64,000 nucleotides of DNA from Mauremys mutica. Its lineage: Eukaryota; Chordata; Testudines; Geoemydidae. Position numbers and translations under genes: made by a program. This document shows positions 1-64,000 of this stretch, piece by piece (the stretch's first letter is position 1; every line of letters starts with the position of its first letter). The notes below the pieces were generated by a model. That model had not been told where the DNA came from, did no database searches, and worked only from the letters and a program-made list of their open reading frames with translations. The DNA lies in NCBI RefSeq assembly GCF_020497125.1, contig NC_059087.1, positions 13,549,925 through 13,613,924 of the forward strand. Reading direction: 5' to 3'.

Positions 1-977
1 TTACTATGGACAACCTGATTTTCAAACCGCCTCACAAAAGCTGCCTTGCCACAAGCTGCCCCCTCCTCTTCCCCCTGCACACTTTTTTGCACTTTACTCC
101 AAACAATTTGTTCACTGGTCTCTTCCTCTTGCCCTGCCCATGCTCAGACTGGGTCATAAAGGCAGCCCTGGGGACACATACACCGACATCCTCCCAATGC
201 ACTTGAGACCCCGGATAAGCTGTGCTGCAAGCTGCGGTGGCGTGGGCAGTTACTGCGGAACCCTTTCGTGCTTTTCCGTAAGGGGAACTGGGCAAACAGC
301 TGAGATTTCAAGACGGCTGGTCAGGCAGGACCATCTGCTGCCTGCATTAGCCGCAGGGTGCAGAACCTGATCCAGAACAGCCTCGTCATGTCTGACTCCG
401 CTGCTATACAGCTGCTAATAAAGGCAACCTGTGTGGAGCCTGTGACTCTGTATCTCGTGACAATGAACCTGGGGCCCTCCAGTGTCCCTGTCCCAGTACT
501 GAACAAAATCCTTACATTGGCCTTATCTATGCAGGGGCCTCCGAGCTTCAGGGCCGTGTTACGCTAGGTGCAATGCCGAGGCCAACAGTGCAGCGAGTGG
601 GGATATCCAGCTGGCAGCGACACCAGCTCTGGCAGATAGGGCAGTGCTGGCAGTGTGGTATCTGTCAGCTGGTGGATATCCCCATCCGCTCACTGTTAGA
701 ATTAGACGCAGGTACTTTGGCCCAACGCTGTAGCAAAAGCACTTCCTGTCTGTAAATGTGTAGACCACTGAGGGCCGTCTGATCAGAGACTGCCTCTCCC
801 AGGGAGCTGCCCGCTGATCTCCCATAGACTCTTAGTCTCCGGCTCCAACCATTCGACCTCAGTCCCTCACACTGACACATATGTGCGTGTTGAAGTAGAC
901 GCCTGAATGCCCACCACCGCCCAAAGTGTGATGAGCACGCAGTGTTATTTTGATGCTGATGATGACTTTATTTTCAG
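1..977 (+). other. MMP17: MMP17 intron (partial, upstream of the zinc-binding exon)
   Basis: This is the 3' part of the intron preceding the catalytic exon. I looked for the preceding exon, which should encode the acidic segment just before the zinc site, and do not see it, so it lies left of the window. The only structure noticed is an imperfect inverted repeat at 598-684. The acceptor is TTTTCAG at 971-977. The interval call is inference from the downstream exon. Confidence 0.7.
598..684. repeat. Imperfect inverted repeat (hairpin)
   Basis: The left arm contains TGGGGATATCCA (598-609) and GGCAGATA (631-638). The right arm, 659-684, contains TATCTGTC and TGGATATCCCCA, which are near reverse complements. 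The left arm carries about 15 extra bases, and the loop is about 20 nt. It could be a small decayed MITE or a chance fold-back. No family is recognised. Confidence 0.5.
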
Positions 978-1154
978 ATGCCCATGGGATGGACCTGTTT
1001 GCCGTGGCAGTCCATGAGTTTGGCCACGCTATCGGCTTGACTCACATCTCTGCCTTAGAGTCTATCATGAGACCCTATTACCAGGGACCGGTGGGGGATC
1101 CCCTGAAGTATGACCTGCCTTACGAAGACAAAGTCAGAATCTGGCAACTGTATG
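978..1154 (+). CDS. MMP17: MMP17 exon: catalytic zinc-binding region
   Basis: This exon encodes the C-terminal part of the metalloproteinase catalytic domain of MT4-MMP. The zinc-binding motif [11 protein letters not shown] is intact (HExxHxxGxxH, three His ligands and the catalytic Glu). It is followed by the Met-turn SIMRPYY and then [13 protein letters not shown]. The exon is entered in phase 1 (first codon completed as D, then [11 protein letters not shown]) after an AG at 976-977. It ends at TATG before donor GTTAGT, leaving phase 1. It is 177 bp. The next intron is only 137 bp. The family is a zinc endopeptidase held at the cell surface by a GPI anchor. The choice of MMP17 over other MMPs rests on the match of this exon and all following exons to the MT4-MMP sequence as I know it, and on the neighbouring ULK1. 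Confidence 0.95.
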
Positions 1155-1291
1155 GTTAGTTCATGCCCCCGTGAGTGGGTTTATGCTTCACTTCATCAGC
1201 AATGGCTCGCAAAGACAGCTCTTCTCCGGGATGCACTGTCTAGCTATTGGTGGTGGTGTGCCCTCTAATGCTTCCTTGTCTTTATTCCTAG

Positions 1292-1391
1292 GAGTCAGGG
1301 ATTCTGTGTCCCCAACAGCCAAGCCTGAGGTAACCAAAACTGACGACCACCCTGTTCTGCCAGAGCTGCCAGAGAACCGCTCCACTGTGCA
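1292..1391 (+). CDS. MMP17: MMP17 exon: hinge/linker
   Basis: This 100-bp exon encodes the proline- and acid-rich linker between the catalytic and hemopexin domains (starts GVRDSVSPTAKPE, ends PENRSTV plus a split codon). The acceptor is TTTATTCCTAG (1281-1291) and the donor is GTAAGC at 1392. The exon is entered in phase 1 and left in phase 2. The split codon CA|G is completed exactly by the next exon at 8859, which supports the boundary. Reading on past the donor would hit a stop at once. The donor is 57 bp upstream of the LTR-element insertion, so the element sits just inside the following intron. Confidence 0.9.
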
Positions 1392-1404
1392 GTAAGCAGA
1401 AGTG

Positions 1405-1446
1405 CCACCAATGTCCTTGTGAAGAGTCACCTGAAGCATGGGTGTC
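1405..1446. repeat. Left copy of the 42-bp direct duplication flanking the LTR element
   Basis: The 42 bp from CCACCAATGTCC to GGGTGTC are identical base for base to 5237-5278. Two further bases (GT, 1447-1448) separate this copy from the LTR. The size is far above the 4-6 bp expected for integrase-mediated insertion. Confidence 0.9.
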
Positions 1447-1448
1447 GT

Positions 1449-1877
1449 TGTCACGGAGTGTGGGGGACCCAGGGCCTTCACCCCCGGGCTCCCTACGATT
1501 CACCAGGACTCTCAGCCATCCAGTAAAGCAGAAGGTTTATTTAGACGACAGGAACACCGTCCAACACAGGTCTTGCAGGCACAGATAACCAGATCCCCCC
1601 CCCCGGTTCGGTCCATCTTGGGGGGCCTCACAGCCCCCCCCCGGGGATCAGAGCTCGGTCTCCCTGCTCCTCTCTCTTCTCCAGCCCACTCTCGTCTCCC
1701 AGTCCTCTCCGGCCCCTCCTCTCTCCTCCGCCTCCTTCCTTTGTCTCCCCTGGCCAGAGGTGTCACCTCCCCTCCCCCAGGCCAAGCTCAGCTCACAGTT
1801 TGAATTCCTGACACTCACCTAAACCTCTGGCTCTCCCCTCCCCCGCACAGACAGTCTGTGCTTCCTACTCCTTCACA
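1449..1877 (-). repeat. 3' LTR of the Gypsy element
   Basis: The 429-bp repeat matches 4808-5236 in length, and I see no difference on direct reading. It starts TG and ends CA on either strand. It is C-rich on the + strand, with two long C runs. On the - strand it follows directly after the polypurine tract. Confidence 0.93.
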
Positions 1878-4492
1878 CCTCTCCCCCCTCCGAGACTGAA
1901 CTGAGCGGGGTCACTCCAGCCAGTGACCCGGGGAAGTTCGGACCCACCTACAACCTTATGCCGCCCGCGCCCTTTCCCCACCCTAGTACCCCTGGGGTGC
2001 ACACGGGGCTGGGGCCTTCTCCCCACGTTCCAGTCTGGGGGGCTGTGATTCGGGTTCTCTCGGTTCAGAGCCCCCCTTCTGACCCTGGCCCCCCTCTGGA
2101 CAGGCTCCTCGGGGCGGGGCGAGGGCCTTACAGCCATCTCCCCCCTGTCCCGGGCCCTCCTCCCCCTCTGGCAGACGTCACAGGAGCGGCAGTGCTGCCG
2201 GACATGGGCAAAGACCCCAGGCCAGTAATAGTTCTGCAGCAGCCGCTGCTGGGTACGCCAGGCTCCCTGGTGCCCTGAGGGGGGAATGTCATGGGCCCGG
2301 CACAGCAGCTGGTGGCGATACTCCTGGGGTACCACCAGCTGCCTCCTGATCCCCCCTGACTCCATCTTCCCTGGGGGAGCCCATTCTCGGTACAGGAGCC
2401 CCTTCTCCCACAGGAACCTTTTCCGGCCACCTCGTCCCATGGTCTGTCCCCCCCTAAGGTTGGCCAGGTCCCTTATCCTCCGCAAGGAGGGGTCTTCCCG
2501 CACCGCGGCCTGGTACTCAGCCGCTGGGGCAGGGGCGGGGATCTGCTCTCTCTCACCGGCTGGGTCTGGGGCCACAGCCTCTCTGAGCCCCGTCCCTGGG
2601 CGTTCCCTCCCTACCGGGTCAGGGTCCGGTGTCTCGGCCAAAGTACTTTCCCCGGGGTCAGGGTGCAGAGCCCTGCGTCGACCCTGACTACGGTTCACGG
2701 ACAGGGTACCCTGGGTGTTACTTGGCCAGTCCTCGAGGTCCCCCCCCATTAACACCTCCGTGGGCAAATGTGGGTGCACCCCCACGTCCTTGAGGCCCTC
2801 CTTGTCCCCCCACTTTAGGTGTACCCTCGCGACAGGCACCTTGAATGGGGTCCCGATCACGCCCCTCAGGTTCAGGTAGGTGTTGGGCACCATCCGATCT
2901 GAGCCCACCACCTGCGGCCGGGCCAGCGTCACCTCTGCGCCCGTATCCCAGTACCCAGTGACCTCCTTCCCGTCTACCTCCAGGGGAACAAGGCACTCGC
3001 TCCGGAGGGGTAGTCCCGTGCCCACCCTGTAAACCCCAAACTCAGGGCTGGGAGCATCCAGCCCCTCGGAGGGGTCGACCCGGGGCCCCCCTCCCTCCTT
3101 TGCAGGGGGTACGCGGCCCACCCCCCTTTCGTGCGACCGCTGCCCCTCATCCGGCTGGGTCTCTACCAAGTTGACCCAGTGTGGGGTTGGTCTGCTCAGT
3201 TTGTCCCGGAGCTTGGGGCACTGGCCCCGTACGTGGCCCGGCTGGCCACACTGATAGCAGCCCATGTCTCGTGGGTCCCCTCGAGGGGGACGGCTGGACC
3301 TGACGCCAGATGCTTCCCTTTGGTGGGGGCTCTCCCTCGGCTCCTTCTGGGAGGTCCCATGGTGACTCTCTCTCTGCGTTGAGGCAGACCTGCTCCTTCG
3401 AGACTCCTCCCTGCCATCCCCCGCCCGACTGTCCATGTATTGGTCGGCCAGCCGGCCTGCATGCTGCGGGTTCTCCGGCTTCCGGTCCATCAGCCACTGC
3501 TTCAGGTCAGACGGGCACTGCGCATACAGGTGCTCCAGTACGACTAGGTCAAGCAGGTCCTCTCTAGTTTGGGCCCCAGCCGTCCACTTGCGGGCGTACC
3601 CCTGCGCCCGGTTGACCAGTTGCAGGTATGTGACCTCCCGGGTCTTACGTTGACCCCGGACCCTCTTCCGGTACATCTCCGGGGTCAGCCCAAACTCGCG
3701 GAGCAGGGCCTCTTTGAACAGGTTGTAGTCCCCTGCCTCCGCCCCTCTCATTCGGCTGTACACCTCCACGGCGGTGGAGTCCAGTAAGGGGGTGAGGCGC
3801 CGGATCCTGTCTGCAGGGTCAACCTGGTGCAGCTCGCAGGCATTCTCAAAGGCCGTCAGGAAGGTGTCTATGTCCTCCCCCTCCTTACGCGGGGCCAGGA
3901 AGTTCGTATCGAAGCTCTTTGTAGGCTTGGGCCCCCCCTCACTCACCGCAGCCGGGGTCTTACTGTTGTTCTGCTGGGCCAGGGCCAGTTCATGTCTGCG
4001 CTGCTCCTCCTTCTCTCTCGCTTCGAATTCCCGTTGCTTCTCCTTCTCTCTCGCCTCGTATCCGCGTTGCTTCTCCTTCTCCTCCAGCTCACGCTGGCTT
4101 TGTCTTTCCTCATATGCCCTCAGCTCCTTACGCTCCTCCATCTCCATCCGTTTGATCTCTCTCTCCAACTCCAGCCGCCTGCGCTCCACGGAGGCCGAGC
4201 GTCGCCGGGACGATCCCCTGCTGGCCGGGGGGGTCACGGTACCCTCCGTAGCTGGGCTCCTCCTCCCCCTAGGCCTAGGGGTGGGGGGTCTCGAGGAGCC
4301 CTCATCCGCCGACTGGCCACTCCCAGCGGGTACAGACACTGGTGCCTGCGCTGCATCTGCCCGGCTGCTTCCCTCAGAGACAGGGACCGGTTCATTCCTG
4401 CGATCTCTCTCCTCCAGCCGGGCAATCAGCTGGGCCTTGGTGAGCTTCCCATGGCGCAGCCCCCCTCTGCTTGCACAGCTCCACCAGCTCAC
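1865..4492 (-). pseudogene. Gag-protease-integrase(N) open frame of the Gypsy element
   Basis: The open frame has 875 codons. A charged coiled coil (Glu/Arg/Lys rich) covers about residues 104-175. A capsid/SCAN-like segment covers about 195-355, including LLDLVVLEHL and LKQWLMDRKPE. A CCHC zinc knuckle (C412, C415, H420, C425) follows, then an aspartic protease active site DTGA at 516-519. The integrase N-terminal zinc finger comes next (H734, H741, C771, C774, with YYWPGV between). After about residue 790 the frame reads into unrelated Arg/Pro-rich sequence and stops inside the 3' LTR, marking an internal deletion. The usual gag start appears to lie in another frame near 4514, with a frameshift at the C run around 4461-4465. 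Known from the literature: SCAN domains of vertebrate zinc-finger proteins derive from Gmr1-like gag capsids. Inference: the protein is not autonomous. Confidence 0.85.
1878..1891 (-). other. Polypurine tract of the Gypsy element
   Basis: On the - strand this reads GGAGGGGGGAGAGG, directly before the TG of the 3' LTR. That is where plus-strand DNA synthesis is primed in LTR retrotransposons. Its last two bases (GG) matter for interpreting the insertion ends. Confidence 0.85.
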
Positions 4493-4787
4493 ACTTACGC
4501 TTCTGGGAATACATCTTCCTGCTGGCCGCTCGTAGGCCGGGGTGCTCGCCGCTCCCCACGGGTTCCAGGGGGACCCCTCGTGTGCCAGTCTTTGAGGTCA
4601 CCCCCTCTCTGCCAGGGTCGAGCTGCAGACTCCTCCGCCCCTGGGATCGCTCGCTGTGATCCCCCGGGGGACCCTGTTACTGCAAAGTCCTGCTCTCTGG
4701 TCACACTCGCCCAGGAGTGAATCGCCCCTTCGTTTTCCTGCTCCCCAGTCACTTACTGCAGGAAGCGCCGTCCACGGGGTGCCGCCG

Positions 4788-4805
4788 ATCCCACCGCTGC
4801 CACCA
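4788..4805 (-). other. Probable primer-binding site of the Gypsy element
   Basis: On the - strand, two bases (AC) follow the CA end of the 5' LTR and then TGGTGGCAGCGGTGG begins. A TGG start two bases inside the LTR is the standard position for a site complementary to a tRNA CCA end. I do not assign the tRNA. Confidence 0.6.
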
Positions 4806-4807
4806 GT

Positions 4808-5236
4808 TGTCACGGAGTGTGGGGGACCCAGGGCCTTCACCCCCGGGCTCCCTACGATTCACCAGGACTCTCAGCCATCCAGTAAAGCAGAAGGTTTATT
4901 TAGACGACAGGAACACCGTCCAACACAGGTCTTGCAGGCACAGATAACCAGATCCCCCCCCCCGGTTCGGTCCATCTTGGGGGGCCTCACAGCCCCCCCC
5001 CGGGGATCAGAGCTCGGTCTCCCTGCTCCTCTCTCTTCTCCAGCCCACTCTCGTCTCCCAGTCCTCTCCGGCCCCTCCTCTCTCCTCCGCCTCCTTCCTT
5101 TGTCTCCCCTGGCCAGAGGTGTCACCTCCCCTCCCCCAGGCCAAGCTCAGCTCACAGTTTGAATTCCTGACACTCACCTAAACCTCTGGCTCTCCCCTCC
5201 CCCGCACAGACAGTCTGTGCTTCCTACTCCTTCACA
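4808..5236 (-). repeat. 5' LTR of the Gypsy element
   Basis: This 429-bp copy matches 1449-1877. No difference is visible in either long C run or in the flanking bases. LTRs are identical at integration, so this indicates a recent insertion unless gene conversion or assembly has homogenised them. Confidence 0.93.
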
Positions 5237-5278
5237 CCACCAATGTCCTTGTGAAGAGTCACCTGAAGCATGGGTGTC
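5237..5278. repeat. Right copy of the 42-bp direct duplication
   Basis: It is identical to 1405-1446. It directly abuts the LTR, and its first two bases (CC; GG on the element strand) coincide with the dinucleotide that ends the polypurine tract. Confidence 0.9.
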
Positions 5279-7763
5279 TTCTCAGACCATGGGGTGGATA
5301 CTTCCCTTCAGCTGTGGTTGCAGCAGGGAGTTAAAGCCAGAAGAAGTGGGCAGAGGGGTGACTCCAATACATGTCCCCTCCCCGCCCAAATCATGGCTAG
5401 TTACCAACCAGGGGGTTGGGGATTTTCAGATTGGGAAGGGGGAGGGAACCAAAGGAGTGATTTCTACATACAGGGCTCACTCTCATGGGGACCCACTAGA
5501 TTTCTGAGTGTAGATTCTGAATCCAACTCCAGAACAGCCTTGTTTGCTTGGTCGGGGTAGATGTGTGAAGTGCAGTGGCTCCTAGCAAGAACCTTTGAAG
5601 AATCGTGTGCGGTGCTTTCCCCAAAAGGTGCTAATTCTTCCAGCCTGGGAACCACTGAGGTCCAGCTCATTCTGGCCACTGGTGTCCTGTTTGCATTCTT
5701 TGTTATTACCAATCTCTGTGTAATGTGTGTCCAGAAGAGTTAAAAGTGGCCCAAGGATAAAACCAGTGTGGGTAAGAAGCTTAATGAGATGTTAATTCAG
5801 GACTAGAACATAAATAAGGAATTCAGGGTGTGCTGGGGGATTTTGTAGAAAAGGGAAAAGTGCTGCTTATTAAGGAAAAAGGACAAGATGAATGTCATTC
5901 TTCCTGGGTATCCAAACCCTCACCTATGCTTGCGTGTGTGTGGTATTTTTATTTAAAGAGCTGGCTAATTGGCAAAGGCCCAGATCCACAAAAGTAATTC
6001 TGCCCCTAACATCCATTGATTTAATGTAAGTTACCCTTTTGGATTTGGGCCAAAGCTTATATTTCATTTTGGATTTTCAGAAAGTGCTGAGCACCGACCA
6101 TCTGAGAACTGGGGTCCTTTACTTTTGCTCTAGTTGGGTACCCAAAGTCGCTAGTCACATGTGAAAATCTAGGCTTTATTGTGTGTATTTCAAACAAGAG
6201 GCAAATTTGGTCTACTGTGTGTAAAAATATCTTCATGATGTTTTTAATTAAATGAAACTGTTTATTTTATGTACGAAGCATTTCTCTTCAATGTTGGCAT
6301 CAACACTGGGAGAATCAGATCGTGAAACTCACTGGAAAGAGTATGAAATTGACAAGTCTAGTTTCACACTCTTAAATTGGGGGAAGAGCAGAGCTGTAAT
6401 GGAAATAACATCAGGGTGAAAAGTCAATTAGACTTTTAAAATTCTTTAATTTTAACGACTGAAGATGTTGCTAAGAACTCAGGCAGGGGTTGTTTTTAAA
6501 ATATATGGGGCCAGATGCTCAACTGGCGTAAATCAGCATAAATCCATTGACTTCCATGGGGATACACTGAGTTTATAGCAGCTGAGGATCTAACACAGGA
6601 TTTTAATTTTGACAAGTGTCTCTTGAATAATGAATAGGCAGAGGAGTAGATAATCTATGAGGCAAGACAGCTCTGGGCAGCATATCAGGGGCACGGAAAC
6701 CTTCTCTCTGCTGGTAAAATCCACTCAGAATTCATGAATTACGATTATGCAGCTGATGCAACCCAGCATGGCCTCAGGGGCTTAGTTATATTTGGAGGGT
6801 CCCTTGGATAACTGAAGTGGCGTCTTTAGATTTCTGCTTTGTTCCTGAGAAGCAGGGTGATCATTGGAAGCATGCAAGGATATTCTTTTTTTTTTTTTTT
6901 TTTTTTTACCATGAGGATGAGCAAGAGGCTTTCCTGGGTACGGCCTTTCTATGGAGAGTTTCCTGAATGCTGGTAGGGCTGTCAGACTGTGGGGATGTGG
7001 GGACAATGCTTTATTTAGGATGTGCCCTGCAATGGGATAATTCCATCAATTTACTGACCTGGGTCAGAATCGTGCAGTGGGCTTCTCCTGAGAAAGCCCC
7101 CGAAAGGTAGGGTGAAAAGTCTGAAAGCACAAGGAGGTTCATGCTGGGAGATTTCATCCTCCTCACAGTGTGGGTGAGCTGGGTGCTGTATTGGTCATGT
7201 TGACTTAGATACCCTCTGCAAAGCTGTCATTGTAATGGGCTCGCAGATTCCTTCTATCCTGGCATTTAAAGCAAATCCCATGTAATGTTTTGTGTGCATG
7301 CGTGCGTGCCATCCTCTAGTGATTGAACCACAGAGAGGATAAGGGACCTACTACTACCAGTGAAAGGAATTTTCCTTCAGGTCAAGTAGCAGAGGTCTAT
7401 GTTTTTGGACCTGAAAGACAAGGGTTCTAATCCCAGCTCCTCTGGGGCAGGTGTTTTATTTAGCTAGTAACGATGTTGTCAGAAACCCAAAGATTTGTTA
7501 CATTTCTAGTGGCACAATTGTATCAGTTGCGTTTGTGGCTGTGATGCTTTGAAAGAAGGGAGCTGGCTCTTCCCCTTGGCCACACAGCACTGTATCACTA
7601 AGGTGAAGTCTGTTTTATGGAGTCAAAGGATGCTCAGATACCAGGGTGAAGCCTTGGTTGGGCTCAGACATGTGGCTGGTGTATTATGTAGGGATTGAGA
7701 AGTTGAGAAGGACAGTGCCAGCAGTCTGATATGAAGTTCTTCTAAAAGCAAATTAATTTAAAA
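5279..7763. other. Intron sequence without a gene
   Basis: I see no exon here. Apart from the palindromic repeat at 6511-6592 and a homopolymer T run at about 6884-6907, the sequence looks like ordinary intron. Confidence 0.6.
6511..6592. repeat. Palindromic dispersed repeat (MITE-like)
   Basis: The left half reads CCAGATGCTCAACTGGCG and the right half ends AGCAGCTGAGGATC, close to inverse copies around a CCATTGACTTCCATGG centre. The same unit recurs around 11017-11180. It looks like a decayed fold-back element common in reptile genomes. Family name unknown to me. Confidence 0.55.
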
Positions 7764-7953
7764 ATTGGAGATATACCTATCTCCTAGAACTGGAAGGGAC
7801 CTTGACAGGTCATTGAGTCCAGCCCCCTGCCTTCACTAGCAGGACCAAGTACTGATTTTTGCCTCAGATCCCTAAGTGGCCCCCTCAAGGATTAAACTCA
7901 CAACCCTGGGTTTAGCAGGCCAATGCTCAAAGCACTGAGCTATCCCTCCCCCC
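7764..7953 (-). repeat. tRNA-derived SINE with CR1-like tail (tortoise Pol III/SINE type)
   Basis: On the - strand it starts with a tRNA-like head (ATAGCTCAGTG for box A, GGGTTGTGAGTTTAATCC around box B). It ends with a CR1-type tail containing GGGGGCTGGACTCAATGACC and CTTCCAGTTCTAGGAGATA. This combination is known from turtles and is the strongest taxonomic clue in the window. A target duplication is not clear. Confidence 0.85.
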
Positions 7954-8858
7954 AATTAGATTCATGCTTCCCTGTCATGAAGAGCAGCTGATCTGTATAT
8001 GGTTCACAAATCCTTTCTTTGCTCTCTATCAATCATTGTACAAGGGCTTTGTTACTCTTTAAATTCTTCATACCCCCCGTGGCCCCACCTTGTTAAAACA
8101 GGATCTCAGCCAGGCCAGTCACTATCTGGGCATTCACCATCTGGACCCCCGACCCCCTTTGTTTGGTTTCTGTTACTCTCTCATGGTGCGGCTGTGACCC
8201 CCAGCAGCTCAGAGTCTACGTCCAGAGTTCCTGGTTGCTGAAGTCACTCTTGTCAGCCTGTGTGCTTTTTGTTCAGCGAGTATCTTGCTGTACCCGGGTA
8301 GGGGGCCCAGGTGGGCTCTCAGACACACCCCAGTGAAGCTGGAGTAATAGCTTTGCCTGCACTAGAGTTCCTCTGGCTTTCCAGAGGTGCTACAGAGAGC
8401 AGAATCTAGCTCCCCGTCTCCTTGGCTCTTGGTGATGATCTCACGTAGAAAGGGGAGGGTTGTGTCTGCCATGGATTCGTTTTGTAGAGAAAACTGTCTT
8501 AAAGCTGCCGTTTGTCCAGGAAAGCTTTTCAGAGCCTCTGCCTTGGAAAATCCCCTGGTGCACAAGGCTGGATTCACAGCAGGGCTGATTTGGGGGTGGG
8601 AGCAGGGACCCGCCAAGCGTTAGGCCTCTGTGACCTTCTGCATCATTCCTAGTTACAGCCATGCCCCATTGAACCCCTCCATCTCGACAGCCCAGGGCTG
8701 CAGATCCCAGGTCTGTGTGCACTGGGGAATTGTCTTCAGCCAGACGAGCCAGTGCAGTGAGTGGGAGGGGAATTGCTGCTTGCCTGGGGGAGCTGGAGAG
8801 CCCTGCTCCTGGCTGCAGGGGTGGGGCTGCCGCTCACATGAGTGCTGTCTTTCTGCAG

Positions 8859-8941
8859 GCTCAGAAGAGATGTGCCCAACAGGTGCAACACTCACTTTGA
8901 TGCTGTGGCTCAGATCAGAGGCGAGGCTTTCTTCTTCAAAG
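8859..8941 (+). CDS. MMP17: MMP17 exon: start of hemopexin domain
   Basis: This 83-bp exon encodes [18 protein letters not shown] followed by [10 protein letters not shown]. The Cys in NRCNTHFDA is the first of the two hemopexin Cys that close the four-bladed propeller; its partner is in DWLVCGD of the last exon. The acceptor is TTTCTGCAG (8850-8858). The first base completes the CA|G codon from 1391. The exon leaves in phase 1 before GTAAGC. Hemopexin domains guide substrate and partner recognition in membrane-type MMPs. Confidence 0.95.
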
Positions 8942-9457
8942 GTAAGCAGCTGCTTTCCGCATAACGGCTTAGGTGACCTTTGCCAAGCCGAAGCTGCACG
9001 TAACTCTGGAGCTGGACTCCATTCATGCAAACCGTTCAATCTACTCTTCTCTTTGAACCTGGTCTCCAGAAGAGGGATGGCTTTGCCAAGACGTCCGGGG
9101 CATGGAGTCAGGGTATTGGTTGCAGCACTAGGTTCACATCCAGTAGTATTGGGTTTGCTCCAGAGCTGCCTGCCAGGGCTTGATTCTCATTCACACTGAG
9201 GCCACTTTACACCGTTGGGGCAGCATAAAGGGCTCTCAGAACTTTAAGACCCTCTACCTACACCCACCTTCAGGTCCTGCTGGAGCAGTATAAAGAGGCC
9301 TTGATGTAAATGAGATCCGTTAGGATCACCACCTGGCTCGAAACTAGTAGGATAGACATGATTTTCAAAAAGGATGCGGCAGACGTAGAAGAGACCTAGA
9401 GACGGGCGTTGGTGACAATGAAACATGTAGAGACTTCCAGATGAGTGGAGAGTGACT

Positions 9458-9717
9458 GGCTTTGTCTACACTGCCAATTGAACGACATAGCTTTTGTCGT
9501 TCACAGGTGCTTAAAAAAGCCTCCTCCCCCCCACCCAAAAGACAAAAGTTTTGCCATGGCAAGTGACTGTGTAAACGGCTCGTTGTCGGCAGGAGCGCTC
9601 TCCTGTCGACAACGCAAACCCCGCTCATAGGGAGCGGAAGTATTTTGTCCACAAAAGGGCTGACAAGCAGCATTTACACTGCCCGACTTTTAGTGACACG
9701 GCCGTGTAGACAAAGCC
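9458..9717. mobile_element. hAT-like MITE
   Basis: Terminal inverted repeats begin GGCTTTGTCTACACTGCC on the left and end GGCCGTGTAGACAAAGCC on the right. It is 260 bp with no coding capacity. The left subterminal region is A/C-rich and the right contains GTCGACAACG-type inverted segments. I could not define an 8-bp target duplication with confidence. Confidence 0.7.
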
Positions 9718-11016
9718 TAAATGAGGCCTGCTTGTTTTAGTGAGGAGGTGAATGAGGGTCGTGATAGAGGTATACACAATAGTGAACGGTAAATCAGGCA
9801 CTTCTGCTTACCCAAGAACGAAGGGGAAATCCGGTGGAATTAAGAGACAATAAATTTAAACTATGGAATTCACTGCTGCTAGAAGCTAAAGAGGCAAAGA
9901 ATTGAATAGGATTCTAATGAATGATTAGGAATGTATGTAAACTGTAAGAACATCTGCAGTTACACTCATTGGGTGGTAAGGCCCTCAGGACTTCAGCCAA
10001 TCACTGACTGCCTGGAGCTCAGAAGAAACTTCCATTTCCTCCCCCCTTCATCCTGCCCCCAGTCATGTTTTTGCATAATTGCCCATTAAGGGGGTTTTAC
10101 AATTTGCTCTGAACCAGCTCTCAGTTCTTAGAGACAGGATATCATCAATGTCTGCTATGCCACTATTTGCGCTGTTCAACCAGACTCTCCAGGATTTCAA
10201 AGTGCCGAACTGAAATTGGCATTTGCAGTATCAAAGTACAAATCTGGGTCCATCTGAGGATTGAGAGAACAGCCGCAGATCACTTTGACTTTTGTCCTGA
10301 ATGCCTTCAACTTCCCTTTCCGCCCACGCGTCACGTTCCTGGTTCCACATGCTGTGCATGCACCATCATCCAAAGACGACAACAGATGCACAAAATTACA
10401 GTACCATCTGGTTCCATGTTTACTGAACAGTTGCTGACAGTGTATCTCCAGGGGTGACAGGCTGTCTAAGAGAATCCTGCCAGTGCCTCCTCAGCTGTAC
10501 AGAGTCCTTTTCTGCCTGGTCTCCTGGGGGTTTCTTTGCCTTTGAGGTGGAAAGGTCCCCGACTGAGCCACTGTGATGCAATGCTTCTTCGGCAATCGTT
10601 TGTCCAGAACTGACTCAACTGATCTCCTAGGGGAGAAGAAAGGCATCTCCTACTGAGATGATAAACAGAAACCAGGAGAGTTTACGGCATCTCCATTGAA
10701 ACATGTCACTACCAGGTGGAAGGAGGGAGGGCATCCAAAGAGGGAATGAACAAAAGCATTTGAAGATGCCTGTGCCGCTGAGGCAGCACAAAGCAGAAGA
10801 TGATGTTCACACCGCGGGGCACTCTGTCTGCAGACGTCTTTTTCTTTCTCACTCCTGCACACAGTTGCTGGCTCCAACAAGGCAGCAAGGAAGAAAGGGA
10901 GGTAGGAGAGGAGAACTAGAACAAAAAACCAAGAGAGAAATCCTCCTCATGGTTTGTTTCTGGCATATATTTGTCACGTGTGTGTTTCTTCTGGCGAAGC
11001 AAGGGCAGATTTAAAG

Positions 11017-11180
11017 GGCCAGATCCTTGGCTGGTAGAAATCTGTATAGCTCCATTGGCATCAATTAGCCAGGTCCTCAGCTGGTGTAAATCTCCATAGC
11101 TTCAGTGACGTCAATAGGCAGATCTGGGGTAAACTGGCATAACTCCATTGATTTCAATTTACCTTAGCTCAGGATCTGAC
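11017..11180. repeat. Cluster of palindromic repeat units
   Basis: Two to three head-to-tail decayed copies of the unit also seen at 6511-6592: CAGATCCTTGGCTGGTAG, then CCTCAGCTGGTGTAAATC, and a half copy ending TAGCTCAGGATCTGAC. Confidence 0.5.
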
Positions 11181-13842
11181 TCAAAAGCTATAGATTGGAC
11201 CGAGGTAATTAATTATCACCTCTTGTTGGGCGGTTCCCAATTCTGAGGCAACAACTTGTCAGAACCGCATACAGAATGCCACCATACAGTCATGTGAAAC
11301 CTGAAGTAACACCACATAGGAGGCAGGTTTCTGTGCAGTCCCTCCAACTGGTGCAGTTCAAATGCAGAGTGCATCGTCAGTTACCCAGCGTTCCTGTGGA
11401 CTTTAATGGAATTGCAGAGTTTCAGGACTTCTGAAAATCAGACCACTTCGATTTAGGACCCTCACTTTAGGCAGCCCAAGTTTTAAACTTTGGCCCACCT
11501 ATATAGTGTGTACAGAATGTTGCCAGAGGCATCCAGCGTGCGGAGAGCATTTCACAGCTGGAATCAAAACCACCAAGCATCAGAAAAAGCAGAATCCCTT
11601 CACTCACATGAATGGGGACTTACCACGATCTCTATGAATTGAGGGAGGTCAGGAAGGTCCATCTTAACCTTGGTTTTCATGCTTACATTTCAATCTGCCA
11701 GGCTTGGGCTGGTCTTACATCAGGCTCTCTCACCATAAATGAAATCATTTCACTCTCTACGCTAATTACCGTTCTTGCCCAGGATGGCCTGGGGATAGTC
11801 AGAGTCAGTGCGGCGCTTCTGCAGGCAGACCTGGCCACGGTGAGATGATAACATGAGCTTCGTGGGCAAATGGGAGCCATTGTATTCAGAATTCACTGCT
11901 ACCTAAATTGCTACGTTTCCGCTGCTCCCGACGGCCTCTTGGAAATCATCTTATTCCTGACTTTGAATTCAGATTGAAAACTGGCTTCTTGCAGCCACGC
12001 ACCTGCTGAGCGCATCAATAGGGAAAGAGAGCTGCTAAATAATACAAAGTGGTGGGGTTTCTCCAGTTATGTCAAATTAGCACCGAGTGCTTTTAACTTT
12101 TGATGCATTCCTATTAACAAAGCAATTATGCCAACCATATTTCTTCTGAAAACGGTGAAAATCTGGCATATTCCAGTGCAAGCCTAATTTGAGATGCAAA
12201 GAACATCTTTATTTAATTACATGTGTTTCCATAAATGTACAACAGCCACACCGTTTGAATACTAGATTTGTAATGATCTTAAAAGAATTTGTAATTACTG
12301 CCTTTCCTAACAGTTGAATGTATTATTCAGACATAGATTTCAGTCATATAGAGCAAATAGGCAAAATGCAGCAGAAGAATAAGTATGTGATATAAATCCT
12401 TATAATTGTAATTAAAAAATCCCCACGCTGCAGATGTTTAAGTGTTGGAGTTTTGCCTCCTGCATTATTAGGCTAAGATCCAATTTCCATAAAATTTTGA
12501 AAGTTGGTGTGTCAGTCTGCCCGCTCTGCAGAAATGTTGTTGAATGTCTTGAATACAAATCTGAAGAAACGTCTTGGACCTTGCTCATTTCCCAGGGGGA
12601 TCCCTGCTATGCTGAAATGGATATGCATAACCTCACAACAATAGCTTCTTGGGAATGGGGTTACTAGAGAGGAGACTGAGGGGAGATAGGGTAGGTAATC
12701 AGCCTGCTTCCTCCAGCTCAGAACTCACGCTATAGAGATCCCAGGGGCACATGCATTCATGGAATGTGCTGCAAAACCACAGAAATTCAGGTGGAGAGTT
12801 CCAAACGTGCCTAAGGGAATTAAGTACCTAACTCCCATTGAATGGGATTTGGTAATGTAACTGCCTGATTCACCTTTGAATATCCCAGCCTTAAACATGT
12901 TCCCCTTCCAGCAAACATTGGTTGGGATGGGAAGGGAAGATCAATGTGATTTCTTGCTGAGCCCCAGTTCCTAGGGCTGATGTAGGTGGGTGCAGCTTCG
13001 CTGAGGTCGCTGGAGCTGTGCCCTTTTACACCAGCAGAGAATTTGTCTCGTCGTAACATTTTGGGTGAGAAGGCGGCCGCCTTCTTAATACACCTTGGAA
13101 TGGTGCACAATATACATCAGTTGTGCCTCCTTTTCAGCTCTTCCTTTCTTCCTCTGTATTTTTTCTTTATTCCTCTCACTCCTCCATTCCTACCCCTTTA
13201 TAAAAGCAACTGGATTTCAGATCACCTCTTCCTAGTACACAATGCGGGTTGGTTGAAGAGGGATGTGCAAAATATTCAAACACTTGGAGGTCAGAGTCAT
13301 GGCAGAGCAGCAGACAGTCATAGTCACTGTTTGCTAAAGCAATTGGCGGTGTGGGGAGAGGGAAAAGCGCCAGATACTTCTGTCTCTTCAGAGACTCTCA
13401 CTTGTTGGGCTAGTCTGTGGTCTGATCTAGCCTGGTTTTAGCTGCCTTAGTTCTCTTTGGTCTCAGGTGCTCAGTTGCTGGGTGGTACTGATGCTGAGGC
13501 AGCATATTCGGCCCTGGAGGGAAGGAGAGGAAATATCTCCTGTCTCCCTGCAGAATGTTCTCTGGAGCAGCACGGATGCTCTTAGCAGTAAAAGATTCAT
13601 TTATCAGACAGAAGGACGGTGACTGTAATGCAGAGTCTGGAAGTGGATTTTTCTTTATGGCTCAGTGTCGGGGATATGGGAGCCACCCAAGGGATGGGGA
13701 ATAAAAGAAAGCAAGTCGTTTCATAGTTCCCACCTTATGTACTTTGTTTTCTACTATCTCCTGACTCCAACCCACAGCTTTTTCCTCCTACCAAAGGGGT
13801 GTTATGGTGTGGTTCATTAATGTTCAATCTGTATTCATCTAG

Positions 13843-13995
13843 GCAAGTACTTCTGGAGACTGACTCGCAATAAACACTTGGTCTCCCTCCAGCCAGCTCA
13901 GATCCACCGTTTCTGGAGGGGTCTTCCCCTCAACATGGACAGTGTGGACGCGGTGTACGAGAGAACCAATGACCACAAGATCGTGTTCTTCAAAG
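13843..13995 (+). CDS. MMP17: MMP17 exon: hemopexin repeat
   Basis: This 153-bp exon encodes GKYFWRLTRNKHLVSLQPAQ and then the stretch ending DAVYERTNDHKIVFFKG. It covers the first hemopexin blade after the Cys and the start of the second. The acceptor is TTCATCTAG (13834-13842) and the donor GTAAAA, phase 1 at both ends. Phase and sequence both join cleanly to 8941 and 16724. Aromatic FW/FF positions and the DAVYE calcium-type motif typical of hemopexin repeats are intact. Confidence 0.95.
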
Positions 13996-14178
13996 GTAAA
14001 AGCAAAAACATTGTTAAAGGGACCACGCATCTCTTGCTAGTATCTGTGGCTTTAGTATCTAGTAGCTTTAAACTCCCACGAGTCCTGCAGGCAAGGAGGA
14101 ACTTGGTGTCTTTCAATGGAATTTGCCATGCTGGACAAATAAGCCTCAGTGTGGCAGATGAAATGTGAGGGCCTCAAG

Positions 14179-14480
14179 CAGGGGCGGCTCCAGGCACCAG
14201 CGCAGCAAGCACGTGCCTGGGGCGGCAAGCCACGGGGAGTGGTGTGCCAGTCGCTGTGAGAGTGGCAGTGAGGCAGCCTTCTGCGGCATGCCTGTGGGAG
14301 GTCTGCCGGTCCCGCGGTTTTGGCGGTAATTCAGCGGTGGTACGCAAAGGCGCGGGATCAGCAGATCACCCGCAGAAACGCCACCGAATCCGCGTGACCA
14401 GCAGACCTCCTGCAGAAACGCCGCCGGAGGCTGGCTGACTGCCATGCTTGGGGCAGCAAAGAACATAGAGCTGCCCCCGG
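14179..14480. repeat. GC-rich hAT-like dispersed repeat
   Basis: It begins CAGGGGCGGCTCCAGGC and ends near AGAGCTGCCCCC, a weak inverted match. The interior is GC-rich with repeated GCAGAAACGCC motifs, unlike the A/T-rich intron around it. I recognise it as a dispersed reptile repeat but not by family name. The ends are approximate. Confidence 0.55.
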
Positions 14481-14699
14481 TCCCAAGTATGTCTGCTGAG
14501 GTGTTCCACTGAGCTCCTGGGTCATAAGCTGCCATGAACCCACCATTACAAGGCTAATACATATTAGGCTGCTATTAGAGCCACTCAAAAAGCAACAATT
14601 ATGTTTGGTTTTAAAAAAAAATGAAAAAAATTCACTTTCTCAAATAGGACCAGCTGGAGTAGCAAACTGCTTTTTTTTTCTTAAACAAGTGCTACAATT

Positions 14700-15125
14700 C
14701 TTAGAATCATAGAATATTGGGATTGAAAGATCTCAGGAGGTCATCTAGTCCAACCCCTTGCTCAAAGCAGGACCAATCCCCAACTAAATCATCCCAGCCA
14801 GGGCTTTGTCAAGCCTGACCTTAAAAACCTCTAAGGAAGGAGATTCCACCACCTCCCTAGGTAACCCATTCCAGTGCTTCACCACCCTCCTAGTGAAAAA
14901 GTTTTTCCTAATATCCAACCTAAACCTCCCTGACTGCAACTTGAGACCATTACTCCTTGTTCTGTCATCTGCCACCACTGAGAACAGTCTAGATCCATCC
15001 TCTTTGGAACCCCCTTTCAGGTAATTGAAAGCAGCTATCAAATCCCCCCTCATTCTTCTCTTCTGCTGACTAAATAATCCCAGTTCCCTCAGCCTCTCCT
15101 CATAAGTCATGTGCTCCAGCCCCCG
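14700..15125 (-). mobile_element. CR1 LINE, 3' end
   Basis: On the - strand this holds the C-terminal part of CR1 ORF2 (114 codons open, 14784-15128, with [12 protein letters not shown] and [13 protein letters not shown]), then the short CR1 3' UTR ending in an ATTCTATGATTCTAAG-type terminus. The element is 5'-truncated, as usual for CR1. The open frame suggests a comparatively recent copy. Confidence 0.9.
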
Positions 15126-16723
15126 CATATTCTTTTTCTTTCCCTTTATACTTAATTGAATGAAGATGGATTTTTAATTCTTCTGTCCTAACAGAGCCTA
15201 CCCTGAGCATCTTGCATGTGAAACATTCAGTGTTGTTGGAGGCACTTGGAGGAATTTGCTGGCTGTGTGCATCAGGTTATAGTAGCTAAACTGTAGAAGG
15301 GCCCTACGAGTAGTGTTAGCTTAGGGGAGAGCTCCTTCAGCTCAAAGAGTTTTGGAGTTGAAGAGCCAGGATTCTAGCCCTGGTCCCCAGTTGTGTGTGA
15401 TTTAGCTGAGAACTGTTGTCTGCAGTGCACCGATTCATTACAGTAAACGATGTTCCACCTTAGTGACTAGGTATTAGGTTCGGTTCACACTTCTGAAGTG
15501 TCCTTCATGGAAGAACTAAATGTACCTCAGACCCGTTCATTCCAGGTATTATGCCTGCTGCCAGTAGTTGCTCTGTTAGTTTGAATTTAACTAATTAGCA
15601 GTTTCCCACACTCAAAACTGTGGCTGTGTCTCCATTGTGTAATTACTGCACCCAGCACTGAAACTGGGTCTGTGGTGCTTTTTAGGGAGCTGGTCTACTG
15701 GATAACTCGAAAAGGAGCAACTGTGCTAAGCTTCTCTCAGTTGGAAATTGCTTTTTGCGTCTCTAATGTCCCACTTTGCGTGTGGTAAATTATTGATTTC
15801 GGAAGTGCTGAATCATAGAAGTGAGGCTGCAGAAATGGATTATCCTCCGTAATGGATCCCACACACACTTCTGCACCCATTAAAGCTTTTAAGGCCTCCC
15901 ACATACTGCCGAAGCATTATTTTCTCAGATGGAGAAATCCAAAATGGCCGCCATGGACTCCACAAGGACCCTGCCAAACCACACAGCTATTGAAAGAACA
16001 ATATCAGAGAGGCAAACAATCCATAGGTCCAATTATAGATCCTGGGCCAGATTCACTCCTTTGAGCGCAGGGCTTGCAGTTTGTACCCTCTGTGCACATA
16101 GGAGCAGCTGCACTAGAGCATGGTCTGTATGGATTCCCCTGTGGGAGAGCAGCCAAATACTATGGTAATGGAGGCCGTATAAGTACCCAAGATAGATAGA
16201 TCTCTCGAGACGCCATGTGCCCTTCCTACCACATGTGCAGGTCTTTCAAATCCAACTGAATGAATGCACAGAAACTTGGGGGCGTCGCCTACAAAGTGGT
16301 GCGTACGTGCGTTAGTGTTAAAAGTTGAATTACAGACAGAACTTCTCCATTGGCCCTCGAAAGCTCTGTGTGGCTTTTTATTTCTAACAGTTATTGTATG
16401 GAAATCAAAGGGGATGACGGGGTGGGAAATTAAATGGCATAACCGCAGATGACTAGCCTCAGACTATACAGCAGAATCAACATGTCTGTGTCCTGGGACC
16501 TAATGCCCCCAGCCGCAAAATAGCAAAGGCTGGCTGTATCCAAGTGGCAGTTTGACACAAACAGCATTTTCCACAAGAAGCAGATTCCTCAGCAGGTTGT
16601 TGTTTTTGTAGTTCCCTTTCTGGAGTGCCGTGAAATCGAATCTAGGGATTGTCACAGCAGCAGATCATGGAGTGTCACCTGAAGCAGAATTGATATTTCT
16701 ACCTGCCTATTTCCTCTCCGCAG

Positions 16724-16981
16724 GAGACAGATACTGGGTGTTCAAAGACAATAACGTGGAGGAAGGATACCCTCGGCCAATTTCGGATTTTGGCTTGCCG
16801 CCGGGAGGCATCGACGCTGCTTTTTCCTGGGCCCACAATGACAAGACTTATTTCTTTAAGGACAGTCTCTACTGGCGCTATGACGACCATGAGCGGAGGA
16901 TGGATCCCGGCTATCCTTCCGAGACCACTTTGTGGAAGGGCATTCCAAGCACGTTAGATGACGCAATGAGATGGTCAGATG
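16724..16981 (+). CDS. MMP17: MMP17 exon: central hemopexin repeats
   Basis: This 258-bp exon encodes GDRYWVFKDNNVEEGYPRP, then GGIDAAFSWAHNDKTYFF, then YWRYDDHERRMDPGYP and TLDDAMRWSDG. It contains the rest of the second blade and the third blade. The acceptor is TTTCCTCTCCGCAG and the donor GTGAGT; both junctions are phase 1. These motifs closely resemble MT4-MMP, more than other membrane-type MMPs, as I know the families. Confidence 0.96.
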
Positions 16982-18280
16982 GTGAGTCAGTGCTAGCTTA
17001 GCAGAGTTCGGTTTTGGGTTTTTTTTAACCTAAGGCCTTGTCTTTACTTTAAAATGTTGTGGCTTTAACTAGACCAGCATAGTTAAATTGGAGACGAAAC
17101 AAAGGCATTAGTGCAGACACAGTTATACTAGCTTATGCCCATGTAGCGTATTCTGTTTCAGTGTAGCAAAATAAGCGATAGCAATATAAAGTGTCTTATT
17201 CCAGTGTAGCTGCATCTACAATAGGGCTTTTACCAGCATAACTATTCTGGCAAACAAAAATCCCCTTACCAACATAATTATGTCAGTAAAACTTTTAAAG
17301 AGTAGACTGGACCTAACACGCTATTCCAGCAGTATTGCACCATTATCACTGGAGTTCTCATGAGACCTTGTGAGTACAGCTGTGAAATCTCACCATGATG
17401 CAGTTTTACTCAACGGGAGACAGAGATGTTATCAGAGGAATCTTGTGGTCAGTCTTGCAAGTTGTTGCTCAGTAACTGGACAAGGAAGACCTTGGGTGGG
17501 AGACCTCAGAGGTAAAACCCCAGTAAGATATGTTGAGGATACTCTGCTCTCTGTCAAAACTGTGCTGTATGCATACATTAGTATCAATACCAACCAACGC
17601 GCCACATGATATTAAAGGACATGGGGCTTTGGACATAACAATAAATTCCTGATCACTTTGGTCATCTCAGGGCATTTTTGCAAAAGTGGAGCATGTGTTC
17701 CAGCATCCTAGACAAATTCCAGGGAAGGTAACTCTGTTCTGCTACCCCCATTCCCTGGTGCTTTGATAGGATAGGAAATTCTTCGCATTTTTTGCACTGC
17801 CAGTCTGGGGTATGTCTAGACTCCGAGCTGAGGGTCTCCAGGAGGCACATCAACATATAGGCCCTTCTGTCAAGTTAGACATGTGAGGCTTTGCCCATCT
17901 TCCTCCCCCACCATAACTGGGCCTTTGGCACCATGGCTGGTGAGTCGTGCGTGTGGCAGACCCCCCCCGACTTGGCCACTGTAGTAGCATAGGCTAAAAG
18001 CCAGCCCTGTAAACAAACAGGTGGCACCGTGTCCCAGCCTACTGTGCTGTCGTGAACAGATGCAAGTGGACAAAAACTCCATTACTCCTGGTGGAGTTGT
18101 GCCTGCTCCCATCAGCTCAGTAACAGGACGTGTGTCACTGCTCTATGTGTAAAGCATGTCTAATAAGTAGCTGTTACTGCTGTGTCCAGCTGGGTGTGCT
18201 GCCATGGAGACTAGTGACAGAGAGCCCCTCCCAGAGCTCATGCCTGCTAACCCTGCATGTCTTTCCCCCCCCCCCCCCAG
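16982..18280 (+). other. MMP17: MMP17 last intron
   Basis: The intron is 1.3 kb, donor GTGAGT. It contains a hAT-like MITE at 17033-17314. The acceptor is unusual: a run of 14 C (18265-18278) directly before AG. The remaining sequence (17315-18264) shows no gene. Confidence 0.8.
17033..17314. mobile_element. hAT-like MITE
   Basis: The left end is AAGGCCTTGTCTTTACTTTA, and the right end CTTTTAAAGAGTAGACTGG is its approximate inverse. It is about 280 bp without coding capacity and has diverged. It is in the same broad class as 9458-9717 and 60011-60298. Confidence 0.6.
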
Positions 18281-18612
18281 GTGCAACCTATTTCTTCAGG
18301 GGCAAGGAGTACTGGAAAGTGTTGGACAATGACCTGGAAGCAGAACCTGGTTACCCTCAGTCCATCGCCAGAGACTGGCTGGTGTGTGGGGACATGCAGT
18401 CTGATTCTCCAGACTCGGCAGGGAGCAGCAGGACTGGGGCGCGCTCCAAGCAAGGGCAGCACGACGAGAGCCGTTCGGAAAACGGCTACGAGGTCTGCTC
18501 ATGCACCTCCTCCTCCTCAGACTCCCTCTCGGCCCGCCTGGCGCTCAGACTCTCAGCAAGCCTTGTGCTAGCAAGCGTGTGGACAGCAGCAGTGGCTTGC
18601 GCAGCCCTATGA
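18281..18612 (+). CDS. MMP17: MMP17 last exon: hemopexin end and GPI signal
   Basis: The exon starts GATYFFRGKEYWKVLDND and continues PGYPQSIARDWLVCGD, giving the fourth blade with the closing Cys. A Ser/Gly-rich stem follows (QHDESRSENGYEVCSC, then a Ser run). The C terminus is hydrophobic (ASLVLASVWTAAVACAAL) and ends at TGA (18610-18612). A C-terminal hydrophobic tail without a cytoplasmic segment is the GPI-attachment signal expected of MT4-MMP. The attachment residue is probably one of the Ser/Asp in the linker before it (inference). The exon is entered in phase 1 after C14-AG. Confidence 0.96.
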
Positions 18613-19750
18613 CATCCAGTAACATGGACGAGAAGACGTTGCGGTGCTTCAGGGACTGGTGGTGGATAGAATCACACCATGCTACACTGTTACAGCTGGA
18701 ACAAACATGCCTAGGAACATGGCAGCGAAGGTTTCAAGTTCTCCATGAGAAGTGAACTGGGTTTATTTTTATTTTTTAGTTAAAGATCTAATAATGGACT
18801 GTGGGTTCTGCACCTTCTTATTCCCCCAGCCAGCTAAAGAATAAAGACGTTGCTGAATATTAGTTACAGAGGTTCCATAGAGATGTAACGCTCAGGTGGA
18901 GAAGGCCTGGATACATTGAAAGGCGACTCTGGTTTCATGACAACAGACCAGATAGTGGTGAAACCCCATTGTTATTCCAGGAACAAAAGCAGCCCTGGTG
19001 TAAGGCTATGGGAAAGATGAAACAGCTGTGCTGACATTCAGTAATGTAACATGCATCTTGAATGGATGTATGAGATAGAATGGCATCCTGACTGCACTGG
19101 CCTTGACTGCAAAGTGGTACATTTCACAAACAAATCTACGCTGCCAGCTGATGTCAAGCTAACTCATGCCAGTCTCTATAGATCAGAAACATATTTGCCT
19201 TTATAAAGGATGTGAAGGTCACCTTTGATTCCAGATGTTTAAATGTAAGGGCTTCTCGGTTAAATCTTGGCCATACAAACATAGATACCATGGTCAGCAG
19301 ACGGTATCGATCCCCCCTATCTTGACTGCTCGAGCTAGAGTAGCTCTTTCAGCTCTGAGCAAGTAGCAGGCTGTTATAAGCACCGAGTGCTGTCGTTCGG
19401 CTGAGATGCGGTTACACACACGAAGCCACTGTAATCCACATGCATCTAACTTTTCTGCTCCCGTAAATTCTATTCTAGATGTATTTCATGATCGATGGCT
19501 GTATACAAAAATCACATTCGTGTAAGGCTTCCTTTGAAGGATCTGTGAGGGACTAAACTTCGAATTGTGGATACACGCGCTAGTTTTAAATGTATTTTCA
19601 AATAGCAGGTTCTGCTTTTTGGATGGCTTCTTATATCAGCCAGACGCCGTTATGATACCATCGGTTGTGAATCAATTATTCTATATGCCACTGTCACTGT
19701 TTAATATGGCACCATGAAATACACTAAGGGAGAAGGAAGGGGATTAATTG
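18613..19750 (+). other. MMP17: MMP17 3' UTR and immediate downstream
   Basis: Non-coding sequence after the stop. A canonical AATAAA lies at 18840-18845, about 230 bp after the stop. Sequence to about 19,700 is A/T-rich and repeat-poor, so a longer 3' UTR is possible. No further gene seen. Confidence 0.55.
18840..18845 (+). promoter_or_regulatory. MMP17: Candidate polyadenylation signal of MMP17
   Basis: First canonical AATAAA after the stop codon, about 230 bp downstream. Whether it is the one used cannot be told from sequence alone. Confidence 0.55.
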
Positions 19751-21419
19751 TTTTAAAGCGGGGATCTTGCTCTGTAAAAATGACATGACAAAATTCCATG
19801 TTTGTCTCTCTTTCACTTACAGATCCAGTTTGCTCGGTTCACAGGTAAAAAGATGGTTTTCTAACCGTCCCCAAACTCTACATGGGACCAGAGAGTCAAG
19901 CTGGGTTCTCTCTGGCTCGTGGACCAACATCTGTCCCCCTGGCTCAGAGGAAGTGTACATATGTGGGGCTCCTATGGTTGGTTGAAATGGTTTAAATTTC
20001 ACACGTTCCATCAAAAATGTTATTGGAATTTTGAGCCAAAAAAGAGTGAAAGATGTTCAGTGAAATCGTCACAAAACTTCTCTCCCCTCTTTTCCACCCC
20101 CCACATACTTTAGACAAACTTTAGAGCTAGCTGAAATGTCTAATATGTGGATGCTTGATTAAGTTTATAAGAACTTGAAGACTGGATGAAATTTCAGAAT
20201 TCGAAAATAATGATGAAAAGCTTTTCACCATTTTTCTTTCAGTTTCTTTTACCTGTTCTAGTTGCACCTTATCTCCTTGTTGAGATCACGGTTCTCCTTT
20301 GAGTGAGTGTGTACTTTGTACATTGCAGTGATAGTGTGTGCACCCAGTGTACTTGAGTTGGGAGGCACGTGTGCTTGTGTACATGCACACATGCCATCAG
20401 TGGAATGTATATGTACACGACACATCTTGAAGGACAACAGTTACTGTACAGGTAAATAACCCCTTCTTCCTGGTGGTGATATGTGAGTGAGAAGGAGCCA
20501 GCTTGACTCTCAGATCCAAGGAGAACTTGAAGGGCCACTAGATTTTAAAAAATCCTTTAAACTGTAAACTGAGCAACTTTGGTGTTGAATTACACTGCCT
20601 GGAAGCCCCCCCCCCCCCCAAATTGTGATCAACTATTTCACTGGGGGAAAGTGGGGGTTGCGACCCAAAACAATGTGTTAAAAATTAGAAATTTTCCACT
20701 GGCCTTAAGTCTGGAGCCAGTGAAAGACAGTCACTATGGAACCCCGCAATGTCAATTTTCAGAGTAAAACACTTTTAAGGGAGCCATTTTCAAAAGGGTC
20801 AAGCCCTGGCCTACCTCTGTTCCCACGGCGATCAACATTGAAAATTGCTCTTGAAAATCCACTTAAGAGCCTCTTCCATGATATTTCCTGGAAGAGACTC
20901 TTTATTGAAAAAACCCAAAAAGCAGCACTAGTTTCCTCTAACTTCCAGATGAATTTAAATGATGAAACATCTCTTCCAAAGTCTTTTGGTCATTGGCCTT
21001 TCTCTCTCCCCCTTCCCATGTGGATAACGCTGACAAGTAATTCTTCTCTTCATACCAGCCACTATGGTGGCACTGAACGGGCTGGTGTCTTTTGGTGGCC
21101 TAACGGGAAGCTGGATAAGGAATCTAAGGGGTGACTCTCACACACTTGGTGCCATTTTGGGGTGAGTGAGTGTGGTGTTAAATGGGTTATATTAACTCTT
21201 TCAGGGCTTCAGGGAATGGTGTGGCTTGCGGGGAGCAATGTCCACACAGCTACACCAGATTGTTTAGTTCTTGGTGGTTTTACTGTGGTAAGTCCCTCAT
21301 CTAAGGCTCTTCAGCAGAGTAGGCAGTCACAGGATAAGAGGGAAGGTCCTCTCACGGATCGGTAACTGATTCAAAGGTAGGAAACAAACGGTAGGACTAA
21401 ATGGTCGGTTTTCACAGAG
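19751..21419. other. Intergenic, no gene
   Basis: No coding exon is recognised. The segment at about 20260-20540, with CTTGAAGGACAACAGTTAC and GTAAATAACC-type motifs, resembles a dispersed reptile repeat I cannot name. A C run lies near 20607. Confidence 0.5.
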
Positions 21420-22445
21420 GAGAGGGGTAAATAGCAGGGTCTCCCCAAGAGTCTGTACTGGGACCTGTTGCTGTTCAACATATTCATAAATGATCTGGAG
21501 AAAAGGGTGAACAATGAGGCGTCAAAGTTTGCAGACGATACAAAGTTACTCAAGGTAGTTCAGTCCAAACCTGACTGTGAAGAGCTACAAAGGGATCTCA
21601 CGAAACTGGGTGACTGGGCAACTAACTGGCAGATGAAATTCAATATTGATAAGTGCAAAGTAATAAACAACGGAAAACATATTCTCAACTATCCATACAA
21701 AATGATAGGGATCTAAATTAACTGTTACCATTCAAGACAGAGATCTTGGAGTCATTGTGGATAGTTCTCTGAAAACATCCACTTGATGTTCAGTCAAAAA
21801 AGCTTGGAAAAGGGATAGATAATAAAACAGAAACTATCATAATGCTGTTATATAAATCCATGGTACACCCACACCTTGAATACTGCATGCAGTTCTGGTC
21901 ACCCCATTGCAAAAAAGATACATTCAAATTGGAAAAGGTGTTGAGATGGGGAACAGAAATGATTAGAGGGGTGGAACAACTTCCATACAAGACTGGGACT
22001 GTTCAGCTTAGAAAAGAGATGAGTGGTGGGGAGAGATGATAGAGGTCTATAAAGTCATCACTGATATGTAGAAAGCGAATAAGTAAGTGCTATTTGCCTC
22101 TTCACATAACACACGAACTAAGGGTCACACAATTAAATTAATAGGCTGCAGGTTTAAAACAAGATAAGGAAGTCCTCCTTCACACAACACACAGTCAACC
22201 TGTGGAACTCATTGCTAGGGGATGTTGTGAGGGTCAGAAGTATAACTGAGTTCAAAAAAGCATTAGATAACTTCATGGAGGACAGGTCCATCAATGGCTA
22301 TTAGCCAAGTTGGTCAGGGATGCAACCCCATGTTCTGGGTGTCCCTAAGCCTCCAACTGCCAGAAGCATCCGTGACTGGCCATCAGAGACAGGATACTGG
22401 GCTACATGGACCATGGATCTGACCCAGTATGACCATTCTTATGTC
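21420..22445 (+). mobile_element. CR1-type LINE fragment with reverse-transcriptase remains
   Basis: The + strand encodes a run with LFNIFINDLE, then KFADDTKLL (the F-ADD catalytic box of reverse transcriptase), GDWATNWQMKFN and KCKVI. After breaks in frame come MVHPHLEYCMQFWSPH and the 3' UTR ending GACCCAGTATGACCATTCTT. The order matches the C-terminal half of CR1 ORF2 plus the 3' end. Frame breaks near 21716 and 22040 make it a dead, 5'-truncated copy. Confidence 0.88.
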
Positions 22446-23808
22446 CCTTTCCCTGGGTGTACACTGAGCAGCTGAGGGCACCTAAAGGAACTGAATTAGA
22501 TCCAGAGCTGGTAAACAATTCCACACCCAAAGAGCTGTCAAAATGGTGGTGCTACTGTAATTCAGCAGGTGTTAATGGACCCTAAAGGTGTGGGTTTGCC
22601 AGCAGCTGCTGGTACATGTTATGTTTCTCTGCCCTGCACATGCAGCATCGAGTTTATTAAAAGCCAACACAAAAATCATGCCCCACCCCCTTCTCCCCAA
22701 ATGCCAGGCCTCGGTTAATAGCATGACACAGGGACTCGGAAGCAGGCTGCAGCATCCATTTGGGCTCATATTGTAACACTTTATCTTTGCAACATTGCTG
22801 CTGCTCTGGTCATATCCCAGTCTGGGGCTGCTGCAGAAAGAGAACAAAAAACAAAACAAAAAACCCACCTTGTTCAGAACAGACTAGCATGTAAATATGG
22901 GCTGGAAATCATCATCGCAAAGCTTGGGAGGCTCTGAGGGCTGCTTCTGCTGGAGAACCACAATGAAAGAGGAAGCAGTACTTGACAAGGCTCATTTCCT
23001 TCACAGCAGGAGGTTCCTTTGGTTCACTTGAGCCACAGCCCCGAAGCCACTTTGTTTTTTATCTTGCTAGGCACTGATGGGCCATTTGGTTTCTAAATTA
23101 CCAACCACATTTGCTTTGAAAGGGCCAGGCCCATTAGTCTGCACCTCCTGTGATTAGCTGGTGGCTAGTGCTACAGCAAGGTTCATGTGGAGCCTAACTG
23201 TATAGAACTGCTGGTGTTTCACCATCACAAAGATCTTAACTTTGCTGGGAGGAGACCTCCTGGTTTGCAGACTTCCTTGAGCTAGCATTGTTATTTTCCC
23301 CCTTCCCCCCCCCGCCCTTTGGGGCTGGATGCAAATACCATTGGAAAATCGATGGGAGTCTTGGATCAGACTCCCATGGAGCTATGTTGGGTGCCTTTTT
23401 CTAGAGTGGGAACAGGACACAATTGCATCCGGACAAATTTAAAAAAAAAGCAAATGGTCACCTTGTGTTTGCCCATCTGCTGTTTGCATTTTTAAATATT
23501 CACAGTGATTTGCAAAACGGGACTGTTTTTAGCCATTATAATGCAGTGTGATTTTACGGGACACTGGATGTGAACACGTTTCATGGAAACCTCCTGTTAA
23601 ACCATTAAATATCCTTTTTAAAAAAAAATGTGTGTGGCGGGTCCCTCTGTCAGGTAAGGTCGTCTCTGAAATGTCATTCCTTAGGAAGGACTTCTGCCCT
23701 CAGATGGATTCTGCACCATCTTTCTCTGTGTGGCTGCGCTAAAGCCCCCGGGTTCTCACAGATTCTTCTTCCAGTGATGGTCCCTGTGATGGGTTGCCCC
23801 CCCTCTGG
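22446..23808. other. Intergenic, no gene
   Basis: I recognise no exon or repeat family. Short homopolymers (C run near 23305, A run near 23442) only. Confidence 0.5.
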
Positions 23809-24051
23809 GGTGCCACCTGATGTTCTGGGGTACCACTGAACCTGCCTGTTCCACCAGCCTGGGCTCTCTCACCCTGTCCTGCTGAGCCAGGCCCTCACGC
23901 CTCCTCCAACACACACGCAGGTAGCAACCTGGTGGGGGGGGTCAACCCGTCACAGCGGCGTAGTCGGCAGGACAGTGTAAGGGAGCCCAGGCTGGTGGAA
24001 CAGGTAGGCTCAGTGGTACCTCAGTACATCAGATGGCACCTTGGGGGGAAG
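23809..24051. repeat. Long inverted repeat
   Basis: The left arm (about 23809-23871) and right arm (about 23989-24051) are near reverse complements over about 60 bp, centred on CTGTTCCACCAGCCTGGGCT on the left and AGCCCAGGCTGGTGGAACAG on the right. The spacer is about 115 bp. It may be a fold-back element or the end of a larger unit continuing to about 24,360. Confidence 0.75.
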
Positions 24052-24339
24052 GACACAGTCCCTATGTGTATTCCACCCATGGGATGCCCATGCATGGTAT
24101 TTGCCTGAGTCTGGAAGCATTTTCTAGCAGTGTCTGTTGACCTGCACATGCATAGTGAGTCTCCTCGTGCTCTCAGCTGAGGGTATAAGAGAGAGTGCAG
24201 GTGGCTGCCACTCCATTTGTGTCATACTGCCGCATGGCCTGAGTCGGAGCCCCCTGTTCCTCTCCCTGTTAGTCTGCTAAGAGGGTTATTCCTGCTTGTA
24301 GATATTGTGTAGAGAGTCTTAATAGTTCTAGGGTTTAAG

Positions 24340-24600
24340 TTGTACAGTAATAGCATAGTGGTAGCACAGACAGAAGTGATGTACCAGCCTGCACCAGGAA
24401 AGCCTTACGTAGAGCCTACTGTCACAGTGACTGGCCAAACCCACCAGGCAGTGGACAAGTTCACCTACCTTGGCAGTACACTGTCAGGTGCAGTCACATT
24501 GATAATGAAACCAACAGCAGAATTGCCACAGCAAGTGTGGCCTTTGGCAGAGTATGTGCAAATGTGTCGGAGTGCAGGTCTTTGAGGCCACGTTTCTACC
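24340..24600 (+). mobile_element. LINE reverse-transcriptase fragment (decayed)
   Basis: The translated stretch DKFTYLGSTLSG resembles the conserved FTYLGS(T) segment after the reverse-transcriptase palm in several LINE clades. It is short and then breaks (an LIMKPTAELPQQVWPLAE-like run). I do not assign the clade. Confidence 0.5.
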
Positions 24601-25392
24601 CATCATGAAGCTCCACTCTCATTAATGTGATCTTCAAACATGATCACAGGATTATGGAAGATCACTGGAGGCTGGTAATGGGATACTTCTTGGTCACTGG
24701 TTCAAATTCAGACAGGGTCAGTGAGGACTGAAAACGGTTACCAGCTGTACAGTAGCTGATGTGAAAGGAGCTAGTGGTCACAGGCCAGTTCTTCGTGAGC
24801 AGATGGCCACAGCACAAAAGTACCATAATTAGCACCCTTGTTGGCCCGCGGAGGAGAAGCCAAAATTTCACCCCAAATGAGCAAGGATCTGCACAGAGTG
24901 GGGAGCCCTTACGGAGCGGAGCAGAGGCATAGCGATGGGAAAGCTATACGGCCACTTTTCCTGTTACGTGCATAAATCAAGAATGTCAGGGCCAGATCTG
25001 GGTCCCGCACACGTCCCCTGTATATCACTAGAGCGGCCATAATCGGGGGGGGGGGGGCTGCAACAACCCAGGGAATTACTCCCCCCGTGCAGGTAGTGCT
25101 GTCTGTGCTGCTCCCTTTCGCCGTCCTGAGTGTAGGGCCATGCTGGGATGACGGTCATTCTGGGCTATAGAGTGTAGACTAGAATGCTATTAGGTGGAGA
25201 CGCTCTGAGGCCTGCCCTATATACGCCGGGGGGGTGTACTGGCCCCCAGTTCAGGCAGAAGCCAAGCTGCGCAATGATGGTTTAAAACTATCTGGGCACT
25301 GGGCTGCACCATCTCTGTGTAAGCTCTCTGGAGGCACAGCCCAGACATCAGTGCTCTCACTCCAGCACCTGCACTATACACTCACGTTAAAA

Positions 25393-25608
25393 CAGGGGGT
25401 CTCAAACGGGGGGCTGGGAGGGTCACGAGGTTATTACATGGGAGGGGGTATTGCGAGCTGTCAGCCTCCACCCCCAAACCGCACGTTAGCGCCAGCATTT
25501 ATAATGGTGTTAAATATATTTAAAAGTGTTTTTAATTGCTAATTGGGGGTCGCCCTCAGAGGGTTGTTTGTGGAAGGGGTCACCAGTACAAAAGTTTGAG
25601 ACCCACTG
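25393..25608. mobile_element. hAT-type MITE with near-perfect 8-bp target duplication
   Basis: It begins CAGGGGGTCTCAAAC and ends GTTTGAGACCCACTG, which are inverted repeats with hAT-style CAG/CTG termini. Flanking octamers CGTTAAAA (25385-25392) and CTTTAAAA (25609-25616) differ at one base. It is 216 bp and non-coding. Confidence 0.85.
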
Positions 25609-26099
25609 CTTTAAAACAAACATTTGGTCATTAAACGATGGGGGCCCTTCACGTCAGATGGACTGGATCCCCTTAAAGCGACACCCCTTGACAGATGCAA
25701 GACGCCTTCAGGGGGTCATGACTGAGCAGGCCAAAGCTGCCCTTTGGAGTTGGATGCGGCACCGTTATTATTTGTGTGCAAAAGTGCTCGGTGCATTACA
25801 AGTCACAAAACGAAGCCAGAGCCTGCCCAGAACAAAGCCGAGGCAATGGAGGATGGTGAGGGCCAGAAGAAGGAATAACTCAGAGAGTTTTCTCCTTTTT
25901 ATTTCAGTTCTTTGTTAGATTCACTTCTTGTGAGCCTTGTGGAAGAAGTGAACCTTATAGAGGGACTTGCATGTGGAGGAAGGACTGGGTGAAATCCCCA
26001 CATGAAGGATTTGCTGGCAGGTAAATAGTGCAATGCCATGCTCCTATCTAGGACTTTCTATTTGTAGATAGCCATGTATTTCACACAAGTATTAGTAGC

Positions 26100-26235
26100 T
26101 TCATTTTAGAGCTAGGGAAACTGAGGCAATGTTGACTTGCCCTAAGTCACCCAGCAGGCCAGTGTCACAGTTGGGAATAGAGCCTAGGTCTCCTGAGTCC
26201 AAACCCAGTGCCCTGACCACTGAACAACACCATCT
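26100..26235 (-). repeat. MIR-like SINE
   Basis: The + strand reads TTTTAGAGCTAGGGAAACTG, GACTTGCCCTAAGTCACCC and AGCCTAGGTCTCCTGAGTCC, the usual antisense MIR core and flank. Confidence 0.8.
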
Positions 26236-26700
26236 CCAGTCAATACGTTCTCCCATTTAACGGCATCTTTTTCAAATGGCAAATACTTCTCTTGATTTAA
26301 AATGCATGTTAAAAAAATTCATGCCATTCACAAAAGTGCACTGGAGCCTTAATGAGCCATCTGCCACTGGCTGAGAATGGGATAATTACATGCGGCAGTT
26401 TTGAGAATAATTGCACGTTTATCACAGTTTGATGCGGGAACACACCTGGCATCCAATGCCCAGGAATTCTGACTATTTCCTGTAATGCCACATGGGGGCA
26501 GCAAAGACAGCATTATGCACTTAATGACTGCAGTTACTCTGTGGGAAGAAAAAGTCTTTTAACAATATAGAAGTAATGAGTTGGACTACACAAAGCCTCA
26601 AAGGTACTTAGGTGCTTAAGGAGTTAGGCATCTAAATAACTTTGCGGCTCTGGGTCTGAATGCAGTGAACCAAAGAAATGTGTTTGTTTGCAGGAGGGAG

Positions 26701-26785
26701 TGAAGAAGTGGGTTTTTTTACCCACGAAAGCTTATGCCCAAATAAATCTGTTAGTCTTTAAGGTGCCACTGGACTCCTTGTTTTT
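26701..26785 (-). repeat. Dispersed repeat of the 'GTAGCCGTGTTAGT' family, partial
   Basis: On the + strand it reads ACCCACGAAAGCTTATGCCC, then ATCTGTTAGTCTTTAAGGTG and CCACTGGACTCCTTG. It is an antisense partial copy of the repeat seen whole at 60704-60830 and 61331-61460. Confidence 0.8.
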
Positions 26786-28650
26786 GAGGATTTCATAAGG
26801 CTTTTTAGCAAGAATTTAACACTGGAAGATGGAGAAAGTATTCATAAGTTCTAATTCTTCCCCCAATTGTTCATCAGGTGCTCTACTGCCTGGGACATCG
26901 GGTTGATCCCTGCAAATGAAACCTACCAATTAGAATCATGGAATAATATTTATTTTTCACTATCATGTCAAAATGATTTTTTACTATTAAAAAAAAAAAC
27001 CCAGAGAAACCTACTGTATAATGTATTTGCCCCCTTAGCAATTAGCTGGGTCACAGCCTGGAGCTTTGTGATGTTGGAAATATACCATTTTGGGGAGTTA
27101 ATTTAGTGTCGCTGTCGTGTCTTCCCAAGTGATCTAGGAGACAGCGTTATTTATCCAATGCCCATTCATTTTGGATGGAAGCTGAGAGTCCTAATCCTTT
27201 AAGCAGTTTTCAAAACTTCAGCCCCCCACACTCTCCTTTAATACAAGAGCTGCTCAAAAGCTTCCATCTCTTATTTGCTTATTTGTCAGCTCAGCTAGCG
27301 TCTAACATTGAGGAGCCAATGGATGTAATTGGACACAGAAAGCTGGGATGAGACTTTTTTTTTTAATTTGCCGGTTCAAGTCATGTGACATAGCTCAGTG
27401 GTACAAAAGGCTAATGACCCACCCTTCCCAGAAGGCAGTAATTACTGGTCTCTGCCCCAGAGAGCTGGGGGAAGGGCTAGTTATCATGGCAATGTGTGTT
27501 TTTTTAGAACTTTTATTTCAGTGAAAACCATTTTTTTTTTGTCATCTAGTTTAAGAAAAAGTTCCCTTGCGTGGTTCTGAGTCCACCTAGCAACTGCCCT
27601 GGACTTTAGCTGAGAGCTGGAAGGTGAAAGTGACTAGGCATAATAGCCCTTGTTAATGGTGGAGGCAGCCAGTCTTTGTCATTGGCTGTGCTGAATGAAA
27701 TGCAGCCATTTAAGCAAACAGCATCAAGGCTAGAAACCAGTTAGGCAGTTAAATTGCTCCCAGCTCTCTAGTCAGAGGTGCCAATGCAACCCAATGTGGG
27801 ATGCCACATACCAGAGCCAGCAGGTTTTTGTCTCAGGACTTCAGTCCGTTGGGGTTTTCACGGATTTTTGTTGTGCTGAAAAGCTCTTGCCCAGCTTTGC
27901 AGACCACCCTGCCCTGTTGAGGTCACAACTTGCTTGGGCCGCCACCCTCTGTTCTCACAGCTGCCCCGGAACCCTCCTTCCTCTTTAAAGTTCTCAGGAA
28001 GGGAGCAGTACCCCAGGGGCCTGTACTCTCCCTACAGAGGAGCCTATAAGCCAGCTTCCAGGCCCAGTGCTGCTGTTAGGAGCAGGAGACCTCCTGACTG
28101 AGGGTGGCAGAAGGGTTGGGAGGTTTTCCCCCTCCTAGAAGATTCCTTGTAAGCTTGACAAGGGGAGAGGGTCTCCTAGGCAGCTCCCAGGTGACTCCCT
28201 GAAGCTCCTAGGATGGGGAGGAGCTGCTGTCTCTCAAGGAGGGACTGGAATAGAAGCGTGGGGAGACACCCAACCACTCGGAAGACCTCAAAGGTAAGGG
28301 GGTGAGGTGGTGTATGAGGGAAGGGAAGTCTCTCTTGGGAAAGGCGGGAGAGGGAGTGGAAGCTGGACGATCCTATTGGTGAACCTAGGCCGAGCTTTGG
28401 GCTCTCATCAGGGTTGGCTTAGAGTAGGCTACACTCTTTGGGGTGTCTCTTTGTTTGTGGGGTGCCCAGGGCAATGTTTTTGTTGAGTGCCTAGCACCAC
28501 CGGGTGTTACCATAAAACGATTAATAGAGCTGAGCCCCAAATCCCTTATTTCTGGTTTTCAGACCCCCAACCCACTGTAAACAATGACTTTGCCCTGAAG
28601 GTACCTCCCTGAGGGAAGCGAGGACATGCATCTGTTATACCCAGAGAGGG
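26786..28650. other. Intergenic, no gene
   Basis: I see no exon. About 27,960-28,540 is GC-richer with many CAGGAG/CTCCTAGG-type motifs and may belong to an unrecognised LTR or other repeat. Confidence 0.45.
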
Positions 28651-28653
28651 AGG

Positions 28654-28760
28654 TGTCACGGACTCACAGATCGTGCCCACTCGTGGCCCCGTGTGGTCCA
28701 TGGGGGGTGCCCCTTCCAGTGTGCCCTTCTCCATGTAAACAATGACTCCCCCTCCCAGCC
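28654..28760. repeat. Possible LTR fragment
   Basis: It starts TGTCACGGACTCACAG, similar in its first bases to the LTR terminus at 1449 (TGTCACGGAGTG), followed by GTGGCCCCGTGTGGTCC. No second LTR or duplication identified. Confidence 0.3.
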
Positions 28761-29889
28761 TAGGCATTAGGTTCATTGCAAACATTTTGCCTGGCCTCAG
28801 TGCTGAACAATAGCAGCACAGCGTTTTTAATCTTGATCGTGTCCCTTTCTCAACAATGTATGAATTATTAGCTAGTTTTATCAGGACTTGTGCTCGCCCC
28901 TGCAAAAACAAGGCTCAGCCTCTTAGAAATAACTGGGTAACGTGGGTTCAGCAAGAGCAAAGTGCCGCACGATGAGACAGCTTTGCTGTAGAGAGGGGAA
29001 AAAAGAGATTGCAAACTTTGCGCAGAGTTGCATCAGGGTTCAGGGGTACATGCTGCACAATGTGTGGTAACTTGCGAGCAGCCTTTATCTGATGAAATGC
29101 AGACTCCGGGGAAAGCCCTCTCCACTTTGCATATGCCAAAGCAAACATGGCATGAGCTGCAGAAAATAGGTGTGTCCGGGGAAGTTGGAAATGAAAAGGT
29201 CTCTCTCGCTTTGATGCAACAAAAGCCTGAAAATCATTTATGCCCAATTCAAAACAAGTGATTTTTGGAAGGGAAACAAAGTTTTGGCAAGTTGTTTGCA
29301 TGCATGATCCATGCAGAAATGAGTAAAAAGGGAAAGTTTCATGATGAATTTCAGCTAAAGAGCAGAAAAGTAACAAACACTTCTAAGGGGTGGTGGCCAT
29401 ACTGTGCTTTCATTCACAGGGAGGAAGGGCAGCGTTATCACCAAGCTACAATTCAGGCAGTGGCAGTGCTTGTTCCCCTCGGCTAAGATATGTCCTCACC
29501 CTGATCTGGAAGAATGAAAAGGAAGTTCAGGCTTCATGATTCTCTCTCTCTTGGGTCTTCTAGCAGGAAATATTACTCTATGCTGGTTGTAGCACTGGGT
29601 TTTCCTGGTGTGGACACTTGCCCATCAGACTGCCCTGAGGCACCAAACTCATTTCACTCGCCATAAACCACTGACAGGCACTTAAATGATGATACGTTAT
29701 GGCCCCTGTTCTAATGTTTGCTGGTCTATGGCACAGTGCTCAGCTGCACTGAAAATGTGCTTGGAAGAACATAAATGTTTGGCAGCAGTGCTACACAATG
29801 CAGCTGGCTTTTTCTCTCAAGGCACCAGTGTTCCAGGGGACAACCTCCCACCCTTTGTACCTCCCTGTCTTATAGTGGGGGTGGTAGCC

Positions 29890-30080
29890 AGAGAATAAGT
29901 TTTGGCCTGCGGTTAGAGCACAGGCCTGGGAGTCGGGACACCTGTGTTCCATTCCTAATTTTACCACTGACTTGCTCCGTGGCCTCTCTCCTGTCACTTA
30001 ACTTCTCTTTAACCTCAGTGCGCTTGTCTGTAAAATGGGTTGGGTAAAACTTGCCAACCCATAGTGGGTGCTGTATGCTT
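29890..30080 (+). repeat. MIR-like SINE
   Basis: It reads GGTTAGAGCACAGGCCTGGG, ACCACTGACTTGCTCCGTGG, CACTTAACTTCTC and TCTGTAAAATGGG in order, the sense MIR layout. Confidence 0.8.
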
Positions 30081-30218
30081 TAATGTTTCTGTAGGGGATA
30101 AAAGGCGCACTGGGGTCACAAATCCATAGGACCTGTGCTATGCCCCAGCTTTTAAACTTGGAGGAACCCCTTGAGTCTGTCAGACCCACCAGGGGTCCTA
30201 CTATTCCGTAAGGGTCTG

Positions 30219-30955
30219 TCACGCAGCCTCAATACCTCCAAGACTGAGCCTCTGGGCTCCAGTTTCACACCTTGAGCTCTGCCCAGTGAGTCCAGCTAAG
30301 AGACTCCCAGTCAGAGCCGTGTATGCTCTTCAGGGACCAGTGCATCTCAGCCAGTATTTGCAGTGACTTCAGGCAGCCTCTTTCCAAACAGAGTAGGGTT
30401 TATTAATCAACTGGCACACAGCAGCGGGAAGTCCTTTGGTTAGCACAGAGAACTAAAGGTTACGATACAATCTGTTCTGGACATGCCACTGTTCCACCCA
30501 GCCAAGCTGCTCTGGGCTCCATTCCTGGCCCCCTCCCTCTGTCTTTGTCAGGCCAAGGTGAGAGCCCCACCTCTCTCCAAAGGGAAGCCCTTAGCCCAGC
30601 CACCTGACACCTCTCCCCTTTGTTCTCAGGCCGGGGCTTTTGCTTCCCTCCCCCACCAAGAGGTGATGCAAAATCTCCTCCTCCTGGTTTGTTGGTTGCT
30701 AGGTGTGAGTGGCTTGGCTGTTGGGATTCCTGTCGTTTTTTTGGACTCCCCATTGACATGGGGTCGGTTTTAGCCAGTCCTTTTAATGACCCATTCATTC
30801 CACCCCACACCGCTACATGACACACCCACCTCATGTCCTTGCTCTGCTCCAATAAACCGGTTAGCACTGGGAAGCAATGCAAAGTACAGAGGGAAACTGA
30901 GGCACACATAGGCTTCATAAAAATATTACAGAAAATCCCCACTTCCTCACACAGC
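30219..30955 (-). repeat. Putative solo LTR
   Basis: It begins TGTCACGCAGCCTC and may end near CTTCCTCACACA, TG...CA in form. It contains AGGGTTTATTAATCAACTGG (a polyadenylation-type signal on the - strand). No inner coding region or matching second LTR is seen, and no target duplication was found, so the ends are uncertain. Confidence 0.4.
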
Positions 30956-33900
30956 ACGTGACGGCAAAGCACTGGGCTTTCAAGGGAGCCTCGGGGAGGC
31001 GGGGGCCCTAATCGTCATGAAATCTGGGCACTTATATTCCTTTATGAAAATCCTGGCCTAGATGTTTGGAAGCCCATATGTGCCCCTGGCATGCTGGGTC
31101 CTGTGATCTCTCACTCCAAGCACTGTCCGCTGAGGAGAGGGCCGTGAGGAATACCTTTCATTTGTCCACCACAGCACTGGAAAATCCTTGGAAAAAAACG
31201 TAAAATCTACACCCCTGCCTATGCCAGGAGAAACAAATAAGATTTTACTTGGCTATCACATGGGGGAAGGGAGGGGACGCCATGCCCCAGGTGAGTGGAG
31301 TTTTGCAAGGCTAATATGCATCATATACTGAAATGTAAACACCAATCACTGAAACATATGGCTGATGTTTGGTCCCCAGTGGCCACTCTGACTCCAGGAA
31401 ACAATATCAGCCACTAGACTTTCTTTCTAGCAGCTCCCCATTTCCTTCCCCCACTCCACACGGACGCAGGCTTGTTGCTGCTCTAGGAAGCCTGCCTCGA
31501 AATATTTTCATTCTAGCAGCATGAGGCACCAAGGCTGGCATGTTGTTCTTAACCCTTGGGTCGAGGAAGGTAGCAGTGATGTAATGGAAAAACGTTGTCA
31601 TGCTGCATACCCTTACCGTCTGTCATTGCCAGGTTTGAAATATGGCTCATCTGTCAACTTCCCGGGCGTGAGCAGCATGGTCTCTTTCAAAACTTTGTTT
31701 CCACAAAGGCGAGTGCCAGCAGAGTCTCTGGTCAGCTGATCGGTCACTGGCATGAGCTGGTTTTCCCTGGCAGCAGAAGGGAACCTTTTCCATCAATTGC
31801 AAAGTCCAGGCTGAGTATCCCATACGCGGTCCTGCCAGGAGTCACCACAGGCTTCTATACTTCCCATAACCACACCACTGCGTCATTCTGCCAGCCACTT
31901 TGGTCTGGACAAAATGAAGCGATTGTCGCTGCACCGACTGACGTGTTTACTGCTCCCATATGAGGCCATCCAAGCATAACGTATCTCCTTCCAGGAGAAT
32001 CTGAAGAATGACTCTTGGGTGGGGACTGCCTTCACAAGTTTCTGCCAGAAGATGTTCAGTGCTCCTAATCCATTGGTGATTCATGCCTTGGCAGGTTCGG
32101 CAAGCTGAACTGCCCTGACAAATTTGTGAAGATGCCACCTTACGAGGTTCTAAGAAATAGCACCATTTGTCATGATTGCAAACTGATTATGGGAGACAAG
32201 TAGCTTGCTGCTCCCATGTCAAGCTTTGCAAGAATGTTGAGTTTTTATATAACTCCTATGCCTGCCTTGTTTCCAGAGCCACTAAGGACAGTCAAACAAA
32301 TATTTCCGTATAAATGCCATGGAAACGTATAGTCAGGTGTTTGTCCACTTGTCCTTGTGACAAACGTGTACGTGAACTCTATCTCAAAGCTTGTTTGGAT
32401 TAGGCTGGAGTGACGCCGTACCATGCAGGTATGTTAGGTTAAGCTTGTGTGGGTGTGAGCTTGATATTGACAGTGCAGAGAAAGGGCTGATGTCATTTTT
32501 CTTGTCTGGCTTCCCGAAGAACCTCATTTGAACCCAATTTATTATGCCTGCCCATGGGGTGGCTGTGAAGTAGTGCTCCACGAAATGCCTGGAGCAACTG
32601 AAACGTTGAAATCAAATCAACTGACTTGCAAAGATAAAGGAAACCTGGCAGCTTTGGTTGCTGTCCTTGTCCCCACCAGAAGAAGCTCCAGTACAGTAGA
32701 ATGTCCATCTTATTTAGCTATCGCATCCGTCTAGAGTTTGATACGATACACGTCGCCATGGGGTAGAATGGCAAATCCTGCCGTCTTTGCCGCTTAGCAG
32801 AGAACGGACGTTTTCACCACAGGGAATAAGTGTGTTAGACCCAGTGTCCTGACAAAATTCCCAATCAGGTCATTACATTCTGCTAACAGGAATCCCCCTG
32901 CAGGTTCAGCTGGATTCTGTATCGGTTACTTTCCGGCTTTAACTGTTCTGCCATATTGATGGGTAGTGTTAAGTACCTGGTGAGGGTGAAATGAGCCCCC
33001 CTTCTCATTGTGAGCGAAGGTGACCTTATCCCAGAGCTAGGATCTAAACCTGGATCCTAAACCCAACTTGCAGGGGACAGAGAGAGTTCCAGTCCAGTGC
33101 TCAGGTTTGGCCTCCTCTCTAGCTGTATGGCATTGAAGCTGGGTTCTGCTTCTACTGAAGATAAGGGATTGTTGCAATTGATTCCAGTGGGATAATGATC
33201 GATCAAGTGCTTTGAGATCATTGGATCGAAAAATGCTATAGAGGGCCAAGGGAGTAGAATTTATTAAGGAAATAAATTACACGTTAGACTCCACCTCAAA
33301 GAAAACTCAATGAGCATGTGGCATCTAAGTAAAGGCAGTGAGTTGGACTGGCATCGATGTGCTGTTGAATAGTTTTTCTTTCCTTCCAAGCAGCATTTAT
33401 TTAACTAATAATCTGAAGCACAGAATTTTATTTTACTTTTTTTTTTAACAAGTAGCCAAGCAAGACCCAAAGTTCACCAGTCAATGAAGCAGTGCACCTT
33501 GGAGCAGCATGAATTGTAAGATAAAGGATTAGAGCCTGACTCTGTAACCTTGTAATGAATGTAAATCGCAATTTACGTAAATCTGATTAGTTCAGGATGC
33601 TCTCGTTATGTCTGGAGTAAAAAGTAATTAAGGGCTCAGAAGTGAAATAGGGGAACAGCATCTCCTTTTCATCAGCAGCTAAATTCAGCCACACAAACGG
33701 AAGAGCAGAGTGGCAGCTGGCTGAGAGAGAAAACGACATGCACTGAAGTTCCCCAGCCGAGGCCCATTCTCGCCTAATGTACATGGGAAAAACCTATGTA
33801 GGGGAGAGGCAACTGTGAATCTTAACCCATGGGATTTCCTTTTAATCCTTCCCTGCGGTGGGGCTTACCGGCTTGTGAAGAAGCCAGACATTTACCCTTG

Positions 33901-34439
33901 GATGTCCTGCAAGCCAGTCAGATTTTTCATGGGCTTTTTTTGTTGCCACAGGGCGCCACTAATGGGACCCAAATAACATGAGATCAGGTCTTATGATGTT
34001 ATCTTAATTCCTGGGTGGTGGGAAAGGCCAGATCTTGCATTGTGCTTTGTGGACAAGGATTGTCTCCTACTTGTTTGTACAGTGCCTGACACAGTGGAGT
34101 CCCAGTGCTGACTGCAGCCTTTAGGGGTCACCCTAATGTAACGGTTTGATGATAATGGGTATGTCTATACTGCAATAAAACACCCCTGGCTGGCCCATGT
34201 CATCTGAACCACACGAAAGGAGTCTCTGATGTCCGAATGGTGGAGTAAGACCAGGAGGGCAAAGACTTCAGCTCATTTATTCATGCCAGAGCAATCAGTC
34301 AGGGAAGTCAGTTGTAGTGTCTGGTCAAGCTGCCTGCCACATACTCTAGCCACTTCGCACAGGATGCATTCTGACCATGCAAGTCATTACATTAGGTGAT
34401 GTCATACATAGTCCTTCATCCCATGCAAGGTGAGTGCTG
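30956..34439. other. Intergenic, no gene
   Basis: No coding exon, RNA gene or clear repeat seen, apart from a hAT-like end at about 34158 (GGTATGTCTATACTGCAATA). Small open frames here are scattered and show no family resemblance. Confidence 0.5.
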
Positions 34440-34630
34440 CCTAATGATTAGCACAAGGGATGGGGAGTCACAACTCCTGCTACTATTCTTGGATCTGCCA
34501 CTGACTCACTGTGTGACCTTAGGCAAGTTACTTCACCTCTACGTGCCTCAATTTCCCTGTGTGTAAAATGGGGATAACGATACGTCCCCACCTAGAGTTT
34601 GTTTAATGCAAATTAGACGTGACTCACTGG
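34440..34630 (+). repeat. MIR-like SINE
   Basis: The MIR core is present: ATCTGCCACTGACTCACTGT, GTGACCTTAGGCAAGTTAC, CCTCAATTTCCCTGTG, AAAATGGGGATAACGATA. One of the best preserved MIR copies in the window. Confidence 0.88.
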
Positions 34631-35639
34631 CTTATGGCTAATTGCAAAAGTGTCTTTCAGCTGGATGGGATGGCAGTGACCCCTGAATTATTGCAGGGGC
34701 TTGTTTTAGTTGTTTTCAAGGCAGCAAAACACCCATGAGCTGGGAATTTGATTGGCTAGAGTTTTCCTCCTTTGTGCCATTCTCTGTGATAAATGGCCAT
34801 CCTTCATCCATGCACTGATGAGCATCTGGGACTAGTCACTGAACCCAGCAACCAGCCCTGGCTCTAATCAATAGGATCCTATCAATCCTCCAGCTCTAAT
34901 GAAAACAAACACAAAGCACTCACATGTACACCACCGAAACCCTGCCAGCAAGAAAGGGGAGTTTCATATTCTCTTTCCATTCAGGCAATAAATGAGGAGC
35001 TTAAACAAAGTCTGTTGGTTTTCATTTCACAGTCCCTCTAAGGCAGATAGCCTAGAATTAAGTTAGATTTTAATTGGGGGGAAACAGGATTGTTGGAAAA
35101 CACTGATCAAAGACGTCAACATTCATTTAGTTTTAAACTATCATAAAACAACGTCGGAGCTTCTCGGGTTTAAATCGTAGCAGGGCTTCTGTGCTGTGCT
35201 TAATGTGTAGCTGCAGCCTCCAGCTCACTGCTGTGATTTGCGTCAGGCTAACACGTGGAATACAAATTGTCAGCTTGGAAGAAAATATTTCTGCTATAAG
35301 GAAACAAAGAGACTACTACTCTGGGTTTCAACTGACCGCGCCCTTCGAAAATACCGCCTCAGCGCTTAAATGGGACGGTGCCAAGTTCCATGGACTTTGG
35401 GCAGCTACCTCTCTGAGAGTCCTTTGAAAATTTCGGCTTCAGTGCTTGGCATGAATGAATTACACTTCAAATCACTATGTGACGGTAGCAGTTCTCCTCA
35501 CTTTACATCCCAGTAAATGGCAGCACAGCGGGGTGGAAGGTCAGATTGTGAATGCCTTACTCACATTGGTGAGAAGTTACATGCATGAGTATCCCCACTG
35601 AAATCAAGGGGGGGTGACTCCTGAGACTCACAGGGCTCA

Positions 35640-35750
35640 AAATCTAGCCCTAAATGATTTGCCCCAGGACAGCCAGTGAGTCAATGACAGGGCCAGGCAT
35701 AGAACCCAGGGATTTGACTGCCCCCATACCCTGGCCATGTCACATAAATC
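35640..35750 (-). repeat. MIR-like SINE, partial
   Basis: The + strand shows GATTTGCCCCAGGACAGCCA and GGCCAGGCATAGAACCCAGG, the antisense MIR core and adjoining part. It is degraded. Confidence 0.6.
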
Positions 35751-37669
35751 ACTTGAACTTGTTTTTAATATAGCAGGACACGTACAACAGCAGCCTGGGC
35801 AGTGATTCCGATTTTCATGGCATTCCCTAGTAACGATAGCCTGTTAGATCTGGCAACATTCAGGAGCACATGGACAGAGCTTGTTGTAGTTCCTGCACAG
35901 CTGAGATTTTCACACCATTTACGTAAGAGAGCAGCTCTGTGATGTAAGTTAGGCAGCTGTCTGGTATTCTGCTGTCTCATCAATTAAAGCCGATTCTGGG
36001 CAATTAGATAGCGCAGTCATTAATAGGGCACCTAACAGTATGTATTGTTTCCCTATAGCCATAGCTAAAGCAGCCCACCGTCCTGGAGGCACAGATTCTG
36101 CTCTGTCACGCCACTGTCACTGAGAGTGGGCTCTGGCCCAGGTATTTCATACGTGAGGAGGGACTTGCTTTTCCTTGAAAGAAAAAAAAAAATGCTCACA
36201 AGTAAATACCAGTAATGGCGAGTCATCTCATCCCCTCAGTGATGAGAGGTGATGACTGGGCCTTGGAGCATCCAGTTGGGGAACAGGGAACCATTTCCCC
36301 TTCCTGACGAGAGAGCCCCTTCAGAGGATGAAAGGTCTGGGAGTGAGGCCAGGTGGTCAGCAGAAAAGGAGCTGCTGAATCCCCATAACACTCCTGGCCT
36401 TCTGTCAGCATTAACTTGTTATCTTTTCCCCTGCACGGTTAGCTCTGGGGAGGAAATGGCTCGCTGGGAACTCCTGGCAACATGGCTACTGCAAAAGCCA
36501 GGATGATGGGGTGCTAGACAGAGAGGAACTAGGGGAGCAAGGAGTCAGGACAACAGCAGCTCTACCAGGAATCCATGGGTTGAAGACCTGTAAACTCTGC
36601 CCAGTTCCATAGGGATAGTAGGGAGCAAACCCTCTCTCCAATGGAAGAATCCAAAGCAGGGCCGGGCAGGAATGGGATTTGCCATTTTGTGGGAATTTCT
36701 GTGATATACAATAATAATAAGATATCCTGAAACAGAATAAAGCCAGGCAATTTAGGAATTTCCTGCAAAATGAAGTGTTGGGGTGGAAATATAATTGAAA
36801 CATTTCAGGCTGATTTTCACCTTTCCTTTTTATTTTTTAAAAAGTTTTTATATTACAAAAAAATTCTTTTCAAATAGTCACTTTTTCCAAAAAGAAATTT
36901 TATCCGAATGGACATTTTTGAAACACCTAGATTTCAACAAAAACAACATAGTAAAAAAAACACCTGTTTTGGTGAAAAATTCCTGACCAGCTCTAATCCT
37001 TAAGAAATGCTGGAAATTTGGACTTGGGAAGTTTCGAGGCAACAATAACTTGCACAGGAGAACAGTAGGACCTGGTGTTGCTTCATGAGAAGAACCAGAT
37101 GGCTATGGGAATTGTTGGTGGCTTTGTCCACTCTCAGTCACTATTCATGCTCAGCCTAGGTCAGTAGTGACTGAAAGGAGTTACTGGCTGGTGGCCATTT
37201 GGAAGAGCTCAGTCCAGTTCTGAGTGGACAGGTGTTCACTTCAGAGCTGCAGATTGGCTGTTGTGGCTGAGATGCCAACCAATGAATACACACGAAGACT
37301 CATATAAGTTTAGCAATGATCCCTCCAGGGCAAGACATATTGGAGAGGGTAGGAAGCTTTCACAGTATGGAGAATGTGTCACAGACAAGCTAATGTCTTT
37401 CACAAGCCCAATCATTTCTTTACAAATAAATAAATAAATCTTAAGGTTAAAGCAAACCCATTATTGCACCGGTTAGATTTATTAAGTCTCTTTAAAAAGA
37501 GCCGGTCAGTAACAGCTCTTGCAATCAGCTTGAGGAGTAGTTAAAAACTTTCTGGAAAACCGTGTGTACAAAGCAAACCCATTACAATGAGCTGCCTGAT
37601 AAGCCGCATTATGCTTTAATTATGTTAGTGTCTAAACATCAAAGAGGCCTCGGTATCGTGGATAATAGT
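35751..37669. other. Intergenic, no gene
   Basis: No exon recognised. About 37,380-37,640 is A/T-rich unrepetitive sequence that reads like a candidate conserved non-coding element, but this cannot be tested here. Confidence 0.45.
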
Positions 37670-37820
37670 AATCTCTAGCTTGCTTCTTGCTTGCATATAT
37701 AAACCTGCCCCTGGAAATTTCCACCACTTGCATCCGAAGAAGTGGGTATTCACCCACGAAAGCTCATGCTGCAAAACGTCTGTTAGTCTATAAGGTGCCA
37801 CAGGACTCTTTGCTGCTTAA
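37670..37820 (-). repeat. Dispersed repeat of the 'GTAGCCGTGTTAGT' family
   Basis: On the + strand: CCTGGAAATTTCCACCACTT, GTATTCACCCACGAAAGCTC, GTCTGTTAGTCTATAAGGTG, CCACAGGACTCTTTGCTGC. It matches the antisense half of the composite at 61331-61625. Confidence 0.85.
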
Positions 37821-38549
37821 CCAGGTGTGTTATAAGTATGCAAAATAATCCCAGCCCTTGACTTTGTACAGATTCAAAATAAGTATTACGTTGGCTTTAA
37901 TTGTTGCACGTTGTGGACTTTTGAGTGTGTCTACATTAGCTTTATTCACCTAAAATTCTCTCTCATTGCTCCACCAGTGGGAGCTCTAGTGTACAACTGG
38001 CATTTTAACCATCATGTTGTCTCTTATCTAAATTTGCTACCACCAATGGGGGTGGGAAATTTAAGGAAAAGAAGTTTAGTGCAGGCAAAGCCTGAGGCCA
38101 AAAGAACTGTCAGGGACCTGCTGGAGAAATGTAAGGGGTTGGAAGACCAACCACCGAATATTGCACAGAACCTTATGAGTCTTGGCAAGAATTCTAAATA
38201 ATTACTAACCACTACAGTGCGTAGTAATAGACTTGCCTGTAAATAGATGATGTCATGCTGGTTACTCACGAGAGGCTGATATGTTTCCGGTGTGATGTAG
38301 AAAGCATGGGTGCATTTTGTGTCATGGAGGCATATGTACCTGGGATGACTAAATTATATTGTGCTACATAACGTATTGAAATTCCTTTCCCATAAAGTAA
38401 ATGCAGTTAGGGCCTGATCCAAACCCCTTTGAAGCCAATGGGCCCTAAGTCACAGAAAATGTGTAAAATGTAAAATCTAGCAGACAACTCTCCCATATAC
38501 GCTATGCTGTGTATGGAAATAATGACTTAACTGTACTCTGATTCACATA

Positions 38550-38765
38550 AACATTAGCCAGGATGGTCAGGGATGTAACCTCCTGCTTGGGGCAACCCGA
38601 AACCTCTGACTGCCAGAAGCCAGGAGGGAAAGACGGGGATAGATCGCTCAAAATCTGCTCTGTTCTGTTTGCTCCCACTGAAGCTCTGGCGTTGGCCACT
38701 GTAACAGCCAGGATACAGGGCGAGATGGACCATTGGTCTGACCCAAAATGGCAGTTCCTATGTAC
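38550..38765 (+). mobile_element. CR1 LINE 3' end
   Basis: It contains CCTCTGACTGCCAGAAGCCA, GAGATGGACCATTGGTCTG and ACCCAAAATGGCAGTTCCTA, the usual CR1 3' UTR. Truncated at the 5' end. Confidence 0.85.
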
Positions 38766-39025
38766 ACTTCCATTATTATAAATCAGTGCAGTTTGTTCAA
38801 GTCTCTGTGTGCACATTCTTCCTAACTAGTTAGTATTAAACCCCTTCTACAGGCCCAATCACACTGTTACATTTGATTGCCACTTCTGGGGGTGTGCTGT
38901 AGCTATCATTTTTAGTAACATCTGTCTTTAAATTATTATTTTATTATTTGCATTTTGATTGTTTCATGTCAATTATAAATATATTTCCTATGTCTGGGTT
39001 TATTTAGAGCCAGGAAGGAAAAATA

Positions 39026-39350
39026 TACCTGTACTGGGTACACTACATTAAGTTATATAACGTACAGATATTCTATTCCTATGAAATATACATGGAGTAA
39101 TTCTCTGTGAGGACTGAATTAATTAAATAAAAAGTAAATATGTTAAATGTGCAAAGATATAATCATCCTCTCTCTTATTCATATATAATTATATGGATAA
39201 GAGCTATGTGCATGAGAGACTAAGAAAAAATGAGCATGTGTTTTGAATAGACATTTGTCCTACTCATGTATAATGACATACTCCATGTAAGTTTCATAGG
39301 AATAAAATTTCTGTCCAGTATGTAACAACATATGTTAACCAGCACAGGTA
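39026..39350. mobile_element. Fold-back MITE
   Basis: Ends read TACCTGTACTGGGT on the left and AACCAGCACAGGTA on the right. Inner arms also pair: ATTCCTATGAAATATACATG (left) against CATGTAAGTTTCATAGGAAT (right). The centre is A/T-rich (CATATATAATTATATG). It is about 325 bp, and the two arms pair over most of its length. Confidence 0.75.
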
Positions 39351-39773
39351 GATTTTTCCATCATGGCATTATCAAATCTGTCCTTGAAATATAACGTATG
39401 AAATATACATGTAATCACTGTGACATAATCAATTTAAAGTCAGATGTGATACTAAGCACAATAGCGGTCATCAAACATATCCTCTTCTGGTGTAAACTGA
39501 TGTAGTTACGTCCATTTAGGTGTGGATCTGGCCTAATATTCAGACTAGGCCCAGAATTCCTCACACACTTTCCCAACCCGATTCCTGGTTTCCTGCACTT
39601 TCCACTTGCATCCATCTGTTGTGGAGAAAAAGCAAGCAGGGATTGCACAGCAGGGCACCTGAACTCTCTGGCCCTCTAGCACCCTTGCGAAGTAGCAAAT
39701 ACCAGCACACATGAATGCTGCTAGGCACTTCATGTCTAGAGACCAGGGAGGCGTGTGTGTGTGTGTGTGTGGG

Positions 39774-40375
39774 CAGTGCCGTAACAAGGGCGAGGCGAGC
39801 GAGGCACTTGCCTCGGGCGCACAAAGCTGAGGGGCACAGAAAATGACAAATTAAGTTTTTTAATTCTTATTTTATGAAAAATTATAATCCTATAATATGC
39901 ACATTGCGTCATGACAAATGTACAATGTAAATGGAAAATAACTAGAATACACCCTACAGTAATGATAAAGCATTGGCTCTCAAACTGGGGGGCACAACCT
40001 GGTTATGGGGGGGTAGCGAGCCCCGACCCCGGCGCGCAGCTGCAAGTTGTGAGCCCCGACCCCTGTGTGGAGCTGCGGGGCTAAGAGCCCCGACCGCTGC
40101 GCCGGGCTGTGAGCTCCGACCCCAACAGGGATGCGTGGCTGCGAGCCCCGACTCCCCCCCCCCAGTTCACGATGCACTATGATGCACACCTTATATGTAT
40201 TAGTTGATTTTGTACGCGGCTCTTATGATTGTTCTATTATCATTATTATTCTTGCTATTTATGTATTTTTCTCTTTTTTTTTTTAACAAAGTAACTACTA
40301 TGAAATTATATGGAGCGGGGAGGGTGCACTTTTATGTTCTTGCCTCGGGCGCAGAAATAGCTAGTTACGGCTCTG
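39774..40375. mobile_element. hAT-type non-autonomous element with minisatellite cargo
   Basis: Termini CAGTGCCGTAAC and GTTACGGCTCTG are inverted repeats of hAT form. The exact octamer TGTGTGGG flanks both sides (39766-39773 and 40376-40383). Subterminal GCCTCGGGCGCA occurs at both ends in the same orientation. The interior carries about five GC-rich units of roughly 30 bp, each built on GAGCCCCGACCCC (40015-40165). It is 602 bp with no transposase. Confidence 0.93.
40015..40165. repeat. GC-rich minisatellite inside the hAT element
   Basis: About five degenerate units of 30-33 bp, each containing GAGC(C/T)CCGAC(C/T) and GCTG. It is very GC-rich compared with the surrounding A/T-rich element sequence. 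Confidence 0.8.
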
Positions 40376-40509
40376 TGTGTGGGGAGGGGCTGGGGGGCTG
40401 GCCAGGGGGAGCACAGCTCAGGAGTGAGAGGGACCAAAAGAGTAGGACAGAAGGATAAACTCTCCTCAGGGATGTTCCAATGTCACTGAGATTGCTGCAT
40501 ATCTCCTAT

Positions 40510-40696
40510 AAGGGCTTGGCTGCACTGGCAGTTTACAGGGCTGCAACTTCCTCACTCGGGGCTGTGAAAAACACCCCCCTGTGCGCAGCAAGTCAGACAG
40601 CTACGCCCCTCGTGGAGGGAGGTTTTCAGAGCTCTCTGCCGTGACTACACCAGCCACGTTAAAGCACTTTGACATTGCCAGTGTAGACTAGTCCTA
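40510..40696. mobile_element. hAT-like MITE
   Basis: The left end AGGGCTTGGCTGCACTGGCA and right end GCCAGTGTAGACTAGTCCTA are near inverse copies. It is 187 bp, GC-rich inside, and non-coding. Confidence 0.75.
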
Positions 40697-40789
40697 AGAC
40701 CCCATCCTTCCTGAGGAGAAGATCACTGTTGTAATAATTAGGGCCTATGAATTTACCCTAAATGTGAGCTCCATGGCGGGAAAGGGAAT

Positions 40790-40945
40790 ACAAGTTTGCA
40801 GACTGGACAACGGGATGGATCACTCAATAATTGCCCTGTTCTGTCCATTCCCTCTGAAGCATCTGGCACTGGCCACTGTTGGAAGACAGGATACTGGGCC
40901 AGATGGACCTGGGTCTGATGTAGCGTGGCCATTTGTATGTTAATG
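40790..40945 (+). mobile_element. CR1 LINE 3' end
   Basis: It contains ACAGGATACTGGGCCAGATG and GGTCTGATGTAGCGTGGCCA, the CR1 3' UTR. Strongly truncated. Confidence 0.8.
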
Positions 40946-42264
40946 GGGAAACGTGCAAAAGGAAGACAAAAAGACTAAATTAGTCCAAACCAAAAGGCCT
41001 TCTGATATAACCCAAGGACTGTATAAAATCATGTCTCATAAACAAGAGAAACCACGAGACCAGCAATCTATGACCCAAAATCAGTGTGTCAGAAATTAAG
41101 CCCAACTGGACAAACTAATAAGAGAATGGGCTATTCTGCTACTTCCTTTTGGGGTCCTTAAAAAAAGAAACTTGGGGAGCACTATTGGGTGACGAAGGAG
41201 GCTATGTTGCTGGCTGACTAAAAGAAGGGAAAGGAGCAAGATTTATGATCATAGCTGCCCCCTGCCATCTTTTGAGATACCGGGATCCACCCTCACGTCA
41301 TTGGGCCTCTGTTGTCCTGATCTGAAAAATGTCTTGCCAAGAGAGGGACCCAGGAGTTTGTCACTTCCACTGGCTTCAGCTGAATCCCAACTACCAAACC
41401 ATCACCTGGGATGGGAGACTTTGTCACCCCACCCTCTTCGTGTGTCCTTTTCCTTCCCATCTCTTTCCTATCCCTCTCCTTTTTCCTTCTGTCTAGTAGA
41501 AGTCTGGCTTAGCTGGCCAAGACTGCATCTTTTGCAACACTGCTGTGAGCCAGAAAGCCAGCTAAATGCAATGCCCTAAACAACCCGATGCTGGAACAAG
41601 TGTGGCAAATCTCGGAGTGGCTGATAAGATGCTGTGCTGTGCCTGTTTTTCCCAGCAGTCAGGTTGCAAGTGAAGGACGCACCAAAAAAACAGACGCTAG
41701 GGCTGCATGGTCTGTCTTTGCTGTTCTTTTCTCTCCCTGTTTGTGAGCGTTTGTCTTGTTCTGTCTTCTAGGCAACAGGATTGGACGTTAACAACAGCAG
41801 CTCCAGCCCAGCTCAGCTAACTTCTCTTTTCCCCAAAAGGATGGTTATGACCATCTTTAGTAAGAGAATGGGGGGGGAGGTTTCTTTCTAAAAACTCTCC
41901 CCAGCTAATGGGGGCAAGGATGTTGGTAAAATAAAATCATTGCTTTATACTTTACATTTCAAATGCTTTAACCTCCCCTACCCCCGCCACTTTTCTGTAT
42001 CTTTAATAAAAGATTAAAAGGATGTTTAATGGTGCGTTTCCCGTGGTACTAAGCAAGCTGAGGTCTGTTTACTAAACCCCAAACCTTGTTTAAACTGTGG
42101 AACATTGGAGAGTGACCTTTAACCCTTTGGGCCCATCTATTCCTTCGAACAGACCTTGCAGAGTTTTCCTGGCTCTCTAGCTCCAGGGGTTTTTCACAGC
42201 ATGCTAGGACACCCCTACCCCTTGCCCTTTCCACCCCCTTTTCGTTAAATGAAGGAGCAAGTCC
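40946..42264. other. Intergenic, no gene
   Basis: Nothing coding is recognised. The segment is pyrimidine-rich near 41,440-41,500. Confidence 0.5.
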
Positions 42265-42490
42265 ATCAGTTAAAGCTGAGGAATGGGAAGCAGGACTCCT
42301 GGATTCTATTCCTAGCTCTTTCTTTGACTTACTGTGTGATCTTAGGCAAATGAGCTAACCCAGACCTGCAGAAGCGCTCTGTATAAGCGTGAAAGCTCGT
42401 CTCTCACCCCAGCAGAAGTTGGTCCACCCACCTTGTGTCTCTAACCTGTGTGTCTCAATTTACCTACCAGCAAAATGGGGACAATAATGG
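42265..42490 (+). repeat. MIR-like SINE interrupted by a second repeat
   Basis: The MIR left part (GACTTACTGTGTGATCTTAG, GCAAATGAGC) stops at about 42360. The MIR right part resumes about 42446 with TGTGTGTCTCAATTTACC and AAAATGGGGACAATAATGG. The intervening segment is another repeat (42361-42445). Confidence 0.8.
42361..42445 (+). repeat. Dispersed repeat nested in the MIR
   Basis: It reads CAGACCTGCAGAAGCGCTCT, GCGTGAAAGCTCGTCTCTCA, AGAAGTTGGTCCACCCACC. It matches, on the opposite strand, the copy at 47130-47218 (CCAACTTCTGGCAGTGAGAG, AGAGCTCTTCCTCAGGCC). Confidence 0.8.
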
Positions 42491-42514
42491 CTGTCGTCCT
42501 GATTCATTTTAATT

Positions 42515-42715
42515 TCAGAGATGCTGTAACGTCTCCATTACTTGGAGTGTTTAAATCAAGACTAGATGTCTTTCTAAAAGACAAGCTCTAATTTAACCAT
42601 GAGTTATTGGGCTCATTTAGGTACTACTGGATGAAATTCTCTCTGGCTTGTGCTATGCAGGAGATCAGACTATATGATCCGATTAGTCCTTTCTGGTCTT
42701 AAAATCTAATGGGTG
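42515..42715 (+). mobile_element. CR1-like LINE 3' end
   Basis: It contains GTGTTTAAATCAAGACTAGA, AGGAGATCAGACTATATGAT and CTTTCTGGTCTTAAAATCTA, the 3' end of a second CR1 subfamily common in sauropsids. Confidence 0.8.
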
Positions 42716-43349
42716 ACTGTAAAGTCCTTGGAGTTCATTGGATGAAAGATGCTCTATTATTTTTTAAACAGATTAAGCTTATTAATAAGAATATTTTTCT
42801 AACATAAACCATGAGAGCTGCAGGAAGTTATACCAGAGAATCCCATTCTGATGAACTACAGATGAATGTTATCGTTTAAAACCAAAAAGACCTTGTGAAA
42901 TAAGTTATTTTCGCTTTTACCCACCAATCTGTTACAGTTTTAACCATATCCTCCCCAAACAGCCATCACCCCCAGCTTCCTGGAATGGAAACTCCCTAAT
43001 AGTTTGCCATCAGTTTGTGAACCGAGCCTTTGTGATCACTTAACCAGAAATGTCTGCGATATTTTACATGGGAGATCTCTCGTGCATCCGGTGTTTGCAC
43101 GTGGCCCATTGTCACGTTACGTACAAGAGCACTCAAGCAAGGAGCTGGAGGGCCAGATTGGGGCTGGGTACTGCAAGAAAGAGAGCAAGGAGCCTCCTTA
43201 CCGCCCTGAAGTTCCTTCATGGTGTTGGGGTGGGGGGAATTTGCTACAACTGGACTTCTTGTGCTCAACTGATGTCAAGGGCTGTTCAGGACTGTCTGCT
43301 AGGTGCTTGTCTGGCCGCCATTACCATTGTATCTGAATGTCTCACAATC

Positions 43350-43440
43350 TTTATTGTATTTATCCTCACCACACCCCTGAGGTAGGGCAGTGCTATTCTC
43401 TCCATTTTAGAGATGGGCAACAGAAGCACAGAGAGACTAA
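43350..43440 (-). repeat. MIR-like SINE, partial
   Basis: On the + strand: CACACCCCTGAGGTAGGGCA, CATTTTAGAGATGGGCAACA, CACAGAGAGACTAAG. It is the antisense 3' half of MIR. It abuts a hAT-like end (GGGCTTGTCTACATGGG) at 43441 and a short TTCTA microsatellite at about 43485-43505. Confidence 0.7.
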
Positions 43441-44217
43441 GGGCTTGTCTACATGGGGAAATTTACTGGCATAATTATACTGCTCTTCTATTCTATTCTA
43501 TTCTACATAGGTTTTTATACCACACTCATCACCGTAGTATCCGATTGCCTTCCAGTAGTGCATTAAACAATGCTATTATATCCCTGCTATCGCTATCCCA
43601 GTATAACTCTGCATGGACACTTGTATTCCACAGGAAGTGTGTCCATATGAAGTTACACGAAAATTTGTAAATGATTTTTGGATCCTCCGGCATGAAAAGT
43701 AGTACTACATTAAAAAAAAAAAAGCTGCTGCTATTGATAGAATTGAGAGTCTTTGCTTTCATTTCATTTTTCTACTTTTGGTTATGTAGATATATATTGC
43801 AATTAAGCTTTGAAATAGGGGGAAAAAAACTCCACTATTAATCACATCACCTCAGCATAAGGCTACGTAGTAAGTTGATAAACTAATCATCCAATGGGTT
43901 TATTTTCTGGCCTTTGTTAGCTTAATTCATGAGTGTCAGACCATTTGGCTAACATTTAAATGTGACTCATGGAAAGCATCCACAGGCCGTGCCGTTCTGA
44001 ATGATCTTCCAAACCAGTTCTGCCAGTCCTGCAGTCTTCCAAATGTCTGGAAATACATTAACTTAATTGCATCAAACAACATTTTGCAGTGTCAATTAAA
44101 AACAAAGTCCTCTGTTGGGCAACAGGAGGGTTGACTTGGCCAGTCAGCAGGGCAAAAAGTGCAGTGTGTGCTCCCACTTGGGAGTGTCAGGACTGGCAGT
44201 AGCTCTCACAGCACTGC
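43441..44217. other. Intergenic, no gene
   Basis: A hAT-like terminus at 43441 and a TTCTA microsatellite; the rest, especially 43,820-44,100, is A/T-rich unrepetitive sequence with no exon. Confidence 0.45.
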
Positions 44218-44480
44218 GGGTATGTCTACACTTAAAACGCTACAGTGGCACAGCTGTGCTTCTGTAGTATTTGTAGATACCATCTGTGCAGACGGGAGGG
44301 ATTCTCACACTGGCAAAGGAAATCCACCTCCCCGGGAGGTGGTAGCTAGGCGGATGGAAGAATTCTTCCGTCAGCCTAGTGCTGTTTACACCAGGGGTTA
44401 GGTCAGTAGCTACATCTCTCAGTGGAGTGGATTTTTCACACCTCAGAGGGACGTAGCTATAGCGACGTATATGCCTTATG
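44218..44480. mobile_element. hAT-like MITE, right end eroded
   Basis: It begins GGGTATGTCTACACTTAAAA and the right side includes GGGACGTAGCTATAGCGACG, an approximate inverse of the left subterminal region. Interior AGGTGGTAGCTAGGCGGA is typical of this MITE type. The right end is not sharp. Confidence 0.6.
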
Positions 44481-45069
44481 TAGCCCAAGCCAGAGCAAAG
44501 AACTCTTTCCAAATACTGTATTCAATGGATATAGCCCCTCTTTTGGGTTGCAATCAGATAATTATTTTCTTAAATGTATTAGCGATTGGAAAGTGTTGGC
44601 CACATAAATCTCGGTTCATAGCTTGTTGCATTTGAAACGGAAGCTATTTGGATGTTATTTTTCCGATGCCTGCTTGGATGAATGTGACTCTTGTCTACCC
44701 TGCCCCGCAGTTTGGACTATAGAGATGTGAACAGCAGTGTGCCCCAACGTACTGTGCTGTAACTTCCCCATGTGGATGCTGTTTTAAGAGGATTACATAA
44801 ATACGATCTAGGAACCTTTTAGTTTGCACTTGCAGCATCCACAAGGGAGAGTTATGGCAGAGCACTTTGATGTATGCTGCTATTCAGACCCCATAGTCCA
44901 AACTGCAGGGCAGTGTACTCGAGCCCTTAAAATCAAGTTTATTTATGTTAGTGATATTTTGAGGTCCCAGTCAAGATCAGAGCCTCACAGCATGAGGCAC
45001 TGTCCATACACAAGTGAGTGACAGTCCCTGCCTTGAAGAACTTGCCATCTAAATAGACAGGACAGATGA

Positions 45070-45215
45070 TGGAGGAGTATTATTATCTCCATTTTACAGA
45101 TTAGGAATGGAGGCACAAAGAGATTAATTGACTTGCCCAAGGTCACACAGGAAGTCTGGAGCAGAGCAGAGCATTGACACCAGATCTCCTGAGTCCCAGG
45201 CCAGTGCTTTAGCCA
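45070..45215 (-). repeat. MIR-like SINE
   Basis: On the + strand: CTCCATTTTACAGATTAGGA, GACTTGCCCAAGGTCACACA, CAGATCTCCTGAGTCCCAGG. It is a well-kept antisense MIR. Confidence 0.85.
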
Positions 45216-45534
45216 GTTTTCACATCTGGGCACTGCCACAATAACAAATTCAAATATTCACCTTCCAGGAATATTATCCAACAGCCACATAAAATGTGCA
45301 GTTTCTGCCAGCAAACTCGTTAGCTAGAATATTCATGGGGAAGTGAACAAATATGGGGAATTCATTCAAAAATTCAAACTGAACCTCATGGGCATTTTTC
45401 TCTACTTGTTCCTTGCATGAGACTGGCGTGTGCATGTGACCCCCCAGCCTGTGGGGAACACAGTGTTTTAGCTGCCCCTAGTGGACTATCATGAAGTAGG
45501 TCTGCAATCTCAATATGTCAAGTACTGGAGTGGC

Positions 45535-45720
45535 CACTGCTCCCCTTAAGAATCTGTTCCACAGCCTAGTGGATCCAATAGTCAGTAGACTTTTTCTGAT
45601 ATTCAGTTTAAATATTCCCCTTCTTAATTATGGGCCCACCCACCCCCCTCGGTATGTCCTTGTTTAATGCTAGAAATTCTCTCCCTCCTGGCTATTTTAC
45701 ATTCTTCATAGCCATTTACC
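45535..45720 (-). repeat. Possible old CR1-type fragment
   Basis: CAGACTTTTTCTGATATTC-like text (AGTAGACTTTTTCTGATATT at about 45579) and the pyrimidine-rich context resemble the antisense C-terminal CR1 region, as in TTTTTCCTAATATCC of the 14,900 copy. Highly diverged. Confidence 0.4.
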
Positions 45721-46220
45721 TATGCAGAAACTAGGGATGGAAAAGATGTATTGGCTCACTGAATGCCCCAGAGGAACATGGTGAGGGATTGCCTTGTGAC
45801 ACTCAAAATACTGCAGTATTTTGCAGTAATCACCCAAAACACAGCAGTATTGCTATTGTAAACAACAGTGTCTGGGACAATGACTAAAGAATGCTGCTGC
45901 GCTTTCTTACATTTAAAAACACCCTTTAGGCAAAGTTGCAATGAATTGTTCACCTACTGCATTGTATACTCCTTATGCAGGGGTAGATTAATATTCAGTG
46001 AACCTGGCTAAAGATTCTGGCTTGCTGGCTGTGGACCCCCCCCCCTTCTCTGAGAACACTAGAAAGGGCGGTCAAATTTCTCAAGACCTATCCTTGTTTT
46101 GGCGCTTCTCTTGTGAACGTACTTGGCGTGCAAGGTTTTCCGTGACATTTCTATGAGGAATCTGGTCCTTCATAGTTGGAAAGATAATGGCTGCAAGCGG
46201 GGGTCCAAAATGAGATAACG

Positions 46221-46312
46221 GGGCCCTGATTTTCAGAAGCACTGAACACCTACAGAACCCACTGTTTTCAGTGAGAGCTGTGGGGGCTCAGTACTTCTTA
46301 AAATCAGGCCCT
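46221..46312. repeat. Palindromic MITE-like repeat
   Basis: The left half GGGCCCTGATTTTCAGAAGC and the right half ACTTCTTAAAATCAGGCCC are inverse copies around a short centre. It is about 92 bp. Confidence 0.75.
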
Positions 46313-47129
46313 AAGGATAGATGGGGATCCTCTGACTTCTGTACAGGATCCTGAAGAAACCCCAGGGACCACAAGAACATCAGGGCCTTTGTGGCTTAAT
46401 TATTTATTGTTTGATCAATCGGTCTGGTGTTGAAAGGCAGGGGGGAGGGGTTATCGATAACCCTGCAACCTAACCACACCAGGGAATCACCCGTAACAGC
46501 TTCCCTTACTCCTCAGGTCTGCCCAGGAGCTACCAGCCTTTGCACTTGTGAAGTAAGGTGGGACTCCACATGACTAGATTGTGAACTCCGTCCTCCATTG
46601 ACTTGAATGGGGTTACTCACATGAGTAACTGCTCACCAGTGGGAATAAGAGGGTCCCAATCCTGGCCTTAAATAAATAAGTTGAAGACAAAATGTGGAAG
46701 CCTGTGAATAACTTAGCCACAGTGGAGGGGGAAGCACTTGGGTTTACTAGCACGTGTTTCATGTCCCCCCTCTCCCCATTAACCCAAATTTAGAAGACAA
46801 GCCCAAAGCCTGCTGAGTTAGGTGGATGACCTTGAAAGCGGACAAGAAAGCCACTGTCACTATGCTCACGTGCACTGACAGTCGGCTGTGTGCACAGCGA
46901 TCCCTGTCTCCTTCCAGGGACGGAGTGGAAGCACTGCATTCATAACATCAGAGTGAGATTATCGGCTTAAAACATCTGCCTCGGGGATGTGATCGTCCCC
47001 TCTGTAAAAAGCCAGGTGTCTTGGCTCTACAGTCTGCCTGCAGAAAGGAAGAGGTGGTGGTTGTTTTTAAAGTTTGGGCCCTCTTGTGGCTTTCTTCTGA
47101 AAGTGAGTTGGTGGAAATGAAAGAGAGGA

Positions 47130-47218
47130 GGTGGGTGAGGTAAGACATTTTATTGGCCCAACTTCTGGCAGTGAGAGAGACAAGCCTTCTTACACAGAGC
47201 TCTTCCTCAGGCCTGGGA
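47130..47218 (-). repeat. Dispersed repeat, same family as 42361-42445
   Basis: On the + strand: GAGGTAAGACATTTTATTGG, CCCAACTTCTGGCAGTGAGA, AGAGCTCTTCCTCAGGCCTG. It is inverse to the nested copy at 42361. Confidence 0.75.
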
Positions 47219-47767
47219 AATGACACACTTCTCACCGTTGATTTATAGCAGCAGGTATCTGACTGAAAACAAGGCCAGTGCAGGCTGCCCTAAGAAGCCT
47301 CTCCTGTTTAGAATATCTTCCAGCCTCCATGCAGTGTTTTGCTGTCACAAGGCCCCATTTCAGCAGCCATTGGACATGGAAGGAGGTAGTTGTGGTTTCA
47401 AGGCCCTCCCAAGCTTCTCTGCAGAACACTCTTGGGGGCTGAGGAACAGTTTGTGCCAATGTTCTGCATCCCTCTCATGAGGAAGGAGACAACCACTGGT
47501 CATAGAAGCTTTGTCTAAACGGGTCACCCCACCTCCCACTAGGCAGCTGGGTCTGACATTATCTGGAGCTAAAGAGACGCCCAGGTCAAACATTGACTAG
47601 CCATCCTATGAGCTCTCACACATGAGCTGAAGCATGACGGTCACTATGGCATTTGCCACCCTGCCATGAGGCAATCAGTTATTTTTAAGCTGGCTGCAGC
47701 CTGTAACAACATCCCCATGAACACACGGGTCAGCGATGGGGATAGAGCCTGGGACCTTCAGCACAAA

Positions 47768-47842
47768 AGGCCCTGATCCAGTGCCCACTGAAGTCAGCAG
47801 AAAGACTCCCACTGACTTCATTGGGCTTTGGATCAGGCCTCC
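47768..47842. repeat. Palindromic MITE-like repeat
   Basis: AGGCCCTGATCCAGTGCCCA on the left and TGGGCTTTGGATCAGGCCT on the right are inverse copies separated by a second inverse pair (ACTGAAGTCAGC / GACTTCA). It is about 75 bp. Confidence 0.75.
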
Positions 47843-50535
47843 AAAACCCAGGCCTCAACCATTTGGGCTTAAGGACTGCTATTAACTCTTCCTCACATCT
47901 CTCAGATCCCCAATGGGCTTTGCATGGAGATGGGAGGCGACAGTGATTGGCCCCTAAGGGTGAAATGGACTCTACTGTATTTATTAGCAACCAGTTCTGA
48001 GCAGCCCTGTAATGAAGACAGGTTGGTGACAGACAGGTCTATTCTCCTCAGGAACATATACTGCGCCCTTCCATCAGGAACTTCACAACAAGACCCTCAG
48101 ATCTGAGGGGAAACTGTGTTCATTTCTGCAACATTTAGTCTCAAATTGGCCAGAAAGTTGACTGCTTGAAGTCAAAGCTTTTCACTCTCTCTCTCCTTTT
48201 TATCTGCAGACCTTATGGTAACAATTGGCTATTTGAAGACAGGTTTAGGTAATGTGCATGTTAAGAGTTTTGAACACCAAGCAAAGCCTAGGGCCTGGAG
48301 CCCTTGGAAAGCATCTGACACTGAAATTCAAAAGGAACGCAGGAAACCCTCTGCCAGGACACCTCACTGACTACATAAAGACACTGCCTTCATAAAGCCT
48401 AATTGTGTTCACTGCAGGGGAGGGGGAAATTATACAGCTCAGACCTACCCAAGCCGGCTCATTGATTCGCTAGTTAAATCTGTCCACAGAATTGATCTGT
48501 CCACAGCATAAGTAAATCCAGGGTGTATTACATGACGGTGCTGTGGAGGTACACAGGGAGCATAAGCCGCTCTTTTATGTGTAAATAACACTGCGTACCA
48601 TAACCCTCTAACCACTATTAAAGTAATCAGTACCTGAGAGTAATCAATACCCAAGTTGCTGCAGGCTTAAGTTCACATACTCTGTTCTCTGGTACTGTTA
48701 TCCCACATTTAAATCAAGATATTTCAGGGAAAAAAACAAAACCTCATTTAGCTGTAGTATAGGGGCCTAATTCTCTACTCTGTTACGCCATTGAAGGCCC
48801 TCAAAGGCAGTGGCCAAAAACGGGTGTACCAGAGTCTCGACTCAGGGCCTGTATGTTTAAGATAAAGGCATTTTGCGGGCGTTATGAAATGTTATTTTTT
48901 CAGGTCTCAAGAAGGCCATGAACAAACCCTGTAGCGACAGCATGCACCACTAAAGCAAGCATACAATGGGAACCTGTTCCCAAAGATCCAGATGCGTTTG
49001 CTAATTCAGAACTCTCCAGGAACAACACACGAGATCAGAGAGCTGTGATATGATCTTGTGTGCTCTGGTGTGCAATTCTACTGAAGTCTGGCCTTCATCC
49101 TGATATAACTGGGATCAGAATCGAGCCTTATCGACACCTGAGACAGACAAGACTAATACATTTCACTTTCAGGAAGTTATTAATGAAATTCAACATAAAA
49201 TTGGCTTTCATCCCATTACTTTTAGCTACCCTCCCTTCTACCATTCATTCCTCGTCCTTTTTGGTGTTTACAGACTCCAGATATCGTAGGCTTTTCTCCC
49301 TTCCCTCTGCTAAATTGATGCTCAGTCAAGCTCTGCATATTCATCTTTTTTACTCCTTCCTTATAAATCTGGCAAACGTTCCAGCATTCAGACTTAATAC
49401 TGGCTTTGTTAACATTTAAATTAGGATTAAAATGAAAATTTGTATTAGGAAGAGACAATAATTTGAGTTCCAATAGTTTCAGGGATGGCAAATCCCCCTG
49501 ACAGTTTGCTTACTACTGTTCCTAAGGTCAGCCTTCACTGTCTTAAGTTTTGAAGACAAATGCTGGTCATTTAATTTCGATAGATGTTAAGCTCTTAGGG
49601 TAGAGACTGTGGCTTGATTTGTGTGCATACAGTGGTTGAGTGCTAGCACAATTTAAATGATAATACATGGAAACTGTTATCATCAGGTAGGAAACAACGT
49701 AATGATTCCCAAGGCTTGTTTTAAAATTAAATCCACTGTTGCTGAGAAGCTACAAAAAAATCAGTGTTGCTGGTTCTCTCTCTGGGCTGCATTAAGAAAG
49801 CTTGTTCTGAAAGGATTTATCAAACCCAGAGTGAGAAGAGAGAGGCCAATTCAAGTTTAAACCTATTTCAAGAGCACCAGCAAAGACAGACACAAGCGGA
49901 CACACACAGTACAGATTTACTCTAGCCATTAAAACATTTCTTGTCTCCTTTTATATAGCACTTGTATTAGGTTCTTAATTTTCTTTGAAGTGTAACTGTA
50001 TGAGTCTTTTCAATGCACCATAAAACTAAAGACCTAACCACCTGTGATAAATAGAGATCCTACCATACTTTTTTCAACAGCAGACATGTTAATTGTGATG
50101 TGCTGACTAATTTCCAGTTTGGGTAATTTAAAAATTTTCTATGTCGTTTCAAATTGATAAAGAATTCTCCACTTCCTGACTGAAACTTTTGCATTGTGCT
50201 TCAGTGCATTGTTAAACTGCTGCTATGTTCTGCAACAGAGGTGGTTTCATTTTAGTGGTAAATGAAGAAATTCCTATCTATATTGTCTGTAAATCACATT
50301 GTTGCCAACTCTCATAATTTTATTGGGAGTCTTATGATATTTGTTTGCTTCTTTTAAAGCCTTAGCCGCTGCAATCAAGCAATTGGATATGAATCAGTGT
50401 GCTTGGTTGCTTGCTTTTTTTCAAGTAAGTTTCTCATGGTGGCAGAGGAGAGCTTAAAAATGTGAACCAAGTGCACTCTACAGATTCAGAAACCAGAAAG
50501 CAAATAAAAAGAATCCCAAATGTATTATTATTAAG
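47843..50535. other. Intergenic, no gene
   Basis: No exon or recognised repeat; A/T-rich towards the right. Small open frames only. Confidence 0.5.
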
Positions 50536-52132
50536 TAGGGCTGTCAGGCGATTAATCTCACTGTTAAACAATAATAGAATACCATTTATTTAAATATTTT
50601 GGATATTGTCTACATTTTCAAATATATTGATTTCAATTACAACACAGAATACAAAGTGTACAGTGCTCACTTTGTATTTATTTTTGATTAAAAGTGTTTG
50701 CACTGTAAAAAAACAAAAGGAACAATATTTTTCAATTCACCTAATACAAGTACTATAGTGTAATTTCTTTATCATTAAAGTTGAACTTACAAATGTAGAA
50801 TTATGTACAAAAAAAACCTGCATTCAAAAATAAAACAATGTAAAATGTTAGAGCCTGCAAGTCCATTCAGTCCTACTTCTTGTTCAGCCTATCGCTCAGA
50901 CAAACAAGTTTGTTTACATTTGCAGGAGATAATGCTGCCCACTTCTTGTTTACAATGTCACTTGAAAGTGAGAACAGGCATTCTCATGAGACTGTTGTAG
51001 CTGGCGTCGCAAGATATTTACGTGCCAGATGTGCTAAAGATTCATATGTCCCTTCATGCTTCAATCACCATTTCAGGGGACATGTGCCTATGCTGACGAC
51101 TGGTTCTACTCAATAACAGTCCAAAGCCATGCGGACCTTCGCATGTTCATTTTCATTATCTGAGTCAAATGCCACCAGCAGAAGGTTGATTTTCTCTTTT
51201 GATGGTTCGGGTTCTGTAGTTTCCGATTTGGAGTGTTGCTCTTTTAAGACTTCTAAAAGCACACTCAACACTTCGTCCCCCTCCGATTTTGGAAGACACT
51301 TCAGATTCTTAAACCTTGGATCCAGTGCTGTAGCTATCTTTAGAAATCTCACATTGGTACCTTCTTTGTGTTTTGTCAAATCTGCAGTGAAAGTGTTCTT
51401 AAAATGAACAACATGTGTTGGGTCATCATCTGAGACTACTATAACATGAAATATATGGCAGAATGCATGTAACAGAGCAGGGGACATACAATTCTTTCCT
51501 CTCAGTCACAAATTTAATTACTGTATTTTTTTTATCAAGCGTCATCAGCATGGAAGCATGTCCTCTGGAATGGTGGCTGAAGCATGAAGGGGCATACGAA
51601 TGTTTAGCATATCTGGCAGATCAATAACGTGCAATGCCAGCTACAAAAGTCCCATGCAAATGCCTTTTCTCACTTTCTGATGACATTGTAAATAAGAAGA
51701 GAGCAGTATTATCACCTGCAAATGTAAACAAACTTGTTTGTCTTAGCAATTGGCTGAACAAGAAGTAGGACTGAGTGGACTTGTAGGCTCCAAAGTTTAA
51801 TATTGTTTTGGTTTTGAGTGAAGTTATGTAACAAAAAAAATCTACATCTGTAAATTGCACTTTTACGATAGAGATTGCATTACAGTACTTGTATGAGGTG
51901 AACTGAAAAATACTGTCTTTTGTTTATCATTTTTACAGTGAAAATATTTATAATAAAAAATATACACTTTGATTTCAGTTAAAACACAGAATACAATATA
52001 TACGAAAATGTAGAAAACAGCCAAAATATGTAATTAATTTCAATTGGTATTCTATTGTTTTACAGTGCAATTAAAACTGTGATTAATCGTGATTAATTTT
52101 TTTTAGTTAACTGCAATTAATCGACAGCCCTA
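50536..52132. mobile_element. Fold-back hAT transposon with transposase remnant
   Basis: Ends TAGGGCTGTC and GACAGCCCTA are inverted repeats. The long arms also pair. For example, CAAGTTTGTTTACATTTGCA at 50905-50924 is the exact inverse of 51717-51736, and the subterminal GATTAAT motifs match. Flanking octamers TTATTAAG and TTTTTAGG agree at 6 of 8, so the duplication is weak. The unpaired centre holds a hAT transposase fragment (51110-51487, - strand). It is 1.6 kb. Confidence 0.85.
51110..51487 (-). pseudogene. hAT transposase C-terminal fragment
   Basis: The open frame of 125 codons contains IATALDPRFKNLKCLP, the conserved aliphatic-DPRFK segment of hAT (Ac-like) transposases, followed by acidic linker sequence. 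The conserved C-terminal dimerisation region is absent because the frame stops at 51110-51112 against the left arm. On its N-terminal side a stop lies nine codons before the first Met. It is the remnant of the gene that once moved this element. Confidence 0.8.
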
Positions 52133-52966
52133 TTTTTAGGCCAATCTCATGATTTTGGGGCCTGACTCGTGATTTTGAATGCCTGGGTTTGGCAATCCTG
52201 AAATTACTCTGTAACATACATTCTGGCTTGAAGGCTGTATTGGTACAAATCATTACCAAGATTACACTTTAAAATATTATTTTCCCCTTGTAATCCCCAT
52301 TAAACATTTAATAACTTTCCTGGATGTCCAGAAACACAAGTTATAAATTAAAACCTGGGCTTAGCATATGCTTTCAGTTTCCCAGGGATTTATATACAAT
52401 AAAACACCTGAACTGTCTAGCAGCAGTCGAATTCAGTAGAAAGAATGTCTTTGAATCATATATAGGGCCTGATGCGCCAAGGTACTGAGTGTTCTCAACT
52501 TCCACTGACTACATTGGCAGTTGAAGGTGCTCAGCAACATGACTGCATGTTGACACAGGATTCTGAGAACAGTGTTTGCATAATAGCACAAATCTACCCT
52601 CAGGAGCAATGCAACCGTCATGTTATCAGCTTGTGTTGTGACAGAATGAAATATCAGCTGGACCAATGACCTCTTCATGCACCATCCTTAAAACAGTTAC
52701 TTATGGAACATTTCTTTATCCCTGAAAGCACATACAAGGCCTTGGAATGACATTGCATCCTCTTCCACAATCAAAATTGAAAGAAGTGTTTGTGGGGTAT
52801 AATCCTGGGATGATATTATTGTGTTTGGAATATGTGTATGATTGTTATTGAGGTTCTGATTATTATTATATAGCACCAAAAGTGTGCCGAGTGTTTTATA
52901 GACAACTAAGAGCTGATATCCTGTAATTGATACTGTAGGGGGTAGACCCCTATGCCTTGCCACAGT

Positions 52967-53892
52967 CAGGGGTGAGCTGCAGCGGGTTCGCACGGGTTCG
53001 CGCGAACCCGTTGTTAAATTTAGCAGTCATTTTAGAACCGCTTGTTAAGGGCTGCTAAATTTAACAAAAGTTCCCGCCCACTCCTCTCCTGCTCCGCCCC
53101 CTTCTCCTCCCCCTCCCCTGCTTCCCGCGAATCAGATGTTCGCGGGAAGCCTGAACAAGCAGCATGGAGGCAGCCAGCAGGTAAGCTGGGGCGCGGAGGG
53201 GGATGGGAGGTGCGGCTGGCTCAGCAGCTCCCGGTCCCAGACCGCGGCTCCCTCCAGCCCAGCGCCAGCCCGGGGAGTCGGGCCCCGCGGCTGCCGCCGA
53301 GCGGCCGGGCCCCGGTGCCGGCCCGGGGAGTCGGGCCGAGCGGCTCGGCCCCGGGGCCGGCCCGGGGAGTCGGGCCGAGCGGCCGGGCCCCGGTGAGTCG
53401 GGCCCGGCCTGGGCGGCCGGGCCCCGGGGAGTCGGGCCCGGCCCGGGCGGCCGGGCCCCGGGGCCCGGGCAGTGTGGTAAGGGGGCAGGGAGGGGGTGGG
53501 TTGTGGGGGGGTGGATAGGGGTCAGGGCAGTCAGAGGGCAGGGAACAGGGTGATTGAATGGGGCCAAGGGTCCCGGGGAGCAGTCAGGAAAGAGCAGGGT
53601 TGGATGAGGTGGTGGGGGCACTCAGGGACAGAGAGAAGGGGTAGTTGTATGGGGTAGGGGTTCTGGGGGGCCATTGAGAATGAGAGGAGGGGTTGGGTGG
53701 CGGCAAGGGGCAGTCAGGGGACAGGGAAGGGGGGGATGGGTCAGGGGTCTCGGAGTGTGTGTGTTAAGGAACATGAGGGGTTGGATGGGGCACGACCCCC
53801 CCCCCACGGAGGGGGGGGAAGGAGGGAACCCGTTGTTAAAATTTTGGAGGGAGGAGGGAATCCGTTGTTAAAAATTTGGCAGCTCATCACTG
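52967..53892. mobile_element. hAT-type element with very GC-rich core
   Basis: It begins CAGGGGTGAGCTGC and ends GGCAGCTCATCACTG, inverted repeats of hAT form. Flanking octamers GCCACAGT (52959-52966) and ACCACAGT (53893-53900) differ at one base. GAACCCGTTGTTAAA occurs near both ends. The core holds a CGGGGAGTCGGGCC minisatellite (about 53260-53470) and then a G-rich tract. Long open frames here on both strands are artefacts of the repeat. Confidence 0.88.
53260..53470. repeat. GC-rich minisatellite (GGGGAGTCGGGCC)
   Basis: At least five copies of CGGGGAGTCGGGCC with GGCCGGGCCCCGG spacers. It is dense in CpG and lies inside the hAT element. Confidence 0.85.
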
Positions 53893-54249
53893 ACCACAGT
53901 GAGTAGACACAACTGGCTGAAACTTTTGGGAGGGGGTGTGAATTTTCAAAACTTTCCTGGAGTTATTCCATTTTGAATGATTGAAACATATAATCTGGTT
54001 TCATAAACTAATTGGTTCAAATAGCAAAAATCACTGGGGGGGGGGCGGGGAGGCGGATCTCCTCTGTGTTAGACGGTTGCAAGCAGTAAAACTTGGAGCC
54101 ACTGATGGAATAGCCTGTGACAAGGTGATCACTGTAGTGTCCATCCTGGGACCAGGCGAATGTGTGCTCTGGCATCCCTGTTCACATGTCTCCTCAGGTG
54201 ATGTGCTGCTAACTCCCAGAGCTGAATGGACCAGCGTGCGCCTGTGCTG
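53893..54249. other. Spacer between the hAT element and the ULK1 promoter
   Basis: No gene; a G run at about 54035. The sequence turns GC-rich at about 54,230. Confidence 0.5.
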
Positions 54250-55131
54250 GGCAGGGTGACTCACAGCTGGCGGCTGCTACGGGCTGTGTCTTTAAATGTG
54301 TCAGCTCAGCCCCTTCGCCTTAGGCGGCTGCTGCTGCTGCCGTCTCCGCTCCAACTCCCCCACCGCGCCTGCGCCCCGGCTGCCGGAGCTAGGACGCTCC
54401 GCTCCTCTCCTGCGCCCCGGACTCCGCAGAGCTTTTGTCTGAGGCTGGGCAGCGGCGGCTGCTCCCCGGATCGCTCCCGGCCAGCGAAGAAGGAGCCGGA
54501 GAACCCGTGCAGGGCATCGGATCTCAGGCGCCGGGCGATTCTAGGGGTGACCCTAGCACCGCTGGCTCCTGTATACAAACAAATGGGGGGAGGAAGGCAA
54601 CTCTTAAGGTGGACTTGCTCTTAAGGTGGAAATTTTTTTTTAAGGTGGACTTGCTCTTAAGGTGGATTTTTTTAAAGGTGGAATTAATTCTTTTTGTTGT
54701 TTTTAAAGCGGACTTGCTCTTGCATCAGCGGCTTTGGGGTGGGAAGGGCTGGGATTTCATCATGGGTAGAGGTTCTTAGCACAAAATCGGCAGGACAACT
54801 CCTCTTGATATCACTAGCCTGGTAGCAGGGGATGGGAAAGGCCGGTTGTTAGGGAACAGACGTCTCTCCAGGCTCTAACAATGACTAAACCCCAATCCTT
54901 CTCCAGGAAAAGGCAGCCCATGGAAGAAGAAGAGGTGGGAGTGAAAAGCCAGATGTTTAGTTGCCGAGAGGTTGATAGAAGAGAGACTTTACTTTTTCAA
55001 CAAGTCTCCAGCTCCTGATTGTTCTTAAGGAGGGGGGTGGGTGGGTTGTTTTTGTTTGTCATTAATTTTGGTTTTTAAACTCTATCAAATATTATTTACT
55101 ACCAACCACCTCTCTCGGACATACACTGGAA
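54250..55131 (+). promoter_or_regulatory. ULK1: ULK1 promoter / 5' UTR region
   Basis: A GC-rich, CpG-containing block (about 54,280-54,560) sits just upstream of the first coding exon. It contains an AP-1-type TGACTCA (54257-54263), an adjacent CAGCTG E-box and CTG repeats. A TTTAAAT is at 54291. The sequence then becomes A/T-rich, with degenerate TTAAGGTGGACTTGCT copies at 54603-54720. The start site is not determined. No ATG with the usual vertebrate ULK1 first-exon context is seen in the GC block, so this is probably 5' UTR or a non-coding first exon. Factor binding is inference. Confidence 0.6.
54603..54720 (+). repeat. Degenerate tandem repeat in the ULK1 5' region
   Basis: Five or so copies of (C)TTAAGGTGGA with GACTTGCTC between them (starts near 54603, 54620, 54641, 54655, 54675, 54705). 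Periods vary from about 15 to 35 bp, with T-run insertions. Confidence 0.7.
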
Positions 55132-55239
55132 ATGCAAAAGGATAAAGACATGGAGACTGTAGGAAAGTTTGAGTTCAGCAGGAAAGATCTGATCGGACAT
55201 GGAGCTTTTGCTGTTGTTTTCAAAGGGAGACACAAAGAG
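55132..55239 (+). CDS. ULK1: ULK1 first coding exon
   Basis: The exon encodes a short lead (MQKDKD) then [18 protein letters not shown] and [21 protein letters not shown] is the glycine-rich ATP loop of the kinase. The donor is GTAAAT at 55240, phase 0. The start is uncertain: the first ATG (55132) gives a 6-residue lead unlike the usual ULK1 start, while the second ATG (55150) begins at the conserved METVGKF position. ULK1 is the Ser/Thr kinase that, with ATG13, FIP200 and ATG101, initiates autophagosome formation. ULK1 rather than ULK2 is supported by later exons. Confidence 0.93.
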
Positions 55240-56072
55240 GTAAATAGTTTTTTCTCTTTTGTCTGTCTTTTCCACGACTTAAAGTGGGGAGGGTTTACCC
55301 CTCTTTGTCTGTGTTTGTCCCTATGGTTCTGTACTGTTGTCTCAAATTAAGTTAGTCTGTGTATTGTTTTGTTTATTACAAAGCTCCCCAGATAGGTTGG
55401 TAGCTAGGTGCCATGTAAATGCATATGCATTATTATATGTTATTGAGGGACACGTATATGAGCAGAACCCTTGAAAAAGTCTTTGTTTCTGGCTGGCCAA
55501 AATAAATAAAGAGTTTTAAAGTCAGCAACATACGCAGCAGTGAACTATCAATATTGGGTTGTGCTCTGGTGTCCCATAGAAACATAATAGATCAAAATAA
55601 TCTGCCCCCAAACCAGTTCAATTTCTGAAGTGTATTTGTGTTTATTAAATGTATGGCTTTTAGAGGAGGGCTGTTGTGGGTTTGGGGGTTTTTTGGGGAT
55701 CTGTTACGGTTAAATAAGAGGATACAGTCAATCTGTGGATTTTTCATCATTAAAGCTCAGGATAAGACCTGGTTCCCAGAATCCATTTATTTGCATTGCT
55801 TAAATAAGAGGATAACTGTAGTATAAAGTAATAAGAAAAACCTAAACCTTGGGAGTTTTCTTTTTTGAGCTGACCAGTCTAATTCAGCAAAGGGCAAGTC
55901 TGAACACGTACAGGGTATGTACTGGGATACTGAATTAGGGCCCTTTACCAATGCTCTGTAACCCCTTTGTCAGACATAATTGTAATCGGGGAGAGACCCT
56001 GGTTTCTTAATGCCATTTAATACTGAAATTGACATTTATCTTTTAAACTATGCATACACATTTAACTTTCAG
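55240..56072 (+). other. ULK1: ULK1 intron 1
   Basis: It is 833 bp, donor GTAAAT, acceptor TTTAACTTTCAG (56061-56072). No other feature recognised. Confidence 0.8.
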
Positions 56073-56165
56073 AAACCTGGGCTGGAGGTAGCTGTAAAGT
56101 GTATTAACAAGAAAAACCTTGCAAAATCTCAAACGCTGCTGGGGAAGGAAATCAAAATACTTAAG
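56073..56165 (+). CDS. ULK1: ULK1 second coding exon
   Basis: The 93-bp exon encodes [20 protein letters not shown] then [11 protein letters not shown], phase 0 at both ends. VAVK carries the ATP-binding lysine of kinase subdomain II, and the Glu of KEIKIL is the partner in helix C. The [14 protein letters not shown] sequence matches ULK1 and differs from ULK2 (which has a VAIKSINKKNLSKSQ-type segment) as I recall both. The donor is GTAAAG at 56166. Confidence 0.95.
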
Positions 56166-56254
56166 GTAAAGGCAGAAACTACTTTTTCTCTCCGAAGCTC
56201 TGTTATATATACGCTGTTGTTCCTAGTTTAGCATTCCTGTCTTGTTTTTTCTAG

Positions 56255-56296
56255 GAACTGAAACATGAAAATATCGTTGCCTTGTATGACTTCCAG
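56255..56296 (+). CDS. ULK1: ULK1 third coding exon
   Basis: This 42-bp exon encodes ELKHENIVALYDFQ, the strand after helix C in the kinase N-lobe, phase 0 at both ends. It lies only 89 bp after the previous exon, with acceptor TTTTTTCTAG and donor GTAATA. The next exon (EMANSVYLVMEY by family expectation) is not in the window, so the gene continues to the right. Confidence 0.95.
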
Positions 56297-57597
56297 GTAA
56301 TATGTCTGATTACATTGAAGTATTTGAGGGTGGGGGGACATTGGGTAAAAAGTGTAGATCTTAGGATGTTTGGACAGATGTTCCACTTAGAGCCTACTTA
56401 TATTAGGAAACGTCTCCCCTTTGTAAGACACGGAAATGTACTAGCATGACCAAACAGATCACTTATATTGTATTCCAGACCACAACACTCTGATATAATT
56501 GCTGGGGAGGGTGGTGGGGACCTACTTTGCTAATGTCCTTAGATGTTGTGCAGTGAAGTTTAATTCATGGTTAATATGTTAATGCGTGTTTCCTGGTGGC
56601 ATTATAAACACAAAAATACAATCATTCTTTTTGGCACTCCTGCCTTTTTTTTTTTCCTTTCGGAGGGTGCACACACGTTCCCTGTTACACGATAATTTGA
56701 ACGTATATAGGGTATAGAAGAGGGATGAGGTTGACTTTGTGGGCTATGTTTTGTTCAGTGGATCCTATAAATTGCAGTAGACTTATTTTTAGAAGGTTAC
56801 TGCTTCCTGTAAAGTTGTTTTTTCCCTCCGAGGTCAGCTCTAAGGATCGCTCCTAACAGGCAAGCCCTGATCCTAAGAGACCATTCTGAGGTACTCTGAT
56901 TATAAAAACCAGCTCTGCTAGGCAGCCCCTCCCTTCTTACTGTTCTTTGGGACAGGTTTTATTGCACACATTATTTTATTATTATTTATTATTATTTTAG
57001 TGACAGTAGATTCTCAATAGACTGGAATCCTTTTGTGTACCTATGCAGTTAGATCCTAGCATGGGAGAAGTCGGAATGTGTATTTCCAGCCTAACCTCTC
57101 TTGTTTGGGAATGACAGCTTTAGTTGGTGCAATCAGACCAGGCAGCACCAGGGTTGCTGTTTTTGTTGCTTATCTGTGGTTCAGTATGCAAAGTGATGTC
57201 ACGTGGCCTGCAGGCCTCCTTGTTTGTTGACATTCGTCCTGCCCTCCTTCATTGGTGCAGCCAGCCTTTTGCATCACTGTGCAACGAGATCCCCAGCTGG
57301 GTGGTAGAGGCTGCCAGCAATGCCTTCTGGGAGCTATAGTCTGCATTCCTCACTTGGTATTAGTGCTCTTTTAGGCAGGACTACATTACCCACCATGCAT
57401 CTCTCTCTGCTGGGAGATGGGGTAGATGCTGCATAGGGGAGGTTGTTCTGGGTCAGGTACAGTACTCGGGAAGGGAAGGGTTTAATGCTTGCATTTTTTT
57501 TTAAAGGCAGATGAGCATGGATTTTTTCAGACCCTGTTTTCTGGGGGTGGTGTGTGGGAGTTGGGAATAGGATTAGTCCATGGCAGCATATCTTGTT

Positions 57598-57710
57598 AGG
57601 GTGACCATAAAATCGGGACAGTCCCGATATTTGGGACTTTTTCTTATATAGGCTCTATTTTACACACAAACACACACCCTGATTTTTCACACTTGCTATC
57701 TGATCACCCT
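57598..57710. mobile_element. MITE with AGGGTGACCA ends
   Basis: It begins AGGGTGACCATAAAATCGGG and ends TGATCACCCT. Inside, GACAGTCCCGATATTTGGGA and CTTATATAGGCTC are the usual body of this common reptile fold-back repeat. It is 113 bp. Confidence 0.75.
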
Positions 57711-59169
57711 TTGTCTTGTGCCAAGAGCCCCGCTGTCCTGAGAAGCCTGTTTCTTAAACCTGTACAGGATGTGGAGATGGTTGCAAAAAAGTCTTGCACA
57801 GTCACGGTGTGTGTGAGCTCTTTCAGTCTGTAAAGCTGCAGTCTTGGAGATGCAGAGATACTAAAGGAGGCAGAATTGAGGGTCGGGGAGAGGTTGCCAT
57901 GGGGAAGTGGGATCCCTAATTTTGTGTGTGTGCAGTTCTCCATTTGCACTCCCTGCACCCCAATTACTGGTCCTGCCTCTAAATGTTCATTGCTGCAGTT
58001 CTCATTTCCTTACATCGTTGCATTGCCGGGTTGACCTCTGTCACCAACATTCAAAATGTTTTTGTTTAGCTCCTGCTCCCCCTAACTCCCTGGTGTGATA
58101 GAATGGGGGAGTCCTAAATAAATGTCTTTGAAAGGAGAAATTGGAGTGTGGTGGTTCTACACCCCGAATGGGAACATTTCTGACTGGTTGTATTTCTCTG
58201 AGGGCAAACTTGATTGCTTCATTTTTATTTCCCTATGAAAACAGCCAACTGCAATTACTTGCACTTTTATTTCCCTGAAGCATAAAACTGAAGATACGTT
58301 TCCCTTACTTTAGTATTTTTGGCCTTCGCTACTGTGAAGCTATAAATAGTTTTTGCTAGTCTTCCTGTTGCTCTGTGGCTTTTGTTTCAGTTGCATTGTT
58401 GTAGTATTATCTTGTTTTTGTTTTTTTAATTATTCCTCCTCTCTGCCACCCATGTCACCAGTGGCTTCTTTAATTCTTACTCCTGTACACTCAAGGAAAT
58501 GGTTGAGAAAATCACAGAGGGTGTAGGTTAGTGATTGCACCCAAAGCGGATATTTTCGGTGGTTTTTTGCTTGTGAAAATAAAGCCTGATGTAATACTAG
58601 ATTTCTTCTACAGTAACACTGAGTAACTCCATCAGGTTTGCTTATGCCTATTCCCTGGCACCGTTATTTACCCCCTCTCCACCTTCACCCCAGAAAACTG
58701 CTGCATTCAGTCCTTTTTGCACAGAGCTTTATGATATTGGATCATGAATAATAATAAGATGTTTACTGGCATGACATTTGATATAGGTGAATATTTAATG
58801 ATGCATAAGGAGACCGTATCTGGGCTTTTAGGAGCTGTGAGGGGAGTGTCTAACTGTAACTTCATTAAATTGGAATGGGCTCATAAAATGAAAAATATGT
58901 TCCAATTATTATGTGCTCAACTATCATTGATGTGCTCAGCATGGTCCAGGGATCCCAGTGAGACAGTCTCTGCACAAGGAGGGGATGGAATTGGGTTTTA
59001 TCGAGTTTTGCCTTAAACATACTCATTTGTGAGCACGTGCAGAATAGATCTGAGCTGCAAACCTGTCCTTGGAGCAATAAACAGTTGGAGAAGTTGGATT
59101 TTGGGTTTGCCCTAAATCAAACTATTTCTCCCATTGAATGATCACAGATTCTTAGCCCACCTTTTGGAG

Positions 59170-59400
59170 AGAGGTGTTTTGGGCACTAGCTCTTGGGAGA
59201 CCCGGATTCAAGTCCCAGCCTGTCACAAACTTCCTGTGTGACCTTGGGCAAGTTGCTTAGCATCTCGGTGCTCCAGCTCCCTATATGTAAAATGGAGATA
59301 ACAGCACTTCCTGTTCTCCCAAGAGTGTTGAGGATAAATGCCTTCAAGGTGTGGAGGCACTCAGAAAGTACTATAACGAATGCAATATAAATGCGTGGAC
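59170..59400 (+). repeat. MIR-like SINE
   Basis: Sense MIR: GGATTCAAGTCCCAGCCTGT, GTGTGACCTTGGGCAAGTTG, TAAAATGGAGATAACAGCAC, and a decayed tail. Confidence 0.85.
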
Positions 59401-60010
59401 GGGGAGAAACAGAGAGCGCTTTTACAGTGGAGAAAGTACTGTAGTTTGTCTCAATGATCTTTCAAGACACACAGATTTTTTGCTCCTGTTTAAAACCCCT
59501 AGGGGAGAGCGTCCCTTTCATTATCTTTCCAAAGCCCACTCATTTTATTGACCACCATTTCCTGGCTCCAGCTGCTTTCAGAAAACTTCGCTTGTGTCTC
59601 TGTGCTTAAGCCATGGATAGACCTTTTGTGCTGTTACCCTTTTACCTTTGTCCAATGGAGTTCAAACAGAGGTGCCTAGTGGCACATCTGGTTTATAGTA
59701 TATGCTGCCAATCTGCTGATGTATCCTAAAAGCCTCATCAGATAGGAAATAGAGGTCTTCAGGCACCTTTTAAAGAGGGCAGAACGGGGTGTCACTCCTC
59801 AGGGCTGGAGGGAAGGGCAGTCTAAAGAGACAAGGATTTGGAGATAATGATGGCTTAGCGGCATAAGGATCAGGATTGGAAATAACTAGGCTCCTTAGAA
59901 CCAGGGGTTCGACCCCCATGTGTGGATCAACTCAACTTCCTCTGTTTGAGGCTAATAAATTGAAATCCATGTAACTTGCTGGATGGGGGAACTTGTGTGA
60001 TGAGACCTTT

Positions 60011-60298
60011 GGCCCTGGCTACATTCAAAAATTTAAAGCGCTCCCGCAGCAGCGCTTTGAAGTGCGAGTGTGGTCGCGGCGCCAGCGCTGGGAGAGAGCT
60101 CTCGCAGCGCTGCAGGTACTCCACCTCTCCGTGGGGATTAGTTTACAGTGCTAGGAGCCGCGCTCCCAGCACTGGGGCACTGTTTACACTGGCGCTTTTC
60201 AGCGCTGTAACTTGCTGCGCTCAGGGGGGTGTTTTTTTTTTTCACCCCTCTGAGCGAGAAAGTTGCAGCGCTGTAAAGCGCCAGTGTAGCCAAGGCCT
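60011..60298. mobile_element. hAT-like MITE
   Basis: The left end GGCCCTGGCTACATTCAAAA and the right end GCGCCAGTGTAGCCAAGGCC are inverse copies with some erosion. Subterminal AGCGCT/AGCGCC motifs repeat through the GC-rich body. It is 288 bp and non-coding. Confidence 0.8.
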
Positions 60299-60703
60299 TA
60301 GAAACTGGGGGGATGAATATTCAGCTGTGGTGAAGGAGCAGTTGAGAGGAATGGGAGTGGTTACGGTGCCTCTGAGTCTGCCTGATCTTGGGAGTGCTCT
60401 GTCCTGGGCTGCTTCCTGCCAGCACTAGTTTAAAGTGCCTGCAGGCTGTCGGCGGTGGCTGGGGTCACTAGGACACAGGGAAGCGTGGGTTGTGCCTTGT
60501 CCCCTGTGCCAGCTGCTCGGAGCGGTGGTGATGTAGGTGTTGTGCCACCTGAAGGTTTCCCTGTGCTGGGGTGATTTTCCTTGTCAGCAGCTCTGCTGGC
60601 TTCAGGGCAGCTTGTGCCGGTAACACAGTGCAAAGTTGCCCTAATATCTGCCCCAATGTCCTATACTCGTCTGGTCTGCGTAGACGCTAATGATCTTGTT
60701 AAA

Positions 60704-60830
60704 TATCGGGGGGTAGCCGTGTTAGTCCGTATCCACAAAGACAATGAGGAGTCCGGTGGCACCTTAGAGACTAACAGATTTATTTGGGCATAAGCTTTCA
60801 TAGGTAAAAACCCTACTTCTTCAGATGATC
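60704..60830 (+). repeat. Dispersed repeat of the 'GTAGCCGTGTTAGT' family
   Basis: GGGGTAGCCGTGTTAGTCCG, GAGTCCGGTGGCACCTTAGA, GACTAACAGATTTATTTGGG, CATAAGCTTTCATAGG. It is a near-complete sense copy. Confidence 0.85.
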
Positions 60831-61107
60831 TTGTCTTTCTTTGCAAAGAGAAGGGTTTGCTATATAGATGGAATTACTAATCGCATTCGGGACATGCACC
60901 TAATCATGCTGTTACTCCCACAGGGGACCTACTTAAGTAAGGGGGTTATTAATATTTTCAGTAATTCAGTGTGTCCATCACTGCAGCATCAGGCACAACA
61001 CAGGGAAAGCAAATGTAACCCACACACCTCTGAGTGTGGTGTTCTGTCCCATCTAGTGGCACCAAGACCACTTAGAGAGCGAGATTAATGAGTTTGCTCT
61101 ACAACCT

Positions 61108-61200
61108 TAGCTAACAGCCAGTTGGCTTTTAGCGCATGTGGTAGAGACTCTTGCACTAAGCTCCAGAGGTCCCAGGTTCGATCCCGCCTGCCGACAACCA
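61108..61200 (+). repeat. tRNA-like sequence (tRNA-derived SINE head or pseudo-tRNA)
   Basis: Box A-like TAGCGCATGTGG at 61130-61141 and perfect box B GGTTCGATCCC at 61175-61185, spaced as in a tRNA. The acceptor and T stems do not pair well, so it is not a working tRNA gene. More likely a SINE head; the body would run on towards about 61,320. Confidence 0.6.
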
Positions 61201-61330
61201 GGGTCTGTCAGTGTTTCACAAACATCGCCCACTAACTAGGAATTGGAAAAGAGACCCCGCCTTAGTTCCCCACACTACCACAAAGGCTTGGTCGAAAAAT
61301 TGCACCTCTCATTGGTTTCTGGAAAAGCAA

Positions 61331-61625
61331 GTATCAGAGGGGTAGCCGTGTTAGTCTGGATCTGTGAAAAGCAACAAAGAGTCCTGTGGCACCTTATAGA
61401 CTAACAGACGTTTTAGAGCATGAGCTTTCGTGGGTGAATACCCACTTCGTCAGATGCATTCACACCTCAACTGCTAGAAGAGGGCCTCACCCTCCCTGAT
61501 TGAACTAACCTCGTTATCTCCAGACTGATTCTCGCCTGCATACTTATACTTGCCTCTGGAAATTTCCATTACATGCATCTGACAAAGTGGGTATTCACCC
61601 ACGAAAGCTTATGCTGGAAAAACAA
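61331..61625. repeat. Head-to-head composite of the 'GTAGCCGTGTTAGT' family
   Basis: The left half is a sense copy (GTATCAGAGGGGTAGCCGTG ... CTTTCGTGGGTGAATACCCA). The right half begins with CCTCTGGAAATTTCCATTAC and continues as an antisense piece (GTATTCACCCACGAAAGCTT). TGCATCTGACAAAGTGGGTA is the inverse of the left half's ACCCACTTCGTCAGATGCA with one mismatch. Confidence 0.85.
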
Positions 61626-62517
61626 GGAAATTCCACCACCTGGATCGAATGAAAAGGAGACAAAGAGCTGAGCAGCATCAGCCATACTGATGGCCCTGCA
61701 GGACCAAACTTCCTTGCGGGACTCATGCACATTGAACAGACCATGGGGCAACTGGATGAAAGGCTGCATGAGAGAAGGCCATTGGGCTAGATGATCAGAT
61801 ATCCAATGCCAGACTCGGAAAAGGCACAAAGCCAGCAAAGAATGACCTAATTCTCTTCTTCTGGAGCCTGCTTGTCAGGCAGCAATGCCTCACAGTCAGT
61901 GGGATCAAAGGCTAAAATTAGTTGGGTGCCTGAATGGTGTCCTTTGCCGGAAGGAGATTGGCCAAGTGTGCAGCTTTGGTGGTTTGCCCGCACCTTGTGT
62001 GTGATTTTTTTTCCCCCTCCCCCCATATAGGCTCTATCCTTTTGACTTGAAAATGGTTTTGTGTGACCTTGTTGTCCTTGGGCTTATTCTCATGCACTAC
62101 AGGGACCTGCTGCATTGCTCTGGCTCCTTTATGGTGTTGGCCGAGTCCTGTATCACCGGCCAAAAAGCCACCGCTGTGCCTGGCAGCCTCAGATGCCAGC
62201 TAACGTTGGGTTTTTTGCTCTTGAGGAATTACTTTTTGACATTTGTGTCTCAGGACACAGGACTCCAGTATGCCATTTGAAATCACTAAAAAAAAAAAAA
62301 TGCTTTGCCTGAGAGGTGGCACTTCTGAGGTCATTCAGGCCCATCGAAACCCTTCTCTTATTCTGTCCCGAAGTGAAGTTGGCATATCGCCTTGTGAGTT
62401 GGGTGTCTCATGCAGGCATATCTGGATGGCCAAACAATCTTCTCTGTGCCTCAGTTGTGGATGTTAATGATGGGAATCCCTGCTATGCATGGCCACCATC
62501 TCCTTCCACATGCAGGA

Positions 62518-62536
62518 AATACCCTGTTGACTGAAG
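62518..62536. repeat. Target duplication (left copy, 19 bp)
   Basis: AATACCCTGTTGACTGAAG. The second copy follows the retroposed fragment but is split by a hAT element: AATACCCTGTT at 62575-62585 and GACTGAAG at 62725-62732. Confidence 0.85.
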
Positions 62537-62574
62537 CAACAAAGACTCCTGTGGCACCTTATTGACTAACTGTC
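62537..62574 (+). repeat. 38-bp retroposed fragment of the 'GTAGCCGTGTTAGT' family
   Basis: It reads CAACAAAGACTCCTGTGGCA then CCTTATTGACTAACTGTC, matching the middle of the family (as at 61366-61403). The 19-bp flanking duplication shows it was inserted by a target-primed type process, unlike the 8 bp of hAT elements. Confidence 0.8.
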
Positions 62575-62585
62575 AATACCCTGTT

Positions 62586-62716
62586 CAGGGCTGCCCCGAG
62601 GATTCAGGGGGCCTGGGGCAAAGCAATTTTGGGGGTTCCTTCCGTAAAAAAAAGTTGCAATACTATAGAATACTCTATTCTCATGTGTGCCCCCCCCCAC
62701 TCCCCGGGCGGCCCTG
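62586..62716. mobile_element. Short hAT-type element nested in a target duplication
   Basis: Termini CAGGGCTGCCCCGAG and CGGGCGGCCCTG are inverted repeats. The octamer ACCCTGTT is exact on both sides (62578-62585, 62717-62724). It is 131 bp. Confidence 0.9.
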
Positions 62717-63739
62717 ACCCTGTTGACTGAAGATTTGGTCGGGCTTAATTGTGAAAACCTGGTGAAGATTCCATAATCTTGTGGAGGAAGGTCTGAGAGT
62801 CTAGGGAATCATCTTTTCTGTATTCAGAGGGGTTTAACTGGTGCGTAGGTAACTGTTTTTTATAATCTCGTGGAACCAACAAAAACAAATAAATAAATGA
62901 AAGGTCTCCTAGGTGTCCACACTCTTCTAAAGGCCAAGGAAATCTCTGGCAAATGTTTCCACTAATCATAACCCTCTGAATAGTGAGGTGATATTTTTTA
63001 GATGGAGTGGCCTTGTTGCAATTTTGAAATTATGATCACTATATTTTATTCACCATGTTCTTATAGTCCGGTGACTGGGCCTTCTACCTGTGTTTTCCTC
63101 ACATGACACTATGTCTCTCACGAGCTGGTGACAGGGAGAGTTAATAGTCTCTGTAGCTTCCTTCTAGAAAAGGCAGCATTACTCAGCCTGTAACGAGAGA
63201 GATTAAGGGATGTCTCCAAAGAGTAATCGGAAACTGGAGTGTGGTTGTGTTTTGAACTGGACAGTGAAGCTCCAGTTACTGCTGAGGTGCTGTTCGTTCT
63301 GCTGGTGTTTAGGCTGTGTCAGCATTTCCATTATGACAACCTGCACTATGAAATTTTCGTGATTGGACTGTAAAAACATTTAGTCTGAATGGGAAGAGCA
63401 GGGCGATTTGGAGTTTGGAGGGCAGCCAGTAGCCTATATGGTATTAGGGTCCCAGGGATGGAGACAAAAGGGGAGTGAAGACCCTCCCACCCCACCAGCT
63501 CGTCTATGGTGCCACCTTGCACCCAAGAGGAAGGGGTTGGAAAAGGAAGCTGTGGTCTGTGGAGAGCAAAGTGCTTGTTACTCCCTGGAGAAGGGTAAGA
63601 TGGACAGCCCTCAAGGGAGAAGTGGGACCCTATAAAAAGGCTGGATAGAGAGAGATTTTTGTGTGTCATTTATTTTTGTTTGGGTCTTCTGAGGAGGTTT
63701 GGCCAGTGGATCAAGTGTCCAGCTCACAAATTAACCAAG

Positions 63740-63880
63740 CAGATCACAAACATTATCCTTATTTTACAGATGGGAGAAACTGAGTCACAGAGTGTCCATA
63801 ATCCTCCGGCAGGCTAGTGACAGAGCTGGAAAAAGAACCCAGGTCTCCTGAATTCCAGTCCATGTATTATCCTCTAGGCC
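63740..63880 (-). repeat. MIR-like SINE
   Basis: On the + strand: TTATTTTACAGATGGGAGAA, GTGACAGAGCTGGAAAAAGA, AACCCAGGTCTCCTGAATTC. Antisense MIR. Confidence 0.82.
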
Positions 63881-64000
63881 ACTCATGCTTGAAATGTCAT
63901 GTCTGGACAGTTTGAGCATCTAGCTGCCTTGTAGCCAGTAAAGAAATTAGCATCAGGACAACAGGAGGAATTAAGTCACCTGAGCTAGCATCTTAGTAAT

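Follow-up and report, generated by a model that had tools for sequence, protein, structure and literature searches.

A 42-bp direct repeat and two extra junction bases at a Ty3/Gypsy-type insertion in the turtle Mauremys mutica

The stretch of the Mauremys mutica genome analysed here (64 kb, hereafter the window) contained a 3.8-kb LTR element on its minus strand that was flanked by a 42-bp direct repeat of host sequence. Among 46 resolved LTR pairs, this window copy was the only one with a long duplication. In normal integration, two bases are removed from each 3' end. At the U5 end of the window copy, two extra bases (GT) lay between the repeat and the LTR, and the best reading of these letters was that AC on the element strand had been kept and never trimmed.

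The element, its junctions and its host setting

The features of the locus are collected in Table 1. As the preliminary description had stated, the repeat was exact, and the extra GT was the same as the dinucleotide between the 5' LTR and the primer-binding site (PBS). When up to three mismatches were allowed, the first 20 bases of the 42-mer occurred at two places only in the window, where 0.01 were expected. A hidden 5-bp duplication was absent from the window site, with GGTGG before the 5' LTR and ACGAC after the 3' LTR. Thus, in place of the 4-6 bp duplication flush with trimmed ends that marks normal integration, the window copy had a 42-bp repeat and GT.

The other junction said less. 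Both LTRs were followed by CC (1878-1879 and 5237-5238), and it had been proposed that the corresponding GG of the element strand was an untrimmed U3 end. However, the left host copy of the 42-mer started with CC too; since CC was present in the host on both sides, the terminal CC was uninformative about the U3 cDNA end. Full independence from integrase would leave both cDNA ends untrimmed and no joint of the integrase type, and here AC appeared to be kept at U5 while U3 was ambiguous.

Table 1. Coordinates of the element, its flanks and the neighbouring exon in the window
Feature	Position	Strand	Evidence
Host exon, matrix metalloproteinase catalytic domain	980..1153	+	Pfam PF00413 (Matrixin), E 1.1e-14
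Left copy of 42-bp host direct repeat	1405..1446		42/42 identical to 5237-5278; flank found once in assembly
Two extra bases GT (AC on element strand), read as untrimmed U5 end	1447..1448	-	Same dinucleotide as 4806-4807
3' LTR, 429 bp, TG...CA	1449..1877	-	429/429 identical to 4808-5236
Polypurine tract before 3' LTR	1878..1888	-	Read from sequence; same motif adjoins sister 3' LTRs
Integrase H2C2 zinc-binding domain	2162..2332	-	Pfam PF17921, E 8.8e-18
Weak retroviral protease match	2738..2998	-	PF00077, E 0.084, below cut-off
SCAN-like capsid segment of gag	3425..3682	-	PF02023, E 2.1e-10
Primer-binding site, 18 nt, starts TGGTGGCA on element strand	4788..4805	-	Read from sequence
Dinucleotide between 5' LTR and PBS, GT (AC on element strand)	4806..4807	-	Sequence comparison
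5' LTR, 429 bp	4808..5236	-	429/429 identical to 1449-1877
Right copy of 42-bp host direct repeat	5237..5278		42/42 identical to left copy

The element had the parts of an LTR retrotransposon, namely two LTRs with TG...CA ends, a polypurine tract (PPT) and a PBS with a putative match to tRNA-Leu, and its SCAN-like segment was that of Ty3/Gypsy elements with a SCAN-like gag. In Gmr1-like Ty3/Gypsy elements, integrase precedes reverse transcriptase. Similar to Gmr1-like and SCAN-gag Ty3/Gypsy elements, the window element had a gag with SCAN and an integrase segment (H2C2) after the weak protease match; unlike them, it gave no Pfam match to an integrase core or reverse transcriptase in the three pieces of its frame that were scanned. 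The element was best explained as a recently inserted member of a defective family of Ty3/Gypsy-type LTR retrotransposons with a SCAN gag, and the absence of any difference between the LTRs suggested a young insertion.

The insertion appeared to lie in an intron downstream of the metalloproteinase exon, whose best PDB match was MMP-14 (E 2.6e-9); a putative splice donor was read by eye at 1392, and the element would be antisense to the gene. ARAGORN and Rfam (at gathering scores) gave no matches over the 64-kb window. The 247-bp left flank was compared with the 2.48-Gb assembly in a search that skips very common words, and it had two candidates, its own place and the second 42-mer; no second allele of the insertion site was found in the assembly with this flank. 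Since the left flank was found only at its own locus, the 42 bp was host sequence lying outside the element. The possibility that it was part of the element, raised in the preliminary description, was also ruled out by the sister pairs compared on this point, none of which had such a flank.

At the edge of the repeat, the host TGCCACCA at 1403-1410 was complementary to bases one to eight of the PBS. Of 82-bp stretches sampled from the window, about 0.5% contained the octamer TGGTGGCA in one orientation. Reverse transcription primed by host DNA at this PBS-like octamer was set aside as the cDNA joint was not adjacent to it, and nothing was drawn from the octamer for that reason.

Duplications and integrase truncation among sister copies

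The preliminary description had proposed a survey of duplication length in other copies of the family. We sought these by LTR search (40 scored of 1854 candidates), by a U5-end pattern (54 genome matches) and by an LTR-start pattern (202 matches, of which the 100 listed were followed), and the resulting sample of LTR pairs was non-random, favouring young and well-kept LTRs. An exact 5-bp duplication flush with TG...CA was found in 41 of the 45 other pairs for which both outer flanks were resolved. These 41 pairs represented 39 independent ones because L110/L111 shared flanks with L134/L135 and L152/L153 with L154/L155. The shared flanks lay at distant places of one contig (C1 and C15, respectively), and the pairs, which were in opposite orientation on C1, looked duplicated along with their surroundings. 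The predominance of exact 5-bp duplications suggested that the integrase serving the family normally trims the ends and staggers its joints by 5 bp.

In one pair (L029/L033, C15:33530940-33534654), the 5-bp duplication GAAGG was kept if the 3' LTR was read without its terminal A, and another (L031/L024, C26:11419048-11422754) had a 7-bp duplication, CCCATGA, in contrast to the family norm of 5 bp. There was no target duplication between the outer flanks of L036/L035 or in L103/L057 (C4, 3' LTR near 159434353), where the 3' flank started with AC. The latter, an older relative, was possibly a second untrimmed end or a recombinant, and it was given no weight since its LTRs were only 92% alike.

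The tally of 45 included two more distant relatives (L048/L104 and L103/L057) and L037/L107, which was counted after its LTR start was re-read by eye; it left out C2:147735744 and C2:147735769, as well as L095/L105 and L140/L141, whose other ends were not found. Also uncounted were single-ended, truncated or unclear copies, namely L019/L044, L023/L042, L027/L043, L039, L158, L161, L164, L169, L170 (5' LTR with PBS), L168, L176 (3' LTR with PPT) and L171 (end not found). Solo LTRs had 5-bp duplications in all 14 cases that could be so classed (L006, L056 and 12 more), a count that left out L021/L045, which lay inside a minisatellite, and L162, which had no duplication and was taken for a 3' LTR with a PPT-like stretch before it. 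Older LTRs from the survey of AC beyond U5 described below stood outside this count.

Several copies had peculiarities of their own. Both LTRs of L037/L107 (C22) began with a 35-bp tandem duplication of the LTR start. Two 24-base matches to the start of the LTR lay at C2:147735744-147735792, inverted and facing each other with one base between them, some 2.3 kb away from L027/L043, a rearranged copy. A 48-bp host repeat was present in both flanks of L126/L127, beside a normal 5-bp duplication.

The incomplete integrase of the window copy had been linked to its odd insertion route. This link did not survive a comparison of its 723-bp tail (integrase to PPT) with 43 loci, many of which hold only the other end of an element. 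The full-length tail was matched at 96-99% identity by 14 loci (L004, L008, L009, L011, L014, L016, L017, L018, L024, L025, L026, L030, L038 and L041), 13 of them ungapped and L026 with 13 gap positions; four further loci matched it as far as the fetched stretch reached, and L042 was without an inner part. Thus, the truncation was a family trait rather than a lesion of the window copy. Moreover, 13 of these 14 sisters were in pairs with an exact 5-bp duplication, the other (L024) being in the pair with 7 bp. Therefore, the missing core was no bar to normal integration and could not explain the odd insertion.

The pattern with AC beyond the U5 end had 54 matches in the genome, of which one was the window copy and the other 53 were fetched. 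In 17 of these 53, a 5-bp stretch beginning with AC was matched exactly in front of a TG. Three more (L096, L099 and L048) were 5-bp duplications as judged by the other LTR, L049 had the flank of L048, and L071, L075 and L098 resembled an altered PBS. The remaining 29, many of them older relatives and L057/L103 among them, were not classed. No upstream repeat of at least 14 bp was found in the 53 copies, the longest having 13 bp (L070), with a scan that reached about 575 bp for 20 copies, 1515 for 30 and 3400 for 3, which is short of the distant partner LTRs of the 29 unclassed copies.

Possible routes of insertion

We propose, with about even confidence, that the window copy was inserted by uncoordinated, one-ended integration. 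In this model, linear cDNA would be made normally and its U3 end would be joined to one target strand, probably by integrase acting in trans, as presumably for the sisters. The U5 end would stay untrimmed and keep its AC, and host end joining would seal it to the other strand, where a break about 42 nt from the U3 joint would leave a gap of 42 nt. Filling in of this gap would then duplicate the host sequence. The model was supported by the identity of the two repeats and by the position of GT, which was in register with the LTR-PBS junction. If AC was retained, then the 3' end of U5 was untrimmed and could not have been joined in the normal way.

One-ended joining was placed ahead of an integrase-free route for three reasons, the first of which was that a working integrase evidently serves the family. 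Second, three HIV-1 proviruses from Mre11-deficient cells, in the part of that report available to us, had an abnormal 3' junction (one carried a lone extra G, and the other two carried GT with some of the PBS bases) together with an intact 5' junction (PMC2797772). HIV-1 junctions that keep GT, more frequent in repair-deficient cells, resemble the window copy in their unremoved U5 dinucleotide. Third, one of 15 XMRV sites had a duplication of 273 bp, with the U3 end 5 bp short, and this was read as uncoordinated joining in the portion of the article used here (PMC2857682). Similar to the window copy, this provirus combined a long duplication with an abnormal LTR end and stood out from sites that were otherwise regular; however, it came from an experimental infection and its U3 had lost 5 bp, whereas the U5 of the window copy would have kept 2.

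Several points weigh against the one-ended model. The U3 junction of this single locus would fit integrase joining and end joining alike, and the apparent retention of AC concerns two bases, of which the T may have another explanation, given below. By analogy, HIV-1 would also argue against it, as the repeats measured 3, 2 and 0 bp in the three proviruses with both ends read, none of them long in the part of the source available, in contrast to 42 bp in the window copy, and the normally removed dinucleotide was found at 5' junctions as well (PMC2797772).

A fully integrase-independent route was a less probable but still plausible alternative. Host end joining would have ligated blunt, untrimmed linear cDNA (GG-U3...U5-AC) into a break whose overhangs measured about 40 nt, with CC as the microhomology. 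This route agrees with AC at U5, with the absence of the normal 5-bp duplication and with CC at the U3 junction, as an untrimmed GG end could give, but the left host copy had CC anyway. The untrimmed dinucleotides at HIV-1 5' junctions favour it too, as does microhomology of 1-4 nt between the host and the dinucleotide or PBS, which was taken there as a sign of integrase-independent recombination, even though one end was intact in the three HIV-1 proviruses read at both ends (PMC2797772). The standard 5-bp duplications of 13 of the 14 sisters with the same truncated integrase also speak against this route. The preliminary description had favoured integrase-independent insertion of untrimmed cDNA; an abnormal insertion with AC kept at U5 was supported by our analysis, and full independence from integrase was no more than possible.

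It was quite improbable that the 42 bp was an earlier tandem duplication, the product of later rearrangement or pseudo-TSD recombination, or an assembly error. A host repeat beside L126/L127 provided a parallel in the family, and pseudo-TSDs were discussed by Kahyo et al. (PMC5488345, in the part available). However, a single occurrence of the left flank was found in the assembly, and GT would be left unexplained. Moreover, had the element integrated normally within a tandem repeat, a 5-bp duplication should still abut the LTR, and none did.

Similarly little credence was given to a 44-bp duplication with trimmed ends, in which integrase would have made both joints at a spacing of 44 bp or repair would have closed them. 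The T at 1448 equalled the T at 5280, so that the duplication could be read as 44 bp with a single disagreeing base (1447 G vs 5279 T). This would require that mutation or faulty fill-in had changed precisely base 1447, and to G, at a locus where 0 of 429 LTR and 0 of 42 repeat positions differed.

Long duplications in other elements and significance

HERV-K (HML-2) insertions with long target site duplications were reportedly described by Mamedov et al. in 2004. According to the portion of the study by Kahyo et al. that was available to us, eight HERV-K(HML-2) loci had duplications longer than 10 bp, ranging from 13 to 450 bp, and 451 putative duplications were estimated among 622 HML-2 sites (PMC5488345). 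The preintegration allele was determined there for the 250- and 111-bp duplications, some of the duplications may be pseudo-TSDs, and their origin was left open. At one locus with a 96-bp duplication (4p15.32), two nucleotides lay between the repeat and the LTR. Thus, these elements share with the window copy a flanking direct repeat that is tens to hundreds of bp long and, at one locus, two intervening nucleotides. On the other hand, HERV-K (HML-2) is a primate retrovirus, and in the window copy the extra bases matched the untrimmed end and the LTRs were identical.

Long duplications at LTR insertions have therefore already been published for HERV-K and XMRV (PMC5488345 and PMC2857682, as available), and the phenomenon is not new. 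Within the open-access literature searched, the new points were extra bases that matched an untrimmed end and a within-family control, both in a Ty3/Gypsy-type element. Because identical LTRs and identical repeats were accompanied by 45 resolved sister pairs and a diagnostic dinucleotide, the hypothesis of an untrimmed end can be checked in other genomes. A wider and rather unlikely conjecture is that a common mechanism, capture of cDNA with an untrimmed U5, underlies the long target duplications that LTR elements show in vertebrate germ lines, and that the two unexplained nucleotides at the 96-bp HERV-K locus are the same scar. If this were true, the window copy would preserve a clean trace of a Ty3/Gypsy element that had bypassed integrase.
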